Source of the DNA: an uncultured Saprospiraceae bacterium
Lineage (GTDB): Bacteria; Bacteroidota; Bacteroidia; Chitinophagales; Saprospiraceae
DNA length: 64,000 bases
Direction of reading: 5' to 3'
Assembly: GCA_937995755.1 (NCBI GenBank)
Contig: CALKJD010000011.1
Coordinates: 1-64,000, forward strand
A program made the translations under genes and the position numbers. Shown piece by piece: positions 1-64,000 of the stretch (position 1 is the first letter of the stretch; the number at the start of each line of letters is the position of its first letter). Below the pieces are notes generated by a model, which saw nothing but the letters and a program-made list of their open reading frames with translations, had not been told where the DNA came from and searched no databases.

Positions 1-1
1 C

Positions 2-1681
2 CTGCTACCTCTTGTTAGTTTTGGACAATGTCCAGAAGTAATATTAAACAATCAGGCAGATGTTGATAATTTTGCAGCCCTTACTTGTGGGCCAACATCC
101 GACATTTATATTATTGGAGATGACATTACCAATCTTGATTCTTTAATAACTTTGACAACTTGTAATAGTTTAGAAATTCGAAGTTGTGGTGCTTTGGTAG
201 ACATTAGAGGGTTAGCTTCACTTACCTCTATTGAAGATAGTCTTACCTTAGGATTTAATTCTTCGCTATCAAACCTGAATGGTTTGTCATCCTTACAAAG
301 TCTTGGTGGCTTACGGATATACTCTTGTGCATTGACCGACCTTGATGGATTAGCTTCGCTCTCCACTATCGGTGGTAATTTAAGTTTATACAATTTGCCA
401 TTATTAGAAAACATTAATGGCTTCTTGTCACTAACCAATATTGATGGTGATCTTAGAATAAATGGCTCTGCATTAAAAAACATTGACGGATTATCATCAT
501 TAGAAAATGTAGGTGAATATGTAATCTTTGATCAAAATCCATTGCTAGAAAACGTAAATGGTTTGGCTTCAATAATTGAAGGTGGATATAACATTCTACT
601 ATCAGAAAATCCAAAACTAGTGGATCTATCAGGTTTTTCCTATTTACAGAATATTGAAGAAAAAATATCTATAGAAATCCATAACAATGAAGCCTTGACT
701 CATTTAGATGGATTGTCACATATCATACATTTCGAATCACTTAGTATAAGAGGCAATGAAAATTTAACGAATATTGATGGGTTATCTAATGTCACCGATA
801 TTGATAGAATACTATTTATTTATGATAACAATTCATTAGAAAACATTGATGCACTTTCAGCCGTTACCTCAGTTGAAAAAATTAAAATTGATGATAATCC
901 AGCACTCTTAAATATTGATGGGTTAACATCTCTTCATTCGGTTGGTAATGATTTTAGTTTGGTTGGCAACGAAAATATTCAGGATCTAAACGGGTTATCT
1001 AATCTTACCGAAATAGGAAATAGTTTTTATATATCAGGTAATCCTGAATTATTAAACTTAGATGGTTTATCTTCTCTTAAAACCATAAATAGACATTTCT
1101 TTATTTCAGGAAATAAAAACATTTTGAATGTGGATGGTCTATCTAATTTAACTAAAGTAGAAGAGATGTTTGTAATAGCAGAAAATGAACATCTTGATAA
1201 TCTTAATGGTTTAAGTAACCTTAACGAAGTAAATTCGATTATTGCTATACTCAATAATATTAATATAGATATGTTATCCGATTATTGTGGAGTGTATCCA
1301 TTATTATCTGATAGTAATTTTAATGATAATATTAATTTTAGTCAAAATGGATCCAATCCAACACAAAGCGAAATAATAAACGCTGGGGCATGCATGTCTA
1401 CAGGACTAAATGATAGAGATGAACTCACAATTGTAAACGTTTATCCTAATCCTTCTATTGAAGAAATTACGATTGATCTGACTCCAATCCTTGGCAATGC
1501 AAGTACTATAGAATTTAGAAGTGCCATTGGAGTATTAGTCATAGAGAGAAAAGTAGATTCAAATAAATCTACCATTTCCATAGATGTCAGAGAATTAGAA
1601 TCAGGAGTATATAACCTTTCTATCTTGGACCAAAATAGAAATTACCTAAGTCAACAAAAATTAGTGAAAATTAGAAATTGA
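2..1681 (+). CDS. Leucine-rich (receptor L-like) repeat protein with T9SS type A tail, 5' end missing
   Basis: The reading frame is open from base 2, so the gene begins outside the window; the first in-frame start-like codon (TTG at 152) lies inside the repeat region and is probably not the real start. The visible product is about 25 repeats of roughly 23 residues of the form N-x-L-x-N-I-D-G-L-S-x-L-x-x-V, alternating a G-L-S/A-S-L half with an I-x-x-N half, as in receptor L-domain or leucine-rich solenoids. From about base 1435 comes a C-terminal sorting domain starting NVYPNPS and ending with K-L-V-K-I-R-N, which directs export through T9SS and surface attachment. The ligand is unknown. It converges on prfA with only 25 bases between; a weak hairpin (ATTGAG/CTCAAT) sits at the stop codon. 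Confidence 0.85.
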   Translation: MLPLVSFGQCPEVILNNQADVDNFAALTCGPTSDIYIIGDDITNLDSLITLTTCNSLEIRSCGALVDIRGLASLTSIEDSLTLGFNSSLSNLNGLSSLQSLGGLRIYSCALTDLDGLASLSTIGGNLSLYNLPLLENINGFLSLTNIDGDLRINGSALKNIDGLSSLENVGEYVIFDQNPLLENVNGLASIIEGGYNILLSENPKLVDLSGFSYLQNIEEKISIEIHNNEALTHLDGLSHIIHFESLSIRGNENLTNIDGLSNVTDIDRILFIYDNNSLENIDALSAVTSVEKIKIDDNPALLNIDGLTSLHSVGNDFSLVGNENIQDLNGLSNLTEIGNSFYISGNPELLNLDGLSSLKTINRHFFISGNKNILNVDGLSNLTKVEEMFVIAENEHLDNLNGLSNLNEVNSIIAILNNINIDMLSDYCGVYPLLSDSNFNDNINFSQNGSNPTQSEIINAGACMSTGLNDRDELTIVNVYPNPSIEEITIDLTPILGNASTIEFRSAIGVLVIERKVDSNKSTISIDVRELESGVYNLSILDQNRNYLSQQKLVKIRN

Positions 1682-1706
1682 TTGAGTACTAATCTCAATT
1701 AAAATT

Positions 1707-2783
1707 CTACACATTCTCTTCTTCCCCTTTCATCTTCTCGGCATTTTCATATACGATGAGTGCTTCGATGACATCATTGAGATTACCTTCTATAATCTTA
1801 TCTAGACTATAGAGCGTAAGATTGATTCTATGATCTGTAACTCTGTTTTGTGGATAGTTATATGTGCGGATCTTATCTGATCTGTCACCACTACCAACCA
1901 GAGATTGACGTTGTGTTTTCTGCTCAGAATCGTTCTTGATTTTAGCAGCAGCTTTCACTTTTTCATATAATCTGTTCAGGGCGATTTCACGGTTTTTATG
2001 CTGTGATCTCGAGTCTGTGCTCTCTGCTGCAATTCCTGTCGGAAGGTGAGTAAATCTTACTCCTGATTCTGTTTTGTTGACGTGCTGTCCACCAGCTCCA
2101 CTGGCACGGAATGTATCCGTACGCAATTGGTCCTTACGTATTTCTATATCTTCTTCTTCAAACTTAGGTAAAACGGCAACTGTAGCTGCCGATGTATGTA
2201 CTCTTCCTTGCGTCTCAGTCTTAGGAACTCGCTGTACCCTGTGTGCCCCAGACTCAAACTTGAGTTTACCATAAACATCATTACCAAAGACTTCGAACGA
2301 GATCTTACTATATCCACCCGATGTACCCTCATTGATATGTATGATTTCTGTTTTCCAGCCTGGCTGAGCATCAATATACTTAGAATACATACGATATAGA
2401 TCGCCAGCAAATATACTTGCCTCGTCTCCCCCTGCTCCTGCTCTAATCTCTACGACCACATCCTTTTCATCTTCAGGGTCCTTTGGTATCAACAGTTGTT
2501 TTAGTTCTTCTTCTAAGGTTGATTTACTGTCATTAAGCTCTGAAAATTCCATCTTCGCCATTTCCTTCATCTCAGGATCCGGATCAGCCATCATCTCGTT
2601 AGCATTTTCTATACCTTCAAGAGTTACCTTATACTCCCCTATCTTCCCTACTATCTCTCGTAAGCTGCTATACTCTTTATTGATCTTAGTAAATTGCTTC
2701 ATATCAGAGGCAATCTCAGGATCTGAGAGTTTCTCTTCTAAATAGTGAAATCTACCTTCTATGGCTTCAAGCTTATCTAACAT
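1707..2783 (-). CDS. prfA: Peptide chain release factor 1
   Basis: Cytoplasmic class I release factor that recognises UAA and UAG in the ribosomal A site and triggers hydrolysis of peptidyl-tRNA. The 358 residues match the family's usual length. The catalytic GGQ motif is at residues 231-233 within SGAGGQHVNKTES; the stop-codon-reading tripeptide position reads P-K-T in RVPKTETQGR (residues 187-189), where P-A-T or P-V-T is better known. The PCRF domain occupies the N-terminal half. It stands alone on its strand, separated from the giant gene upstream by a terminator, and is convergent with the leucine-rich gene. ATG start at 2783 fits family length. Confidence 0.97.
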   Translation of the reverse strand: MLDKLEAIEGRFHYLEEKLSDPEIASDMKQFTKINKEYSSLREIVGKIGEYKVTLEGIENANEMMADPDPEMKEMAKMEFSELNDSKSTLEEELKQLLIPKDPEDEKDVVVEIRAGAGGDEASIFAGDLYRMYSKYIDAQPGWKTEIIHINEGTSGGYSKISFEVFGNDVYGKLKFESGAHRVQRVPKTETQGRVHTSAATVAVLPKFEEEDIEIRKDQLRTDTFRASGAGGQHVNKTESGVRFTHLPTGIAAESTDSRSQHKNREIALNRLYEKVKAAAKIKNDSEQKTQRQSLVGSGDRSDKIRTYNYPQNRVTDHRINLTLYSLDKIIEGNLNDVIEALIVYENAEKMKGEEENV

Positions 2784-2993
2784 GTCTTAATCTTTATGGA
2801 GCGCGAAGTTAAGTAAAGTTTTATGATCGCGGATTGTATTGTAAATGGTATAAATGATACGTGAAATATATCAAATCGGTTCCCAAAACACCTAAACTCT
2901 ATATCCGAAAAGGGGCTCACTTACGTAAGCCCCATTCGATGTCCATTCTTGGGATGGTTCTTTAAATATAGCTTTTGACTATTTTATATATAC
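2784..2993. other. Intergenic region between prfA and the HYR giant gene
   Basis: This 210-base gap holds the terminator of the giant gene at 2908-2933 and, presumably, the prfA promoter between it and 2783. No convincing TAnnTTTG element was found there; the closest is TAacTTcG on the minus strand just before prfA, with one mismatch. Confidence 0.4.
2908..2933 (-). terminator. Rho-independent terminator of the HYR giant gene
   Basis: Read on the minus strand, the stem GGGGCT / AGCCCC encloses a 10-base loop and is followed by TTTT. It lies 60 bases beyond the stop codon of the giant gene at 2994, so it ends that transcript before prfA. Confidence 0.8.
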
Positions 2994-5900
2994 CTATTTT
3001 ATCTTTAACATCTTGCGCGCTTCACTGTATTCACCCGCTTTGATCTTGTAATAGTATATTCCAGATTTAGTCAATTGTTCAGTATTAAGCCTAATCTGGT
3101 GTTTACCTGCAGTATATCTAGATGATTGTCTATGTACTAGTTTTCCTGTATTATCAAACACCTGAAGGCTCACTTCTTCAGACTTTGGCAATTCGAATAT
3201 AACTTCTGTATATTCTGTAAATGGATTCGGTTGATTTTGGAACATAGCAAAACTTGGAGTCGAAGTATTGTCGAACCTTAAATCAATTTCATGTTTCTGA
3301 TACGTGGCATCGTAAGCTAAAGCATCAGTAATATCCGAAGTGATGGACCATACGTCTCTCAATTTACCATTGCGCTTCACTGTATATGCAAAGTATGCTA
3401 AGGGTTCGCTATTATCTAGGTCCGATTTAGCTTCAAAAGATGACCAAGCGACTGTAGTCTTAGATTCATTTCTGTGATCTGCTACTTGACTGTTGTCAAG
3501 CTCTATCTGACCTCCGTCAGCAGATACAAACTCTAAATAATCTGAATCATAATCCACTGTAAACTGCAATCCTACTAATGAAGTTACATCTGCCGTATAG
3601 ATTGGTATTATTACTGTCTCTCCTACTTGTAGATGTTGATTATTAGTATAGATAGTCATCGCATTATCAGATCTAGTTTCAACCTCTGAAGTATTAGTCA
3701 GACCGTCCTCAATACTACCATTTACATCACCAATCTTAATGGCTACAAAATCTGATTGAACCATTGTTTTATCTACTTCATCAAATTCTGTCTCTTCCAT
3801 GAATGGGAATGGATCCTGAACATCAGCAAATACATAATTTGATTCTACGAATCTAAATGACTCGTTATTGTTAAATTCATCTTGAACTCCAAGAATCATT
3901 TTACGTAACTCTATTACATCCGCGCCAGATACAGTTTGAGAAGCATTGATATCAGCCGCTATAATATCATATGGTGAACTCAGTTCATTTAATGCTAAAA
4001 TGTGTCTTTGGATCAATACAAGATCTAATGTGGACACACCTTTTAGATGCTCATCATCTTTAGATGGTGTAATTACATAATCATTATACATTGGGATGTC
4101 TGCAAATACATACCCTCCTTGATCATCCGTCATTATATCCTGATTCATCTCTGGACCATCTATAACTATCGTAGCGTTTGAGATTGGCATGTTATTCTGT
4201 GTCGATACCTGTCCCAATACCATAGTGTTCTGATTCAGACCATTTCCGCATGCATTAGTATTATCTTGAACGTCTACGGTAGTAACACAGAATGATTGAT
4301 TTCCTGCTTCATCCGTAACCCAGATTTCTACCTCTCTGATACCCAAGCTATCGCAATTAAATGTGCGTCCAAATTCAGTAGGATCAGATGAGAATGAGAA
4401 AAGTAAGTCTTCCGTATCAGTACAATTATCAGAGCTGCTTGCATTAAAATCACTCGCCCATATTTGCACTGTTCCATCTATAGGACTAAGGTCCATAGCT
4501 AATGCAATACATGCTACAGATGGCGGCTTGCATTCTCTCACTTCTACTACTCTTACACAAGTCTCAGTATTGCCACACCTATCAGATACAGTAAACGTTA
4601 CCTTATGGAAGCCTTGTGGAAGCATCTCAGATAATGAATTACCAATGCCAGAAATATCTATTGTTCCGTTATTGTCAGTATCTAACGTATAGCTATACTC
4701 TAAATCATCTATATCAGTACAGTCATCCGTCGCAGATACACTTAGTTCAACTAATGCACTACATCCAGTTCCTTGTGCACATATCAATGTATCGCTACAT
4801 GCTTCTACAAATTCAGGTTTCACACTATTCGTCATAAAGATATCTTGAATATTCGTCCAAATACCATTATCTGGATCTACACTTGGATCATAAATATTGC
4901 TATCTATTACTTTAAATGTACGTCTGATGTATACACACCCAGAAGTCGGATTATCAAACACTAAATCAGTGCTAGAGTATTGTATCTCATGACATTTATT
5001 TATGTTTGTAAACGTCGGTATGCCTCCTTGAGCTAAAGTAGGAACATCATCTTCACAACCTTCAACTGTAATATCTTCTGGCCATGTAATATCCTGTTCA
5101 GAAAACGGATTGAAATCTTCAACAAAGATTCTCTGCGTATATGTCGCTGTATTACCTGAAGCATCTGTAATCGTAAAGATTCTCATGATGATTCCTTGAC
5201 CATTAGTTGTCATATCCAGTACTTCTGTGCTGACTACTGTACCATCTGGACAATTCTCTTTGTACACTCCGTCTAGACCCACAAGCCCATTACTATTTAC
5301 ATATGCTGTATCATTGATGATAATTTCTTCTCTATCATCTCCAGTCAATACAAATGTTCCAAAGTCATCAAGGTCTGTCAGATCCAGTGGGTAGTCACAA
5401 CTTACCGTTACATCTGGTACAGGTATAAGAAAACTAGGTTTGATCTTATCTGACACTTCAGCTAAAGCTATACAAGAGTTTTGATTCCCTGATTCGTCAG
5501 TTACGATAACTTCTATTTCGTGGATAGCTCCAACATCTTCGCAACAGAAAAATACTGTATCACCGAGCATTTCATTACCTGCAATACTGCATAGATCATT
5601 TATCCTTCTTACTTGTACATCAGCATATCCACAATTATCAGTTGCGTCTAATATGAATGAAGATGCTAGCACCATATTGATATCTGACGATACCGAAACT
5701 TGAATAGGCGTCGTTCTACAAACCACTACTGGTGATTCCTCGTCAGTTACTATTACTGTCTGATCTACTACTGTTACATTACCACAGTCATCTGTGATCG
5801 TATAGCTAAATGTGGTTTCACCTTTAGTAAATGAACTCGTCAATGTATCTTCTCCATTGATACTATTAACAATTACATAATCGCTACAATCATCTAAAAC

Positions 5901-8900
5901 TGAAGGTATAGGAAGTGTTGCTGTAGCCGTACATTCTCCAGGGTCAGTTGTAAGATTTATAAACGTATCTAGAGCAGTCACTACAGGAGCTGTCGTATCT
6001 TTAGACACCCAGAATCCAGAATATACTGTATCTGCATTCATACAAGCATCAATAGCTATATATCTATAATTAACTTGGTATCCAGAACATACTGTCGATA
6101 TGTAAGGTAATGTATCTACTACTATCACATGCACACCACAAGCATCTACCGCAGAAGCCAATATAGGATCTATAAAACCTTCATTACAAGCCACCGTGTC
6201 ATCCACCACTGTAGGTATTGCAGAAAAGAGTTTTGCATTAGCATCAAATACAGGAGCCTCTTCATCTATCTTAGTAATACGTTGTGTATCGATGGCTGTG
6301 TTGCCTGCATCATCCATCACTGTAAATATTCTTAGGATAAGAGAATCATTAGGACATCCTAACACTGTTGCTTCATCGTTAATATCGATCACTAAATCTA
6401 CTGTACAGTTGTCGTCCGCATTGGCAATACCTGTCAAAGCAGTATCCGATGTATCATCATCACAAGCCAACGTAATATCGCCAGGAACTGTCAATGATGG
6501 AGTTTCTGTATCTTGAATTATAATTACTTGTAATAATGTGTCTAAGTTGCCAGACTCATCAGCAATCTCATAAGATCTGATGTATGTAGTAGGGTTAGAT
6601 CCTACCACTAAATTATCTGCAAGCATTGTAAATGTTGGATTATCAACCATACAGTTATCTGTAACATTTCCACCCGCAGCATAAAGCCCTGCTACATCAG
6701 CAATAGCAATTGCTTCTGATAGGTTGCACATTACATTAACAGTATCCATCGCCATAGGGTCATCTGAAAATGAGATGACGGGTGCTTCTTCATCAATAAC
6801 TGTTACCGTCTGATCTACTTCAGTACTATTTCCACATTGATCCGTGATCGTGTAGGTTACCATCGTTTCCCCTAATATGAATGTCGTTGTAAGTGTATCT
6901 TCACCATCGACACTATTCTCTATTACATATTCACTACAGTTGTCTAATACGGTCGGTATCGGTAAGGTAACCGTAGCTGTACATAAACCTAACTCTGTAT
7001 TTATAGTGATGAATGTATCCAATACAGTCACTGCTGGTGCCATCGTATCTGCTGCTACCCAAAATCCTGAATATACTGTATCAGAGTTCATACAAGCATC
7101 AGTAGCTATATATCTATAATTGACTTGATAGCCAGAACAAACTGACGTAACGAATGGTAGTGTATCTACTGCTATTGTATGAGTTCCGCAAGCATCTACG
7201 GCGGTAGCAATTACAGGATTTATAAAGTTGTCATTACATGCTACCGTGTCTTCTACAGTAGATGGTACTACAGAAAACAGTTTTGTATTAGCATCAAATA
7301 CTGGTGCTTCATCATCAATTTTCGTAATTCGTTGTGTGTCAATTGCTGTGTTTCCAGCATCATCAACCACAGTAAATATTCTTAGTATGAGAGAATCGTT
7401 AGGACAGTCTAATACTGTTGCTTCATCATTGATACTTACTGTAAGGCTTCCTGGAGTACAGTTATCATTAGTCATTGCCGTACCTGTCAATTGTGGATCA
7501 GATAAATCATCGTCACAATCCACAGTAAGATCATCTGGTGCAATTACTGTAGGTATGTTAGTATCCTGTACTATGATTATTTGTTCAAGTGTATCTAGAT
7601 TTCCTGACGCATCCGCAATCACATAGGATCTTATATAAGTAGTTGGATCAGATCCAGTTACAAGTACATCTGGGGATAATTGACTAAAGTATAAATCATC
7701 GACCATACAGTTATCAGTAACCTGCCCTCCTGAAGCTAATAGATCATCAAAGTCTTGTATTGGCATTGCCTCAGCTAGATTACACATAACCTCTACTGTA
7801 TCTGCTGCAGACGGTATATCAAGAAAAGTAACTAGAGGAGCTTCTTCATCTACCACTGTTATGACTACTGTACAAGTACTTGTAAGATTACAATCATCCG
7901 TCGCTGAAAATATTATAACCGTTTCTCCAAATGCAAAGTCGGCAGTAACTACACCATCTATGCTCGCATTAAAATTATTAGTCACGGGTATATCGCCAGT
8001 ACAAAAATCTGTAGCCGTTACTGTAACTGTTGAATTTGCAGTACAAGTCCCTGTATCCGTGCTCAGCATTACATTACTTGGACATGTGATCGTCGGTGCA
8101 GTACTATCCTCTATCTGATATGACTGAGTACATGTTCCTACATTTCCATTGTTATCTTCGATACTATATATGCGCTCGTAAGTGACACTGCAGTCTGTTC
8201 TACTTACTTCTAAGTCACTAACTACGGCAAAAGTACTTGTGTCGATTCCACATATATCATCTGCCATACCTCCTGCGTCTTGGAAAGCTAAGAACGAAGT
8301 ATAAGCTACATTGTCCTCTACACCACACTCTGTTGGTGTTGGTGTGTCTGGGCAAGTAAGTACAGGTAATATATTGTCCTCTACCGTTACCGTAAAACTA
8401 CATTCACTACTGTTTCCTTCTTCATCCGCTACAGTAAATGTTACTACAGTTTCTCCTACAGAATATACGCCAGAAGCATCTGCACCATCGCCTGTTCTAG
8501 TATTGTATATAGTATCTACGAGGCAATTGTCTTCAGTAATTGCTATTAAGTTAGATACCGTTGCAGTACATAATCCTGGATCTGTTTCCACTGTTACATC
8601 ACCTGGACAAGTTACAAATGGTTCAGTACTATCCATGACGATAATCGTCTGAGTACATGAACTAGCGTTTCCTGCCAGATCTTCTATACTATAAGTTCTA
8701 CTAATGATAGTCATTCCAAAAATGGTCAACTCCATCTCACCTTCATAAGCAAAAGTCGTGGTGTCAATAGCACAGTTATCATCAATACTAGAGTTAGCAT
8801 CTGCATCTACAAAATGTTGGTAGAAGCTATACACAGGCACTGAACTGGCATCACACATAGCAAAAGCGCCATCTGGACAAGTTATATAAGGTGCTTGTGC

Positions 8901-11621
8901 ATCACTTACTGTGACATTCATTGTACAAGATGCTATATTATCACAATCGTCTGTAGCAGTGAATGTTACTATCGTAGTACCTACTGGAAAATCTGCAGAT
9001 GTCTCTGTGGTGAAATCATTGGTTACTGTTACGCTTCCACAATTGTCTGTAGCCATTACACTTAGGTCAACATTAGCAGAACATTGATCTAATTCTGCAT
9101 TTACATTGATAGCCGCTGGACAAGTAATAACAGGCACTTCATCATCTGTAACTGTTATTTGATAGGTACATGCAAACATATCTCCCATCATACCAGGTAG
9201 TCCGTAGGTACGTTCATACACTTGTGTACAACTGTTAGTCGATATCAATATATCACCCATATGAGCAAAGCCAGTAGTGACAGCTCCACACCCAAGGTTA
9301 GCTCTTCCTCCAGCTTCCATAAATTGAGCGAAAGAAGTAAAAATTGGTTCTTCTGTCAAATCACATTGTACTGTGACATCGTCAGGACATGCTAATGCAG
9401 GATCAACGTCTACGGTAATAGTCATGGCACAGGTCCCTATGTTTCCACAAGCATCTGTAGCAGTAAATGTTACTATTGTTTCTCCTCCTGAGTATGTACC
9501 TGATGCATCTGCACCACCACCATTATAATCATTAGTGATGGATGTAATACCACAAGCATCTGCTGCTGTTGCTACAGGAATTACAAGTATTGTATCACAT
9601 GTATTCATGGTCCCTGTTATCATCATATCAGCAGGACAGGTCACTACTGGTAGCTCTGTGTCCTCTACTGTTAACGTATGTACACACGAGTCTATATTAC
9701 CATTATTATCTGCAGCTACGTAGGTTCTTACGATATTATATGGGCAAGTCTCACCCACTTGTTCTTCTGTTGATAAGTAGAATTGCGATGGTAAGTTGCT
9801 TTGACAATTATCTGTAAAGAGCCCACCATCTCCTTCGAAATCTTCATATGTAAGATACGCGCCTGGCAAATCAGAAGGACAAGTCACTAACATGTTCTGA
9901 GGGCAAGTAAGTGTTGCTGGGATCGTATCTAAGACCAATATACTTGTCATACATGTATCTGAGTTTCCACATACATCTGTAACGGTAAAAACTATATCTT
10001 GCATTAGCATCGCATCATTACACGATGAAAAATCGAAATCAGAAGTAAAAATAAGCGCTCCTTCTCCACACGCATCAAAGCTTCCTCCGTCTAAACCATT
10101 GATATCAAAATCAACTTCGCCTGACTGATCTAGGTATAATGTATCCAGCTTACATACTGCAACTGGCTTAATAGTATCTTGAATTGTGATAATCTGATTT
10201 TGTGCTTCAGACATATTACCACATATATCTACTGCTGTCCAAGATCTTGTAATAGTTGATATTACCGGACAGTCTCCTCCTAGTACTATTTCATCCGTAA
10301 AAGACAATATGATTCCTGTGGATCCACAGTTATCAGCTACATCGGTTGGAATCCCTACATTCATTGTGTCTATATTAGAGCCACAATCCACAATGGTATC
10401 TAATGGTACTGTAAATGTAGGTGGCTCGTTTTCTGACACCATAATAGTCTGCTCACATGTAGCACTATTACCAGAGTCATCCATTATAGTATATATTCTA
10501 GTTACTGTTTCTGGACACGATAGTTCGTCTGAAGACTCAGATACAAAACCAAAAGTAGATTCATCAATCGACCCACAATTATCTGTAGCACTTCCATTGG
10601 CTGCAATGAATTCTGCATAACTAGCAAATACACTAATTTCTGCTGCACTACATGCTGCATTATCATTGTCTGCGCAGGTCATCGAAGGTGGCGTATTATC
10701 CAAAACAGTTATTATGGTTTCACAACTATCTATATTACCACATGCATCTTCTGCATAGAATTTGATTGGTGTATCTCCCACTGGAAACACAACTAAGTCT
10801 TGTGAAGAAACGGATAATGAATTAGTTACTGAGACTGTACCACAGTTATCCGTTACATCAATAGAAGGAATTACTATTTCCGCAGAACAAGCTCCGTCAG
10901 TAGTACTTACCGTAATATTGGCAGGACAGTCAAATATTGGATTAGTCGTATCGTTAACGTGTATCGTCTGCATACACATCGCTTCATTACCACTTGTATC
11001 TTTTACGGTATATGTTCTTTCATATATCATAGGACACGGACCAGCATCGATAAGAACAGGCTCACCTACTAGCAAATAAGTAGAGTCCAATTGACAATTA
11101 TCCATAATCGTTGCTCCTGCAGTCACCAACTCTTCTATACTCGCAAATGCAACCATGTCATCGGCACTACATTGCTCAGTAGCACTAGATGGACATACAA
11201 ATATAGGTGCCGTATTATCTTCTACAACAACCAACTGCGTACAAGTGAATATACCATCGCACTCAGTATCAAGTGTCCATGTAATTTCAAAAGTACCTTC
11301 TCCAAAGTCCTGCTCCGGAATCGTGGCCATGCCGTTAAAATCATTAGTTATACTAAAAATAGTACAATTAGCTGTGGGCTCTTGAAGATCAATAGTAACT
11401 GTGCAGCCATTATTAGGTAAAGATTCTAGTATAGGAAATGGACAGTTTACAGTCATCGAAGCCATTGAGCTAGGAGGATATGCACCTTCTTCCCAATCAT
11501 CTAGACATGGAAATGGATGGTTACTAGCTTGAAGGCCAGTTACAGATAATAGGCAGCACAATAGTAGTGCAGCTGCTGTTGGGTATAGCAGTCGTATCAT
11601 AATCGGTATGGGTTTTTCCAT
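2994..11621 (-). CDS. Giant HYR-repeat surface protein with dockerin-like, cohesin-like and T9SS type A domains (2875 aa)
   Basis: Exported by Sec (signal peptide about residues 8-32, hydrophobic run then LQA) and through T9SS by a C-terminal domain from about residue 2792 (NQPNPF... ending KMLKIK). Residues about 40-2455 hold roughly 26 modules of 80-110 residues, mostly ending in a V-x-D-x-x-x-P-x-x-x-C-P linker. Two module types alternate: classic HYR (V-G-x-T-x-V-T-F-T-A-T-D-x-C-G-N) and a second type (A-G-G-x-x-x-D-N-C ... R-x-Y-x-I-x-D-x-x-G-N). After these come a carboxypeptidase-regulatory-like domain (about 2466-2520), a dockerin-like pair of EF-hand-type segments (about 2528-2578, DINASQTVSGADVIELRKMI), the segment IKIGDVNGS, and a cohesin-like domain (about 2663-2785). 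The role is probably adhesion or matrix scaffolding; no enzyme domain is visible. The start could also be M8 at 11600. It is monocistronic. Confidence 0.9.
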   Translation of the reverse strand: MEKPIPIMIRLLYPTAAALLLCCLLSVTGLQASNHPFPCLDDWEEGAYPPSSMASMTVNCPFPILESLPNNGCTVTIDLQEPTANCTIFSITNDFNGMATIPEQDFGEGTFEITWTLDTECDGIFTCTQLVVVEDNTAPIFVCPSSATEQCSADDMVAFASIEELVTAGATIMDNCQLDSTYLLVGEPVLIDAGPCPMIYERTYTVKDTSGNEAMCMQTIHVNDTTNPIFDCPANITVSTTDGACSAEIVIPSIDVTDNCGTVSVTNSLSVSSQDLVVFPVGDTPIKFYAEDACGNIDSCETIITVLDNTPPSMTCADNDNAACSAAEISVFASYAEFIAANGSATDNCGSIDESTFGFVSESSDELSCPETVTRIYTIMDDSGNSATCEQTIMVSENEPPTFTVPLDTIVDCGSNIDTMNVGIPTDVADNCGSTGIILSFTDEIVLGGDCPVISTITRSWTAVDICGNMSEAQNQIITIQDTIKPVAVCKLDTLYLDQSGEVDFDINGLDGGSFDACGEGALIFTSDFDFSSCNDAMLMQDIVFTVTDVCGNSDTCMTSILVLDTIPATLTCPQNMLVTCPSDLPGAYLTYEDFEGDGGLFTDNCQSNLPSQFYLSTEEQVGETCPYNIVRTYVAADNNGNIDSCVHTLTVEDTELPVVTCPADMMITGTMNTCDTILVIPVATAADACGITSITNDYNGGGADASGTYSGGETIVTFTATDACGNIGTCAMTITVDVDPALACPDDVTVQCDLTEEPIFTSFAQFMEAGGRANLGCGAVTTGFAHMGDILISTNSCTQVYERTYGLPGMMGDMFACTYQITVTDDEVPVITCPAAINVNAELDQCSANVDLSVMATDNCGSVTVTNDFTTETSADFPVGTTIVTFTATDDCDNIASCTMNVTVSDAQAPYITCPDGAFAMCDASSVPVYSFYQHFVDADANSSIDDNCAIDTTTFAYEGEMELTIFGMTIISRTYSIEDLAGNASSCTQTIIVMDSTEPFVTCPGDVTVETDPGLCTATVSNLIAITEDNCLVDTIYNTRTGDGADASGVYSVGETVVTFTVADEEGNSSECSFTVTVEDNILPVLTCPDTPTPTECGVEDNVAYTSFLAFQDAGGMADDICGIDTSTFAVVSDLEVSRTDCSVTYERIYSIEDNNGNVGTCTQSYQIEDSTAPTITCPSNVMLSTDTGTCTANSTVTVTATDFCTGDIPVTNNFNASIDGVVTADFAFGETVIIFSATDDCNLTSTCTVVITVVDEEAPLVTFLDIPSAADTVEVMCNLAEAMPIQDFDDLLASGGQVTDNCMVDDLYFSQLSPDVLVTGSDPTTYIRSYVIADASGNLDTLEQIIIVQDTNIPTVIAPDDLTVDCDDDLSDPQLTGTAMTNDNCTPGSLTVSINDEATVLDCPNDSLILRIFTVVDDAGNTAIDTQRITKIDDEAPVFDANTKLFSVVPSTVEDTVACNDNFINPVIATAVDACGTHTIAVDTLPFVTSVCSGYQVNYRYIATDACMNSDTVYSGFWVAADTMAPAVTVLDTFITINTELGLCTATVTLPIPTVLDNCSEYVIENSVDGEDTLTTTFILGETMVTYTITDQCGNSTEVDQTVTVIDEEAPVISFSDDPMAMDTVNVMCNLSEAIAIADVAGLYAAGGNVTDNCMVDNPTFTMLADNLVVGSNPTTYIRSYEIADESGNLDTLLQVIIIQDTETPSLTVPGDITLACDDDTSDTALTGIANADDNCTVDLVIDINDEATVLGCPNDSLILRIFTVMDDAGNTAIDTQRITKIDEEAPVFDANAKLFSAIPTVVDDTVACNEGFIDPILASAVDACGVHVIVVDTLPYISTVCSGYQVNYRYIAIDACMNADTVYSGFWVSKDTTAPVVTALDTFINLTTDPGECTATATLPIPSVLDDCSDYVIVNSINGEDTLTSSFTKGETTFSYTITDDCGNVTVVDQTVIVTDEESPVVVCRTTPIQVSVSSDINMVLASSFILDATDNCGYADVQVRRINDLCSIAGNEMLGDTVFFCCEDVGAIHEIEVIVTDESGNQNSCIALAEVSDKIKPSFLIPVPDVTVSCDYPLDLTDLDDFGTFVLTGDDREEIIINDTAYVNSNGLVGLDGVYKENCPDGTVVSTEVLDMTTNGQGIIMRIFTITDASGNTATYTQRIFVEDFNPFSEQDITWPEDITVEGCEDDVPTLAQGGIPTFTNINKCHEIQYSSTDLVFDNPTSGCVYIRRTFKVIDSNIYDPSVDPDNGIWTNIQDIFMTNSVKPEFVEACSDTLICAQGTGCSALVELSVSATDDCTDIDDLEYSYTLDTDNNGTIDISGIGNSLSEMLPQGFHKVTFTVSDRCGNTETCVRVVEVRECKPPSVACIALAMDLSPIDGTVQIWASDFNASSSDNCTDTEDLLFSFSSDPTEFGRTFNCDSLGIREVEIWVTDEAGNQSFCVTTVDVQDNTNACGNGLNQNTMVLGQVSTQNNMPISNATIVIDGPEMNQDIMTDDQGGYVFADIPMYNDYVITPSKDDEHLKGVSTLDLVLIQRHILALNELSSPYDIIAADINASQTVSGADVIELRKMILGVQDEFNNNESFRFVESNYVFADVQDPFPFMEETEFDEVDKTMVQSDFVAIKIGDVNGSIEDGLTNTSEVETRSDNAMTIYTNNQHLQVGETVIIPIYTADVTSLVGLQFTVDYDSDYLEFVSADGGQIELDNSQVADHRNESKTTVAWSSFEAKSDLDNSEPLAYFAYTVKRNGKLRDVWSITSDITDALAYDATYQKHEIDLRFDNTSTPSFAMFQNQPNPFTEYTEVIFELPKSEEVSLQVFDNTGKLVHRQSSRYTAGKHQIRLNTEQLTKSGIYYYKIKAGEYSEARKMLKIK
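5745..7850 (-). repeat. Tandem duplication of about 1.05 kb inside the HYR giant gene
   Basis: Residues about 1258-1609 (bases 6795-7850) and 1610-1959 (bases 5745-6794) are two successive copies of a four-module block. Shared landmarks include NDEATVL-x-CPNDSLILRIFTV, D-A-G-N-T-A-I-D-T-Q-R-I-T-K-I-D and CSGYQVNYRYIA. DNA landmarks such as gcatcaaata at 6241 and 7291 are offset by 1050 bases. About two thirds of residues agree by eye. Confidence 0.85.
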
Positions 11622-11872
11622 TTTTTAAAAAGTCGCTGATTTGGGATAGGGCTTTATAAAAAATAAAAATCGGTACTTAATAATAAGGTACTCCACAGCC
11701 AATATAGAGGCAGTAAAATACTCATCGTGTGTGTAATGGTAGGTTGTAAATCGCGAGAAGACGCTTGCAAATCATTTGATTCACTTGGTTAGAGTCGATT
11801 CTCAGGTAGATTGGTTTGGAAAGGTAAAGGTAAACAAATAATTTACATATTAAAGAAATCTTTAATATGTTT

Positions 11873-12394
11873 TTATTCTTCTATTTGTTCTCTAGCGATA
11901 ATACTCGAAATGTCTGGCTGATTTCCTGCGCCTGCAGATTCTAATGTAATGAGCATAATATGACCCTCTGAAGGTATATCATATTGCAAAAATTCTGCCT
12001 TTGGAGGGAACACTCTCATTCTTTTATATACACCATCTGGAGACATAGACCACAGAACATAAGAGCCTTCGACACTAGGTGTTAGATGAGTGAGGTCAAG
12101 ATATCCTCTATATCTTTTCTTATTACTATAGGCTAATACGTAATCTGACAATGCCAATGCTGTACCTGATATTACAGTGACCTTCGTGGTTTCATCTATC
12201 ATCATATTTTTGATAACAGATCTGGCTGTTGCATTCTTATCGATAATCGCCATACGCGAATCTACCAATTGTTGAGTCTCTACTACTGCGACGGATTCTT
12301 CCTCATTAGGCCATGCATCAAACAAGCTATACCCGATTGCTAATAGTACAATAAGTCCAACTCCTATAAGCCAATAATATTTGGGTGATTTCAT
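11873..12394 (-). CDS. Membrane-anchored protein with RskA-like (anti-sigma-K C-terminal) domain
   Basis: A 173-residue protein with one N-terminal membrane segment (about residues 8-26, WLIGVGLIVLLAIGYSLF) and an extracytoplasmic domain. That domain (about 70-160) has the layout of the C-terminal half of anti-sigma-K factor RskA: a short strand region (GTALALSDYVLAYS), then L-D-L-T-H-L-T-P-S-x-x-G-S-Y-V-L-W-S-M-S-P-D-G, then a final strand pair. The zinc-finger/sigma-binding N-terminal region of true RskA is absent, so it is unlikely to hold a sigma factor itself. It starts 4 bases after the OmpA-family gene's stop codon, so the two are co-transcribed and probably work together at the envelope. 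Function not established. Confidence 0.6.
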   Translation of the reverse strand: MKSPKYYWLIGVGLIVLLAIGYSLFDAWPNEEESVAVVETQQLVDSRMAIIDKNATARSVIKNMMIDETTKVTVISGTALALSDYVLAYSNKKRYRGYLDLTHLTPSVEGSYVLWSMSPDGVYKRMRVFPPKAEFLQYDIPSEGHIMLITLESAGAGNQPDISSIIAREQIEE

Positions 12395-12398
12395 AAAT

Positions 12399-13613
12399 TT
12401 AAGAGTCTATGCTTAAAATTTTGATTTCCACTCTTTGGTTCTTCTTACGGCCAGACTTAGTTTGATTATCTGCTATGGGCTTGCGTTTCCCATACCCTTT
12501 AAATTGCAACTGGCTGCCTTTTACACCTTTCTTGTTAAGGTATTGCGCAACTTCTTTGGCTCTAATTCTTGATAATGAATCACAGAATGCTGGCTTAGGT
12601 GTTCCATTAGTATGACCACCAACCTCTATTCTAACATCTTCATTTTCTTGTAGGAATGCTACAACCTCATCTAAAACTTCGAAGGATTCACTGGTTATCT
12701 CAGACTTATTGGCTTCAAAATAGAGATTATCTATATTAATCTTCTGCCCCTTGTACATTTTAGATCTCTCAAGATCTTTTAGTATTTTCTTCTTAGGCTG
12801 TGTAACGTCGGCAACTACAGGTTCTTCTTTTTTCGGTTTTGGTTTGGGTGCTCTCCGTAAGTGAGGAGGCTTTTCCTTTTTCACTTCTGTTTTTTCTTCT
12901 GCTACTGCTAGTAACTCTTCTCCTGGACAAGCTATTTGTTTGATCTCGGAAGCATTATCTAATAGTATGTGTCCAAAGTAAGGATCTAGTACAGGAGTTT
13001 TATAAAATGCCTCTAAGGAAATCGCCTTAGTATTTATATTGGGTGTAAACTCAAAGGTATATGTCTCCCATTCAGTATTTGTAACTGGACTAGATTCTGC
13101 TAGTAATTGATTACGAGGGCAATAATTGATTCCCCCCCATATCCTGAGTACTGCAGGTTTAGATGGCGGAGCACTCTGATTAGTCTGTGTATCACCCGAG
13201 GCGTATGTTACATCCTGCATCATACTGAAATATGTCTCAGATCTAGCTAGATCTATACTAAATGTATAGCATTTACCCGTTTCTAAGGGCATACTAAGTT
13301 TTTGGGAGACAGATTCCCAAGTTTCGTTTTCTCTGGTTACCATACCTAAATAAGTATGGCCATCTTTTGCTGCTTTAGTAACACCAAATATTGGGTCATT
13401 TGGATTTTCTGTATGAATATCTGGAGGGCTTTCATTAAACTCTCTAGTGCCACAATCCACCCAACCTTTTATACCAACAAACTTATTAGTACCTGCTCTT
13501 GGTGTGTCTTCAAAAGATGGGTTACTTAATGTAATGACTGCACCTTGACCTACTACCTGATTATATGAGATAGTAAGTAATATCGTAAAAAATGATATCG
13601 TAATCCGTTTCAT
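12399..13613 (-). CDS. OmpA-family protein with N-terminal carbohydrate-binding-like domain
   Basis: A 404-residue exported protein: signal peptide (about 1-22, ending VVGQ), then a beta-rich domain of about 200 residues (begins ITLSNPSFEDTP) that resembles carbohydrate-binding or DUF642-like jelly rolls, then a lysine/proline-rich linker (about 245-275), then a C-terminal OmpA/MotB domain. The last contains L-Y-F-E-A-N-K-S-E-I, the peptidoglycan-binding segment GHTNGTP...SLSRIRAKEVAQYL, and GYGKRKPIADN. The OmpA part should bind peptidoglycan in the periplasm; what the N-terminal domain binds is unknown. First gene of a two-gene unit with the RskA-like protein. Confidence 0.85.
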   Translation of the reverse strand: MKRITISFFTILLTISYNQVVGQGAVITLSNPSFEDTPRAGTNKFVGIKGWVDCGTREFNESPPDIHTENPNDPIFGVTKAAKDGHTYLGMVTRENETWESVSQKLSMPLETGKCYTFSIDLARSETYFSMMQDVTYASGDTQTNQSAPPSKPAVLRIWGGINYCPRNQLLAESSPVTNTEWETYTFEFTPNINTKAISLEAFYKTPVLDPYFGHILLDNASEIKQIACPGEELLAVAEEKTEVKKEKPPHLRRAPKPKPKKEEPVVADVTQPKKKILKDLERSKMYKGQKINIDNLYFEANKSEITSESFEVLDEVVAFLQENEDVRIEVGGHTNGTPKPAFCDSLSRIRAKEVAQYLNKKGVKGSQLQFKGYGKRKPIADNQTKSGRKKNQRVEIKILSIDS

Positions 13614-13807
13614 GTGTATCTAGTAAATTCAGTTTTAATAATAGTAGCTCACTATGTATTACAACGGCCTCAATTCTGCGAATTGTTGCTCAAGTACTTG
13701 CATTAAAGATAAATTAACAAGGATGAGGTTGCAAATTATACGTCATCTATTCTAGATAATGGACTTTATCATCGACTAACGAGTCAAAAATATGAATCAA
13801 TCCGACT

Positions 13808-14263
13808 CTAAAAATCTAATAACTCAATATCAAATATCAAAATAGACTTATCACGAACTCCGCCGCCTGTATACCCTTTATATCCAAGGTTTGGCGGTAT
13901 GAGTAAATGTCCCTTGCCTCCAATTCCAAACTTTGGAATCCCTATAGTCCATCCTTCGATGACATTTTGAAGATTGAATTCGATATCATCGTTACTATCA
14001 AAAACTACATCGTCAGTATAATACCCTTTATAGTTTACTCTCACATCAGATGTTGATGTTGGCTTAGCTGTACCTCCAGGTTCTTCTATAACATAATACA
14101 TTCCGTCTACAGTAGGAAGCCCAATCCACCCCTTAGCATCCATATAGTTTTTCATGGATTGATCGTAGCCTATTTCAGAATCATATAATTCTTCATCATT
14201 ACACGAAGACCAAAATCCTACAAGGAGGAAAAGAGATAATAGTTTTACTGCTTTCATATACAT
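13808..14263 (-). CDS. FKBP-type peptidyl-prolyl isomerase lipoprotein
   Basis: Accelerates cis-trans isomerisation of peptidyl-prolyl bonds in exported proteins. The 151-residue product has a lipoprotein signal with lipobox F-W-S-S-C (Cys about 21) followed by N-D-E-E. The FKBP fold is visible from about residue 50: VRVNYKGYYTDDVVFDSN, then VIEGWTIGIPKFGIGGKG, then LLIPPNLGYKGYTGGG and ILIFDIELLDF. The usual catalytic aromatic positions are mostly kept (Y in V-N-Y-K-G, W in E-G-W). ATG at 14263 or M3 at 14257 are equally possible starts. It sits alone between intergenic gaps, among other envelope genes. Confidence 0.88.
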   Translation of the reverse strand: MYMKAVKLLSLFLLVGFWSSCNDEELYDSEIGYDQSMKNYMDAKGWIGLPTVDGMYYVIEEPGGTAKPTSTSDVRVNYKGYYTDDVVFDSNDDIEFNLQNVIEGWTIGIPKFGIGGKGHLLIPPNLGYKGYTGGGVRDKSILIFDIELLDF

Positions 14264-14279
14264 CTGAGTTTATTGAATA

Positions 14280-14313
14280 TAAAAACGCTTTCTAAACCTT
14301 AGTAGCTGCGTTT
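14280..14313 (-). terminator. Likely terminator of the PorG-like gene
   Basis: On the minus strand AAACGC and GCGTTT enclose a loop that can itself pair CTAA with TTAG, followed directly by TTTTT. It lies just beyond the stop codon at 14320. Confidence 0.45.
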
Positions 14314-14319
14314 CAATTA

Positions 14320-15123
14320 TTAGAAATTAGAAATCTTAGGACATTCTAATCTTCCAAAGTACTTCATTAGGCTAACACCTAAAAAATTGTACGTATCATT
14401 ATCTTTACTATTACCTCTTTGGTTACCCTCTTGTCCTAAGTCAATTACTGACCTGTCCGATAAAGCTGCTGCTATAGCGTCTCTAGTAGCAGTAAGCTCT
14501 GATTGACTTGGGTACGTGCCGCTGACATCATCTAGGTAATCTGTAAATAATATACGATATGAGTACTCTATATTGAGACTGAGATCATAAGAAATATCCC
14601 ACTTATACCCTGCTCCAACTACTGCTCCAGCACTAAGGCCAAAATACTCTGACCCTACGGCCTGCCCTTCAGTTCCGTAATCCTTGAGATCATACTTCAC
14701 TCCATCAAGCTCTGTAGTAGGGTTATATTTAAAAATAGAAGCTCCTGCTAAAAGGTATGGTGTAAAGTTCTCAGTCGTACTTCCGTGTTCATAATTAAAG
14801 AAGTTAAACTCTATGGTACTAGAAAAGTCATATATGTTAGACTTAAAACTCAAGTTTCTAGCTTTCTCAAAGTTGTTCGGTGAGTCCGAATCTGAAGCGC
14901 CCACCCTACCAAAATTCAGGGAGTTCTTAAGAGAGATTCTTGTATCAAAGTTCCATCTAGCGACAAGGCCTCCTGCAATACCCGGCTGCGTTATATTGAG
15001 TCTATTATTAAGATCGCCAAAGTAAAAGCTTGTACCTAGCCAACCACCTAACTCCCAACCCTTCTGAGCATTAGCACTAGACATAAAGGCAGTAATTAGT
15101 AATAGGGAAAAAATTAATCTCAT
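14320..15123 (-). CDS. DUF6089 / PorG-like outer-membrane beta-barrel protein
   Basis: A 267-residue protein with a signal peptide (about 1-19, ending SANAQ) and an 8-stranded-type barrel pattern of alternating hydrophobic residues and glycine/aromatic turns. It has the family marks of DUF6089 proteins: W-E-L-G-G-W-L-G-T-S-x-Y-F-G-D-L-N near the N-terminus, T-P-Y-L-L-A-G-A-S-I-F-K-Y-N-P in the middle, and N-I-E-Y-S-Y-R-I-L-F-T-D-Y-L-D-D-V-S-G-x-Y later. This family includes PorG of the type IX secretion system, which fits the five T9SS cargo proteins in this window; assignment as the functional PorG is inference. A TActTTTG promoter element lies at 15153-15160 on the same strand, about 30 bases before the ATG. 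Confidence 0.8.
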   Translation of the reverse strand: MRLIFSLLLITAFMSSANAQKGWELGGWLGTSFYFGDLNNRLNITQPGIAGGLVARWNFDTRISLKNSLNFGRVGASDSDSPNNFEKARNLSFKSNIYDFSSTIEFNFFNYEHGSTTENFTPYLLAGASIFKYNPTTELDGVKYDLKDYGTEGQAVGSEYFGLSAGAVVGAGYKWDISYDLSLNIEYSYRILFTDYLDDVSGTYPSQSELTATRDAIAAALSDRSVIDLGQEGNQRGNSKDNDTYNFLGVSLMKYFGRLECPKISNF

Positions 15124-15152
15124 TAATAAGAAGTTCGTATGGAAATAAGGTG

Positions 15153-15160
15153 CAAAAGTA
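15153..15160 (-). promoter_or_regulatory. Candidate -7 promoter element (TAnnTTTG)
   Basis: The minus strand reads TActTTTG followed by C, a full match to the Bacteroidota -7 consensus, about 30 bases upstream of the PorG-like ATG. No clear TTG -33 element is present at the usual spacing. Confidence 0.4.
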
Positions 15161-15368
15161 AGAATATCTATGGGTATCTATTATAATTACGGCTTCTTGT
15201 TGTCTGCAGGGTTTCTCGATAGTATACAGTAGCCCAATAATAGGTGTTTTGCATTTTCAAGAATCAAAACGCAAAGTATTATTAGTTTGGTATTAAAACT
15301 GAGTAATCTTTTGCCTTCTTGTCTTACATGACATATTGTAAATCACCAACATAAATATGGCTAAAACG

Positions 15369-15410
15369 AAAAAGGGGCACGAAAACAAACAGATTGTTTT
15401 CAATTGCCCC
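15369..15410 (-). terminator. Rho-independent terminator of the choice-of-anchor V gene
   Basis: On the minus strand GGGGCA...TGCCCC encloses an inner paired segment GAAAACAA/TTGTTTTC and is followed by TTTTT. It lies 24 bases beyond the stop codon at 15434. Confidence 0.85.
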
Positions 15411-15433
15411 TAGATAATTAGAATGCTTCTTGA

Positions 15434-16246
15434 CTATCTTTTATATATCTTTTGTCTGTAGATAAAATCATCTCCACTTACGGTCACAATATACAAACCA
15501 TTGGAGATGTTTGAAATATCTATAGAGTTATTTTCTAAATTTCCTGATGCTACTTTTGCACCGTTGATATGTAATACATCATAAACCATGTTTTGGTTCA
15601 ATTCTGTATCTACTTTTATGAAATTATTTGTCGGATTAGGATAAAAATTCATTTCATCGCTACTTAACACCTTTACATTTGATACATCTGCTTCAGTAAA
15701 CGTCACTTGACCCAATGCACCAGAATCTCCAGAAGTACCACCATTTCCATTAGCGGCTATTCCTGCTGCATAAACTATTACATCACCAGAGCCCGCTGCG
15801 GGTGCTGTCCAAGTAGCTGTAAAATCATCTTGAGTACTGACTCCTTTGTGTTCTAAATACGTGCGACTATTAATAGTCAATGCCTTAGCATTACTACTCA
15901 AATCTGAAAATGATCCAGCTGCAGTATTGTCGCTATCCACTAATGCCGTCATCTGAAAGCCATATCTAGCTGGGTTTCCTGTTTCTGTTTTTACGATAAC
16001 TGCCAAAGTATACGTTTCACCTGGCTTATACTCTGTTACTACTTCTCCATCTTTAGCTAACAACACTTCTATATCTGCCGCAAATGGTCCTGCTGAACCA
16101 TGACAACCACCACTAGAACAAGTCGTACCATCACCAGGTGCACCTGACGCACCTTGACCACTGACTGTTCCTCTTCCAGAACTATTAGAAATTAATGTTG
16201 CACCTGCAGCAACTAACATAAGCGAATAAATATACTTCTTCATCAA
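15434..16246 (-). CDS. Choice-of-anchor V domain protein with T9SS type A tail
   Basis: A 270-residue exported protein. After the signal peptide it has a glycine-rich segment and the motif CSSGGCHGS (about residues 43-51). This occupies the place where members of the choice-of-anchor V / Reelin-like family carry a haem-type C-x-x-C-H; here four residues separate the cysteines. A beta-sandwich follows (about 60-185; PGETYTLAVIV, R-Y-G-F-Q-M-T-A-L, F-T-A-T-W-T-A-P). The C-terminal sorting domain starts NFYPNPTNNFIKV at about residue 197 and ends in K-I-Y-K-R. Function unknown; probably surface-displayed, with possible redox or metal binding at the Cys/His motif. It follows the sigma operon but is separated from it by a strong terminator. 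Confidence 0.82.
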   Translation of the reverse strand: MMKKYIYSLMLVAAGATLISNSSGRGTVSGQGASGAPGDGTTCSSGGCHGSAGPFAADIEVLLAKDGEVVTEYKPGETYTLAVIVKTETGNPARYGFQMTALVDSDNTAAGSFSDLSSNAKALTINSRTYLEHKGVSTQDDFTATWTAPAAGSGDVIVYAAGIAANGNGGTSGDSGALGQVTFTEADVSNVKVLSSDEMNFYPNPTNNFIKVDTELNQNMVYDVLHINGAKVASGNLENNSIDISNISNGLYIVTVSGDDFIYRQKIYKR

Positions 16247-16314
16247 TTTGACTTTTAAAAAACCTGGTTAATTGACACACGCATGTGGCCAAACAATACT
16301 TTTAATCAAACGAA

Positions 16315-16352
16315 TGTAAAATAAATAAGGCTAGAAGTGTTTCTAGCCTTAT
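16315..16352 (-). terminator. Terminator of the sigma / anti-sigma / Spy-like operon
   Basis: A perfect 12-bp stem, ATAAGGCTAGAA (16325-16336) and TTCTAGCCTTAT (16341-16352), has a 4-base loop. On the minus strand it is followed by the T-rich run TTATTTTA. It lies 31 bases after the operon's last stop codon. Confidence 0.8.
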
Positions 16353-16382
16353 AGGTATATTTTGTCCTGTAAGACATTTTCG

Positions 16383-16868
16383 TTAATTACGGTCTTTTTC
16401 TTCTTCGCTTACACCTTTTCTCTTCCCCTTCATTTTATCCCCTTTCTTCATTCGCTCTTTATATCGCTTTAGTACAGATTTTTTGAATTCACGTTCTGCT
16501 CTCACTAATTTCAATCTCTTCTTCGCAGGAAGTACATTCTCTAGTTTCTGCATAAAATTGATTTCAAGATCGATATGACTTTTCTTCATATTCATCGTTT
16601 GAGCTAATGCCAATCTCGACTCCTCTTCTGTCATTTCATCGATATTATTATCTCTTTTCCGATCAGGGCTCAGTCCATCTTTAGCCTTTTGATAATCATT
16701 GTATAGCGGCCAAAATATTTCTGCCTCTTCTACAGTTAAATCTAATTCCGTCGTGATAAAAACAACTCTTTGTTGTTCTATTTTCTCTCCCCTCTTACCC
16801 TTATCTCCTCTCTGAGCAGACAAGCTAATAGTAAGCATCATTGTCGTTATTAATAATAGGTATTTCAT
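16383..16868 (-). CDS. Exported Spy/CpxP-like helical protein, third gene of sigma operon
   Basis: A 161-residue product with a signal peptide (about 1-18, ending LSAQ) and an all-helical, highly charged body. The segment L-D-L-T-V-E-E-A-E-I-F-W-P-L-Y-N-D-Y-Q-K resembles the first helix of LTXXQ/Spy-CpxP periplasmic proteins and their Bacteroidota relatives. The C-terminus is very basic (KRYKERMKKGDKMKGKRKG). It begins 21 bases after the anti-sigma-like gene, so it belongs to the same transcript. A periplasmic chaperone or sensor role is inferred from the family resemblance and context; the exact partner is unknown. Confidence 0.65.
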   Translation of the reverse strand: MKYLLLITTMMLTISLSAQRGDKGKRGEKIEQQRVVFITTELDLTVEEAEIFWPLYNDYQKAKDGLSPDRKRDNNIDEMTEEESRLALAQTMNMKKSHIDLEINFMQKLENVLPAKKRLKLVRAEREFKKSVLKRYKERMKKGDKMKGKRKGVSEEEKDRN

Positions 16869-16889
16869 AGTATGTGATATTTAATGGTA

Positions 16890-17405
16890 TTATAAAAATT
16901 CTTCTAAAGTCTCATCGTCCGCATCGAAAATAAATTCTTCTGCAAGATCGTCCGCAGAGAATTCATCTTCTCCACTTACTAATAATTCTTCTAACGATTC
17001 ATCATCTATAAACTCTGAATCAAATATGTCTTCGAGTGAAATTTCATCTATAATATAGTTGAAATCTTCACTAGTTTCAATCATGGAGTATGATGGCAAA
17101 ACCGCCTCTTCCAAAAGATTGGAATAAATCATTGAACCTACAGCCAAAAGCAATGCTGCTGCTACTCCGTATTTAAAATATGATCCTAATGAAACCACTT
17201 TACTTTTTTCCTCTTGCTTGATCTTTTGCATTACTTGATCCGGAAGAGATGTGAAATATGATTCCAACTTTTCTGACTCATCCACACGCTCTATTATACT
17301 TTCACTTAAGCTACCAAAGTAATCAGTAGGCACTGAGTATCCTTCGCTATGTTTCCACTGAGATAGGTTAGGCGCTATATCTTTAATTTCTTCTCTAGGA
17401 TTCAT
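16890..17405 (-). CDS. Putative membrane anti-sigma factor, acidic C-terminal tail
   Basis: A 171-residue protein with a cytoplasmic N-terminal region, one membrane segment (about residues 77-98) and an extracytoplasmic tail of about 70 residues that is strongly acidic (many D/E, ending DDETLEEFL). The N-terminal part has two short segments of the VPxDYFxxLxxxI type (residues 25-38 and 47-60: YFTSLPDQVMQKI), a pattern frequent in Bacteroidota proteins encoded after ECF sigma genes. Its start codon overlaps the end of the sigma gene by 11 bases, which implies translational coupling. Expected role: bind the sigma factor at the membrane until an envelope signal releases it. No zinc-finger is visible. 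Confidence 0.7.
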   Translation of the reverse strand: MNPREEIKDIAPNLSQWKHSEGYSVPTDYFGSLSESIIERVDESEKLESYFTSLPDQVMQKIKQEEKSKVVSLGSYFKYGVAAALLLAVGSMIYSNLLEEAVLPSYSMIETSEDFNYIIDEISLEDIFDSEFIDDESLEELLVSGEDEFSADDLAEEFIFDADDETLEEFL

Positions 17406-17970
17406 GAGTGATTATTTTTTCTATTTTTTTTACTGCCAGATGATATGATGCCTTTAGTGCACCTACCGATGTACTTAATACTTCTGACATGTCCTTATAA
17501 GGCATTTCGTCATAGTATCGCAGATTAAAAACTATTTTCTGTTTTTCGGGTAGCGTATTTATAGCTGATGCCAATTTAATTTGCGCCTCAGTGCCATCAA
17601 AATAATTATCCGATTCTAGTCCATAAATATTAGAACTTTCATCGTCTAACGAAATAGATTTATTTCGTTCAATTTTTCTAAAATGATTTAATGACTCATT
17701 GGTAGCAATTCGATACAGCCAAGTATATAGTTTAGAATCAGATCTATATTTATCCAAATTCCTATACACTTTTACAAATGTATTTTGAAGAACGTCATCT
17801 GCATCTTCATGTGTCTTGACCATACGTCTAACATGCCAATACAATCTCTCTTGATACTTAGACATCAATTGACGAAAGCCTTGCTCCCTTGTCTTCGATT
17901 CACTACAAAGACTTATAATTTGGCTATCGCTATATTGTACTTTATCCAAGTGACTAATTATTTTGTTCAA
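17395..17970 (-). CDS. ECF-type RNA polymerase sigma-70 factor
   Basis: Directs RNA polymerase to an alternative promoter set. The 191-residue length is typical of ECF factors. Region 2 spans about residues 30-100 (YQERLYWHVRRMVKTHEDAD followed by DVLQNTFVKVYRNL and Y-T-W-L-Y-R-I-A-T-N). Region 4 spans about 130-187 (LPEKQKIVFNLRYYDEMPYK, then VLSTSVGALKASYHLAVKKIE). No extra C-terminal domain is present. It is the first gene of a three-gene operon with the overlapping anti-sigma-like gene and the Spy-like gene. Regulation is presumably by that membrane partner and possibly autoregulation from the 222-base upstream gap. Confidence 0.95.
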   Translation of the reverse strand: MNKIISHLDKVQYSDSQIISLCSESKTREQGFRQLMSKYQERLYWHVRRMVKTHEDADDVLQNTFVKVYRNLDKYRSDSKLYTWLYRIATNESLNHFRKIERNKSISLDDESSNIYGLESDNYFDGTEAQIKLASAINTLPEKQKIVFNLRYYDEMPYKDMSEVLSTSVGALKASYHLAVKKIEKIITHES

Positions 17971-18192
17971 TCAAAATTGTTATCTCAACTATTAACCGTA
18001 AACAACAGTAATAGTATTGACGACACTTCTTTGACTCTCTATTTACAAAAAGGTTTAATTGAGTGATAAATTAATTTCACCTAATAACTATATACTCTCC
18101 CAAAAAAAATGTATTAGAAATACAGCGATTGAATAAGGTGGCTCTTCTAATTTTTAGAATAACACCTGTTTTCTTAAATAATACAGAACCAA

Positions 18193-19155
18193 TTAATCAG
18201 AAAAATCATAAGGAATATGATCGTCCAATTTATCAAGATCAAGCAAGGTGTCTTCCTTTCTTATTTCGTACATACCTGTAAATTGGGCACCATCTACTAT
18301 ATCAGAACACTGATAGGATCTATCTGCATGAACTACAGTGGAGTACGTTTCATCATACCCTTTAATCACTACCAATATTTCAGCATTTCTAGAATAGATA
18401 TCTTCTAATTTCAGATTGTACAAAGGCGAATCTTCATCTATGGTATGTATAATTGTCCAGTTGAGCGGAAATAAAAATATACGTTCTATCTGCAATGGCA
18501 ATTTAGCGAACATTCTTCTTACTCGAACTCCATCTTTCTCTAACCATGTCATGGTAACCCTAGCTTCTAGATCTATGATTTTATCTTTCACTTTATGGAC
18601 TATTCGAAACTGTAACGATTTGTTTCCCTCTCTATCTGGAGCGATAAGAATCTGCTTACTAAAAGCTATATACGCTTGTGGTTTTGAAAATCGTGCAAAA
18701 AACAATCCTGTAAGCAATGCAACGGTCATCATTCCAGTAAATGCATCTACCGAAGACACCAAATTAGCCAAATGACCAGAAGGGCTTAAATTACCATAAC
18801 CTAAAGTTGTAAATGTCTGAACACTAAAATAAAATGATTGCATAAAATCTTCAAACAGTCCAACATGTTCAGCACCGATATTCTCCACTCCTATCAACGT
18901 AAATATAGTGGCGAATACAACGTTACACACCATAAAAAACCCGAACACCAAAAAGAAGAACTTCGTCCAAGATGTAGTCATCAGACTTTGATATACACTC
19001 TTCGCTTCATGACCTTTACGGACTACATTAAAAGATCCATCGTTATTGAGTAATCTATGGCTTATATCCGCAAGATCATCCTCTGGAGCAAGTATCTGCT
19101 TGCCTTTAGAATGTTTTTTTTGAAACGGTGTATATTTAAATATATTTAGGTCCAT
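18193..19155 (-). CDS. Inward-rectifier type potassium channel (KirBac family)
   Basis: Tetrameric inner-membrane K+ channel. In the 320 residues there are an N-terminal slide helix (about 48-62), TM1 (about 65-88), a pore helix with selectivity filter TTLGYGN (117-122) and TM2 (about 131-155). A cytoplasmic immunoglobulin-like C-terminal domain runs from about 160 to 300 (LQFRIVHKVKDKIIDLEARV, then WTIIHTIDEDSPLYNL). All are in the order of Kir/KirBac channels. ATG at 19155. It is transcribed alone; the acyltransferase gene diverges from it 120 bases away. Gating ligand unknown. Confidence 0.95.
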   Translation of the reverse strand: MDLNIFKYTPFQKKHSKGKQILAPEDDLADISHRLLNNDGSFNVVRKGHEAKSVYQSLMTTSWTKFFFLVFGFFMVCNVVFATIFTLIGVENIGAEHVGLFEDFMQSFYFSVQTFTTLGYGNLSPSGHLANLVSSVDAFTGMMTVALLTGLFFARFSKPQAYIAFSKQILIAPDREGNKSLQFRIVHKVKDKIIDLEARVTMTWLEKDGVRVRRMFAKLPLQIERIFLFPLNWTIIHTIDEDSPLYNLKLEDIYSRNAEILVVIKGYDETYSTVVHADRSYQCSDIVDGAQFTGMYEIRKEDTLLDLDKLDDHIPYDFSD

Positions 19156-19275
19156 AATGAACAGATAGCGGCTTATTTAGATTTAAGATAAGTGAAGAGG
19201 GTTACAAAGTGAAAAGTACTCTTCATATTTGCATCAAAATAGATAAAACAAACTAAATATTATTAAAATCTACGC

Positions 19276-19818
19276 ATGTTACGTTGGATAAGTCAGACTA
19301 CACTTAATATATTGGGGTGGAAAGTGAAGGGAGATCCGTCTAACGAGATCAAGAAAAAGCTATATATAGTAGTGCCACATACGTCTAACATGGATTTTTT
19401 TCTAGGTATGTTAGTAAAGTGGGCTAAAGGTATCAAGGTCAACTTTCTAGGAAAAAAATCCCTATTCTTTCCTCCATTAGGATGGTTACTCACCTACCTT
19501 GGTATTGTTCCGGTAAAGAAAAACAGCAATCAGATAGAAGAAATCATTAAGCTTTTTAAAGCTAGAGATAAAATGTCCTATGGATTAGCTCCAGAAGGGA
19601 CAAGGTCTAGAGTGAATAAGCTTAGATCTGGATTTTATCATATCGCTCATGGTGCTCAAGTACCTATCATCATGGTCACTTTCGATTTTAAAAACAAGGT
19701 AGTAACATTTAGAGAACCTTACTTTGTATCTGATGACAAAGAAAAAGAAATGGCTTATGTACAGAGCTACTATGAGGGTGTAGTGGGATACCACAAAAAA
19801 CATAGCTATAAGACCTAA
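19276..19818 (+). CDS. 1-acyl-sn-glycerol-3-phosphate acyltransferase-like protein (PlsC family)
   Basis: Transfers an acyl group from acyl-ACP or acyl-CoA to a lysophosphatidate-like acceptor at the inner membrane. The 180 residues carry the family's catalytic H-x4-D as HTSNMD (35-40), the acceptor-binding segment APEGTRSRV (about 105-113) and the F-P-P-L-G-W-L-L-T-Y-L-G-I-V-P-V block. It is shorter than E. coli PlsC (about 245 residues) but usual for the compact Bacteroidota form. It could instead acylate another lipid such as an ornithine or sphingolipid precursor. It is convergent with bshA. Confidence 0.85.
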   Translation: MLRWISQTTLNILGWKVKGDPSNEIKKKLYIVVPHTSNMDFFLGMLVKWAKGIKVNFLGKKSLFFPPLGWLLTYLGIVPVKKNSNQIEEIIKLFKARDKMSYGLAPEGTRSRVNKLRSGFYHIAHGAQVPIIMVTFDFKNKVVTFREPYFVSDDKEKEMAYVQSYYEGVVGYHKKHSYKT

Positions 19819-19866
19819 TGGAAATACGAATTAAACCTACGTATCATCCAATCAAAGTATATTAAA

Positions 19867-21012
19867 TTAAGTTAGGCTTGCTACTTTCACTTTAGCAATC
19901 ACTTGCTCATAATAAGCAACATATTGCGGTAAAATGTATTGGATATCAAATTTTCGAGCATGCTCTAATGCATTCTTTCTAAACTCTTGGTGACGATCTT
20001 CATCCTGAATAATATACAATGCTTTTTCTGCCATTGAGTCTATATCACCAACATCACAAAGAAAACCTGTTTTACCTTCTACATTTACTTCAGGAAGTCC
20101 TCCTATATTACTAGATATCACTGGCACCTCACAAGCCATTGCCTCCAAAGCTGCCAGTCCAAAACTTTCATTCTGTGAAGGAATGACAAATACATCAGCA
20201 ATAGCCAACAACTCTTCTACCGCATCCTGCTTACCCAAAAATCTAACATCTTGACAAACACCTAATTCTCTGCAAAGTGCTTCACAGACATTACGCTCTG
20301 GACCATCTCCTACTAATAAAAGTTTAGCTGGTATTTGCTTTTGTACTATGTTAAAAACTTTAATAACATCTTCTACTCTTTTAACCTTACGGAAATTAGA
20401 TACGTGAATCAACACTTTCTCACCATCCGGCGCTAAGGCCATTCGGAAGTGATCTTTATCTACTTTACGGAATCTCTCAAAATCAATAAAGTTATATATT
20501 ACTTCAATCGGCTCTTTTATATTGAATATTCTTTCCGTCTCATCCTTAAGCATCCTAGAAACAGCCGTGGTACCATCAGAGTTATTGATACTAAACTCTA
20601 CCACAGGTCCAAAGGTCTTATCTGCGCCTACTAACGTAATATCTGTACCGTGTAATGTAGTTACTACAGGTATATTGATACCATGAGACTTTAATATCTG
20701 CTTAGCCATATAAGCTACGGCTGCATGAGGAATAGCATAATGTACGTGAAGAACGTCAAGCTTTTCATACTTGATTACATCCACTAACTTACTGGCTAAT
20801 GATGTTTCGTAGGGAGCATACTCAAATAATGGATAATCTGCTCCTGAGACCTCATGAAAATAAACGTTTTCATGAAATTTATTGAGTCTCGCTGGACGCT
20901 TATAGGTGATAAAATGTATCTCATGACCGGTCTTGGCGAGCGCCATTCCAAGTTCTGTAGCTACTACTCCACTTCCTCCATATGTTGGGTAACACACTAT
21001 TCCTATACGCAT
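19867..21012 (-). CDS. bshA: N-acetyl-alpha-D-glucosaminyl L-malate synthase (bacillithiol synthesis)
   Basis: GT4-family glycosyltransferase that joins UDP-GlcNAc to L-malate, the first step of bacillithiol synthesis, in the cytoplasm. The 381 residues begin MRIGIVCYPTYGGSGVVATE, the characteristic BshA N-terminus. They also contain HVHYAIPHAAVAYMAKQIL, TTLHGTDITLVG, the donor-binding VSNFRKVKR and the E-x7-E motif in NESFGLAALEAMACEVPVI. The other bacillithiol genes (bshB, bshC) are not in this window. The gene has a 338-base divergent region shared with recA. Confidence 0.95.
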   Translation of the reverse strand: MRIGIVCYPTYGGSGVVATELGMALAKTGHEIHFITYKRPARLNKFHENVYFHEVSGADYPLFEYAPYETSLASKLVDVIKYEKLDVLHVHYAIPHAAVAYMAKQILKSHGINIPVVTTLHGTDITLVGADKTFGPVVEFSINNSDGTTAVSRMLKDETERIFNIKEPIEVIYNFIDFERFRKVDKDHFRMALAPDGEKVLIHVSNFRKVKRVEDVIKVFNIVQKQIPAKLLLVGDGPERNVCEALCRELGVCQDVRFLGKQDAVEELLAIADVFVIPSQNESFGLAALEAMACEVPVISSNIGGLPEVNVEGKTGFLCDVGDIDSMAEKALYIIQDEDRHQEFRKNALEHARKFDIQYILPQYVAYYEQVIAKVKVASLT

Positions 21013-21350
21013 CTATCGATCCTATTTAATTTGATGACTCATACGACCTTGTTTTAAAAGTCATAATCACTTGATTTTCCAATCTTGTACAATGTTAATA
21101 GCATTTACCCACATTTTGCTCACGAGAAGGGGCTGTTTTTTTATTCAAGAGACAAATAGGGTCAATAAGCGACACTAAAGTAGGTAGCAAAAGTAGAGTA
21201 TACCTTACTCATGGTATATAATATATAGATAAGTTACTTATATTTACATTCCTTAAATACATCTAGCCCTATGGATCCTCGAATCTGAGCTGGATATCAT
21301 GCTGAAATGCATGCACATCTAACATATATTAACATTTACAATTATAGAGA
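21013..21350. other. Divergent intergenic region between bshA and recA
   Basis: These 338 bases must hold the promoters of both genes. No clear TTG/TAnnTTTG pair, SOS-box palindrome or terminator was found; a small ATGC/GCAT self-complementary stretch at about 21299-21312 is too short to interpret. Confidence 0.35.
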
Positions 21351-22409
21351 ATGGCCAAAATATCTAAAGAAAAAGAAGAAAAACTCAAAGCGCTCGGATT
21401 AGCTGTAGATAAGCTAGAGAAAACATACGGTAAAGGTACTGTAATGAAGCTTGGAGATAAACAAGCAGTTAACATAGAATCGATCTCTACAGGATCACTA
21501 GGACTAGATATTGCTCTAGGAATAGGCGGATTTCCTAAAGGTAGAGTTGTAGAAATATATGGGCCAGAATCTTCTGGAAAGACAACTTTGGCAATACATG
21601 CCATTGCTGAATGTCAAAAAGCAGGTGGAATAGCAGCTATTATTGATGCCGAGCACGCATTTGACAGATTCTATGCTGAAAGTTTAGGAGTAGATACTGA
21701 AAACCTATTGATCTCGCAACCAGACAATGGTGAGCAAGCATTAGAGATTGCAGAAAATCTAATACGTTCTGGAGCTATCGATATCTTAGTTATTGATTCA
21801 GTAGCAGCACTAGTGCCTAGAGCAGAGATAGAAGGTGAGATGGGAGATTCTAAAATGGGTCTTCATGCAAGACTTATGTCACAAGCACTAAGAAAACTTA
21901 CTGGTAGTATCGGACGTACTGGATGTTGCTGTATTTTCATCAATCAATTAAGAGAGAAGATTGGTGTTATGTTTGGTAACCCTGAGACGACTACTGGTGG
22001 TAATGCATTGAAGTTTTACGCATCTGTAAGAATTGATATTCGTAAATCTGGGTCTGCAATCAAAGACAAAGAAGGTAATATCGTAGGTAACCCAATAAAG
22101 GTTAAGGTAGTAAAGAACAAACTTGCTCCACCATTTAGAATTGCTACCTTCGATATCATGTTTGGTGAGGGTATCTCTAAGACAGGTGAAATAATTGATC
22201 TAGGTGTAGACAATGAGATCATCCAAAAGGCTGGTTCATGGTTTAGCTACAGCGGTACTAAAGTTGCGCAAGGTAGAGAAGGTGCCAAAAGGTTTATGAT
22301 AGATAACCCAGAGGTAGCAGAAGAGATCATGACAAAAATCAAGGCAGTATATGCACCTGAGTTGGTGGATGATATTCCTGAGGAAGAAAGAATAACTCCA
22401 GAGGCATAG
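21351..22409 (+). CDS. recA: Recombinase RecA
   Basis: DNA-dependent ATPase that forms filaments on single-stranded DNA for homologous recombination and repair, and in many bacteria activates LexA self-cleavage. The 352 residues show Walker [10 protein letters not shown] (71-79), Walker [11 protein letters not shown], the L1/L2 DNA-binding loop regions ([40 protein letters not shown]) and an acidic C-terminal tail. ATG at 21351. A terminator follows at 22462, so it is monocistronic. recX is 36 kb away rather than adjacent. Confidence 0.99.
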
Positions 22410-22461
22410 TAGAATACGAAAGAGAATAGTGGAGGCTATCCCAAATGTCTCCGATTTGATA

Positions 22462-22496
22462 AGAGCGACTTACCATTAGGTGTGTCGCTCTTTTTA
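22462..22496 (+). terminator. Rho-independent terminator of recA
   Basis: Stem AGAGCGAC (22462-22469) / GTCGCTCT (22484-22491) with a 14-base loop, followed by TTTT; 53 bases after the recA stop codon. Confidence 0.9.
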
Positions 22497-22630
22497 GTAA
22501 AAGACCATACTAAACTATATTGTTAACATGGTCTTATTGATAATACCCGAGCATGATTCATAAAATTGCTATATATTATGGTAAGGTTTTTGGACTATTA
22601 GATTAATGCTCACCTCTAAAACATAAGTAC

Positions 22631-23401
22631 ATGAAGACAAAAGAAGAAATTGTAAATGATTGGTTGGCTAGATATACTGGCGTACCGCTAGAAAGTTTAG
22701 GAAAATATATCCTGCTTGTAAATTTCAATAATTACGTCAAGCGATTTGCGAAAATGAAAGGAGTGAAAGTGATGGGTAAAAACCATAACATGATCTCTGC
22801 TACCTATAAAGACATTACTATTATCAACTTCGGTATGGGTAGTCCCAATGCCGCGCTTATAATGGACCTACTATCGGCTATCAAACCTAAAGCCGTATTG
22901 TTCCTAGGTAAATGTGGTGGATTAAAGAAAAAAAATAAAGTAGGCGATCTCATCTTACCTATTGCAGGTATCAGAGGAGATGGTACCAGTAATGATTACT
23001 TTCCTGCGGAAGTTCCTGCACTCCCTGCCTTTGCACTTCAGAAGGCAATATCCACTACAGTTAGGGATTTCGAAAGAGACTATTGGACGGGTACAGTATA
23101 CACTACCAACCGTAGAGTTTGGGAGTTCGATGAAGAATTCAAAGACTATCTAAGTAAGACTAAAGCTATGGGTATAGATATGGAAACAGCAACATTGTTT
23201 TCTGTAGGATTTTATAATAAAATTCCAACAGGTGCATTATTACTGGTCTCTGATATGCCAATGATGCCAGAAGGTGTAAAAACAAGCAAGAGTGATAAAA
23301 CAGTAACTAAGCATTGGGTAGACGACCACCTCAATATAGGAATTGCATCTCTAAGACAATTGATCAACAATTCTGCTACAGTAAGGCATCTTAAGTTTTA
23401 A
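22631..23401 (+). CDS. amn: AMP nucleosidase
   Basis: Cytoplasmic enzyme that splits AMP into adenine and ribose 5-phosphate. The 256-residue protein is the short form found in Bacteroidota, lacking the extra N-terminal domain of E. coli Amn (484 residues). It has the nucleoside-phosphorylase-like core: INFGMGSPNAALIMDLL, VLFLGKCGGLKKKNKVGDL, and the substrate-binding segment GIDMETATLFSVGF near residue 185 with the expected M-E. A downstream gene starts after 23 bases, and a third after that, suggesting a three-gene transcript. Confidence 0.92.
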   Translation: MKTKEEIVNDWLARYTGVPLESLGKYILLVNFNNYVKRFAKMKGVKVMGKNHNMISATYKDITIINFGMGSPNAALIMDLLSAIKPKAVLFLGKCGGLKKKNKVGDLILPIAGIRGDGTSNDYFPAEVPALPAFALQKAISTTVRDFERDYWTGTVYTTNRRVWEFDEEFKDYLSKTKAMGIDMETATLFSVGFYNKIPTGALLLVSDMPMMPEGVKTSKSDKTVTKHWVDDHLNIGIASLRQLINNSATVRHLKF

Positions 23402-23424
23402 TAATAACTAAAGACGTACATGAC

Positions 23425-24378
23425 ATGAGTGTAGAAAACGTGAATAGTCATCTTAAAGAAACAGAGGATGATCTTAACATGATCACCAATGCAGAAAAGC
23501 GACTAAAAATAATAGATAGCGAAATAGATATTGTGGAGCACGATATTCGTGCACAAGGAAAGAAAATGAAAGAAGAGCTAGGAGATGTCCAACGTCTAGA
23601 AAAAAATGGAATGTCTTCTCTCTTTAAAAAAATACTAGGAGATCATGAGCAACAACTAGAAAAAGAAAGACAAGAATATCTCCAAGAGGTGCTTTCCTAT
23701 AATAGTTTAATAGACGAGCTAGAGGTGCTTAAATATGAGCAGAATATTTTATTATCAAAAGTAAGTCGCAAAAGAGAAGTTGAAGAAACTTACAAAATAT
23801 TAATTGCTGAAAAAGAAGAAAAAATAAAAGTTCGTCATCCAAAAATAGCTAAAGAGCTTAAAAAAATGGATGCTCTAATTTCGGTCAGCAATCAGTTTAT
23901 TAAAGAAACTGAAGAAGCTATAGAATCCGGAAACGATGTTCTAAAACACCTCAACTTTATGATTGAAAATCTGAAGTATGTAAAACAATGGGGACTCTAT
24001 AGAATGCAAGGTAAAGGTCGTTACAGCAGCTATGAGAAAAAAGGATACGTTGACAAAGCACAAAAATTAGTTGGTGTGGTACAGGTGAAGTTTAATATAT
24101 TCGAAAAAGAATTAAAAGATCTCTATCCTGATTATGATTTAAACATGGACAACTATCATTTTAAAGCATTTGTAGATAATTTCTATGATGGACTTATAAC
24201 TGACTGGATCATTGTAAAAAAGTTACAAGTGGCCCTTAATGGAACTGTCGCTGCTACTCATAAAGTGAATAGATTACTATCTATGCTATCAGCCGAAAAA
24301 GAGAAAACGGAAACTATCCTTCAGAGTAGAACGGAGCAAAGAACACAGTTCGTAATTGATTCTAATTTATCAAAATAA
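23425..24378 (+). CDS. Coiled-coil protein of unknown function
   Basis: Not recognised. The 317 residues have no signal peptide or membrane segment and are mostly long charged helices: predicted coiled coil at about 30-165 (heptad-like E/K/L patterns, for example ERQEYLQEVLSYNSLIDELE). A more globular central part at about 190-270 contains MQGKGRYSSYEKKGYVDKAQ and YPDYDLNMDNYHFKAFVDNF, and a last helix ends the protein. It lies between amn (23 bases upstream) and a polysaccharide flippase (3 bases downstream), so co-expression with the flippase is likely. The central region looks family-specific and would be the best query for homologues. Confidence 0.7.
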   Translation: MSVENVNSHLKETEDDLNMITNAEKRLKIIDSEIDIVEHDIRAQGKKMKEELGDVQRLEKNGMSSLFKKILGDHEQQLEKERQEYLQEVLSYNSLIDELEVLKYEQNILLSKVSRKREVEETYKILIAEKEEKIKVRHPKIAKELKKMDALISVSNQFIKETEEAIESGNDVLKHLNFMIENLKYVKQWGLYRMQGKGRYSSYEKKGYVDKAQKLVGVVQVKFNIFEKELKDLYPDYDLNMDNYHFKAFVDNFYDGLITDWIIVKKLQVALNGTVAATHKVNRLLSMLSAEKEKTETILQSRTEQRTQFVIDSNLSK

Positions 24379-24381
24379 TTA

Positions 24382-25794
24382 GTGGAAGACATCAATAGAA
24401 ATATCAAATCAAGTATCTATTGGAATTATACTTCTTCCGTTGTTATACATAGTATTGCTCTTATCACTACAGCCATTCTTCTAAAATTTCTATCACCAGA
24501 TGATTTTGGAATTTTAGCTACACTATTTATTATCTTAGGCATTGGATCTATTTTTATCGGACAAGGGTACATCTCTGCAATCATTAGAGAAAAAGTGATT
24601 GATCACACGATTCTCAGCACTGTCTTTTGGATTAATATTGGATTTGGTACTGCTGTAGTTTTCTTATCTTTTCTACTAGGTAACTTTCTAGGGGACTATT
24701 TCGAAATAGATCATATGAGGGAGTACCTCTCATTTTTTTCTCTTGCTTATCTTATGCAAGCGATCAATGTAGTTCCATTAGCCATGCTTGAGCGAACACT
24801 TAATTTTAGACAGCACTCAATTATACATATCTACGCAACTGTGATAGCTTCGATTGTAGCTATTACTTTAGCGCTAAATGAATTTGGAGTATATACTTTA
24901 CTTTGGCGAGGTATAAGCGCTGGTATAATTGTAAGCATACTTGTTTGGTATAAAAGTAAATGGCGTCCAAGTTTTACATTTCGTTACTCCGCCCTTAGCG
25001 ATATGCACAGGTTTAGTAGAGGAGTATTAGGTACACAGATACTGAGATATGGAGCCAACCAATTGGACAATATAATGGTGTTGAAATTACTCGGAACTTC
25101 TGACCTTGGGATTTACAATAGGGCTAAAACTTTTGTTCAAAAACCTGCAAGTGAAATCAACATTAAAACAAGATCTGTTGCTTACTCGGCATTAAGTAAA
25201 ATAGAAGATCCAACAGTATATAGAAATACACTATTTAAATTTACTCTTCTTCTGTCGATGGTAATCGTACCGCTTCTATTGGTAGTCTTGATATCTTCTG
25301 ATACATTGATTTACAAATACCTTTCTTCCGAGTGGTATCCTATGATTAATATATTAAAGCTACTCGCGATTGCCTCCATAATTATTTCTACGAGTATGCC
25401 TAGTCAAATCATGTTATCTAAAGGTGCGTCTGATACATTATTCAAAACAGAAATGATCACCAACATAATTAAAATTGGTGCCTTGCTATTTGCATTTCGT
25501 TATGCTAATTTATTGACAATCGTGGCTTTGTTTTTATTAGGACAGATTTTATCCAACTTGCTACAAAATATTATAGCCTATAGATCAGTAGAAGGATATA
25601 AGTCTATGATTTGGAAATTTCATATTCTTCCCATCTTAATGGCATTTGTAGTATTCGGTCTTGCTGTACTGATAGATCAATATATAGATTACAGCATTAT
25701 GTCTTTGATCGGTAAGTTATTTATATGTTTATCGATATATGGATTATATGCCTGGAAGACTTATCCAAATATACTCAAGAGCCTAAGGAGATAA
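24382..25794 (+). CDS. Wzx-type polysaccharide/oligosaccharide flippase (MOP superfamily)
   Basis: Inner-membrane protein expected to move lipid-linked oligosaccharide across the membrane. The 470 residues contain about 12-14 hydrophobic segments. The N-terminal segment has the Polysacc_synt family pattern L-S-P-D-D-F-G-I-L-A-T-L-F-I-I-L-G-I-G and, further on, the MLERTLNFRQHS and LKLLGTSDLGIYNRAKTFV segments. The start is GTG at 24382, 3 bases after the preceding stop, with no nearby ATG. No glycosyltransferase or polymerase genes surround it, so which glycan it exports cannot be told. Confidence 0.85.
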   Translation: MEDINRNIKSSIYWNYTSSVVIHSIALITTAILLKFLSPDDFGILATLFIILGIGSIFIGQGYISAIIREKVIDHTILSTVFWINIGFGTAVVFLSFLLGNFLGDYFEIDHMREYLSFFSLAYLMQAINVVPLAMLERTLNFRQHSIIHIYATVIASIVAITLALNEFGVYTLLWRGISAGIIVSILVWYKSKWRPSFTFRYSALSDMHRFSRGVLGTQILRYGANQLDNIMVLKLLGTSDLGIYNRAKTFVQKPASEINIKTRSVAYSALSKIEDPTVYRNTLFKFTLLLSMVIVPLLLVVLISSDTLIYKYLSSEWYPMINILKLLAIASIIISTSMPSQIMLSKGASDTLFKTEMITNIIKIGALLFAFRYANLLTIVALFLLGQILSNLLQNIIAYRSVEGYKSMIWKFHILPILMAFVVFGLAVLIDQYIDYSIMSLIGKLFICLSIYGLYAWKTYPNILKSLRR

Positions 25795-26355
25795 TCTGGT
25801 TTAAAGCAATGAACTTTTTTAGTAGTTACATTGTCATGTTGAATCACAAGACAATGGAAATCACAAACTTACAACAGTTGATATTGGTGGGAAACAACGA
25901 TAATTGATGCGGCAAATACTATCTAGCTATGTGTAAAATATAGTAGCGTCTAAAATGGTAGGCATATCCAAAAATAATTAAAAAGAGCTTCTCTTATAAT
26001 ATCTTTATTGTATCTAATTTCTTATAAAAGCAGAGTTGCAAAAACCCTTTAGCAAACTAAAAAAGCATCTAGATAAACTTCTAGATGCTCATGGGATTAT
26101 AATCTTCGTCTTGCTTATTTTTACAAAATATCCATAATTATACTATCAGATCACATATCGGCCAATCCAATCATCTAGGGTTGATACTAGAATTCAATAT
26201 GTTAAGTTTACGACGTAGAAATACTGCATATCAATTAAAGAACGCATATTGTTCACATAATGATATGGTATTTCCAATTGGATACATAAACAACAAATTA
26301 CAAACATAAACGACCGTTTATTGACGCCAATGCATAAAAGAAATATGTAATACGC
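25795..26355. other. Convergent intergenic region of 561 bases
   Basis: It lies between the ends of the flippase and response-regulator genes. The only structure recognised is the terminator hairpin at 26059-26089. No coding potential was found beyond short overlapping frames. Confidence 0.5.
26059..26089 (-). terminator. Terminator downstream of the LytTR two-component operon
   Basis: Perfect 10-bp stem AGCATCTAGA (26064-26073) / TCTAGATGCT (26080-26089) with a 6-base loop; on the minus strand it is followed by TTTTT. It is about 270 bases beyond the regulator's stop codon, which would give a long 3' untranslated region. Confidence 0.6.
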
Positions 26356-27090
26356 TTAACGATTACCTATTAATTCCTTCATGTTATTCTTGTATTTTCG
26401 ACCTACAGGAAGTTCTTGACCATTTTTAAGAACCACAAATCCTGATTTATAGTATTTCTCAATATAATTTGTGTTAACAATAATAGACCTGTGTATTCGC
26501 TTAAAACTAGAATCTAAATTCTCTTCAAAGTACTTAAGTCTTTTTGAGCTTATTTTATTAACACCATTATCTAGGTATACCTTAGTATATCCATCAGAAG
26601 ATTGAAACATAATAATGGACTCAGCCTCAACTAGGTCTACACCCTTTTCAGATGGTAGGGAAACTGTTCTAGATTTAGATAGATTTTCAATTTTCACAGC
26701 CAATTGATCTAACAATGCCATATTAATCAATCTAGATTGACTTTGTTTTGACTTAAGATAAACCCTTGATAATAATTCACTATCTACAGGCTTAGTTAGA
26801 TATCCTATTGCCATTGACTCAAAAGCTTTCAGAGCAAAATCACTGTAAGCAGTGACAAAAATCACATCGAAATCTATATTGTCAAATTTATCCAGAAGAG
26901 AAAAACCATCTCCTTCTGGCATTTCAATATCCAAAAAAACCAAGTCTGGTTGATTATTCTTAATAGAAATATACGCATCTGAAGCACAAGCTACCATATC
27001 CAAGATATTAATCTGAGGGTCTATCTTTATTAAACGCCTTTTAAGGTTTTGTCTAGCGTGCTCTTCGTCGTCTACGATTATAACATTCAT
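26356..27090 (-). CDS. LytTR-family response regulator
   Basis: A 244-residue regulator: receiver domain about 1-115 with acidic pocket D8/D9, phosphoacceptor Asp54 (in LVFLDIEMPEGDG), Thr/Ala pair VTAY and Lys in YLTKPVD. A LytTR DNA-binding domain follows at about 145-240 (MFQSSDGYTKVYLDNG, then FKRIHRSIIVNTNYIE, and LPVGRKYK). LytTR domains bind promoter DNA by beta strands. It starts 14 bases after the stop codon of the kinase gene, so the pair is one operon and the kinase is its likely phosphodonor. Confidence 0.95.
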   Translation of the reverse strand: MNVIIVDDEEHARQNLKRRLIKIDPQINILDMVACASDAYISIKNNQPDLVFLDIEMPEGDGFSLLDKFDNIDFDVIFVTAYSDFALKAFESMAIGYLTKPVDSELLSRVYLKSKQSQSRLINMALLDQLAVKIENLSKSRTVSLPSEKGVDLVEAESIIMFQSSDGYTKVYLDNGVNKISSKRLKYFEENLDSSFKRIHRSIIVNTNYIEKYYKSGFVVLKNGQELPVGRKYKNNMKELIGNR

Positions 27091-27104
27091 AGCACCAAGT
27101 TAAT

Positions 27105-29888
27105 TTATTTATTTCTTATTCTGATAATAACTTTGGTTCCTGTTGATTCCTGTCCTGAGAATAAATCAATAACCGAATATTCAATATCTATTTTATCCAA
27201 TTTACGTAGAACTTCCAATTTATTTTCAATAGCTCTCATACCTGTAGATTTATGTTTCCGATTACTTTTATCTTGTATTTCTTTAACTCTTTTTCTTCCT
27301 ATACCATTGTCTTCTATTTCAATGCAAATATGCTCACTATCCTTATATAATCTAAGCCATAGTTTTCCTTTTTCCTTCTTGTGAAACAAACCATGCTTTA
27401 ATGCATTTTCAACAAATGGCTGGACTATCGTTGCTGGTATACGTTTTGTCAAATAACTGTCCTCTAACCTATTGTCTATTTCATATGTAATCTTATCTCC
27501 AAATCTCAATTCTTCTAACTGTAGATAGGTTATTACTATATCTATCTCCTCTTTTAATTGAATATATTTTTCTTTAGAACTATCTAGATATTTTCTCATC
27601 AACCTCGCTAAACGTGTAACGTAAAGGTCTGCTTCTTCTGGCCTGTCACTTGTTATTAAATTTTGAATAGAATTCATAGCATTAAAAACAAAATGTGGGT
27701 TCATTTGAGACTGTAAGGCGGATAACTCAAGCTCTGCCAAATGTTGTTGCAGTTCATTTTTTTTATTTACCCTAGACATATAAGATATGAATGCCAGATA
27801 CCCACTAATTATAAGTAATAATAATCCTAAAATATAGACAAGTGGTCTATGGTACCAAGGCTTATTTATCTTGAAATCCAGTTGCTGGTATTCACCCACA
27901 TTACCTAATAAATCTAGAGCTCTTACCTTAAATGAATAATCTCCAGAGGCTAAATCTATAAATACTATTTCTTCTTCGACGGTAGATTTTGTATCACCAT
28001 CTGCTCCCTCTAATAAGTATTCGTAGTATAGCTGGTTTCGGTTTCCAAAATACTTAGCACTAAAATTGATTGTAACATTTCTATCAGTATAGTCTAGAAT
28101 ATATGTATTACTCTTATCTTTAAGAGGACCATTATATTCAATATCCAGCGGTATAGACATTTTCTGATCAATTATTTCAATTTCGTTTACCTTTATCAAC
28201 CCCTCTTCGGTACCAAGCAATGTATATTCATCAGTTACCAACACAGTGTTTACGATCACATCACTTTGTAGTGAAGCGTAATCAAAATATGGAACAAATG
28301 AATAACCGCTTAAACTTTCGATTGAGGAACTAGCTACGAAAATTCCATCATCAGTATTAAGCCATATTTTTTCATCCTCAACATTTATTGATCCAACATG
28401 AACATTGTTGTTAATTATTATTTCCTCACAACTTTTAAAATCACATACGTACATTTGATTTTCAAATGTAGTTATAATTGTTTTTCCTTCTCCTAAATAT
28501 TTCATGTTCTCTATTAAAGGGAACGGAACAACCTTCAGAATCGAATTATTCTTATCGTTATCGAAAACATATAAACTGTCGTTAGTATTTATCCAAATAT
28601 TTCTATTTTTAAAATCATAAGAAATTTTCTTAAAATAGTTCGGTCTAATACTTTTCATCTTTTTCGACTCGATATCAATTACTCTAAAATAATGCCCTGT
28701 AACAAACGCTTCTCCTTCCTCTGCTAAAACAAAATCCTTCGTTGACATAATTACCGGTTCAAATATATGTTCGTGTCCTCTAGCAACATTTATTTTGGAC
28801 AGGCCATAATGCCCTGTTGAGATATATAAGAAATCATCTTTCAGCTCTACATTGTATATTAGTCCACTATACATTTCCCTCTTTGTCAATAACTCAAGGT
28901 TATTAGAAAACAGTCTATACAAATCCCCATTATCGTTTATAATTAATGGTCCATCTTCGTGATCAATTATATTAACAATATTGGTTCCTTTCATTTTTTG
29001 GAAATAGGTAATATCATGTACTCTTTGACTATAACTTTGAATGAAAACACCATTCCGAGTACAAACCCAAATATTTCCCCAACTATCTTTGAGCGCAGAC
29101 AATATATCGACATCAGTAGGCAGGTTGATATCTAATACTTCTTGATATACAAGCAATGTATCATATATATATAAATGGTTTCCTGTATAAATTTGGAATG
29201 TATTAGTTGGTTGATGGTATTGAATTATACTTTGTGTCTCCTCCTCTACTTCTGAAAGCGTCTGTAAATAATCTCCGTTCAAAGAAAAGGCTGTAACTTC
29301 CTTGACATCATCTTCAGCAGAACTACTATAGCTTAATAGATACATGTCGTGCCAGAGTAACATATTGGCATGATACTTTACTTGGCTTACAGATGTTTTG
29401 TTAACATTGTTATCCGCATCTATAGAATAAAAATCAGTACCAATTTGAATTCCTTGATCCGCACCAGAGTTACAAAATTGCCTCTGAAAACCAATTTGTG
29501 ACTTAGTAGGTATTACATGCACCGAATCATTTTGAATAAAGGCAATCTTATTACTCGCGTGTATAAGCCACAGTCGGCCTATTTCATCTAGTGTTATTTT
29601 AAATATATCTTTATCTGGCAAGCCATCTGTTTGATCAAAACACTTCATCGTCTTACCATCATACTTACAGACGCCTCCATCTGTGCACATCCAAATATTA
29701 CCTTTCATGTCTTCTACTACTCGGTAAACAAAGTTACTTGGTAGTCCTTCTGATTTATCAAGTTTTTCAAACCTGGACGTTTGACAAAAAATGGACGTAC
29801 TACACACCACTATCATCAATAAGGTTATGAATAACTTACCTGTTCTATTAAAAATTTGGACCATTGAGGTAAATATAACTAATTCCAT
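27105..29888 (-). CDS. Two-component sensor histidine kinase with beta-propeller and Y_Y_Y domains (LytS-type transmitter)
   Basis: A membrane sensor of about 927 residues. After the signal peptide (ending SIFCQ) it has periplasmic two-component-regulator-propeller repeats (for example GNIWMCTDGGVCKYDGK, GNIWVCTRNGVF, KIWLNTDDGIFVA). A Y_Y_Y domain follows (F-S-A-K-Y-F-G-N-R-N-Q-L-Y-Y-E-Y-L-L-E-G, about 615-670), then one membrane helix (about 677-699). The HisKA_7TM-like/His_kinase transmitter has its histidine in QMNPHFVFNAMN (about 733), and the ATPase has N-box VENALKHGL and G-box EDNGIGRKR. The frame extends to 29933, but the residues before M16 (29888) do not look like a signal; 29864 is also possible. 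The ligand is unknown; similar sensors often sense glycans. Confidence 0.93.
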   Translation of the reverse strand: MELVIFTSMVQIFNRTGKLFITLLMIVVCSTSIFCQTSRFEKLDKSEGLPSNFVYRVVEDMKGNIWMCTDGGVCKYDGKTMKCFDQTDGLPDKDIFKITLDEIGRLWLIHASNKIAFIQNDSVHVIPTKSQIGFQRQFCNSGADQGIQIGTDFYSIDADNNVNKTSVSQVKYHANMLLWHDMYLLSYSSSAEDDVKEVTAFSLNGDYLQTLSEVEEETQSIIQYHQPTNTFQIYTGNHLYIYDTLLVYQEVLDINLPTDVDILSALKDSWGNIWVCTRNGVFIQSYSQRVHDITYFQKMKGTNIVNIIDHEDGPLIINDNGDLYRLFSNNLELLTKREMYSGLIYNVELKDDFLYISTGHYGLSKINVARGHEHIFEPVIMSTKDFVLAEEGEAFVTGHYFRVIDIESKKMKSIRPNYFKKISYDFKNRNIWINTNDSLYVFDNDKNNSILKVVPFPLIENMKYLGEGKTIITTFENQMYVCDFKSCEEIIINNNVHVGSINVEDEKIWLNTDDGIFVASSSIESLSGYSFVPYFDYASLQSDVIVNTVLVTDEYTLLGTEEGLIKVNEIEIIDQKMSIPLDIEYNGPLKDKSNTYILDYTDRNVTINFSAKYFGNRNQLYYEYLLEGADGDTKSTVEEEIVFIDLASGDYSFKVRALDLLGNVGEYQQLDFKINKPWYHRPLVYILGLLLLIISGYLAFISYMSRVNKKNELQQHLAELELSALQSQMNPHFVFNAMNSIQNLITSDRPEEADLYVTRLARLMRKYLDSSKEKYIQLKEEIDIVITYLQLEELRFGDKITYEIDNRLEDSYLTKRIPATIVQPFVENALKHGLFHKKEKGKLWLRLYKDSEHICIEIEDNGIGRKRVKEIQDKSNRKHKSTGMRAIENKLEVLRKLDKIDIEYSVIDLFSGQESTGTKVIIRIRNK

Positions 29889-30028
29889 TTTTAGAAAAAA
29901 TACTGCGCTGACGTTGTGGTTAATCACATCCACTTTATAGATACCATATATTAAAGAAGATCACAATAATCTATGATCAACTACTACAGTAAACCACCAA
30001 AATATAGTTCAAATATGAGGGTAGGTAT

Positions 30029-30036
30029 TATCTTTG
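30029..30036 (+). promoter_or_regulatory. Candidate -7 promoter element (TAtcTTTG) of the PhnA-like gene
   Basis: Full match to TAnnTTTG, followed by C, 31 bases before the chosen ATG. No TTG at the usual -33 spacing (TTC is present instead). Confidence 0.45.
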
Positions 30037-30067
30037 CACTTTGTTGTATATAAATATAAAAGTAGAC

Positions 30068-30649
30068 ATGAGTATATCAAGAGAACTAAACAAAAGATGC
30101 GAAGCGAAATGTGAGTTATGTGGAAGTGAAGAAAATCTCTCTACATATATCGTGACTCCAAAATCTGGAGAAAAACTAGAAGAGCAAATCTCTACTTGCA
30201 ACACTTGCCTCACACAAATGGAGGGTGAGGATTTGGATAAGAACCATTGGAGATGCCTCAATGACAGTATGTGGAATTCTGAGCCAGCAGTACAAGTGGT
30301 GTCCTATAGAATGCTACATAGACTCAATGATGAATCATGGGCACAAGATGCAATCAACATGATATACATGGAGCCTGACACTATGGAATGGGCACAAGAA
30401 GGAATAGAGGACGAATCCGAGAAAATCATTCACAAAGACAGTAACGGCAATATACTAGAGAATGGTGATACGATTACACTCATACAAGACCTTAACGTAA
30501 AGGGTGCAGGATTTACTGCTAAGCGTGGAGCTGCCATGCGTCGTATCAGATTAGTACATGATAATCCGGAACACATAGAAGGGAAAATAGATGGACAACA
30601 CATCGTCTTACTTACTAAATATGTAAAGAAGCAACCCAAAGAATCTTAG
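30068..30649 (+). CDS. PhnA-domain zinc-ribbon protein
   Basis: A 193-residue cytoplasmic protein of the PhnA family. Despite the name, most members have no shown role in phosphonate use. The N-terminal zinc ribbon has CELCGSEENL (first pair, about residues 13-16) and CNTCLTQ (second pair, about 42-45). The C-terminal PhnA domain is at about 120-190 (D-S-N-G-N-I-L-E-N-G-D-T-I-T-L-I-Q-D-L-N-V-K-G then K-R-G-A-A-M-R-R-I-R-L). The frame could open at a TTG at 30041, but ATG at 30068 gives the family's normal N-terminus and leaves room for the promoter element at 30029. It diverges from the kinase gene. Confidence 0.85.
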   Translation: MSISRELNKRCEAKCELCGSEENLSTYIVTPKSGEKLEEQISTCNTCLTQMEGEDLDKNHWRCLNDSMWNSEPAVQVVSYRMLHRLNDESWAQDAINMIYMEPDTMEWAQEGIEDESEKIIHKDSNGNILENGDTITLIQDLNVKGAGFTAKRGAAMRRIRLVHDNPEHIEGKIDGQHIVLLTKYVKKQPKES

Positions 30650-30687
30650 AAGGTTCCCACGTTAATTTACGACTTGAATCGTAAGGT

Positions 30688-30999
30688 CTATCTTATTTTA
30701 TCGATAGCAATAATTGCTGACTTATTGATAGGTCCGTAAATGTGTGGAAAAAGTTCACCTACAGATTCCGCCATTTCTTCTTTAAGTGGAGAAGTGGCAT
30801 CTAGCAACTCTACATCTATTGTTAACTTCAGTAAATCATTTACACCGGCATAATACCTTACTAATACGCCATCGACTTGAGAAGCCTTAGAGGTATGTAT
30901 ATAGCCCTCTTGCATTAGCGAGGCATGAATATAGTTGGAAGATTCTGCTTGCTCTTCCCACGAGCAACGTGTAACGATATGGTAGATAGTAGCCTTCAA
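30688..30999 (-). CDS. DUF952 family protein
   Basis: A 103-residue protein with the DUF952 signature: IYHIVTRCSWEEQ near the N-terminus, Y-I-H-A-S-L-M-Q-E-G-Y-I-H-T-S-K in the middle (two conserved His) and G-E-L-F-P-H-I-Y-G-P-I-N near the C-terminus. The conserved His/Glu/Ser set suggests a small enzyme related to ADP-ribosyl or 2'-phosphotransferase-like folds, but no reaction is established. It starts 10 bases after the hisS stop codon and so is the third gene of a pheS-hisS transcript. Confidence 0.85.
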   Translation of the reverse strand: MKATIYHIVTRCSWEEQAESSNYIHASLMQEGYIHTSKASQVDGVLVRYYAGVNDLLKLTIDVELLDATSPLKEEMAESVGELFPHIYGPINKSAIIAIDKIR

Positions 31000-31009
31000 T
31001 GATATAAAA

Positions 31010-32371
31010 CTACGATGTAAGCTTTTCTATCAGTTCCGTCAAGCTATAGTTTCCTTGATCTCCTGTATTCATTTCTTTTACCGCTATTATTCCAGCATCT
31101 ACTTCATCACTTCCTATAATGGCTACATATGGAGCACCAGTACCATGCGCATATTTCATTTGTTTTTTCATCTTAGCCGCTTCTGGGTACAAGTCAGCTG
31201 ATATTCCTGCAGCTCTGAGTGCACTTACTTGCTTATAAGCATATCTATGACTTACATCATCAAATGAAACAAAGAATATATCGATACTCTTGGTTACTGA
31301 CTCCGGAAAAAGATTGCACTCTTCCATTACATCGTATATACGCTCCGCACCAAACGAAACTCCGACTCCTGACATATCCTTAAGTCCAAACATACTCGTT
31401 AAATCTGCATATCGTCCACCACCAGATATACTCCCCATCCTAAGGTCTGGGTATGTCGTCGTGTCTGCCACTACTTCGATAATACAGCCAGTATAATAAC
31501 TTAGGCCTCGAGCTAATGTAAAGTCAAACTCTATTTTACAGTTGAGCGTGTAATCTGACATATAGTCCATTACTTCTCTCATCTCAGCAACCCCTAACAT
31601 ACCCATCTTACTCGATGCTAATTTGGTTGCTATGGTTTCGATTTCTTTTATCTCTATAAGTTCCAATATTATATCCGCGGCCTGAGCATCCATCCCAAGG
31701 TTGATTAGTTCTTCTGCTACTTTATCTCTACCAATCTTGTCTAACTTATCGATAGCCACCGTTATACCAATAAAGCTATCCGATTGACCAGCTACTTCTG
31801 CAATACCTTGTAGGATCTTTCTATTATTAAGTTTGATAATAACATCTATTCCTAGTCTATTATAAACTGTATCTAATATCTGCAACAGCTCTGCCTCGTA
31901 CATCAAAGATTCTGAACCGACCATATCGGCATCACACTGATAAAACTCTTGATACCTTCCCTTTTGTGGTCTATCTGCTCGCCATACTGGTTGTATTGCA
32001 TAACGCTTAAAAGGAAACTGTATATCATTTTGATGCATAGACACATACCGCGCTAATGGTACGGTAAGATCATATCTCAGTCCTCGTCTAGATATAGATG
32101 ATAACATAGCATTGCTATCCTTATTGGCAAGAGCCTCAGGATTAGCTTTGGCTAAATAGTCTCCATTATTAAGTATCTTAAATAGCAGTTTATCACCTTC
32201 ATCACCATATTTACCAGTAAGTGTTTGTAAAAGCTCGATAGCTGGTGTCTCTATAGGTAGATAGCCGTACGTCTTAAATACTTCCTTAATATGATCAAAA
32301 ATGTAATTGCGTTTAATTACTTCTGACGGAAGAAAATCTCTCGTCCCTTTTGCGATTGAAGGTTTACTCAT
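31010..32371 (-). CDS. hisS: Histidyl-tRNA synthetase
   Basis: Class II aminoacyl-tRNA synthetase charging tRNA-His. The 453 residues include motif 1 region (RNYIFDHIKEVFKTYGYLPI), motif 2 (F-K-R-Y-A-I-Q-P-V-W-R-A-D-R-P-Q-K-G-R-Y), the histidine-binding LARGLSYYTGCIIE and motif 3 (G-G-G-R-Y-A-D-L ... GVGVSFGAERI). A C-terminal anticodon-binding domain covers about 355-450. It lies 5 bases after pheS and 10 before the DUF952 gene, all minus strand. No T-box or other leader control was seen. Confidence 0.98.
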   Translation of the reverse strand: MSKPSIAKGTRDFLPSEVIKRNYIFDHIKEVFKTYGYLPIETPAIELLQTLTGKYGDEGDKLLFKILNNGDYLAKANPEALANKDSNAMLSSISRRGLRYDLTVPLARYVSMHQNDIQFPFKRYAIQPVWRADRPQKGRYQEFYQCDADMVGSESLMYEAELLQILDTVYNRLGIDVIIKLNNRKILQGIAEVAGQSDSFIGITVAIDKLDKIGRDKVAEELINLGMDAQAADIILELIEIKEIETIATKLASSKMGMLGVAEMREVMDYMSDYTLNCKIEFDFTLARGLSYYTGCIIEVVADTTTYPDLRMGSISGGGRYADLTSMFGLKDMSGVGVSFGAERIYDVMEECNLFPESVTKSIDIFFVSFDDVSHRYAYKQVSALRAAGISADLYPEAAKMKKQMKYAHGTGAPYVAIIGSDEVDAGIIAVKEMNTGDQGNYSLTELIEKLTS

Positions 32372-32376
32372 ACTAA

Positions 32377-33414
32377 CTAAACTACAGATTGAAATTGCTT
32401 TAAAAATCGTATGTCGTTTTCGAATAACAATCTAATATCTCCTATATTATATAGAAGCATCGCTTGTCTTTCGATACCCATACCAAATGCGAAGCCTGAG
32501 TATTTGTCTGGATCTATACCACAATTGCTCAATACATTAGGATCTACCATACCACATCCCAGAATTTCTAAATATCCTGTACCTTTTGTAATCTTATAAT
32601 CTGTCTCAGACTCTAATCCCCAGTATACATCCATCTCCGCACTAGGCTCAGTGAATGGGAAGTAACTTGGTCTCAATCTAATCTCCTTATCAGCACCATA
32701 CATCTCTCTGGTAAAGTAAAGTAACGTCTGCTTCATATCTGCAAATGATACTTTCTCATCAATGTATAATCCCTCTACCTGATGAAACTGGCAATGTGAC
32801 CTTGCAGAGATAGTCTCATTACGATATACTCGCCCTGGTGCTATAATTCGAATAGGTGGTTTTTTAGAAGTCATCATACGAGACTGTACTGATGAAGTAT
32901 GTGTACGTAGTAGTCTAGTCACAGAATCCTTAAGATAGAATGTATCTTGCATATCACGTGCAGGATGATCCTCTGGCGTATTCATCGCTGTGAAATTATG
33001 CCAATCATCTTCTATCTCTCTTTCTTCTGCTACAACAAAACCTATACGCTCAAATATGTCAATTATCTTCCCCATAGTCGTGGCAATAGGATGACGAGCA
33101 CCTCCAAATCCACTATACGCTGGAGCAGTGAGATCAATATCCGCAGCTGCTTCATTTTGTGATTGCTTTTTGAGCTGAGCCTGTATCTTAGCAAAACGTC
33201 CTTCTGCTTCTTGCTTTAGATCATTTACTTTTTGACCAAATTCTTTTTTCTGCTCATTAGGCACATTACGTATCTCGCCAAATATCGGCTTTATTGCGTT
33301 CTTAGATCCCAAAAATTGGATTCTAAATGCCTCTAATTGTTCTGCTGTATCTATAGTATATGACTGAATTTCAGCCATCATCGACTCTATCTTACTGAAT
33401 ACATTATCGCTCAT
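32377..33414 (-). CDS. pheS: Phenylalanyl-tRNA synthetase alpha subunit
   Basis: Catalytic subunit of the (alpha-beta)2 class II enzyme charging tRNA-Phe. The 345 residues have the N-terminal coiled coil (about 1-90), motif 1 around GFVVAEEREIEDDWHNFTAM, motif 2 (HTSSVQSRMM, then CQFHQVEGLYIDEKVSF) and motif 3 (YSGFAFGMGIERQAMLLYNI). The partner pheT is not next to it and not in the window. It is the first gene of a pheS-hisS-DUF952 unit, with 5 bases to hisS. Confidence 0.98.
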   Translation of the reverse strand: MSDNVFSKIESMMAEIQSYTIDTAEQLEAFRIQFLGSKNAIKPIFGEIRNVPNEQKKEFGQKVNDLKQEAEGRFAKIQAQLKKQSQNEAAADIDLTAPAYSGFGGARHPIATTMGKIIDIFERIGFVVAEEREIEDDWHNFTAMNTPEDHPARDMQDTFYLKDSVTRLLRTHTSSVQSRMMTSKKPPIRIIAPGRVYRNETISARSHCQFHQVEGLYIDEKVSFADMKQTLLYFTREMYGADKEIRLRPSYFPFTEPSAEMDVYWGLESETDYKITKGTGYLEILGCGMVDPNVLSNCGIDPDKYSGFAFGMGIERQAMLLYNIGDIRLLFENDIRFLKQFQSVV

Positions 33415-33671
33415 ATCTTTACTTCTTTCTTTATCGCTTTTATTGCTTCAAATTTCTCTTTGATCTAGATCTTATTACAAAGGTTCGTCATTAAGATCAT
33501 CAATGATCACAAAGATAAGGAAATACTATCTATCATTTAATGGTCAATATATCGATGATTGGCGATATTCTTAATTTACAAGAAAATACAGGATATTTTA
33601 TTGACTCTAGTAGACTAGATCGTGTATACGTTGACCGTAAATAACAGTAAGCTGCACGAAGATGGGCGTGA

Positions 33672-34244
33672 TTATCCTCTCACTAAAACAATCATGCATG
33701 ACTCAGCGGATCCATCTGTAGTGATAGTTGCATCAAAAGATAATCTTCCGTCATCGAGAATGTTTCCAATACCTTCTAATTGAATAATTATAGACAATAC
33801 AATAAATTCTTGCTCAGGAATCTCAAAACTATCCTCATCGACGATATTAGCATTGATATTGAAAAAATCATCTTGTATGACTAGAGATTCAATAGTTGCT
33901 CCCTCCTGAATCACTAGATTAAAAATCTCTCCTTCACAATCAATACCTGACCATGTCCCTACAAACCTATCTTGGACAAGCAATTCACAGCGTTCTCCAT
34001 AGTAACCAAGTTCACAGTCACACGCACCATCTACACAGATACCTTTGTCACTGCAATCTACATTAAAGCAGCTGTCAAATATCTCACAATTCATTCCGGA
34101 GTAACCATCTTCACAGTCACAAGTACCTGATAGGCATATTCCATTAATACCACAATCAACTCCAGCACAAGGGTCGATAGGGTCATCTCCGCAAGCAATC
34201 AGTAAGACTACGGTAAGACATAAATAGATTAGATATTTATACAT
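33672..34244 (-). CDS. Lipoprotein with two EGF-like domains
   Basis: A 190-residue lipoprotein: signal with lipobox L-L-I-A-C (Cys18) followed by GDDP. Two EGF-like modules of six cysteines each follow: residues about 26-54 (CAGVDCGINGICLSGTCDCE, then GYSGMNCE) and 58-87 (CFNVDCSDKGICVDGACDCE, then GYYGERCE). The C-terminal part of about 100 residues is a beta-rich domain starting F-V-G-T-W-S-G-I-D-C, typical of lipocalin-like Bacteroidota lipoprotein tails. Probably displayed on the outer membrane, binding partner unknown. The region 67-190 bases upstream is shared with another gene (see the repeat at 34311). Confidence 0.8.
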   Translation of the reverse strand: MYKYLIYLCLTVVLLIACGDDPIDPCAGVDCGINGICLSGTCDCEDGYSGMNCEIFDSCFNVDCSDKGICVDGACDCELGYYGERCELLVQDRFVGTWSGIDCEGEIFNLVIQEGATIESLVIQDDFFNINANIVDEDSFEIPEQEFIVLSIIIQLEGIGNILDDGRLSFDATITTDGSAESCMIVLVRG

Positions 34245-34310
34245 TTCTTGGTCTTTTAAAAAAGATCTCCATCAAAAGGACAGTGAAAGATATCACAATG
34301 TCTTTAATTA

Positions 34311-34433
34311 TGAAGTGATTTAAAAGCAAGTATTAAAATGAATTACGAGTGCTTCTCCTTCAAATTGAAGCACTTTTCAAATTTACAGTATTAACAATAA
34401 GCTGTATAGGCTGATATATTGAAAATTAATGAC
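34311..34433 (-). repeat. Dispersed upstream-region repeat, copy A
   Basis: About 123 bases align with 50766-50892 at roughly 70 percent identity by eye. The conserved ends are TGAAGTGATTTAAAA and TTGA(A/G)AAT(T/C)AATGAC, and the core is a GTGCTT...TGAAGCA hairpin (GTGCTTC/GAAGCAC in this copy). It begins 67 bases upstream of the EGF-lipoprotein start codon, orientation matching copy B. Confidence 0.65.
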
Positions 34434-34436
34434 GTT

Positions 34437-34961
34437 TTACCATACTTTTTCCGCCTTACCTTCAGCGACCCATTTAGACCATTTCTTATTATACGTATGT
34501 ATCTTATGGGTAGTATTACCATCTATATCTACAAGAGGTTGGCCTGCATTCACCCATTCGAATATTGAACCAAAGAGGTTATATGAATTTGAATATCCCA
34601 GCTTCTTAAGCTTTTCTCCTATCTTCTCACTACGATATCCTATAGAGCAGTACACCACGATACGCTTATCCTTAGGTATGTCCGATAATACAGAGTCGTC
34701 AAAATCATCAAACCCAACATATTTAGCTCCTGGTATATGGCTTATTTCGTATTCTTTCATCTCCCTAGCATCCAACAGGATCACATCGTCTTTGATTTGA
34801 ATCAAGTTTTTCACCGTTATCGCTGGTACTGAATAGTTAAGATAAGAATCAACCTCTTTTTCAAACTCTGGATCTATAGTACGATTGAAGTCTGTCTGCG
34901 CATTCATGAAGCTTACGCTAAGGAATACCACTGATATTAAAGCAAGAATATTTTGTTTCAT
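34437..34961 (-). CDS. Exported rhodanese-like domain protein
   Basis: A 174-residue protein with a signal peptide (about 1-21, ending FMNAQ) and one rhodanese domain (about 45-155). It has D-V-I-L-L-D-A-R-E-M-K-E-Y-E-I-S-H-I-P-G-A and the active-site loop V-Y-C-S-I-G-Y-R-S with the catalytic cysteine present. Rhodanese domains carry a persulfide on this Cys; here it would work in the periplasm, on an unknown acceptor. It stands alone between repeat copy A and the divergent uppS gene. Confidence 0.87.
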   Translation of the reverse strand: MKQNILALISVVFLSVSFMNAQTDFNRTIDPEFEKEVDSYLNYSVPAITVKNLIQIKDDVILLDAREMKEYEISHIPGAKYVGFDDFDDSVLSDIPKDKRIVVYCSIGYRSEKIGEKLKKLGYSNSYNLFGSIFEWVNAGQPLVDIDGNTTHKIHTYNKKWSKWVAEGKAEKVW

Positions 34962-35082
34962 TATCTTCTGTTTATAAACTCATAAATAGATTAGAAAGGT
35001 ACAAAGTTCCAAAAATGATCCGCCTAACGATTACTTGAGTATCAAAAGTCCTAGGTTGAACAAAAAACTCTAACTTTACACT

Positions 35083-35826
35083 ATGAGTATGTTTAAGGAT
35101 CAGATCAATCAAGAAAACCTTCCGAAACACGTAGCTGTGATCATGGACGGTAATGGCAGGTGGGCTAAGAAAATAGGCAAAGCTAGAATCTTTGGTCACA
35201 GAAATGGAGTAAAGGCAGTAAGAGAAACTACCGAAGCTGCTGCAGAATTAGGAATCGAACACCTAACATTATATGCTTTTTCAACAGAAAATTGGAATAG
35301 GCCGAAATTAGAAGTAAATGCACTAATGATGCTACTTGTGGAAACACTCAAAAAAGAAATTGAGACCCTCAACAAGAATAACATTAAGCTACACGCTATT
35401 GGAGATCTAACTAAACTTCCTAAAAAGACCTACAACGCTTTGATGGATGGAATGGAGAATACCAAAAACAATACTCGTATGACACTCCATCTTGCGCTCA
35501 ACTATAGTTCAAGATGGGAAATTCTCGAGGCCACTAAAAAAATAGCGACTCTTGCACAAGCAGGAAAATTAGATCCAAATAACATAGATGAAGAAGAGTT
35601 TGACAAACACCTAGCCACAGCAGGTATGCCTGATCCAGAACTCCTTATACGTACTAGTGGTGAACGCAGACTCAGTAACTATCTACTGTACCAATTAGCG
35701 TATACAGAACTTTACTTCACTGACAATTACTGGCCAGAGTTTCGTAAGGATGATTTTTACAAAGCCTTGATTGACTTCCAGATGAGAGAAAGAAGATTTG
35801 GTATGACTGGCGATCAAGTGAGTTAG
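35083..35826 (+). CDS. uppS: Isoprenyl transferase (undecaprenyl diphosphate synthase)
   Basis: Builds undecaprenyl diphosphate, the lipid carrier for cell-wall and surface-glycan synthesis, by cis addition of isopentenyl units. The 247 residues contain the diphosphate-binding HVAVIMDGNGRWAKK, the F-G-H-R-N-G block, L-Y-A-F-S-T-E-N-W-x-R-P, L-A-L-N-Y-S-S-R-W-E-I, and the C-terminal DPELLIRTSGERRLSNYLLY and Y-T-E-L-Y-F. In many Bacteroidota uppS sits next to a DUF6089/bamA block; here the DUF6089 gene is 20 kb away. A near-consensus TAacTTTA lies 5 bases before the ATG. It is convergent with the next gene, with 9 bases between. Confidence 0.97.
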   Translation: MSMFKDQINQENLPKHVAVIMDGNGRWAKKIGKARIFGHRNGVKAVRETTEAAAELGIEHLTLYAFSTENWNRPKLEVNALMMLLVETLKKEIETLNKNNIKLHAIGDLTKLPKKTYNALMDGMENTKNNTRMTLHLALNYSSRWEILEATKKIATLAQAGKLDPNNIDEEEFDKHLATAGMPDPELLIRTSGERRLSNYLLYQLAYTELYFTDNYWPEFRKDDFYKALIDFQMRERRFGMTGDQVS

Positions 35827-35835
35827 TATTCTTCC

Positions 35836-37161
35836 TTACTTTATCTCAACTATCGCAGTATACACACTAAGTGAACCTCCATTTGCCACCGTCCATATTG
35901 GTCTAATACTTCCATTCACAGCAGATATATCATTATAGTCGCCAAAGAATATTAAGTTATTAGGAGTAAAAGGCTTTTCACTAATCTTCTCATTGGTAAA
36001 GGTCTGACCTCCATCAGTAGAGTATGCAAGATATACATCTGTCTGAGCATCATCGTATGCACGGCGATCGTAAAATACTACGTAAATATATCCTGTGCTC
36101 GGATCCACATCCATCCAACTAAAAAATTGATGTTTGCCTGGAGCATCATTGTTTACTCGTACTGGTTCAGACCAAGTAGCGCCTTCATCTACTGACTTCG
36201 CCAACCATATATCAGTATCATCCTTTCCATTACGCTGATCTGCCCAGTTGATATACATAGTACCTTTATATGGCCCTTCGCTCATATCAGAGTCTATAAT
36301 AGGCATACCATTACATCTTCCTATAGCGGGTACATCAAAAGTCCATCCTCCAGGCTGTGAAGCTATAACTTGATCTTTACCCCAAGTCTTACCGCCATCA
36401 ATAGATTTATCTAGGTATATCTTACTATCAAAAGACCAACAAACATATATAGAACCATCTGCAGTCTTAATCGGTAAGGCTCCTTCTGTTGTAAAATCAT
36501 CATCTATACAATCTCCTTCAAGGTCGCTGATTGCTACCGCTGGCGACCATGTCTCTGCGCCATCTTCACTAATAGAAAATAGTATTCGAGATTTGTCTTT
36601 AGGGTCTTTACTTGCATATTTATCAAATTCAGTCCAACTCATTAATACTTCGTTGGTTCCGTCTGGTATATAGAGCCATTGCTTATCGTGATCCTTAAGT
36701 GTATCGCATGCTGGATAAGTACCATTATTCCATGTTTCACCCAGATCTGAAGATTTTTGCACTACTATCTTATTGAGAAATTCTTCGTCTTGATAAGCTC
36801 TTCCTGTTGGATTAGCTAAATGCGCATAATATATATTATTGTCATTATCCATTCTGACTACTGGATCACCATAGACGCCATGTGTAGATTTTAAACTTGA
36901 GACGTCCCATGTAAGGCCACCGTTCTTGGAGATATAAAATTTATCTAGAATAGATCCGGCAGCCACTATATTTGTATTGGTCGGTGATATACATATCGTA
37001 GGTTCGCAGGGTCCTACTTGAAAAATCGCGCTATCTATTCTAATATTCCGAATACCACTCATGCTTGTTACCCCTGGCACCGACTTACGCTGGCAACCCA
37101 AAGAAATAAGAATAGAGGTAATAAATAATACTCTAAAAATTAACAGCGCTTCTATTTTCAT
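35836..37161 (-). CDS. Asp-box (BNR/sialidase-fold) lipoprotein
   Basis: A 441-residue lipoprotein with lipobox I-S-L-G-C and a six-bladed sialidase-type propeller: six Asp-boxes of the S-x-D-x-G-x-T-W type can be read (SKNGGLTW, SSDLGETW, SEDGAETW, SIDGGKTW, SVDEGATW, STDGGQTF). A sialidase FRIP motif was not seen, so enzymatic sialidase activity is not supported; a binding or different hydrolase role is as likely. The frame opens at 37203, but M15 at 37161 begins the signal peptide (MKIEALLIFRVLFITSIL) and is the better start. It diverges from the NfeD-like gene. Confidence 0.8.
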   Translation of the reverse strand: MKIEALLIFRVLFITSILISLGCQRKSVPGVTSMSGIRNIRIDSAIFQVGPCEPTICISPTNTNIVAAGSILDKFYISKNGGLTWDVSSLKSTHGVYGDPVVRMDNDNNIYYAHLANPTGRAYQDEEFLNKIVVQKSSDLGETWNNGTYPACDTLKDHDKQWLYIPDGTNEVLMSWTEFDKYASKDPKDKSRILFSISEDGAETWSPAVAISDLEGDCIDDDFTTEGALPIKTADGSIYVCWSFDSKIYLDKSIDGGKTWGKDQVIASQPGGWTFDVPAIGRCNGMPIIDSDMSEGPYKGTMYINWADQRNGKDDTDIWLAKSVDEGATWSEPVRVNNDAPGKHQFFSWMDVDPSTGYIYVVFYDRRAYDDAQTDVYLAYSTDGGQTFTNEKISEKPFTPNNLIFFGDYNDISAVNGSIRPIWTVANGGSLSVYTAIVEIK

Positions 37162-37471
37162 AATATAAAGTTTGATCCCAAAGCTAAAAAGTATTTGTGG
37201 CAATACGATGAAGTCATGATCAGGTTTTTAAAATGAGTGAAATGTTACTACTCTCAACAGTAAAAATTTCATTTTTCGATGAACCATATGTATTTCATAG
37301 ACGAACGAAGAAGTAAACTGGAACGAAGCAAGAACATAGATTCGTTAATATAGTAACTCCGATGATTAAGCCAATCATTAATTATTCGTAGTTTAACAGG
37401 AGCAATTAATCACGGAAGTATTTTTTTGAATAGAATGTGCTCTTACACTACTTCCATAAAAGTCAATCATC
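37162..37471. other. Divergent intergenic region between the Asp-box lipoprotein and NfeD-like genes
   Basis: These 310 bases contain a 7-bp inverted repeat, GGAAGTA (37414-37420) and TACTTCC (37449-37455), ending 16 bases before the NfeD-like ATG, which could form a leader hairpin or operator. No full TAnnTTTG element was identified. Confidence 0.35.
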
Positions 37472-38002
37472 ATGATCGCAATACTCACATGGGTTTCTAT
37501 AATAGCTGGAGGTATATTGGTACTACTACTGTTACTTTCACTTATTGGTGGATTAGATATCGACGTTGATGTTGATATGAACGGTGGCGATACAGACACC
37601 AGTGCAGGAGGCCTAGGATTAATGAAAGGTGCCTTAACATTCATATCTGTAAGTTCGTGGGTTATGAAAGTTTTGATGGTAGGCCAACAAGGAGAAACAC
37701 TTTCTATAGTCGTTGGAGTAATATCGGGTATAATGGCTTTCGCACTTCTTAATTATCTTCTCAAGGCTCTTTTAAAAAATGAAGAAAATGTAAATTGGAA
37801 AATGAGTGATGCATTATTTCAAAAAGGAACAACTTACCTCAAAATCCCTGCTGGTGGAGAAGGTATAGTACAGGTAGACATACGCGGAGCTTCGCGAGAA
37901 CTTAAAGCTAAATCCAAAACTGGAAAAGAAATAAAAACCGGTGAATCTGTGATTGTGGTCGACACTATTAAGGAATTTGCCATTGTAGAAGTATCAGAAT
38001 AA
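37472..38002 (+). CDS. NfeD/YqiJ-like membrane protein paired with flotillin
   Basis: A 176-residue inner-membrane protein: membrane segments at about 5-27 and 68-98 (glycine-rich), an acidic loop (DIDVDVDMNGGDTDTS) between them, and a C-terminal OB-fold domain at about 120-175. The OB-fold part shows IPAGGEGIVQVDIRGASREL and SVIVVDTIKEFAIVEV. That layout and its position 76 bases upstream of a flotillin gene match the YuaF/YqiJ (NfeD1b) partners of bacterial flotillins, which are thought to help assemble membrane microdomains. Probably co-transcribed with the flotillin. Confidence 0.85.
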   Translation: MIAILTWVSIIAGGILVLLLLLSLIGGLDIDVDVDMNGGDTDTSAGGLGLMKGALTFISVSSWVMKVLMVGQQGETLSIVVGVISGIMAFALLNYLLKALLKNEENVNWKMSDALFQKGTTYLKIPAGGEGIVQVDIRGASRELKAKSKTGKEIKTGESVIVVDTIKEFAIVEVSE

Positions 38003-38078
38003 AATAAACCATAAATAATTATTTAGGCAATCAGATATTATAATTAATTAGAACTTTTAAAAACAAAAATCAAGCATC

Positions 38079-39617
38079 ATGGGAGTAGAACTATTAGGAG
38101 TCGTTGGATTTGTGGCATTTTTAGCCATATTACTATTATTGTTTTTTATCAGCAGATATAAACGCTGTCCCTCAGATAAGATACTTGTGGTATACGGTAA
38201 GACAGGAGGAGAACAATCAGCCAAATGTTATGCAGGTGGAGCTGCCTTTATATGGCCAGTTATTCAAGACTATAGGTATTTGGATTTAACACCTATCAGT
38301 ATAGATGTCAATCTTCAAGATGCTTTATCTAAGCAAAACATTCGTGTATCTGTACCAGCACAATTTACTGTTGGTGTAAGTAACAAACCTGCAATTATGT
38401 TAGCTGCAGCTGAACGATTATTGGGATTGGATCAACCATCAATTAGGTCATTGGCTCACGACATTATAATGGGTCAAATGAGATTAGTTATCGCCAATAT
38501 GGATATCGAAGAGCTAAATACGGATAGAGATAAGTTTGTAGAATCTGTATATAGAAACGTAGGTAATGAATTACATAAAATTGGTCTAGAACTCATCAAC
38601 GTTAACGTAACTGATATCCAAGATGAGTCTGGTTATATACAAGCACTCGGTAAAGAAGCCGCAGCCAAAGCCATCAACGATGCCAAGATAAAAGTAGCTA
38701 ATGAGGAGCGTACTGGAGCGATAGGTCAAGCAGAGGCAGTACAAGAGCAAAGGGTGAAAGTAGCAGATGCGAACTCCAGAGCAGAAATTGGTGAAGCGGT
38801 CGCCACTCAATCACAACGTATCAAAATAGCAGAAACAAATAGTCTAGCATCTATCGGTGAAGCAGAAGCCACACAGTTACAAAGGGTTTCTGTAGCTGAA
38901 GCAAACTCTAGAGCAGAAATTGGTGAAGCGGATGCCAATGCATTAGCTATCAAAGGTAAAAATGAGGCGAACATAAAAATCGCAAACTCTAATGCACTTA
39001 AAGATGTGGAAGTAGCGGAATCAGAACGTAAATCTACAGCGGCTCGTAAAGTCGCAGCTGCCAAAGCCCTCGAAGAATCGTACATAGCTGAGACAAGGGC
39101 CGAAGATGCAAGGGCCAAAAAAGAACTCTCCAGAAAACAAGCTGAAGAAGTTGTCGATGCAGAAATTGCAAAACAAAAAGAAGTAATCGCAGCTCAAGCA
39201 GCAGCAGAAAGTCAAAGAGAAATCGCTAAAGGTGATGCAGATGCGGTACTTGCTAGGTACATGGCACAAGCCAAGGGTCAAGAAGCTTTACTGACTAAGC
39301 AAGCAGAAGGATTTCAAAAACTAGTGGAAGCTGCTGGTGGAAATCCAGAGAGCGCAATCGGATATCTTATGATAGACAAACTCACAGAACTAGCTAAAAT
39401 TCAAACCGATGCTATCAAAGATATTGAGATAGATAAAGTTGTCGTTTACGACAACGGAAACGGACAAGGCGTTGGTAACTTCGTACAAGGTCTCTACGGT
39501 ATGGTTCCACAGTTAAATGACTTTTTAGAACAAAGTGGAATGAGTCTACCTGCAGCTCTAGTTGGAAAAAAGAGCGAAGAAAAAACTAAAGTAGATGATG
39601 CAACTTTGGAAGAGTAA
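38079..39617 (+). CDS. Flotillin (SPFH-domain, YqiK family)
   Basis: Membrane scaffold protein of functional microdomains. The 512 residues have an N-terminal membrane segment (about 5-25), the SPFH domain (about 35-200: CPSDKILVVYG, SVPAQFTVGVSN, HKIGLELINVNVTDIQDESG), a long Ala/Glu-rich flotillin coiled coil (about 200-420) and a C-terminal oligomerisation region (AAGGNPESAIGYLMIDKLTE onward). Residues about 207-294 are four tandem 22-residue repeats. A strong terminator follows, and the NfeD-like partner lies immediately upstream. Confidence 0.95.
   Translation: MGVELLGVVGFVAFLAILLLLFFISRYKRCPSDKILVVYGKTGGEQSAKCYAGGAAFIWPVIQDYRYLDLTPISIDVNLQDALSKQNIRVSVPAQFTVGVSNKPAIMLAAAERLLGLDQPSIRSLAHDIIMGQMRLVIANMDIEELNTDRDKFVESVYRNVGNELHKIGLELINVNVTDIQDESGYIQALGKEAAAKAINDAKIKVANEERTGAIGQAEAVQEQRVKVADANSRAEIGEAVATQSQRIKIAETNSLASIGEAEATQLQRVSVAEANSRAEIGEADANALAIKGKNEANIKIANSNALKDVEVAESERKSTAARKVAAAKALEESYIAETRAEDARAKKELSRKQAEEVVDAEIAKQKEVIAAQAAAESQREIAKGDADAVLARYMAQAKGQEALLTKQAEGFQKLVEAAGGNPESAIGYLMIDKLTELAKIQTDAIKDIEIDKVVVYDNGNGQGVGNFVQGLYGMVPQLNDFLEQSGMSLPAALVGKKSEEKTKVDDATLEE
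38697..38960 (+). repeat. Four tandem 66-bp repeats in the flotillin gene
   Basis: They encode 22-residue units of the form A-x-x-N-S-R-A-E-I-G-E-A-x-A-T-Q-x-Q-R-V-K-V (residues 207-228, 229-250, 251-272, 273-294, the last diverging at its end). The DNA string agagcagaaattggtgaag is exact in the second and fourth units. Confidence 0.85.
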
Positions 39618-39645
39618 CCTACCCTTCTAAGATTATTTTATAGAT

Positions 39646-39677
39646 AAGAGCTCACTTTAATTAAAGTGGGCTCTTTT
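39646..39677 (+). terminator. Rho-independent terminator of the NfeD/flotillin operon
   Basis: A 15-bp stem AAGAGCTCACTTTAA / TTAAAGTGGGCTCTT with one T-G wobble and almost no loop is followed by TT after the closing TCTT; 28 bases after the flotillin stop. Confidence 0.85.
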
Positions 39678-39887
39678 AGTCTATATAGCAACATCCAAAA
39701 ATTGATTATTAAAGAACATTATTGTCTAGAAAAAAAGAAACCGTTATACAGTGACAGACCTTACCACCGAAATCTAGCTGCTACATAAAATTCTATTTAA
39801 AAAAATAATTGAACTATCATTTGCACCGTACTATAAAAGTAAGATCTGCGCTTAATCCAACGTAAAAATAGAATTGGATAATTGGCT

Positions 39888-42800
39888 TTATCTAACAACC
39901 GTTACATCACCATAAAAAGTAAGTCGCTCTCCAGTCTCTGTACATGTATATGTAACTTTATAAGGATATACACCTATTCCAACAGGATCTCCTTTATAAC
40001 TACCATCCCAACTATCAAGTACATCAGTACTAACATAGATTTGATTTCCCCATCTGTCAAACAATCTAATCTCTTCAAACTCTTCAGGTCGCTCTAGTAA
40101 AATTTGGAAGTTATCATTGGATCCATCACCATTTGGTGAAAATATATTTGGTATATAAAAAGCCTTGTCCGAACATTGATTAATAAATCTCACATTAATA
40201 GTTTCTTCCAACACACAGCCTGTCAATTCATCATACACTGTAAGCATATATTCCATCTCTTGTCCAATGTCACTAATTTTTGGATCCGGACAATAATCAC
40301 AACTTAAGCCAGCAGAAGGTGACCAGTAATACGTATAGTCTGCTGTTTCATCAAACTCAATATCCACTACCTCTGCACTATTAATAAACAATTCATAATC
40401 TCTATTTACTAATGTTACATCTATGTCAGGTTGCACGACTACATTAACTAATGTAGTATCGTCTTCACACAGACCGAGTTTACCAATAACTGTTAGAGTG
40501 GCATCAACATTAGTATCATAAAGTAGTGAGTCTCCAACATAAATAACCGCTCCAACATTATCTAACCATGTAAATTTATTCACCTTTCCCTCTGCACTTA
40601 ATTCTGCTAACTGTCCTACACAAATCGTATCACCAATCGCCGATATCTCTGATTTATAAATCACATCCACTAATACACTATCCGATTGTATACACTCGTC
40701 ATAAGTGTAAGTTACCGTGTAGTAAGTACTCTCTTGTGGTGAGGCAAATGTAAGGGTCTCATCTTGCGAACTCAGGTTCGTCATTGGTGTCCAAAAAGGA
40801 GCTCCTATTCCAGTTGACGATAAAACCATCTGCTCCCCTTCACAGATTTGTCCATCATCACTTACTTCTAAATTGTCTGCTGGTACAACTGTAACATAAA
40901 CACTGTCGCTGTACAGGCATCCTGCAATACTATTTACATCTACAAAGAAATACCGACTTTGTGTTGGACTTGCTGTCGTCTCATAACAATTAACACAACT
41001 AAGGGCGTTATCATTTTTCCAGACAGGATTTATGACTTCATTAGACACAGATAATTGTGTTGTTTCATTTTCACATATCCCTCTATCGTCTATTAAAAAA
41101 TCTGGAATTTCTCTTTCCACTTTTACAAGAAGGCTATCTGTTTTGAAACAACCGAATTGATTAAAAACTGTAACAGAATAATATGTGTCACCTTCAGGAT
41201 AAGCTGAAACATATTCACAATCCAAACAACTAAGTGTTGGTGATTCCGCCCATAAATATGTCAAAGAGTTGTCGAAATTGGTAATAGATATTATCGCTGT
41301 ATCTTTATCACATACTACAGTATCCATACTTAATGATAACTCAGGGCCCAGCACAGGAACAACATTAACTAACATAGTGTCCATGGTTATACATCCATTG
41401 CTATGAAGCGCAGTAATGATATACTCAGTAGAATCTACAGGACTTGCGATCGGTTGAAGACAATCGATACAAGATAGATCTTCAGTAATATTCCAGCTAA
41501 GCGTCATATCGGCGATACCACTACCTATAATTTCTCCTAGTATCAACACACTGTCTCCGATACACATTACATAATCTTCCGGCAATATAGGAACCGCATT
41601 GGGCAATATTGTAAATGATTCACTATGAGTACCTATACAACCATATTCCGATGTTACAGATAATGTTACATTAATATTTTCGGCATTAGTATATATATGA
41701 TTACCCTCTATTTCATTAGATGTGGAGCCATCACCAAATGTCCATTCATAATCGATTAGATCACCATAAACATTCGTAGTTTGATTATTAAAAATTGCCG
41801 CTACTTCTTCACAAACTTGATCAGAAGCAAAGTCAAAATCAACAACTGGTGTAGTAGCTATTTGTATGGGAATATTTGATGTAATCGTATCTTTACAGTT
41901 TGCCCCTTCGGCAGACAGTGTAATGAAATATGCTCCTGGCTCAACAATGTTTAATTGAACATCGTCAGTATAAAAGGTAAAGTTTTCATTACCTAAAATT
42001 TCCCATGTATATTGAATATTGGGATCTGTAGCAACACTCTGATTATCCAAATTAACAGTAGCTGGAACAAAGCATGTTGTATCCGTATCTGATACAAAAT
42101 TTAGATCTATAGAATTAACCGTTATAGAATCTGAAGAAAAACTACGTATGCATCCATTGTTATCTGACAGTATCATCTTGGGTGTGTATGTACCCGTATG
42201 TTCATAAATATATCTAATCGTATCAGTCATACTAGGTATCTCAGAAGTAGATGTTTCTCCATTACCATAATCCCACCCAAAAGTATAAATATCATCTGCA
42301 TTGGCAATTAATGTAATACCAAGGGGCAGACAAGATGAGTCAGAAGTAAATTCAAAACTTCCAGTTGGTCCATCAATAAAAACATAATCTATCAATGTCA
42401 ATGTATCTGCACAACTAGGTGAATTACTTGCGACTAAACTGACTGTAAATTTTCCTGGTTCATTGTACAAGTGAGAAGGGTTTTCTACTTCAGATAATCC
42501 ACTATTATCACCAAAATTCCAACTAAAGTTAGTAGCATTAATAGAAGTATTTGAGAAGTTAGAAATCAGTGGTGGACAAGTTTCAAATAATGGATCACCA
42601 GAGAATGTGGCTAGCGGATTTGCTACTTTCAAATAATTGTCTCTACAAAGTGTCCTCGGACAGTTGTATTGATCATTAATAGTAACACACACTGTATATA
42701 TTCCCTCATTGGCATATGCGTGTAATGGTGTCGCTTCTGTGGATGTGGATCCATCTCCAAAACTCCATAAAAAATCGGTAACGTCTTGACCACTATTATC

Positions 42801-45476
42801 TAAAGAAAATTTAATATTATAGTCCGTACAAGGCAATGTATCTGAAGCCATAAATGCAGGGTCTAGTCGAGATCCAAAAACAGCTTTAGGTATATATATA
42901 CTATCCATACAACCCCAACTATCGGTTACTGCTAAGGAAACGTCATAAAATCTATTTTCTACTATTTGAACAAATAACGATTCTTCTTCTGAATAAACTG
43001 TCGCATTATCAAAGTACCATCTCCTCTCTACTATTTCACCAAGTCTATCAATACTTTGATCAACTAACTGTGTAGAGTCAGGTATACATACACCATCAAC
43101 AATACCTGGTATTGCCGTTGCTTTATTCACAAGTATACTATCCATAATAGTGACCGTGTCTTTACAGCCATGGAAATCAGTAATGATCATACTTGGTCCT
43201 AAAAAAGGTCCACTTTCAGAATAAGTAATCGAAGGATCCGTGACAGATAGCGTGCTATCAATAGTCGCCCCTGGTATTACATATTCAATATACAAATCAT
43301 CTTGGCTATCTCCATCAATATTAATAGTAAGTGGTGCACATCCCATTACGGTATCTAAAGTCATGATGGCAATAGGGTCTGTAATTATTATTGTATCCGA
43401 CCTATAATGCTCACAGCCTGTTTCATAATTAATGGCGTAATGATTAATAAAATATTTGCCTCTGTTAGGAAAAGTATATTGATCCAATGGAGCATTAAAA
43501 AAAGTATCTCTTTGAGTAGATGATAATTCAACTTCCCAAAATGAAGAATCGGCACCTGTAGTTAAATCGTCAATAGTAACGGTATAGGGATTATCACAAT
43601 CGTAATTAATTCTATACGCTACACCTGGCTCCAGTATGTTGATATAGTTTTCTTTGATTATCGTATTACTACAGCCATTATGATATGCTGTTAACGATAT
43701 ATCCCATGGTCTCGCTGTATTCAAGTACATCGTTGGATTTTGCTCTAACGATAGTGTGTCCATACCATTTGTTCCCCATACCCATGTATCCGTAAAACTA
43801 CTCGTAACTGAAGTAAAGTTTTTGGGCTCAACTATACAATCCTCAACAGGCGTTGCTGAAAAATCTACTATCGGTTTTATACCTACTTTAATATACTCCT
43901 CTATCAATACCGTGTCTTTACAACCAATTTCATTTTGTACAACTAATTGTACATCATACCGTCCTGTATCTGAGATCATAAAGCTCGGACTTTCTGTATT
44001 GAACAGAAAAGCATTGGCACCTGTGTCATCGGTTACACTCCATTCCCAACTCACTACATCTAAATTAGAAGAAACAGAATCCTGTAAAGTGACACTTAAA
44101 GGGCTACACCCTTCCAAGGTTGCGGCCGGAAGATTTACTTCGAATGTTTCTATGACTGCTGAAAAATTTTCAATATTAGCTACGCATCCATTGTCCGCTA
44201 CATAATCTAACGTGATCTCATACTCTCCATTTTGATTTAGTAATAATGATGTGGTATCACCAAACAACATTTTACTATCACCAAGCCCTGAGACCTGCCA
44301 TGTAAAACTACCTGGTTCACTAGCTGTTGCTTGTAAGCCTAATTCAACAGGAAGTGTACATGAAAATTGATTATCCACTTCTGCCGTAAGTGTCGGCTTG
44401 GGATTGATCATAACACATGGCTTTGTCACTGTATCTATACATTCTCCTGAGTACCGTATCATCGTTACTTCATAGCAGTCCGAGATATTGTACGTATGTA
44501 ATGGATTAATCTCTGTACTGACTGTACCATCACCAAAATTCCAAAAAATACTATCTGCGGAAATCTGTGACGTTTCAAAAAATGTCAATTCTGTATCTAC
44601 ACAAGCACCAATAGGGGAAATGCTAAAGTCTGGAGCGCTTCCTGGATTAATTAGACTCGTTTCACGAAGGGTATCAACACATCCATTTTTTTCAATAGCT
44701 ACCGTAAGATCAAAGTTGCCAATAGTATCATAGGTTATCACTGGTGGGTTAGGACCATCAAAAGTCTCTCCATTACCAAAATCCCAAGAATATGTTGTCT
44801 GCGCGTCAGGATTTATATTTTTAAATTGTACCTCCCATGGCAATTCACATCCACTAATGACATTAAAGGTGTAATCAATCGTAGGTTTTGGAAATACGGT
44901 AACCGCATTATTTTTCACAATAGTAGCTGTACAACCCTTATCATCTTTGATAAATAAAGAAGCGGAGTACATTCCTGGTGTTACGTAAGTGCTTTGAAGT
45001 ATAGAGTCTGCATTATCCAATATCACCAAATTAGTGGATCCTCCGACATCCCAAATAGCTTGTGTTAATTCACCATTTGCTGAAGTACTCGTATTTGTAA
45101 AAGTAACTTCGAGAGGAGAGCATCCAGACAATGGATCGCTTGCAAATTTTGCGTTTGGCTTTTCCCATATGATTATAAATCCCTCCTTACAAAGTGTATT
45201 TACATTTCCAGCCTCATCCGTAGCCGTAAGACAAATGTCATAACTGCCAGGATTAGTAAATATCCTACTTGGGTTTTCTTTGTTGGCAAAGGTGCCTGCT
45301 AAATCCCACTCTAACGCTACTATATCACCGGCCGAACTAGAAGATAGATTTGCAAATGACACTTGAGTGCTTACACATGACCTAGTTATAGATGCGCTAA
45401 AATCTACAGATACTTGCGTAAGCCCTTGAGAAATCAAGGTCGCTATTAAAAGTGTCGTAAATAATATTTTATGCAT
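39888..45476 (-). CDS. Giant PKD-repeat surface protein with T9SS type B (gliding-motility) C-terminal domain
   Basis: An 1862-residue exported protein. After the signal peptide (about 1-21, ending GLTQ) come roughly 15 PKD or PKD-like modules (about 22-1295), each with C-x-P-L-x-V-x-F-x-N and often a W-x-F-G-D-G-x-x-S signature (for example SIFWNFGDGT, FLWSFGDGS, YEWTFGDGS). Then about six Ig-like modules (about 1296-1766) carry the recurring L-S-C-x-x-C, A-S-P-x-x-S-T-x-Y and G-C-x-x-x-D-S motif. The last 96 residues are the CHU_C type B sorting domain (NIFSPNGDGSNDNF, LFDRWGNQIY, GVYPYKVTY). PKD and Ig-like arrays with such tails occur in surface adhesins. GTG at 45488 is possible, but ATG at 45476 starts the signal peptide. 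Monocistronic. Confidence 0.9.
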   Translation of the reverse strand: MHKILFTTLLIATLISQGLTQVSVDFSASITRSCVSTQVSFANLSSSSAGDIVALEWDLAGTFANKENPSRIFTNPGSYDICLTATDEAGNVNTLCKEGFIIIWEKPNAKFASDPLSGCSPLEVTFTNTSTSANGELTQAIWDVGGSTNLVILDNADSILQSTYVTPGMYSASLFIKDDKGCTATIVKNNAVTVFPKPTIDYTFNVISGCELPWEVQFKNINPDAQTTYSWDFGNGETFDGPNPPVITYDTIGNFDLTVAIEKNGCVDTLRETSLINPGSAPDFSISPIGACVDTELTFFETSQISADSIFWNFGDGTVSTEINPLHTYNISDCYEVTMIRYSGECIDTVTKPCVMINPKPTLTAEVDNQFSCTLPVELGLQATASEPGSFTWQVSGLGDSKMLFGDTTSLLLNQNGEYEITLDYVADNGCVANIENFSAVIETFEVNLPAATLEGCSPLSVTLQDSVSSNLDVVSWEWSVTDDTGANAFLFNTESPSFMISDTGRYDVQLVVQNEIGCKDTVLIEEYIKVGIKPIVDFSATPVEDCIVEPKNFTSVTSSFTDTWVWGTNGMDTLSLEQNPTMYLNTARPWDISLTAYHNGCSNTIIKENYINILEPGVAYRINYDCDNPYTVTIDDLTTGADSSFWEVELSSTQRDTFFNAPLDQYTFPNRGKYFINHYAINYETGCEHYRSDTIIITDPIAIMTLDTVMGCAPLTINIDGDSQDDLYIEYVIPGATIDSTLSVTDPSITYSESGPFLGPSMIITDFHGCKDTVTIMDSILVNKATAIPGIVDGVCIPDSTQLVDQSIDRLGEIVERRWYFDNATVYSEEESLFVQIVENRFYDVSLAVTDSWGCMDSIYIPKAVFGSRLDPAFMASDTLPCTDYNIKFSLDNSGQDVTDFLWSFGDGSTSTEATPLHAYANEGIYTVCVTINDQYNCPRTLCRDNYLKVANPLATFSGDPLFETCPPLISNFSNTSINATNFSWNFGDNSGLSEVENPSHLYNEPGKFTVSLVASNSPSCADTLTLIDYVFIDGPTGSFEFTSDSSCLPLGITLIANADDIYTFGWDYGNGETSTSEIPSMTDTIRYIYEHTGTYTPKMILSDNNGCIRSFSSDSITVNSIDLNFVSDTDTTCFVPATVNLDNQSVATDPNIQYTWEILGNENFTFYTDDVQLNIVEPGAYFITLSAEGANCKDTITSNIPIQIATTPVVDFDFASDQVCEEVAAIFNNQTTNVYGDLIDYEWTFGDGSTSNEIEGNHIYTNAENINVTLSVTSEYGCIGTHSESFTILPNAVPILPEDYVMCIGDSVLILGEIIGSGIADMTLSWNITEDLSCIDCLQPIASPVDSTEYIITALHSNGCITMDTMLVNVVPVLGPELSLSMDTVVCDKDTAIISITNFDNSLTYLWAESPTLSCLDCEYVSAYPEGDTYYSVTVFNQFGCFKTDSLLVKVEREIPDFLIDDRGICENETTQLSVSNEVINPVWKNDNALSCVNCYETTASPTQSRYFFVDVNSIAGCLYSDSVYVTVVPADNLEVSDDGQICEGEQMVLSSTGIGAPFWTPMTNLSSQDETLTFASPQESTYYTVTYTYDECIQSDSVLVDVIYKSEISAIGDTICVGQLAELSAEGKVNKFTWLDNVGAVIYVGDSLLYDTNVDATLTVIGKLGLCEDDTTLVNVVVQPDIDVTLVNRDYELFINSAEVVDIEFDETADYTYYWSPSAGLSCDYCPDPKISDIGQEMEYMLTVYDELTGCVLEETINVRFINQCSDKAFYIPNIFSPNGDGSNDNFQILLERPEEFEEIRLFDRWGNQIYVSTDVLDSWDGSYKGDPVGIGVYPYKVTYTCTETGERLTFYGDVTVVR

Positions 45477-45591
45477 CAAGGTAAACACTTCTTTGTATAC
45501 AAAATTGAAAGGGAGATATCTTGAAAACCATTAAGTATAAATACAATGTAGATATATTCAATCGATCGATAGAACTCTTTTATTTAGATAG

Positions 45592-45599
45592 CAAAGTTA
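45592..45599 (-). promoter_or_regulatory. Candidate -7 promoter element (TAacTTTG) of the PKD giant gene
   Basis: The minus strand reads TAacTTTG then C, 115 bases upstream of the ATG. No TTG at the usual spacing upstream, so only the -7 element is supported; it implies a leader of about 110 bases. Confidence 0.35.
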
Positions 45600-45694
45600 G
45601 TTCCAAAATTGGTGGGTAAAACCCCTAATTATTGCAAGTGACAAGGATTGTCATAATGAATGGAAAATAAACGACAAAATTTTGAAAATCATTT

Positions 45695-46129
45695 CTACAG
45701 CTGAGCCAGATAGTAGTCTTCCCTATCTCTCATTGCTTTTTTCTCTTCATCAGAGGCATCGCCATAACCACATAGGTGTAATACACCATGGGCAAGTACA
45801 CGACGAAGTTCTTGAGTCGTTGAAACATTATACGACTTAGCATTTTCCGCTACTCTTTCTATACTTATATATATATCTGAATGAATAGCGGTCTTACTAT
45901 TATTAAGTGGAAATGTAATAATATCTGTATAGTAATCATGATCCAGATATTGTTTATTGATATCTAGAAGATAGTCATCCGAACAAAATATATACTGAAT
46001 TTTTTCTATGCCACATTTTTCCTCAGATACAAGGCCTGTTAGCCACCTACGAATATCGTCAGTGCTATCCAGCTGATATTCGATATCAGCTTCAAAAAAT
46101 TCAATTTTGTGCTCTTGAGAAACTTCCAT
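45695..46129 (-). CDS. ybeY: rRNA maturation endoribonuclease YbeY
   Basis: Metal-dependent RNase for 16S rRNA 3'-end maturation and ribosome quality control. The 144 residues include the fold marks D-I-Y-I-S-I-E-R-V-A-x-N-A and Y-Y-T-D-I-I-T-F-P-L, then the metal site HGVLHLCGYGDASDEEK. The first two zinc-ligand histidines are present; the position of the third His in the E. coli motif H-G-x-L-H-x-x-G-Y-D-H is Asp here. It is the last gene of a DUF4175 / RsbW-like / ybeY unit, 21 bases after the ATPase gene. Confidence 0.93.
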   Translation of the reverse strand: MEVSQEHKIEFFEADIEYQLDSTDDIRRWLTGLVSEEKCGIEKIQYIFCSDDYLLDINKQYLDHDYYTDIITFPLNNSKTAIHSDIYISIERVAENAKSYNVSTTQELRRVLAHGVLHLCGYGDASDEEKKAMRDREDYYLAQL

Positions 46130-46150
46130 TAATTAAAGGTGACTTTACGA

Positions 46151-46555
46151 CTAAGAAACTTCTCCGAATCTCATCTGAACCGTACAGCCATTATCTTCAT
46201 ATCTGACACTGTCTGCTAAACTCTTGATGATAAATACACCTCTACCTCCACAACATTCAATAAATTGTTCTGTAGTTGGATCTGGTACATCTGCTGGATC
46301 AAATCCTGAGCCTTCATCTGTCACCGAAAAGATAACACCTTGGTCACCTTCTGTCATATTAATTTTCACATATTTAGTTTCATCCTGATGGTTTCCATGG
46401 ATGATCGCATTATTGACTGCCTCAGTAAGACTAATCAATATGTCTGCATATCTTTCACTGCAGATATGATTTTTTGCAATGATCTCCTTTAGATAAGGTT
46501 CTATCATCGCAATATTATTAGTTTTTGATTCGATTGTAAGTACAGCTTTACCCAT
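46151..46555 (-). CDS. RsbW-like anti-sigma regulatory ATPase (HATPase_c_2)
   Basis: A 134-residue single-domain GHKL ATPase: N-box S-L-T-E-A-V-N-N-A-I-I-H-G-N (about residues 43-56), G1 box V-T-D-E-G-S-G-F-D (about 80) and G2 box C-G-G-R-G-V-F-I-I-K (about 102). These proteins are serine kinases that bind a sigma factor or an anti-anti-sigma protein in Gram-positive bacteria; the partner here is not in the window, so the target is unknown. The gene lies 63 bases after DUF4175 and 21 before ybeY, on the same strand. Confidence 0.88.
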   Translation of the reverse strand: MGKAVLTIESKTNNIAMIEPYLKEIIAKNHICSERYADILISLTEAVNNAIIHGNHQDETKYVKINMTEGDQGVIFSVTDEGSGFDPADVPDPTTEQFIECCGGRGVFIIKSLADSVRYEDNGCTVQMRFGEVS

Positions 46556-46618
46556 ATATCTTATATCAAATTTGTACTGACATAGTTAGTTAATCTATGC
46601 AGTGCGTGTGTAAGTTTA

Positions 46619-49600
46619 CTAATTCGACTTTAACGCTTTATAATATTCGTCTACTAGATATTTGTAATAAGGTCTGAGCTCTGGAGAGATAGATTTATAC
46701 ATTTCTATTTCTGCTTCTCGTTTCTTCAAGTACTCTTGAAGTGATGGAGGCAGCTCTCGTTTCTTGTCTGTTCCAGTCTCTGCTTTACGCTTATTATCAA
46801 ATTCCCTTTGTCTATCCGCTTTTTCAGCTTCCAAGAGTCTAGTAACGATATCTTGCTGTCGTTTCAGCGTTTCATTATTAAGTTTCTTATTGACGAGGTC
46901 TATTTCGATTTTATTCATCTCATCGATGATTTCTTGTAATCCTCCGTCGGTTCCTTTTCCTTGTTCTTGTCTATCCTTTTGAAGGTCTTGTAATGCCTTC
47001 CTTAATGCTGCCTGTTTTGCAGCTGCTTGAGCAAAATCTTTAGCGCTTGCTCCTTTTCCATTCTTTTGGCCTTTACCGATTTTATCCAATGACTCTTGCA
47101 TACCTTGTTGGCCATCAGAGATTTTATCCGAAGGTTCTTTTCCTCCTTTTTTCCCTTTACCTTTTCCTCCTGGCTTATCACACATCTGACTGCCTGGCAT
47201 ACTCGCTGCAGCTTGTTGCTGCATCTGATCCATTGATTCTGCAAGCATAAGAGCAAGATCATTAAGGTTAGTCATCGTTCTTCGCTGATGATCTTTCGAT
47301 TGCGGTATTTGTCTTTCTTCAAGATTGTCTAAAGACTCTTTGAAGTTGACTTTTACTTCGGCAACTTTCTCTATTACAAAACTCTGTATTTCCGATACTC
47401 TATTACTAAGTGCTATTAGACTATCTTCTATTATTTCAAAATCGTCCTTAAGTTTGAACTGGCCTTGTACCAATTCTACATACTTAGGCGTATTTGCTTT
47501 TGTTACATTAAGACTATTCGCTAGTCCTTCTTGATCAAACGAAACAGTTACCAAGTTTTCTAACAATTGCCTTATGGCCTTTATGTCTTCTTGTGCTTGC
47601 TCTTCCTCCCCTGACTCCATACTAGATTGCAAACTCCCTGCCATTTCCTTCATTTTACCAGCAGCACTCTTTTGAGATTTAGAAGCTCCCTTGCTATCTT
47701 GGCTCTTCATCTGCTCTTGACTCTGCTCTTGCTCTTCTTGGATCTCATCCATCTTCTCTTCATTCTCCTCTTTGTCACCCATATCTTTAGGAGCTTCCAA
47801 TTCTTCATTCTTCTTTTCTAGCTCTTCCATCTCCTTTTCTATCTCCTCCATTTCTTCATTGAGCTTCTCTTGTTCTTTTTCCAACTCTTCCATAGGCTTT
47901 TTCGCTTCTTCCGTCTCCTTCGCCAGCTCTTCCTGTTTTTCCGCTAGCTTTTCTAGCTTTTCGATCGTCTCTTTCATTTCCTTCTCCACCTCTAGCGTTT
48001 TATATAGCTCTAGTAGGCGATCCATCTCCTTTTCTACAGTTTCATTATCCATTTCAAACTGCTCCATCATTTCCAAAGCGCTATCCTTATCCAATTCCTG
48101 CATTAACTCTTGGATCTTATCCATTAGTTCTTGCTTCTCTGGATCCAATGCTTCTTCCATCATCTTCTGAAGCTTTTCTTGCTTCTCTTTTATTTCTTCT
48201 TTCTGCTCATCAAACTCCTCTTGCTTCTCCATATTCTCATCCATCTTATCCTTCGCCTCTTGAAGTTTCTCTTGGATTTCTTTTTGCTTTTCGAGCAACT
48301 TCTCTAACTCTTCTTTATCCTGCCAGTCTACCTCTTTTTTCGTCAAAAGCTTTTCTCTTAACTTCTTGAACTCTTCTTGCATTTTTTTTGCATTCTCAGA
48401 AGCCTTCTTGAGGTTCTCTTTAATTTCTTCTTCGTTAAGTTGTTCTTCTTCCTTAAATTCTTCCAAGGTTGGCTTTTCAAAATTCATTACACCCGTCTTA
48501 GCAAACTTACTTCCATTCACAGCATCATTATCAGACACTTGAAAAAAGTATGTAAGCCTATCACCCGCTACAAGTCCAAGTTCGTTGACATCGACCATAT
48601 GATCATACTGTAATTCCTTTACTTTAGGATTACTCAAGTTTACAACTTCCGTCTTCTTATTTCTGCCTCCTTTATCAACAATGGTATAGTGGAAATTAAG
48701 TGTATTGATCTTATAATCATCAGATGCTCTACCTACGAAATACATAATGTTATTCTCAGTGCTATCCTTAAATTGCTCTACGCTAATAGTTGGGTGTTGA
48801 TCTTTCACTACATTAATAGCATAGCTAATAGAATCAGGAAGTGGAATCTGATTATTGCTCATATAGAGCATATAACGACTATCTTCTCTGAGTTTTTTTG
48901 AGTATCTATAATAGTTCTCATCCTTACGTTCTGTGGCAATGGGTTCTCCTTTGCCAAACTTCAGTGAGATATCATCTGTATACTTAGTATTAAATTCCCA
49001 AACGGCTTTGGTACCTTCTGGCACTGACATATCACCTATATTACGTAATGTCTCATCCTTTCGTCCAATGTAGCCAGGGTAATCTAGTTTGATTGAGAAA
49101 TCACTAAGGTTAGGTTTTCTTAAAATTTTCAGTGTATTTGTTGCATCCGTCACTGATCCGGCAAACACTCTAAATTCAGTGTCTTTCTGTACGTTTCTAA
49201 AGTCATAGCTAAACTTGTTGTTAGCTATCTTATTCATCTTGTATTGAAAGCCATCTACCTCGATAAATGTCTCATTAGGCAATACAGATCCATCTACTGT
49301 TACTTCTAAGTTATAGTCCTGGTATTGTACTACTGAAAATTCAGAGTTTTGAACATTAAATGAAAATGGCGCCTCTCGCTCAAACTCTTTGTTATTATTC
49401 ATTATCCTATACGTGCTATCCTTTATAATACTAGGGGCCATAAAAATCAGACCTAAGAATAAAAGAAACGGAGGAAGTGCGTACTTGAGATATTGCTTGT
49501 TTTTACTTAAATCTATAGCTGACTTAAACGGTACAGGTTTGATCTCAAGAGTCTTCTGCTCTATACTTGCGTATAATAGCTCTTTTTGCTCCGATGTACC

Positions 49601-49960
49601 TTCTTGCTCTTTAAGTTGCAGTACGTTGATTAGCTTATCTTGTACTCCTGTAAAATGATTGCCAATGATTGAGGCGGCTTTCTCATGCGATATGACACTA
49701 CCTAACCTAAAATATTTGGTCAATGGTAATAATACCCAATATCCTAAAGCAAAAATTGAAATCGCGATAAAGCCATAGAATATAGCTTTTCTTACTCCCA
49801 TATCGAAGTAAAAATTATGCTCCAAAATGTTGAATAATAAGAATAAACCCAAGAGTAGACCTAAAGAGTATAATCCTCCTTTGATTAGTCTATTAATGTA
49901 GAACTTACGTATGAAGCTATCTAGCTTCTGTATTAGGAGATTATAATTGTCTATCTGCAT
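46619..49960 (-). CDS. DUF4175 family large membrane-anchored coiled-coil protein
   Basis: A 1113-residue protein with three membrane segments near the N-terminus (about 23-42, 60-82, 156-175). An extracytoplasmic beta-rich region follows (about 190-490; FSIKLDYPGYIGRKDE). A very long, extremely Glu/Lys-rich coiled coil covers about 495-790 (EKEMEELEKKNEELE and many like it). The last part is Gln/Lys/Gly-rich (QQQAAASMPGSQMCDKPGGK) with a C-terminal segment ISPELRPYYKYLVDEYYKAL. This is the architecture of DUF4175 proteins in Bacteroidota; function unknown, presumably structural in the envelope. It heads the operon with the RsbW-like ATPase and ybeY. Confidence 0.85.
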   Translation of the reverse strand: MQIDNYNLLIQKLDSFIRKFYINRLIKGGLYSLGLLLGLFLLFNILEHNFYFDMGVRKAIFYGFIAISIFALGYWVLLPLTKYFRLGSVISHEKAASIIGNHFTGVQDKLINVLQLKEQEGTSEQKELLYASIEQKTLEIKPVPFKSAIDLSKNKQYLKYALPPFLLFLGLIFMAPSIIKDSTYRIMNNNKEFEREAPFSFNVQNSEFSVVQYQDYNLEVTVDGSVLPNETFIEVDGFQYKMNKIANNKFSYDFRNVQKDTEFRVFAGSVTDATNTLKILRKPNLSDFSIKLDYPGYIGRKDETLRNIGDMSVPEGTKAVWEFNTKYTDDISLKFGKGEPIATERKDENYYRYSKKLREDSRYMLYMSNNQIPLPDSISYAINVVKDQHPTISVEQFKDSTENNIMYFVGRASDDYKINTLNFHYTIVDKGGRNKKTEVVNLSNPKVKELQYDHMVDVNELGLVAGDRLTYFFQVSDNDAVNGSKFAKTGVMNFEKPTLEEFKEEEQLNEEEIKENLKKASENAKKMQEEFKKLREKLLTKKEVDWQDKEELEKLLEKQKEIQEKLQEAKDKMDENMEKQEEFDEQKEEIKEKQEKLQKMMEEALDPEKQELMDKIQELMQELDKDSALEMMEQFEMDNETVEKEMDRLLELYKTLEVEKEMKETIEKLEKLAEKQEELAKETEEAKKPMEELEKEQEKLNEEMEEIEKEMEELEKKNEELEAPKDMGDKEENEEKMDEIQEEQEQSQEQMKSQDSKGASKSQKSAAGKMKEMAGSLQSSMESGEEEQAQEDIKAIRQLLENLVTVSFDQEGLANSLNVTKANTPKYVELVQGQFKLKDDFEIIEDSLIALSNRVSEIQSFVIEKVAEVKVNFKESLDNLEERQIPQSKDHQRRTMTNLNDLALMLAESMDQMQQQAAASMPGSQMCDKPGGKGKGKKGGKEPSDKISDGQQGMQESLDKIGKGQKNGKGASAKDFAQAAAKQAALRKALQDLQKDRQEQGKGTDGGLQEIIDEMNKIEIDLVNKKLNNETLKRQQDIVTRLLEAEKADRQREFDNKRKAETGTDKKRELPPSLQEYLKKREAEIEMYKSISPELRPYYKYLVDEYYKALKSN

Positions 49961-50223
49961 CTGCTTGTACCACGTTTTTATTGGACTATAACATAAACGA
50001 AAAGCCCATCTCTATAATTCCAAAAATCGGAGATATTAGCGACATATGCCACTTTTCGTGAAGTATAATGTCTTGGTAATAACGATTATAAGCCACTTAC
50101 TAACACTTTGCCGCTGTAACTGGGCTTAATTAATAAACGGATTTACCGTATTCTCAGTATTCTTCCACTTTAAAAACAGACGCTTTAACAATTACTGTTC
50201 AAATATAGTTGTATTGCTCTACC

Positions 50224-50691
50224 CTAAAAAGAGTAAACCAACCCCACACCATTACCCATTATTTTTAAATTTAGTTCACCTCCGTACGAACCACCTACTT
50301 CATTTTCAGCATAGTCCATAATATCGCGAACTTTACCTTTTCCTTTGGCATTAAATATTATACCTACAGTACCTAGTACAGATCCAGTAATCACGGATAA
50401 CCCTCCAAGAATAACATATCCCAATCCATCCCAACTTCCAACATTGGCACCGACCGCAATTAATGCGGCTCCTCCTCCTAGAAAGCCTAGACTAGTGTAC
50501 CCAAATCCTTTACCAACTTTTATGTTTCTCTTTCCACTCATATAGTGATTATACAGATCTACATCACTTTTAATAAAATTCATAATCTCTTGTTCTCTTT
50601 GGGATTCAGCAGTATTTTGACCAAAGACATCTTCCTGTGCAGACAACGATATAGTAAGTAACATGAAAAGCAGGAGTATAGATAATTTCAT
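50224..50691 (-). CDS. Exported hypothetical protein with glycine-rich membrane segments
   Basis: Not recognised. Taking M22 of the open frame (ATG at 50691) gives 155 residues with a clean signal peptide MKLSILLLFMLLTISLSAQ. Then come a short charged part (SQREQEIMNFIKSDVDLYNHY), two glycine-rich hydrophobic stretches (about 65-86 and 91-113: GFGYTSLGFLGGGAALIAVG; GLGYVILGGLSVITGSVLGT) and a C-terminal part ending in aromatic-rich GVGLVYSF. It may be an inner- or outer-membrane protein. The region 75-240 bases upstream carries repeat copy B, shared with the EGF-lipoprotein gene. Confidence 0.65.
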   Translation of the reverse strand: MKLSILLLFMLLTISLSAQEDVFGQNTAESQREQEIMNFIKSDVDLYNHYMSGKRNIKVGKGFGYTSLGFLGGGAALIAVGANVGSWDGLGYVILGGLSVITGSVLGTVGIIFNAKGKGKVRDIMDYAENEVGGSYGGELNLKIMGNGVGLVYSF

Positions 50692-50765
50692 TATTTGCCT
50701 CATTTGTTTCTGATTAGTAAAGTAAGTTAAAAGAAAAAACCAAAGCATCAGCACCGATAAGATAC

Positions 50766-50930
50766 TGAAGTGATTTAAAAAACTAGTGTTAAAGTTAGTT
50801 GTAAGTGCTTGTTTTTCAAGATGAAGCAGTTTTTGAAATTCATAGCCATAGATATGGGTTGATAAAATGCTGAAATATTGAGAATCAATGACTTGCTAAT
50901 CAATTAACAATACGTTCTTAAATCACTTCA
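50766..50930 (-). repeat. Dispersed upstream-region repeat, copy B, bounded by perfect 13-bp inverted repeats
   Basis: TGAAGTGATTTAA at 50766-50778 is exactly inverted as TTAAATCACTTCA at 50918-50930, making a 165-base segment. Its first 127 bases align with copy A (34311-34433). It lies 75 bases upstream of the hypothetical gene at 50691. No transposase and no clear target-site duplication flank it. Confidence 0.65.
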
Positions 50931-51301
50931 TTAATAAGACTTAGTGTAATAGCGGTTAAATCTAATATTTAGAAATATGGATGCTAATAGCTCTAGTTAA
51001 TAATCATTACATTTTATAGTGTGAAAAATTCCGAGCACCGTTTTGTAACTTTACTATTCACTTTAAATGCCCCAATTGCTTTCTCTATAGTCTCTATGTG
51101 TCTTAATAGACAAGTGGTTTTCTATTCTCAAATGTAAACTCGCCACCCCTCCTGATTTAGGAAAATTTATTTTAAAGATCACCTATTTTAGGGATCTGTA
51201 GCATTTGTTGCAGGACCAAAGCATATTAATGGATAACACTAATAAACAAGTCAGTGCATATTCAAGACCTCCTGCCTTACACATTAGAAAAATATATTAA
51301 G

Positions 51302-51309
51302 TATTTTTG
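51302..51309 (+). promoter_or_regulatory. Candidate -7 promoter element (TAttTTTG) of thrS
   Basis: Full match to TAnnTTTG, followed by C, 29 bases before the thrS ATG. No TTG -33 element at usual spacing. Confidence 0.4.
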
Positions 51310-51338
51310 CCGATCAATTTTGTTTAAATAAGTAATCT

Positions 51339-53267
51339 ATGATCAATATCACACTTCCAGACGGAACAGTAAGACAGTATGATGCAGGATCATCAGCGAT
51401 GGATGTCGCTATGAGCATCAGTGAAGGACTAGCGAGAAATGTACTCTCAGCTACAGTAAATGGTGAAGTTTGGGATGCTACCAGACCTATTAACGAAGAT
51501 GCAAACCTTACGCTTCACACATGGAAGGATAAAGAAGGCAAATCCACATTCTGGCATTCATCAGCTCATATACTCGCAGAAGCTATAGAAGCATTATATC
51601 CAGGCACCAAATTTGGTTACGGTCCAGCAATAGATACTGGTTTTTACTACGATATCGACACTGGAGATAAAGCGCTTACACCAGACGACTTTAAGAAAAT
51701 AGAGGATAAATTCTTAGAACTAGCTCGTCAGAAAAACTCTTTTGAGCGAACAGAAGTCAGCAAAGCTGATGCCTTAGCCTATTTTACTGAGAAAGGTGAT
51801 GAGTATAAAATAGAAACGATCAACGAGCTAGAAGATGGTCAGATCACATTCTATAAGCAAGGAAATTTTACTGACCTGTGTAGAGGGCCACATATCCCCA
51901 ACACTTCACCGATCAAAGCTGTAAAGGTAATGAGTCTTGCAGGTGCCTATTGGAAAGGAGACGATACGCGACAGCAATTGACTAGAGTCTATGGAGTCAC
52001 ATTTCCTAAAGCAAAAGAACTAAAAGAATACTTACACCTCCTTGAAGAAGCTAAAAAGAGAGACCACAGAAAACTAGGTGCAGAACTTGAGTTATTTATG
52101 TTTTCTGAAAAGGTAGGAGCAGGATTACCTATATGGTTACCCAAAGGAACACAAATAAGAGAACGCCTACAAAACTTCCTCAAAGACGAACAAGAAAAGC
52201 GTGGATATCAAATGGTATCAACACCTCATATTGGACACAAAAACTTATATGTTACCTCAGGTCACTATGAGAAATATGGAGAAGATAGCTTCCAACCGAT
52301 CAAAACACCGAGAGAAGGAGAGGAGTTTTTATTAAAGCCAATGAACTGTCCTCATCACTGTGAGATATTTGCGCATAAGCCACACTCCTACAAAGAGTTG
52401 CCAATGCGAATTGCTGAGTTTGGTACTGTATATAGATACGAACAGTCAGGTGAATTACACGGTCTATCAAGAGTTAGGGGATTTACTCAAGATGATGCAC
52501 ACATATTCTGTATGCCTAGCCAACTCAAAGAAGAGTTTCTCAATGTATTAGATCTTACTAAGACTGTACTAAAGAAAATGGGCTTTGATGATTACACGGC
52601 TCAAATATCACTACGTGATCCAGAGACACCATCAAAATATATTGGATCAGATGAAAACTGGGAAGCAGCCGAAAGTGCAATCATTGAAGCGACTGCAGAA
52701 TCAGGACTTCAGACAGTCACTGCTCTTGGAGAAGCCGCTTTCTACGGTCCTAAGCTAGACTTTATGATCAAAGATGCCTTAGGTAGATCTTGGCAGTTAG
52801 GTACCATTCAAGTAGATTACAACCTACCGGAAAGGTTTGAGTTAGAATATACTGGATCAGATAATGCACCACATAGACCAGTGATGATTCACAGAGCACC
52901 TTTCGGATCTATGGAAAGATTTATGAGTATTCTGATAGAACACACTGCTGGTAAGTTTCCGTTATGGTTAACTCCTGATCAATTTGCATTATTACCTATA
53001 TCCGATAAGTACAATGCTCTTTGCGAAGAAATAAAACTAAAGCTAGCTAAACATGATATCCGTGGATATGTAGATTCTAGAGCAGAATCTATCGGCCGTA
53101 AGATCCGTGATACGGAAGTAAACAAGATACCTCTCATGATGATCGTAGGAGATAAAGAGGCTGAATCTAACACACTCTCTGTGCGTAAGCAAGGAGATGG
53201 TGATGTAGGTAGTATGACGGTAGAAGAATTTGTGACTTACTTCCAGGGTTTAGTAGACGCTGAATAA
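51339..53267 (+). CDS. thrS: Threonyl-tRNA synthetase
   Basis: Class II synthetase charging tRNA-Thr and editing Ser-tRNA-Thr. The 642 residues show the N-terminal TGS domain (1-60), the editing domain with its zinc-site [12 protein letters not shown] and later L-C-R-G-P-H-I-P motif, and the catalytic core. The core shows motif 2 [16 protein letters not shown][12 protein letters not shown] and motif 3 [20 protein letters not shown], with the C-terminal anticodon domain about 540-640. In many Bacteroidota thrS is followed by infC-rpmI-rplT; here a terminator follows and those genes are absent. Confidence 0.99.
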
Positions 53268-53285
53268 TAAAGTCTTCTCAAAATT

Positions 53286-53325
53286 AAAATCGCTCTTCAC
53301 CTTAAAATGAAGGGCGATTTTTGTT
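53286..53325 (+). terminator. Rho-independent terminator of thrS
   Basis: Stem AAAATCGCTCTTCA / TGAAGGGCGATTTT (one wobble) with an 8-base loop, ending in a T-rich tail TTTTTGTTT; 20 bases after the stop codon. Confidence 0.88.
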
Positions 53326-53577
53326 TGAGCTATAACTAGCCTACTTCATATCAAATTTTGCAATGCGAAGAATGTTAACAAATCACACATGAGATTACTA
53401 AGATAACCATCAAAGCTTAGGGTTTTCCACTATATATCTATCCTTCTCTAATCTCTATATTTACACCACCAATCCCTAGGGAGTGATAAGAATACTTAAG
53501 CACTTACAATTATCTGTTTAAAGTAAAGCCTTATCACCCCATATCTAGAAGACATTAACAACATTTTAATAACGTTA

Positions 53578-53612
53578 TTTGCTTTCAATATTATCCAATT
53601 AATATATCTTTG
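53578..53612 (+). promoter_or_regulatory. Promoter of the Omp28-like T9SS gene (TTTG / TAtcTTTG)
   Basis: TTTG at 53578-53581 and TAtcTTTG at 53605-53612 are separated by 23 bases, within the range known for Bacteroidota primary-sigma promoters. Transcription would start near 53617, about 35 bases before the ATG. Confidence 0.55.
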
Positions 53613-53651
53613 CATCTGCACTATATTCTCAATATCAAGAAATTATACATT

Positions 53652-54689
53652 ATGAAAAAATTTACTTTATTATTAACAATGATGATCGCCATGCTCTCAA
53701 CCCAAGCGCAAGAGGTCAGTACTGATCAATGGACAATTGTAACAAAAACCAGTGCTACTTGGTGCAGCAATTGCGGATCATGGGGTTGGGATTTATTTAA
53801 AGATCTTATAGACGATAACCAAGACAAAAACGTAATTGTTTGGTCCTCACATAATAGTGGCGACCTAGATAACGAAGCTTCAATAGATATTAATAACGGT
53901 TGGGGGTCTGCAGGTCAACCACAATTTTTTGTGAGTAGTGATGACTTTAACGTAACGTCAAATAACACTCAATCTGCTAGAACACAAATTAACAGTTATA
54001 TAGATGCACTTTTAGGGTTTAGCGCTTTGGCTGGAGTTGGTGTAGATGCTACTTATGACGGACAGACACTTAGTGTAACTGGTAAAGCTGAATTTTTCAC
54101 AGGATTGGAAGATGGAAATTATCATTTAGCTTTCTACCTCTTAAAAGATCATGTAGAAGCCAACCAAGCATCTGTAGGTGCTAACGCAGACCATAGATTC
54201 GTATTGACAGATAAAATAACGGAATCGTCATTCGGTGATCAAATAGTACAAGGTGCCGTAGCATCAGGGGCCACTTACACAGTAGAGGCTTCTAAAGAAA
54301 TAGCAGATGTCGATTTAGAAAATGATGAAGTGATCGCAATTCTATGGAATCTTAGAAACGATGGTGTCTATGCCTTCTTTAATGCCAATAGAAATCAGAT
54401 TACTGACGCGGCGACTTCTGCAGCAGTAGATATTACTGGTATATCAGATATTACGACAAGACAAACTGAAGACCAAGTAATAGTTGATATCACTACAAAT
54501 CAGAACCTTGGTGAAATCAAGTCAAGATTAGTCAGTGTAACTGGTCAAATAATAAAAACTGAATCTGTCCAAGCAATCAATGGAAAGAATCAAGTCAGAT
54601 TTAACACAAATAATCTAACTGCTGGAACTTACTTCATTCAGATGTCTGTAAACGGTAAAATACATACAGAAAAAGTAATTGTACTGTAA
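53652..54689 (+). CDS. Thioredoxin-fold (Omp28-like) exported protein with T9SS type A tail
   Basis: A 345-residue protein: signal peptide MKKFTLLLTMMIAMLSTQAQ, a thioredoxin-like domain with active-site W-C-S-N-C-G-S-W (about 37-44), an Omp28-like beta domain (about 110-260: N-Y-H-L-A-F-Y-L-L-K-D-H, D-H-R-F-V-L-T-D-K) and a C-terminal sorting domain (about 270-345, ending EKVIVL). The CxxC suggests a thiol-disulphide or metal role at the surface; the substrate is unknown. The frame can be opened from 53610, but M15 at 53652 starts a perfect signal peptide. Monocistronic, with its own promoter and terminator. Confidence 0.85.
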   Translation: MKKFTLLLTMMIAMLSTQAQEVSTDQWTIVTKTSATWCSNCGSWGWDLFKDLIDDNQDKNVIVWSSHNSGDLDNEASIDINNGWGSAGQPQFFVSSDDFNVTSNNTQSARTQINSYIDALLGFSALAGVGVDATYDGQTLSVTGKAEFFTGLEDGNYHLAFYLLKDHVEANQASVGANADHRFVLTDKITESSFGDQIVQGAVASGATYTVEASKEIADVDLENDEVIAILWNLRNDGVYAFFNANRNQITDAATSAAVDITGISDITTRQTEDQVIVDITTNQNLGEIKSRLVSVTGQIIKTESVQAINGKNQVRFNTNNLTAGTYFIQMSVNGKIHTEKVIVL

Positions 54690-54737
54690 AATAAAAGTTA
54701 CCCCTTTTAGGTATACTGACTCTAAGTGAGTGTATCG

Positions 54738-54775
54738 AAAAAGCTCAAGCAAATTAATTTGTTTGAGCTTTTTTT
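54738..54775 (+). terminator. Rho-independent terminator of the Omp28-like T9SS gene
   Basis: Stem AAAAAGCTCAAGCAAA / TTTGTTTGAGCTTTTT with an inner AATT loop and a long T run; 48 bases after the stop codon. Confidence 0.92.
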
Positions 54776-54812
54776 ATGTGACATTAGTTACACTATTCAA
54801 TGAGCTCTTTCA

Positions 54813-54843
54813 TTGTGTTTACCAAGTATAGCCTCTATCTTTG
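54813..54843 (+). promoter_or_regulatory. Promoter of the cydAB operon (TTG / TAtcTTTG)
   Basis: TTG at 54813-54815 and TAtcTTTG at 54836-54843 are 20 bases apart, a good Bacteroidota promoter. The leader before the cydA ATG would be about 30 bases. Confidence 0.55.
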
Positions 54844-54877
54844 CTAAACAAAATACTCATCTAGTTAACTTGGTTCT

Positions 54878-56209
54878 ATGGAGGATATGATTTTATATGA
54901 TAGGTTGCAGTTTGCGTTCACTATCACTTTCCATTATATATTCCCACAATTAACTATGGGACTATCACTGATTATTGTCTATTTCAAAGGACAATTTCTT
55001 CGCACGCAAATAGAAAAATATAATGATGCTGCTAAATTCTTTATGAAGATATTTGCAGTGAATTTCACTATGGGCGTTATTACTGGGATACCAATGGAAT
55101 TTCAGTTTGGTACGAACTGGGCAAAATTTTCTGAGCTTACTGGAGGCATTATAGGACAGACACTTGCTATGGAGGGTTTGTTCTCTTTTTTTCTAGAGTC
55201 TTCATTTCTGGTACTCTTTATTTTTGGTGAAAAATTAATGGGTCCTAAGCTCCATTTTTTAACCGCCTTCTTAGTGTTTCTTGGTTCTTGGGCAAGTGGA
55301 TATTTTATATTAGCTACTAATGCTTGGATGCAACATCCTGTTGGATATGAGATTCTAGAAAATGGAAAATATGTATTAAAAAATTTCTCTGCTTTGTTTA
55401 GCAACCCTTGGTTATTACCTGCATTCCTTCACAATCAGATGGCCTCTCTAGTTACTTCTTCCTTTGTAGTTGCAAGTATTGGCGCTTTCTATCTACTCAA
55501 TAAGTCACATCTTGAATTCGGTAAACTCTTTCTAAAAACAGGAGTTGTTTTTGGGTTGGTGTCTAGCTTACTCGTGGCCTTTCCTACAGGAGATTGGAAT
55601 GCCAAAAATGTAGCCAAATATCAGCCTGCCGCGTTTGCCGCGATGGAAGGTATTTTCGAAACTGAACATGCTGGTTCTGAAATAGTCTTGATTGGTCAAC
55701 CGAATATGGTAGAGAAAAAACTAGACAACAAAATCGCAGTTCCCAATGTGCTTAGTTTTTTAACCTATCAGGATTGGAACAAACAAATTCTTGGAATGGA
55801 TAGATTTCCAGAAGAGGAGCTACCTACGAATGTTCCTGGACTTTACTATTCATATCATATTATGGTAGGTCTAGGTACTATATTTATTGGGGTGATGGCT
55901 TTGGCATTTTTCTTCCTTTTAAGAAAAAAGTTATTTCACATACGACCTTTACTTTGGGGCATCATGGTTTTAGCACCATTCGCTTACATTGCAAACATTA
56001 CAGGATGGTACGTTGCCGAATTAGGTAGACAGCCTTACCTAGTGTATGGGCTATTACAAACCAGTGAAGGTGTCTCTCCTACCGTTTCATCCGGAAACAC
56101 CTTATTCACATTACTAGGGTTTATTGGACTTTATATCTTACTAGGGATTCTGTTTTTAGTTCTTGTAGGAAAAACAATTTACAAAGGACCTGTTGTTCAA
56201 AATCATTAG
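54878..56209 (+). CDS. cydA: Cytochrome bd-type quinol oxidase subunit I
   Basis: Haem-bearing subunit of the high-affinity terminal oxidase that reduces O2 to water with quinol. The 443 residues give about nine membrane segments and keep the haem region RLQFAFTITFHYIFPQLTMG with its His, E-rich segment L-F-S-F-F-L-E-S-S-F, the HNQMASLVTSSFV site, and Y-Y-S-Y-H-I-M-V-G-L-G. The quinol loop (about 245-320) is short, as in CIO-type (cyanide-insensitive) oxidases rather than E. coli CydA. The GRQPW motif reads GRQPY. It is followed after 3 bases by cydB. Confidence 0.96.
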   Translation: MEDMILYDRLQFAFTITFHYIFPQLTMGLSLIIVYFKGQFLRTQIEKYNDAAKFFMKIFAVNFTMGVITGIPMEFQFGTNWAKFSELTGGIIGQTLAMEGLFSFFLESSFLVLFIFGEKLMGPKLHFLTAFLVFLGSWASGYFILATNAWMQHPVGYEILENGKYVLKNFSALFSNPWLLPAFLHNQMASLVTSSFVVASIGAFYLLNKSHLEFGKLFLKTGVVFGLVSSLLVAFPTGDWNAKNVAKYQPAAFAAMEGIFETEHAGSEIVLIGQPNMVEKKLDNKIAVPNVLSFLTYQDWNKQILGMDRFPEEELPTNVPGLYYSYHIMVGLGTIFIGVMALAFFFLLRKKLFHIRPLLWGIMVLAPFAYIANITGWYVAELGRQPYLVYGLLQTSEGVSPTVSSGNTLFTLLGFIGLYILLGILFLVLVGKTIYKGPVVQNH

Positions 56210-56212
56210 ATC

Positions 56213-57286
56213 ATGGAAATATTTTGGTATATAACTATTGCTGTTATTTTGGCAATGTTCTTCATTTTAGATGGCTATGATTTTGGTGCAGGAATCATTC
56301 ATTTATTTTTTGCAAAGACAGAAAAAGACAAAGAGGTAATCGCTAAGTCCGCTGGATTATTTTGGGACTCCAATGAAGTTTGGTTAGTAGCAGGAGGAGG
56401 TATGCTTTTTATGGCATTCCCAACATTTTATGCCTCTGTATTTAGTGGCTTCTATTTACCACTAATCATTGTACTTTGGCTTATTATGTTGAGAGCTATA
56501 GGTCTAGAGTTTCGCAATCAATTCCAATTTCCTATGTGGAAAGATATTTGGGATCGATCTTTTGGCGTTTCAAGTTTATTACTTGCATTGTTTTTTGGAA
56601 TTGCATTAGGAAATATTGTCCGAGGTGTCAACTTGGGAGGTGTAATAAAAGGTACCTCACTATATGAAAGTCAATACTTCTTCTTACCCCTTTGGGATAG
56701 CAGTTTTAGTCCTATGTGCGAATCTCCTGGAGTCATCGATTGGTTTACGATTATCATAGGTTTTATTTCCGTGATCACTTTAGCCATTCATGGTGCTAAT
56801 TGGATTATCCTTAAAACCAACTCTTCTATCAATCTAAACTTGAAGTCTCTTATATTTAAATTGAATATCGCTTTAACCATCTTAACTATTGTTTCCTTAT
56901 CGGTATGGAAAAATATTAACCCGGAGGCGTTAGATAATTTTTTAGAGAAGCCCTTTTTCATCATTTTTCCTATTCTCTATTTCTCTGGAATAATTGGATT
57001 GTTTTTTATAAAAAAGATTAAAAATGACCTAGTCCCATTTCTGCTTTCTTCATTACTTATTCTAGGCGGTATTACTTCGTCTTTAGCATCCCTGTTTCCT
57101 GTCATTCTACCATCTACTAACGATGTAAATGAATCATTAACGATTTATAATACTACCACATCCGAGTATGGATTATCTGTTGCTCTTAATTGGGTCGTAG
57201 TAGGTTTGATTCTTTTAGTTATATACTTTATAGTACAAAAGAGAATGATGTCAGGAAAAATAGATGATATGGATTATGGTCATTAA
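56213..57286 (+). CDS. cydB: Cytochrome bd-type quinol oxidase subunit II
   Basis: Membrane partner of CydA. The 357 residues have about eight to nine membrane segments, with the family N-terminus MFFILDGYDFGAGIIHLFF, F-W-D-S-N-E-V-W-L-V-A-G-G-G-M-L-F-M-A-F-P and E-F-R-N-Q-F at residue about 99, and the C-terminal G-L-I-L-L-V-I-Y-F segment. It starts 3 bases after cydA and is followed after 22 bases by a membrane-protein gene. No cydX-like short frame was recognised in the operon. Confidence 0.95.
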   Translation: MEIFWYITIAVILAMFFILDGYDFGAGIIHLFFAKTEKDKEVIAKSAGLFWDSNEVWLVAGGGMLFMAFPTFYASVFSGFYLPLIIVLWLIMLRAIGLEFRNQFQFPMWKDIWDRSFGVSSLLLALFFGIALGNIVRGVNLGGVIKGTSLYESQYFFLPLWDSSFSPMCESPGVIDWFTIIIGFISVITLAIHGANWIILKTNSSINLNLKSLIFKLNIALTILTIVSLSVWKNINPEALDNFLEKPFFIIFPILYFSGIIGLFFIKKIKNDLVPFLLSSLLILGGITSSLASLFPVILPSTNDVNESLTIYNTTTSEYGLSVALNWVVVGLILLVIYFIVQKRMMSGKIDDMDYGH

Positions 57287-57308
57287 TGTCTAAACGTAAA
57301 ATTCATAC

Positions 57309-57902
57309 ATGACAGAATCATTAATTTCTTTAATAAGTATTGTCATTGGATTATTGGGATCTCACTTGACCGCTTACTCTATTCCAAAGTACTCTTATGG
57401 CTTTGTGGGGAATACTATCGCTGGTGTCTTTGGTAGTATTTTCATTATCAAATCTTTAGGTAGATTAGGTTTTGATCCAATTTCTATAATGGATGCAGGA
57501 AGTACCAATTGGTCCTTATGTATTCTTAACTTTGTGGTATCATTTATTGGGGGAGGCCTATCTCTATTATTTATAAAGAAGCTTCAAAATAGATTAGAGT
57601 CGAAAGAAAAATTTAATATGAATTCAATTAATACATTTAGAGTAATAAGCTTCTTAGAAGGATTGTCATATATCCTTTTATTGTTTATAGCAGTACCTCT
57701 CAAGTACTTAGCAGATCAAGGTAGTATGGTCAAACTCTTAGGAATGCCACATGGAATATTATTTATTACATACATAATATTGGCTCTCATAATTAGAGCT
57801 AAAATGAAATGGAATATCCAAACCACGCTGCTTGTATTAGTAGCTTCATTACTTCCGTTCGGTACATTTTATATCGACCGAAAGTTCTTTAGTCATAAAT
57901 AA
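57309..57902 (+). CDS. Membrane protein: YeaQ-like N-terminal half fused to DUF3817
   Basis: A 197-residue integral membrane protein of two parts. Residues about 5-92 have three hydrophobic segments with the glycine-rich pattern IVIGLLGSHLTAY, GFVGNTIAGVFGSIFIIKSL and FVVSFIGGGLSLLFIK, reminiscent of GlsB/YeaQ/YmgE proteins. Residues about 105-195 match DUF3817: N-T-F-R-V-I-S-F-L-E-G-L-S-Y-I-L-L-L, PLKYLADQGSMVKLLGMPHG, then L-P-F-G-T-F-Y-I-D. It starts 22 bases after cydB on the same strand, so it is probably co-expressed with the oxidase. Function unknown. It is convergent with the next gene, with 6 bases between. Confidence 0.7.
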   Translation: MTESLISLISIVIGLLGSHLTAYSIPKYSYGFVGNTIAGVFGSIFIIKSLGRLGFDPISIMDAGSTNWSLCILNFVVSFIGGGLSLLFIKKLQNRLESKEKFNMNSINTFRVISFLEGLSYILLLFIAVPLKYLADQGSMVKLLGMPHGILFITYIILALIIRAKMKWNIQTTLLVLVASLLPFGTFYIDRKFFSHK

Positions 57903-57908
57903 ACACAT

Positions 57909-58271
57909 CTATTCAACGTATGCCTTACGCCTTACGATAGCATACTTCCCATCTCCTATATCAATATAGCCTTGATCATAGCAGAAATAGTATACCTTCC
58001 CTGCTTTGGTTTCATACAGGTTAGTAAAATAGCTAAATTTAAACCCCTTATCTAATAGCTCAGTCTTAGTTGTTTTTGCTTTACCGTTGGGATTAAGCAT
58101 AGCTAGTATTCTCCTATTTTTACGAAGCATATTATTTACATTACGCATAAAATTGGTCGAATCTCTATTGTTTTCGTTGTGGTGGGCGGTCCTGCATTGG
58201 TCCGAGCAAAACCTTTTGTCCGCTCTACCATGGAACTTATCTCCGCATACCGCGCATTTCTTTTGTGTCAT
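57909..58271 (-). CDS. Small zinc-ribbon protein of unknown function
   Basis: A 120-residue protein with a Cys4/His zinc site at the N-terminus: C-A-V-C-G then F-C-S-D-Q-C-R-T-A-H-H-N (cysteines about 6, 9, 22, 26). A basic helix follows (M-R-N-V-N-N-M-L-R-K-N-R-R-I) and a beta-rich C-terminal part (FKFSYFTNLYETKAGK, YYFCYDQGYIDIG). Similar short proteins occur in Bacteroidota, but no function is known to me; the basic helix next to a zinc ribbon makes nucleic-acid binding plausible. It diverges from recX. Confidence 0.75.
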   Translation of the reverse strand: MTQKKCAVCGDKFHGRADKRFCSDQCRTAHHNENNRDSTNFMRNVNNMLRKNRRILAMLNPNGKAKTTKTELLDKGFKFSYFTNLYETKAGKVYYFCYDQGYIDIGDGKYAIVRRKAYVE

Positions 58272-58339
58272 AGCATTCTCGTTTGTATACGTTTACAAAT
58301 TACGGAATTATATTGAGCTATATAAAAAGTCCATCAGAA

Positions 58340-58368
58340 TTGAACATCTTTGATCCTAATTACCTTTA
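58340..58368 (+). promoter_or_regulatory. Candidate promoter of recX (TTG / TAccTTTA)
   Basis: TTG at 58340-58342 and TAccTTTA (one mismatch at the last position) at 58361-58368 are 18 bases apart. The ATG at 58377 is only 8 bases beyond, so the leader would be 2-5 bases. Confidence 0.4.
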
Positions 58369-58376
58369 CACCATAT

Positions 58377-58865
58377 ATGTCTATTTATAAGTATTACTCT
58401 AAAGATGACGCACTGAAAGTGCTGCAGAAGTACTGTGTATACCAAGATCGGTGTCATAGTGAAGTGCGGACGCGATTGCTCAAGCTTAAAATATATGGTG
58501 ACGATCTCGAAGATATTATCGTAGATCTCATCGAAGATGATTTTCTCAACGAGGAACGATTTGCTAGGGCTTTCGTCAGAGGCAAATACCGAATGAAGTC
58601 TTGGGGAAGGTATAAGATCGAGAGAGCGCTAAAAGAAAAGCGAGTATCAGAATATTGTATTCGCAAAGGAATGGAAGAAATCTTAGAAGAAGAATATCTG
58701 GAAAATTTAGAACGAATGCTTCGTAAGAGAATAGATATCAGACCCTCTTCTAACGAGCGAATGCTAAGTATGGAGTTGATGAAATTCGCTCAGTCTAAAG
58801 GCTACTTTTATGAAGAAGCTAAAGGTATCGTGGGTGCATTAGCAAGAGAACGATATAAAAAATAA
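58377..58865 (+). CDS. recX: Regulatory protein RecX
   Basis: Binds RecA filaments and limits their recombination activity. The 162 residues are three-helix repeats of the RecX fold: SKDDALKVLQKYCVYQDRCH, then EVRTRLLKLKIYGDD, I-V-D-L-I-E-D-D-F-L-N-E-E-R-F-A-R-A-F-V-R-G-K, and W-G-R-Y-K-I-E-R-A-L-K-E-K-R-V. The frame can be opened at a TTG at 58350, but the ATG at 58377 fits the family N-terminus. recA is 36 kb away on the same strand. Convergent with yifB, with 14 bases between. Confidence 0.9.
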   Translation: MSIYKYYSKDDALKVLQKYCVYQDRCHSEVRTRLLKLKIYGDDLEDIIVDLIEDDFLNEERFARAFVRGKYRMKSWGRYKIERALKEKRVSEYCIRKGMEEILEEEYLENLERMLRKRIDIRPSSNERMLSMELMKFAQSKGYFYEEAKGIVGALARERYKK

Positions 58866-58879
58866 CAACTCAAATCTGA

Positions 58880-60436
58880 TCAACCGCTCCAACCTTCTCT
58901 ATCTAAACTTCTATACTGTATAGCTTCCGCAAGGTGCTCTATTTTGATATCCTCGCTACCAGCAAGATCTGCTGCTGTGCGTGCTACCTTCAATATACGA
59001 TCATACGCTCTAGCGGATAACTGCAATTTGGTCATAGCTGTCTTTAATAACGTAACACCCGCAGTACTGAGTGAACATACATCTCTTACCATTCGGCTAG
59101 GCATCTGTGCATTACAATGTACCTCTTCGTACTCTTCAAAGCGCTTTTGCTGTATCTCTCTTGCTCTTATTACTCTCTTGGTAATATCTTCACTGGATTC
59201 ACTTTTATATTCATGACTCGCTAGTTCCTCATAAGATACAGGAGTCACTTCTACGTGTAAATCTATACGATCCAGTAAAGGGCCTGATATTTTATTAAGA
59301 TACCTCTTTACTATTCCAGGACCACAAGCACAGTCTTTTTCTGGATGATTATAATATCCGCAAGGACATGGGTTCATACTCGCTACTAGCATGAAGCTCG
59401 CTGGATAATCTACCGATATCCTCGCTCTAGAGATAGTCACCCTTCGCTCCTCCATTGGCTGACGCAGTACCTCTAGTACAGATCTTTTAAACTCTGGTAA
59501 CTCATCCAAAAACAATACACCGTTATGCGCTAATGAAATCTCTCCTGGATTAGGGTTAGAACCTCCTCCCACTAAAGCTACGTCACTTATCGTATGATGC
59601 GGCGATCGAAATGGTCGCTCTGAAATCAAAGAAGCGTTACTTCCTAACTGACCAGCGACACTATGTATTTTAGTAGTATCCAATGCCTCGGTCAAAGATA
59701 GTGGCGGTAGTATCGTTGGTAATCTTCGAGCTAGCATAGTCTTACCGGCACCAGGCGGTCCAATCAAGATTACATTGTGTCCTCCTGCAGCAGATATTTC
59801 TAATGCTCGCTTGATATTCTCTTGGCCCTTTACATCATTAAAGTCTACACTATACTTTTCCTTATTCTCCTTAAACAATTCCCTTGTATTGTGTTCTTCA
59901 GCTTTGAGATCTAAGCTGCCATCTAAAAAAGCAACTGCTTCTCTAAGATTTTGTATACCATATACTTCTAGATTGTCGACTATAGCCGCTTCTGACGCAT
60001 TTTCTCTAGGCAGTATTATTCCTTTATAGCCTTCTCTTCTTGCCTGTATTGCTATGGGTAGTGCTCCTTTTATTGGGCGTAAGTCGCCATCTAGTGCTAG
60101 TTCTCCCATTATCAGATAATCTGCTAGCTTCTCATCGGAGATCTGCTTCGTAGCTCCTAGTATACCAATAGCTATAGGCAAATCATACGCTGACCCTTCT
60201 TTCCTTATGTCTGCAGGAGCCATATTGACAATGAGTTTGAGCCTTGGCAATTTGTATGATATGTTTTTTATCGCCGCTTCTATTCTAGAAAAACCCTCCT
60301 TTACCGCATTGTCGGGTAGTCCTACGAGATGATAAAACTGTTTGCCTGCCATTACTGTGCCACCAGCATTTACTTCTACTGTGATCGTCTGTGCCTCTAC
60401 ACCTTGTACTGCACTTGCATATGTTTTTACGAGCAT
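58880..60436 (-). CDS. yifB: YifB/ComM family Mg-chelatase-like AAA+ ATPase
   Basis: Helicase-like AAA+ protein; in its relatives (ComM) it promotes branch migration during natural transformation. The 518 residues start with a Lon-protease-like S5 fold domain (about 1-180). The AAA+ module follows with Walker [11 protein letters not shown] (226-235), Walker [11 protein letters not shown], a Cys-rich insert [19 protein letters not shown] and sensor [10 protein letters not shown]. The C-terminal Mg_chelatase_C domain has [23 protein letters not shown] at 60436 gives the family N-terminus [16 protein letters not shown]. No competence genes are nearby. Confidence 0.95.
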
Positions 60437-60510
60437 ACTTTTATCTTAATTCCATTCTATATGATTGCTAAAATACAATAATATCTCTGCACAGACTTAG
60501 ACTTTTACAA

Positions 60511-60537
60511 TTGACAATTTCAATATGTCTATCTTTG
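60511..60537 (+). promoter_or_regulatory. Candidate leaderless promoter (TTG / TAtcTTTG) of the lipoprotein gene at 60542
   Basis: TTG at 60511-60513 and TAtcTTTG at 60530-60537 are 16 bases apart. The expected start point (60541-60544) coincides with the ATG at 60542. Confidence 0.45.
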
Positions 60538-60541
60538 TCAA

Positions 60542-61180
60542 ATGAAATTAATTAAATCGACTTTCTATTTCACTCTACTTGCATTAATACTAGTAGGTTG
60601 TTCTACATTACAAATTAATACTGCTGCTGACGACAATGAAAGCAAAGCCACGGATGCCATTAATAGTGTTATAAAGAATGGATTGGTAGTTATATTTCCT
60701 ACTGAATACAAAAAAGAAAAAGCATTGATCAACTTTGCTAAATCTAAACCTACAATTCAAAAGGAAATAAAAAAACTTCGCAATAAAAGAAGAGAAAGAT
60801 TAAAAATCTGGCAAGAGGCTAAAGGAAGCTACACTTTCTCTAAATTGAGCATCGTTCCAGATTCCCTTCTTAAGTCTTATATTTCTAATCCTGTTGACAC
60901 TTATGTAATTGGATCTGATGGAGAATTAAACAAAGAAAGCCTATCAGATATATATGTACTATTTACAGAGTATGGTGGTTTTGAAATTAAACAAAATGGT
61001 CGTTTCGTTGCCAATCCATTTCCTAACAAAGCAAGTCCAGCAGTAGGTTCGGCAATTAGACATTTTATAGGTCTTCAATCCGAAGAAAAAAGCGTGACAC
61101 GCTTTTTTACTGAGTTGGATAAAAAGTTACAATCCTATTACAGCTCCTATAACACAGAAGGAACTAATTTCCCAGAATAG
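60542..61180 (+). CDS. Hypothetical lipoprotein
   Basis: Not recognised beyond being a lipoprotein. The 212 residues have a signal with lipobox I-L-V-G-C (Cys20) followed by S-T-L-Q. The mature part starts with acidic and then basic helix (KKLRNKRRERLKIWQEAKGS) and ends with a region F-E-I-K-Q-N-G-R-F-V-A-N-P-F. It is separated from the ferredoxin gene by 29 bases and may share its transcript. The promoter element TAtcTTTG lies 5 bases before the ATG. Confidence 0.7.
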   Translation: MKLIKSTFYFTLLALILVGCSTLQINTAADDNESKATDAINSVIKNGLVVIFPTEYKKEKALINFAKSKPTIQKEIKKLRNKRRERLKIWQEAKGSYTFSKLSIVPDSLLKSYISNPVDTYVIGSDGELNKESLSDIYVLFTEYGGFEIKQNGRFVANPFPNKASPAVGSAIRHFIGLQSEEKSVTRFFTELDKKLQSYYSSYNTEGTNFPE

Positions 61181-61209
61181 ATTTTATATTATATAGACTA
61201 TAATAAGCA

Positions 61210-61536
61210 ATGGAAGAAATAACAGTAACAATAATAGATAGAGAAGGAGAACCTCATGAGATAGAAGTACCCCTCGGTGTTGACCTCAACATGATGGAAG
61301 TAGCCAAAGCGTCTGAACTACCCGTAGAGGGTACTTGTGGAGGAATGGCATTATGTGCATCTTGTCACTGCTATGTAGAAAGTGATCATGATATTTTTAA
61401 TAGGTCAGATGACGAAGAAGATATGTTAGACCAGGCTTTCTTTGTTGAAGATAATAGTCGTCTCGGTTGTCAGATAAAAATTCGAGAAGATATAAATGGC
61501 TTAGTCGTAAGATTGGCTCCAGTGAATACAGACTAA
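61210..61536 (+). CDS. 2Fe-2S ferredoxin (adrenodoxin type)
   Basis: Small electron carrier. The 108 residues have the plant/adrenodoxin-like fold with cluster ligands in G-T-C-G-G-M-A-L-C-A-S-C-H-C-Y (first three Cys of the C-x5-C-x2-C pattern, about residues 38-47) and the fourth in S-R-L-G-C-Q-I (about 85). The acidic loop between (SDHDIFNRSDDEEDMLDQAF) is the partner-docking region of this class. No adjacent reductase or oxygenase indicates its partner. It is convergent with the methyltransferase gene. Confidence 0.92.
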   Translation: MEEITVTIIDREGEPHEIEVPLGVDLNMMEVAKASELPVEGTCGGMALCASCHCYVESDHDIFNRSDDEEDMLDQAFFVEDNSRLGCQIKIREDINGLVVRLAPVNTD

Positions 61537-61568
61537 AAAGTTAATAGCTTGAAGAGTGTTATTTTTTT

Positions 61569-62060
61569 TCAAAACAACTCTCCTTGAATTCCGAAGCTAT
61601 CTGGGTTTTCCAATGCCAATAATTGTTGCTTGACATGAAGACCAAGTGCAAACCCTGTTAATGCTCCGTTAGCCCCAATCACTCTATGGCATGGTACCAC
61701 GATTGGGATTGGATTTTTACCATTGGCCAACCCTACTGCTCTCGATGCTCCTGGACTATTGAGGTGTTTAGCTATGTCACCGTATGACCTCGTTTGACCA
61801 CATGGTATGGTAACTAGATAGGACCATACGGATTTAAAAAAATCACTATATCCATCCCAATCAAGAACTACTGTAAACTCCTTTCGATTCCCTTCAAAAT
61901 ATTCTTTAAGTTCTTGCGCTGTTTGCTCAGTAAAAGTATTTGATATTCTCGATTCTTCTTCTTTTTTTTGGCTCAGCACCTTAATCGAACTTAGACCTGT
62001 GTCTGATGCTTCTATGAGCAAATGACCAATGGGGGACTCTATGACTTGGGTATATTCCAT
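61569..62060 (-). CDS. ogt: Methylated-DNA-[protein]-cysteine S-methyltransferase
   Basis: Suicide repair protein moving an alkyl group from O6-alkylguanine to its active-site Cys. The 163 residues contain the DNA-binding helix region P-C-G-Q-T-R-S-Y-G-D-I-A and the active site P-I-V-V-P-C-H-R-V-I-G (Cys124), followed by G-x-L-T-G-F-A-L-G-L. The length and absence of an Ada N-terminal domain indicate the Ogt/MGMT form. Its ATG overlaps the previous gene's stop codon (TAATG), so translation is coupled to the M90-like gene. Confidence 0.95.
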   Translation of the reverse strand: MEYTQVIESPIGHLLIEASDTGLSSIKVLSQKKEEESRISNTFTEQTAQELKEYFEGNRKEFTVVLDWDGYSDFFKSVWSYLVTIPCGQTRSYGDIAKHLNSPGASRAVGLANGKNPIPIVVPCHRVIGANGALTGFALGLHVKQQLLALENPDSFGIQGELF

Positions 62061-62905
62061 TACAATAGACTCAACTGATCGGCGCCAAACTGTCTTACTA
62101 GTCTATCAAAAACATCAGGGAACATTGAGTTAAATCTACGTGGATGTGTAAAAAAATAATTGATTACTACTGTAGGAATATCTGTCTTATTAAATCCAAT
62201 CGTCTTCAATATTTTATCTTGAGAATGGTGACCCAGTTCCTCTAATTGCTCCCAAGTAATATGATCTAAATATGTAAAATCTTCTTTAGGAAACACACGC
62301 TGAAATGCTTCTGCATATCCGTGCATTGCAATATTATAATGTTCCTCAGGATTGATCATTCCAGGAATAAGATGCTCTAGCGAAAATATAAATACACCAT
62401 CTTCTATATCTGTTTCAACGGTATGTAAAAATTGATATCTAGGCGTCGGAAAAGGGTGCTTATATAAATAGACTCTATCCATATCACCTAACAAATAGTC
62501 TTTCTTCGACATCATCATCTTCACGGCATTAGACGCTACTATGGCTTGAATGTCATCTGGTACCGCGTGGTGCTCACTACCTACGCTTGCAAAAGCTCTT
62601 CCGTGCATATACATCACCAGTCTATTATCGTATTTCTGTCTTTGGTCAGGATGTAATGACTTGTAGTATGGATCATATTTTTTAAGCCATGCAGATATCG
62701 GAGGATCTAATTCTACAGGGTTGCGTTCATTCCACCAAAAATCAATCTGTCCCTGAAAAATCACCACTGCCGTCGCTATTACTAATGGAACCAAGATCCA
62801 AATCATAGCACCTTGGTAACCCAACTCATAACTTAGGTATAATATGCCTAGTATAGTCAATGCAATAGGTAATGACAGTATTCTTGATAGAGAGTGTATT
62901 CGCAT
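62060..62905 (-). CDS. Membrane protein related to M90 (MtfA-type) zinc peptidases, active site degenerate
   Basis: A 281-residue protein with two N-terminal membrane segments (about 10-28 and 33-50). A domain then follows the order of M90 peptidases: W-L-K-K-Y-D-P-Y-Y-K-S-L-H-P-D-Q-R-Q-K-Y, then an I-V-A-S-N-A-V segment, V-F-I-F-S, and at the end V-V-I-N-Y-F-F-T-H-P-R-R-F-N-S-M-F-P. The position of the zinc-binding H-E-F-A-H reads H-G-Y-A-E (about residues 195-199), so the catalytic Glu and the second His are missing. A regulatory or binding role is more likely than peptidase activity. It is encoded just before ogt with TAATG overlap. Confidence 0.65.
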   Translation of the reverse strand: MRIHSLSRILSLPIALTILGILYLSYELGYQGAMIWILVPLVIATAVVIFQGQIDFWWNERNPVELDPPISAWLKKYDPYYKSLHPDQRQKYDNRLVMYMHGRAFASVGSEHHAVPDDIQAIVASNAVKMMMSKKDYLLGDMDRVYLYKHPFPTPRYQFLHTVETDIEDGVFIFSLEHLIPGMINPEEHYNIAMHGYAEAFQRVFPKEDFTYLDHITWEQLEELGHHSQDKILKTIGFNKTDIPTVVINYFFTHPRRFNSMFPDVFDRLVRQFGADQLSLL

Positions 62906-62929
62906 AGTCTAAATTAGAATTAATAATAA

Positions 62930-62959
62930 AAAATTCCAAACCCTAAAACGCTTGAGGGT
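62930..62959 (-). terminator. Possible terminator of the Omp28-like lipoprotein gene
   Basis: On the minus strand ACCCT / AGGGT encloses a 10-base loop and is followed by the T-rich TTTGGAATTTTTT. It is about 110 bases after the stop codon; a second small hairpin TCAAAA/TTTTGA sits between. Confidence 0.4.
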
Positions 62960-63068
62960 AACCTTTCTACGTTTCAGCATTTGGAATCTATAACGTTCAA
63001 AACGCTTTTGATTGTCTACCTCACTCTTCAAAAGAACAAAGTTGACCTTTTACTTTATAAATACTTTC

Positions 63069-63917
63069 TTATAAATGAGTTTTAGCCGCTTGTATCACTG
63101 GTGACTCTGATGCTCCATCACGTGTTATGTATGCAATGATTTCGAGGTGATCAAGATCATATAGAGGTAATGCTGTAGAAGGGATATCAAAAGTATAATT
63201 CTTACTAATGATTTCTCCTCCCACTAAATCTGATCCCAATATATCACCTAGTGGTGCAGTAAACATATGGCGAAGTACATGTTCGTGTTCGTAATCTTCT
63301 AATATATTACCATTCTCTTCTTGCACATCTTCTATTCCACCTTGAGTTAAAGCTACCACAATATTATATCCACCCGCCAAATCTACTATAGGAGTGAGAT
63401 CCACTTCTACTGATAATACTCCTGCTGCTTCACTTGCACTAAGGTCGATATTAATCTCTGCTGTTTCTGCTAATTCTTGTTGAATGAGAGGCTCCCAATC
63501 ATCTACATCAAAAGCTAAAAATGGAGGACCATCAAACAATCTACGATTGATAGCAGCAGCAGGCTTACCTAGAAAAGGTGTATTACTTTCTATTACACGT
63601 GAAAATTCTGTGCGGAAGTCATACTTACTCTCCGCTAAAGGTTGAGTAAGGAAGCTACCGTGAATGGCCATTACTACTAACTGTTCTCCATATTCACCCA
63701 ATAATCTTTTAGCTTCTGCAGCTCCTGTTGGACAATTAGGACACTTAACACCTGTTAGCTCTTGTAAGAGCACTACCCTTACTGTAGAGTCGGTAGGATT
63801 GGGATCTATTGGTCCTGTTTGCCCCATTGGTATTACTACCGGTACTTCATCACATGACACTAAAGTCACACCTAGTATGATGACAAAACAGAGTAATAGT
63901 TTATTTAAAGTAGCCAT
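63069..63917 (-). CDS. Omp28-like lipoprotein with CxxC motif
   Basis: A 282-residue lipoprotein with lipobox L-V-S-C (Cys22). A thioredoxin-like part starts V-L-L-Q-E-L-T-G-V-K-C-P-N-C-P-T-G (CxxC about 59-62), followed by V-V-M-A-I-H-G-S, and an Omp28-like beta domain (about 155-280: N-I-V-V-A-L-T-Q-G-G, Y-E-H-E-H-V-L-R-H-M-F). It resembles the Omp28-related protein family seen next to other T9SS-related lipoproteins. It has no T9SS tail, unlike the CSNC protein at 53652. Likely outer-membrane-anchored; function unknown. Confidence 0.82.
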   Translation of the reverse strand: MATLNKLLLCFVIILGVTLVSCDEVPVVIPMGQTGPIDPNPTDSTVRVVLLQELTGVKCPNCPTGAAEAKRLLGEYGEQLVVMAIHGSFLTQPLAESKYDFRTEFSRVIESNTPFLGKPAAAINRRLFDGPPFLAFDVDDWEPLIQQELAETAEINIDLSASEAAGVLSVEVDLTPIVDLAGGYNIVVALTQGGIEDVQEENGNILEDYEHEHVLRHMFTAPLGDILGSDLVGGEIISKNYTFDIPSTALPLYDLDHLEIIAYITRDGASESPVIQAAKTHL

Positions 63918-63954
63918 TGCTTTATTATTTAGTTCTTAATGATTAAAACTTAAT

Positions 63955-63999
63955 TATCTAAAAATTTGAAGTCATATTAAACCTAACACCAGAGAATGC
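63955..63999 (-). CDS. Possible C-terminal end of another minus-strand gene, cut by the window edge
   Basis: One minus-strand frame is open from base 63999 to a TAA at 63955-63957, reading A-F-S-G-V-R-F-N-M-T-S-N-F-R. The alternating hydrophobic pattern and aromatic end resemble the last strand of an outer-membrane barrel. Only 14 residues are visible, so this is weak. Confidence 0.3.
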
Positions 64000-64000
64000 A

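Follow-up and report, generated by a model that had tools for sequence, protein, structure and literature searches.

A protein with the layout of an M90 metallopeptidase, two membrane helices and the motif HGYAE in the place of HExxH raises a simple question: is it a single broken peptidase, or does it belong to a family which has lost its zinc site and is still maintained? A related question is whether its overlap with an ogt gene, pointed out in a preliminary description made from the sequence alone, has any functional meaning. The gene is found in a window of 64,000 nucleotides, the whole stretch of DNA we have analyzed, from an uncultured Saprospiraceae bacterium (contig CALKJD010000011.1). 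We call this protein, and its relatives without a complete zinc site, pseudo-M90. The features of the locus are the following:

62060..62905, minus strand: pseudo-M90 membrane protein, 281 aa, stop codon included in the coordinates, ATG start
62759..62890, minus strand: two-helix membrane hairpin, residues 6-49 (helices of the model; hydropathy and charge over 95 relatives)
62723..62749, minus strand: conserved juxtamembrane stretch QIDFWWNER, residues 53-61 (Q53 in 83/95, I54 in 89/95 and W57 in 89/95 sequences)
62078..62713, minus strand: M90 (MtfA-type zincin) domain, about residues 65-276 (Pfam match from 65; structure match 67-281)
62393..62458, minus strand: conserved segment HPFPTP...HTVE...EDGV, residues 150-171, which leads into the edge strand and contains the invariant F152, H161 and E164
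62309..62323, minus strand: residues 195-199, the degenerate zinc motif HGYAE, where catalytic relatives have HExxH
62201..62203, minus strand: T235, in a column which is Tyr in 31/31 catalytic M90 of Saprospiraceae
62159..62161, minus strand: N249, at the position of the third zinc ligand, which is Glu in 31/31 catalytic relatives
62058..62062, minus strand: TAATG, the pseudo-M90 stop overlapping the ogt start, as read from the sequence
61569..62060, minus strand: ogt-type methylated-DNA--protein-cysteine methyltransferase, 163 aa, PCHRV intact

The assignment of the protein to M90 stands. It matches Peptidase_M90 (PF06167) with 36.6 bits (E 4.9e-9), above the cut-off of 26.2, and no other Pfam family is matched up to E 1. 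The predicted model, built from 79 aligned sequences, has a mean pLDDT of 94.7. Its best matches among solved structures, over 183-184 residues, are the entries 3dl1 (Z 15.8, rmsd 3.0 over 183 aligned residues) and 3khi (Z 15.4) of MtfA (Mlc titration factor A, PF06167, MEROPS M90), with which it has the fold of the soluble domain in common. The Pro-Pro endopeptidases PPEP-1, PPEP-2 and PPEP-3 come next (Z 8.9-10.8) and share the zincin subfold. Lower-ranked matches include zincin domains of a listed toxin. Searches of solved structures by sequence are weak: the single protein gives no match, and a profile of the family finds MtfA at E 0.58 and 1.7. The kinship with M90 thus rests on Pfam and on the fold. 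Catalytic M90 and pseudo-M90 also share structural residues, such as F152, S175, N191, F252 and P263.

The two membrane helices previously proposed are present in the model, at residues 6-28 and 31-49, and both have a mean hydropathy of about 2.1 over the 95 relatives. This hairpin sets pseudo-M90 apart from MtfA. The N-terminus carries more positive charge than the interhelix loop in 88 of 95 pseudo-M90 sequences. According to the positive-inside rule, the M90 domain should therefore be cytoplasmic, and the protein would be placed in the inner membrane with this domain on the cytoplasmic side.

The zinc motif may be compared with those of two further M90 proteins which this genome encodes, HEFVH and HEMAH. 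The alignment places HGYAE on these motifs: H195, G196 and E199 take the place of H, E and H, as had been suggested. The third zinc ligand, a Glu which we take to be E212 in MtfA numbering, is N249 in the window protein, and the catalytic Tyr, presumably Y205 of MtfA, is T235. HExxH, third-ligand Glu and Tyr, which characterize catalytic M90 proteins such as MtfA, are all absent from its sequence. They are all kept (H, E, H, E and Tyr) in 31/31 catalytic relatives from Saprospiraceae, which were chosen mostly as best-scoring.

The same loss is found throughout the family. Among 136 distinct pseudo-M90 domains, none has all three zinc ligands, 8 have two, 95 have one and 33 have none. The first His (H195) is kept in 99 of these domains, Glu196 in 78, the third-ligand Glu in 10 and the second His in 2; Tyr is found in the T235 column in 29/136, against 31/31 in the catalytic relatives. 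A complete HExxH can only be read in two (L016 and L111) of 95 pseudo sequences, both without the Glu ligand. The earlier idea of a pseudo-peptidase may be extended, on these residues, to the whole family, and peptide cleavage by its members would not be expected. The exact motif is less general: HGYAE or HGFAE is a trait of the window's genus, present in 4/4 genomes, while the wider clade has mostly H[A/G]xxE. There is also a charge split at positions 196 and 199: domains have either Glu196 with Lys or Arg at 199 (56 of the 78 which have E196) or a residue other than Glu at 196 with an acidic one at 199 (45/136).

Pseudo-M90 is found in practically all Saprospiraceae genomes sampled. A search of the order matched 36 of them, the window's own included; one Saprospiraceae genome without a match (G299) appears among the non-matches listed, 86 more being unlisted. 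In the search for relatives, 34 of 36 other Saprospiraceae genomes have a strong match (E 2.2e-16 or better). The two remaining ones, G011 and G012, have only weak matches, and the single PF06167 match of each is a high-scoring M90 (8.3e-72 and 3.3e-25). We have also read 40 extra Saprospiraceae places, taken in handle order from low-scoring PF06167 matches: 39 are pseudo, all with H161 and E164, and one is catalytic. Outside Saprospiraceae, 56 genomes of the order were matched and the best place was fetched from 55 (all but G204). The dead form was not seen there: HExxH is present in 54/54 readable best matches. This count covers one place per genome (two in G041), where some genomes have as many as three additional matches. 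No dead motif appears at class level either, with HExxH in the 14/14 loci read from a larger set of class and phylum matches.

For comparison of loci we have used the best 80 relatives of 152, picked partly with sequence patterns, one of which covers H[EGA]Y; together with the window's own locus they make 81. By their record titles, on which the family name Saprospiraceae is based here, they come mostly from Saprospiraceae, including Aureispira, Portibacter and Phaeodactylibacter; Saprospirales, Bacteroidota or Bacteroidia bins and one Chitinophagia are also found. All 40 pseudo rows of a tree built on 74 M90 domains group into a single clade (support 100/98). Pseudo-M90 is a monophyletic family present in nearly all sampled Saprospiraceae genomes, rather than an isolated broken gene.

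Within the window's genus, purifying selection acts on the gene. NG86 dN/dS values are 0.024, 0.030, 0.068 and 0.031 in four of the six pairs of genomes, the other two giving no dS. The dS of these four pairs is saturated (1.8-3.0), so purifying selection is all that we claim. Loss of the zinc site goes beyond chance, because it is found in 136/136 distinct relatives and selection of this kind maintains the gene in the genus. A conserved, non-random loss of the zinc motif is also described, in a 2013 survey (PMC3650047), for zincin-like proteins with a substituted HExxH, such as CLCA, and for other pseudometallopeptidases, which belong to families other than M90.

The invariant residues of pseudo-M90 lie elsewhere in the protein. 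F152, H161 and E164 are present in 136/136 domains, R95 in 129 and D118 and D169 in 127 each. When 224 columns are ranked by relative entropy, the top three are H161, W57 and R95, in this order, with E164 in seventh place and H195 in ninth; the old catalytic columns 196, 199, 235 and 249 rank 58, 126, 122 and 106. Columns outside the segment of H161 and E164 are equally constrained (W57, R95, W218 and D118), which tells against the binding role favored below. In the model, H161 and E164 lie between a strand at 144-148 and the edge strand at 171-175, E164 being part of a short strand at 163-166. PPEPs have an S-loop and an edge strand before the active-site helix, and in PPEP-3 the S-loop, which is the segment before the edge strand, closes over the substrate, which is fixed by the edge strand (PMC12828418). 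By analogy, the H161/E164 segment of pseudo-M90 may correspond to this S-loop, and both residues would face the old cleft. The analogy is a distant one: identity in structural alignments is 7-9%, and PPEPs are secreted and catalytic, unlike pseudo-M90.

The His-x-x-Glu motif formed by H161 and E164 is not exclusive to pseudo-M90. Both positions correspond to Gly in 30/31 catalytic relatives from Saprospiraceae, but a group of catalytic M90 from other Bacteroidota (L155 and L189-L202) has the motif, as His-x-Gly-Glu, in 15/15 cases. Unlike pseudo-M90, all 15 have an intact zinc site (HExxH and Glu); their Tyr column is not uniform. A fully supported branch separates the His-x-Gly-Glu type and the pseudo clade from the FVHLxD type. 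The presence of the motif beside an intact zinc site argues that His-x-x-Glu probably outlived the peptidase site. The simplest reading of these sequences is that it is older than the loss of the zinc site, with a shared origin in pseudo and catalytic M90 as a likely corollary; convergence is possible, since the tree leaves the nearest sister open. One protein, L155, has His-x-x-Glu together with a full HELAH and Glu, and its genome (G044) is the only one sampled of its family. This protein seems to represent the stage which preceded the loss of the zinc site. We had considered H161 and E164 as a new site made after the death of the peptidase, an idea which was dropped, as catalytic relatives carry the same motif.

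The order of loss may also be followed in the tree. The full alignment excludes the fragments L162, L163, L166 and L173. Deep pseudo branches (L024, L027, L028, L031 and L168) have kept the Glu ligand and lack the second His. This suggests that the second His was lost before the Glu ligand, although L016 and L111, which have the second His and no Glu, fit poorly.

We are highly confident that the protein is a conserved non-catalytic M90, spread over the Saprospiraceae. Binding or regulation is the best explanation for a dead M90 held at the membrane whose cleft segment is one of its most constrained parts, and on balance we favor a role of this kind, with the protein tethered to the membrane and probably facing the cytoplasm. 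Its ancestor would be an M90 metallopeptidase, probably already with His-x-x-Glu, whose zinc site may have been lost at or near the base of Saprospiraceae while the protein was kept. The substrate side of the cleft (edge strand, preceding loop, H161 and E164) would still bind a peptide or protein segment, and pseudo-M90 could act as an adaptor, a sequestering protein or a regulator. A bolder version is that a metallopeptidase has turned into a near-universal membrane receptor of Saprospiraceae, whose older His-x-x-Glu site binds a cytoplasmic ligand or processes it by means of a new metal site. We offer this version tentatively, as it is rather doubtful in its full form.

The subject seems to be little described: few pseudopeptidases appear to be known which are kept by a whole bacterial family. 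The table of the 2013 survey gives 100% HExxH for PF06167 (PMC3650047). In a 2024 review of pseudometallopeptidases, a term search finds no 'M90', and bacteria or prokaryotes in four places, three of which are references (PMC11266112). No description of the Saprospiraceae branch was found in the literature searched, where subscription journals are thinly covered. The label 'zinc-dependent peptidase' is misleading for these genes. A His-x-x-Glu motif shared by proteins with and without a zinc site also means that its mutation can probe roles of metallopeptidases beyond cleavage.

Other explanations have to be weighed. The protein might have a remodelled metal site, formed for example by H195 and E199 (HxxxE) in the window's clade together with H161 and E164, and be an enzyme or a metal sensor. 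The invariance of H161 and E164 in the 136 domains agrees with this, as do the 99 domains in which H195 is still His; this residue is kept in 41 of the 45 domains with an acidic 199 and no Glu196. Nevertheless, position 199 is Lys or Arg in 56 of the 78 domains with E196, and position 195 is Tyr in 29 of them, so no common metal site includes these positions. Besides, H161 and E164 coexist with an intact zinc site in the 15 catalytic relatives mentioned above and therefore did not arise as its replacement. We consider a remodelled site unlikely.

Pseudo-M90 might instead regulate an active M90 paralogue, through competition for the substrate of the latter or through mixed oligomers. Pseudopeptidases sometimes regulate their active cousins (PMC11266112), and the window's genome has two M90 genes with intact motifs. 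Such a paralogue does not appear to be needed: G002 (97% complete), G004 and G005 (100%) have the pseudo form and a single low-scoring PF06167 match, which makes this explanation quite improbable.

A third proposal, derived from the pairing noted in the preliminary description, is that pseudo-M90 works with Ogt, being translated together with it and serving the repair of alkylated DNA as an anchor at the membrane or as a sensor. The downstream gene is a genuine ogt-type gene (PF01035, PF02870 and TIGR00589, with PCHRV kept), and the overlap of stop and start has been confirmed. A profile search finds ogt in 14 of the 81 loci: directly downstream, overlapping or close, in 10, divergent and adjoining upstream in 3, and 1.6 kb away in L117. 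The 13 adjacent cases are a lower bound, as 2 loci have less than 600 bases downstream of the gene and 4 less than 900 upstream. Several genera are involved, including records named Aureispira and Portibacter. However, all 13 belong to one clade of 41 rows (SH-aLRT 95 in a quick tree), in two arrangements. A search for ogt in seven genomes shows two which retain pseudo-M90 without it: the best match in G002 is only 34% identical and contains a stop, so there is no orthologue, and in G020 nothing is matched. The adjacency of the two genes is thus real, and its restriction to one clade and absence from these two genomes point to an inherited gene order, not a required partnership. Values of dN/dS for ogt which involve L065 are unusable, owing to an indel. 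In the G002 locus (L064, 3950-4900), TAATG still follows pseudo-M90 without an ogt orthologue, and the start there is TTG. The neighbour clusters of the 81 loci show no gene which accompanies pseudo-M90 throughout the family, the largest clusters being ogt (13, counting L117 and missing L070) and a sigma factor (12), followed by tgt-like and permease-like genes (9 loci each), all but ogt named by eye. A functional pair with Ogt is not supported and seems very unlikely, and neither Ogt nor an active paralogue of M90 would be a required partner of pseudo-M90.

It seems equally improbable that the protein is still a peptidase, with catalytic residues missed by the alignment. The first His and Glu196 do persist in many domains, and HExxH in L016 and L111, but the second His and the Glu ligand are rare, the two never occur together with the first His, and L016 and L111 have no Glu ligand. 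Finally, a decaying pseudogene or neutral remnant, suggested by the loss of the catalytic site, can be dismissed, given the open frames, the near-universal presence in Saprospiraceae, the dN/dS far under 1 and the invariant columns in alignments with a mean column identity of 37-39%.

Other gene orders are found around pseudo-M90. In another part of the tree, the nine loci with tgt-like genes (L080, L086, L087, L089, L090, L094, L098, L106 and L109) have a stable order: the gene is divergent from the tgt-like gene, with the permease-like gene beyond, these names being given by eye. In the window, an Omp28-like protein with CPNC (by eye) is coded at 63069-63917, upstream of pseudo-M90, a position found in 4/4 genomes of the genus. 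A 2Fe-2S ferredoxin-like gene (PF00111) at 61210-61536 is convergent with ogt, and its counterparts in the three other genomes of this genus have 89-91% identity.
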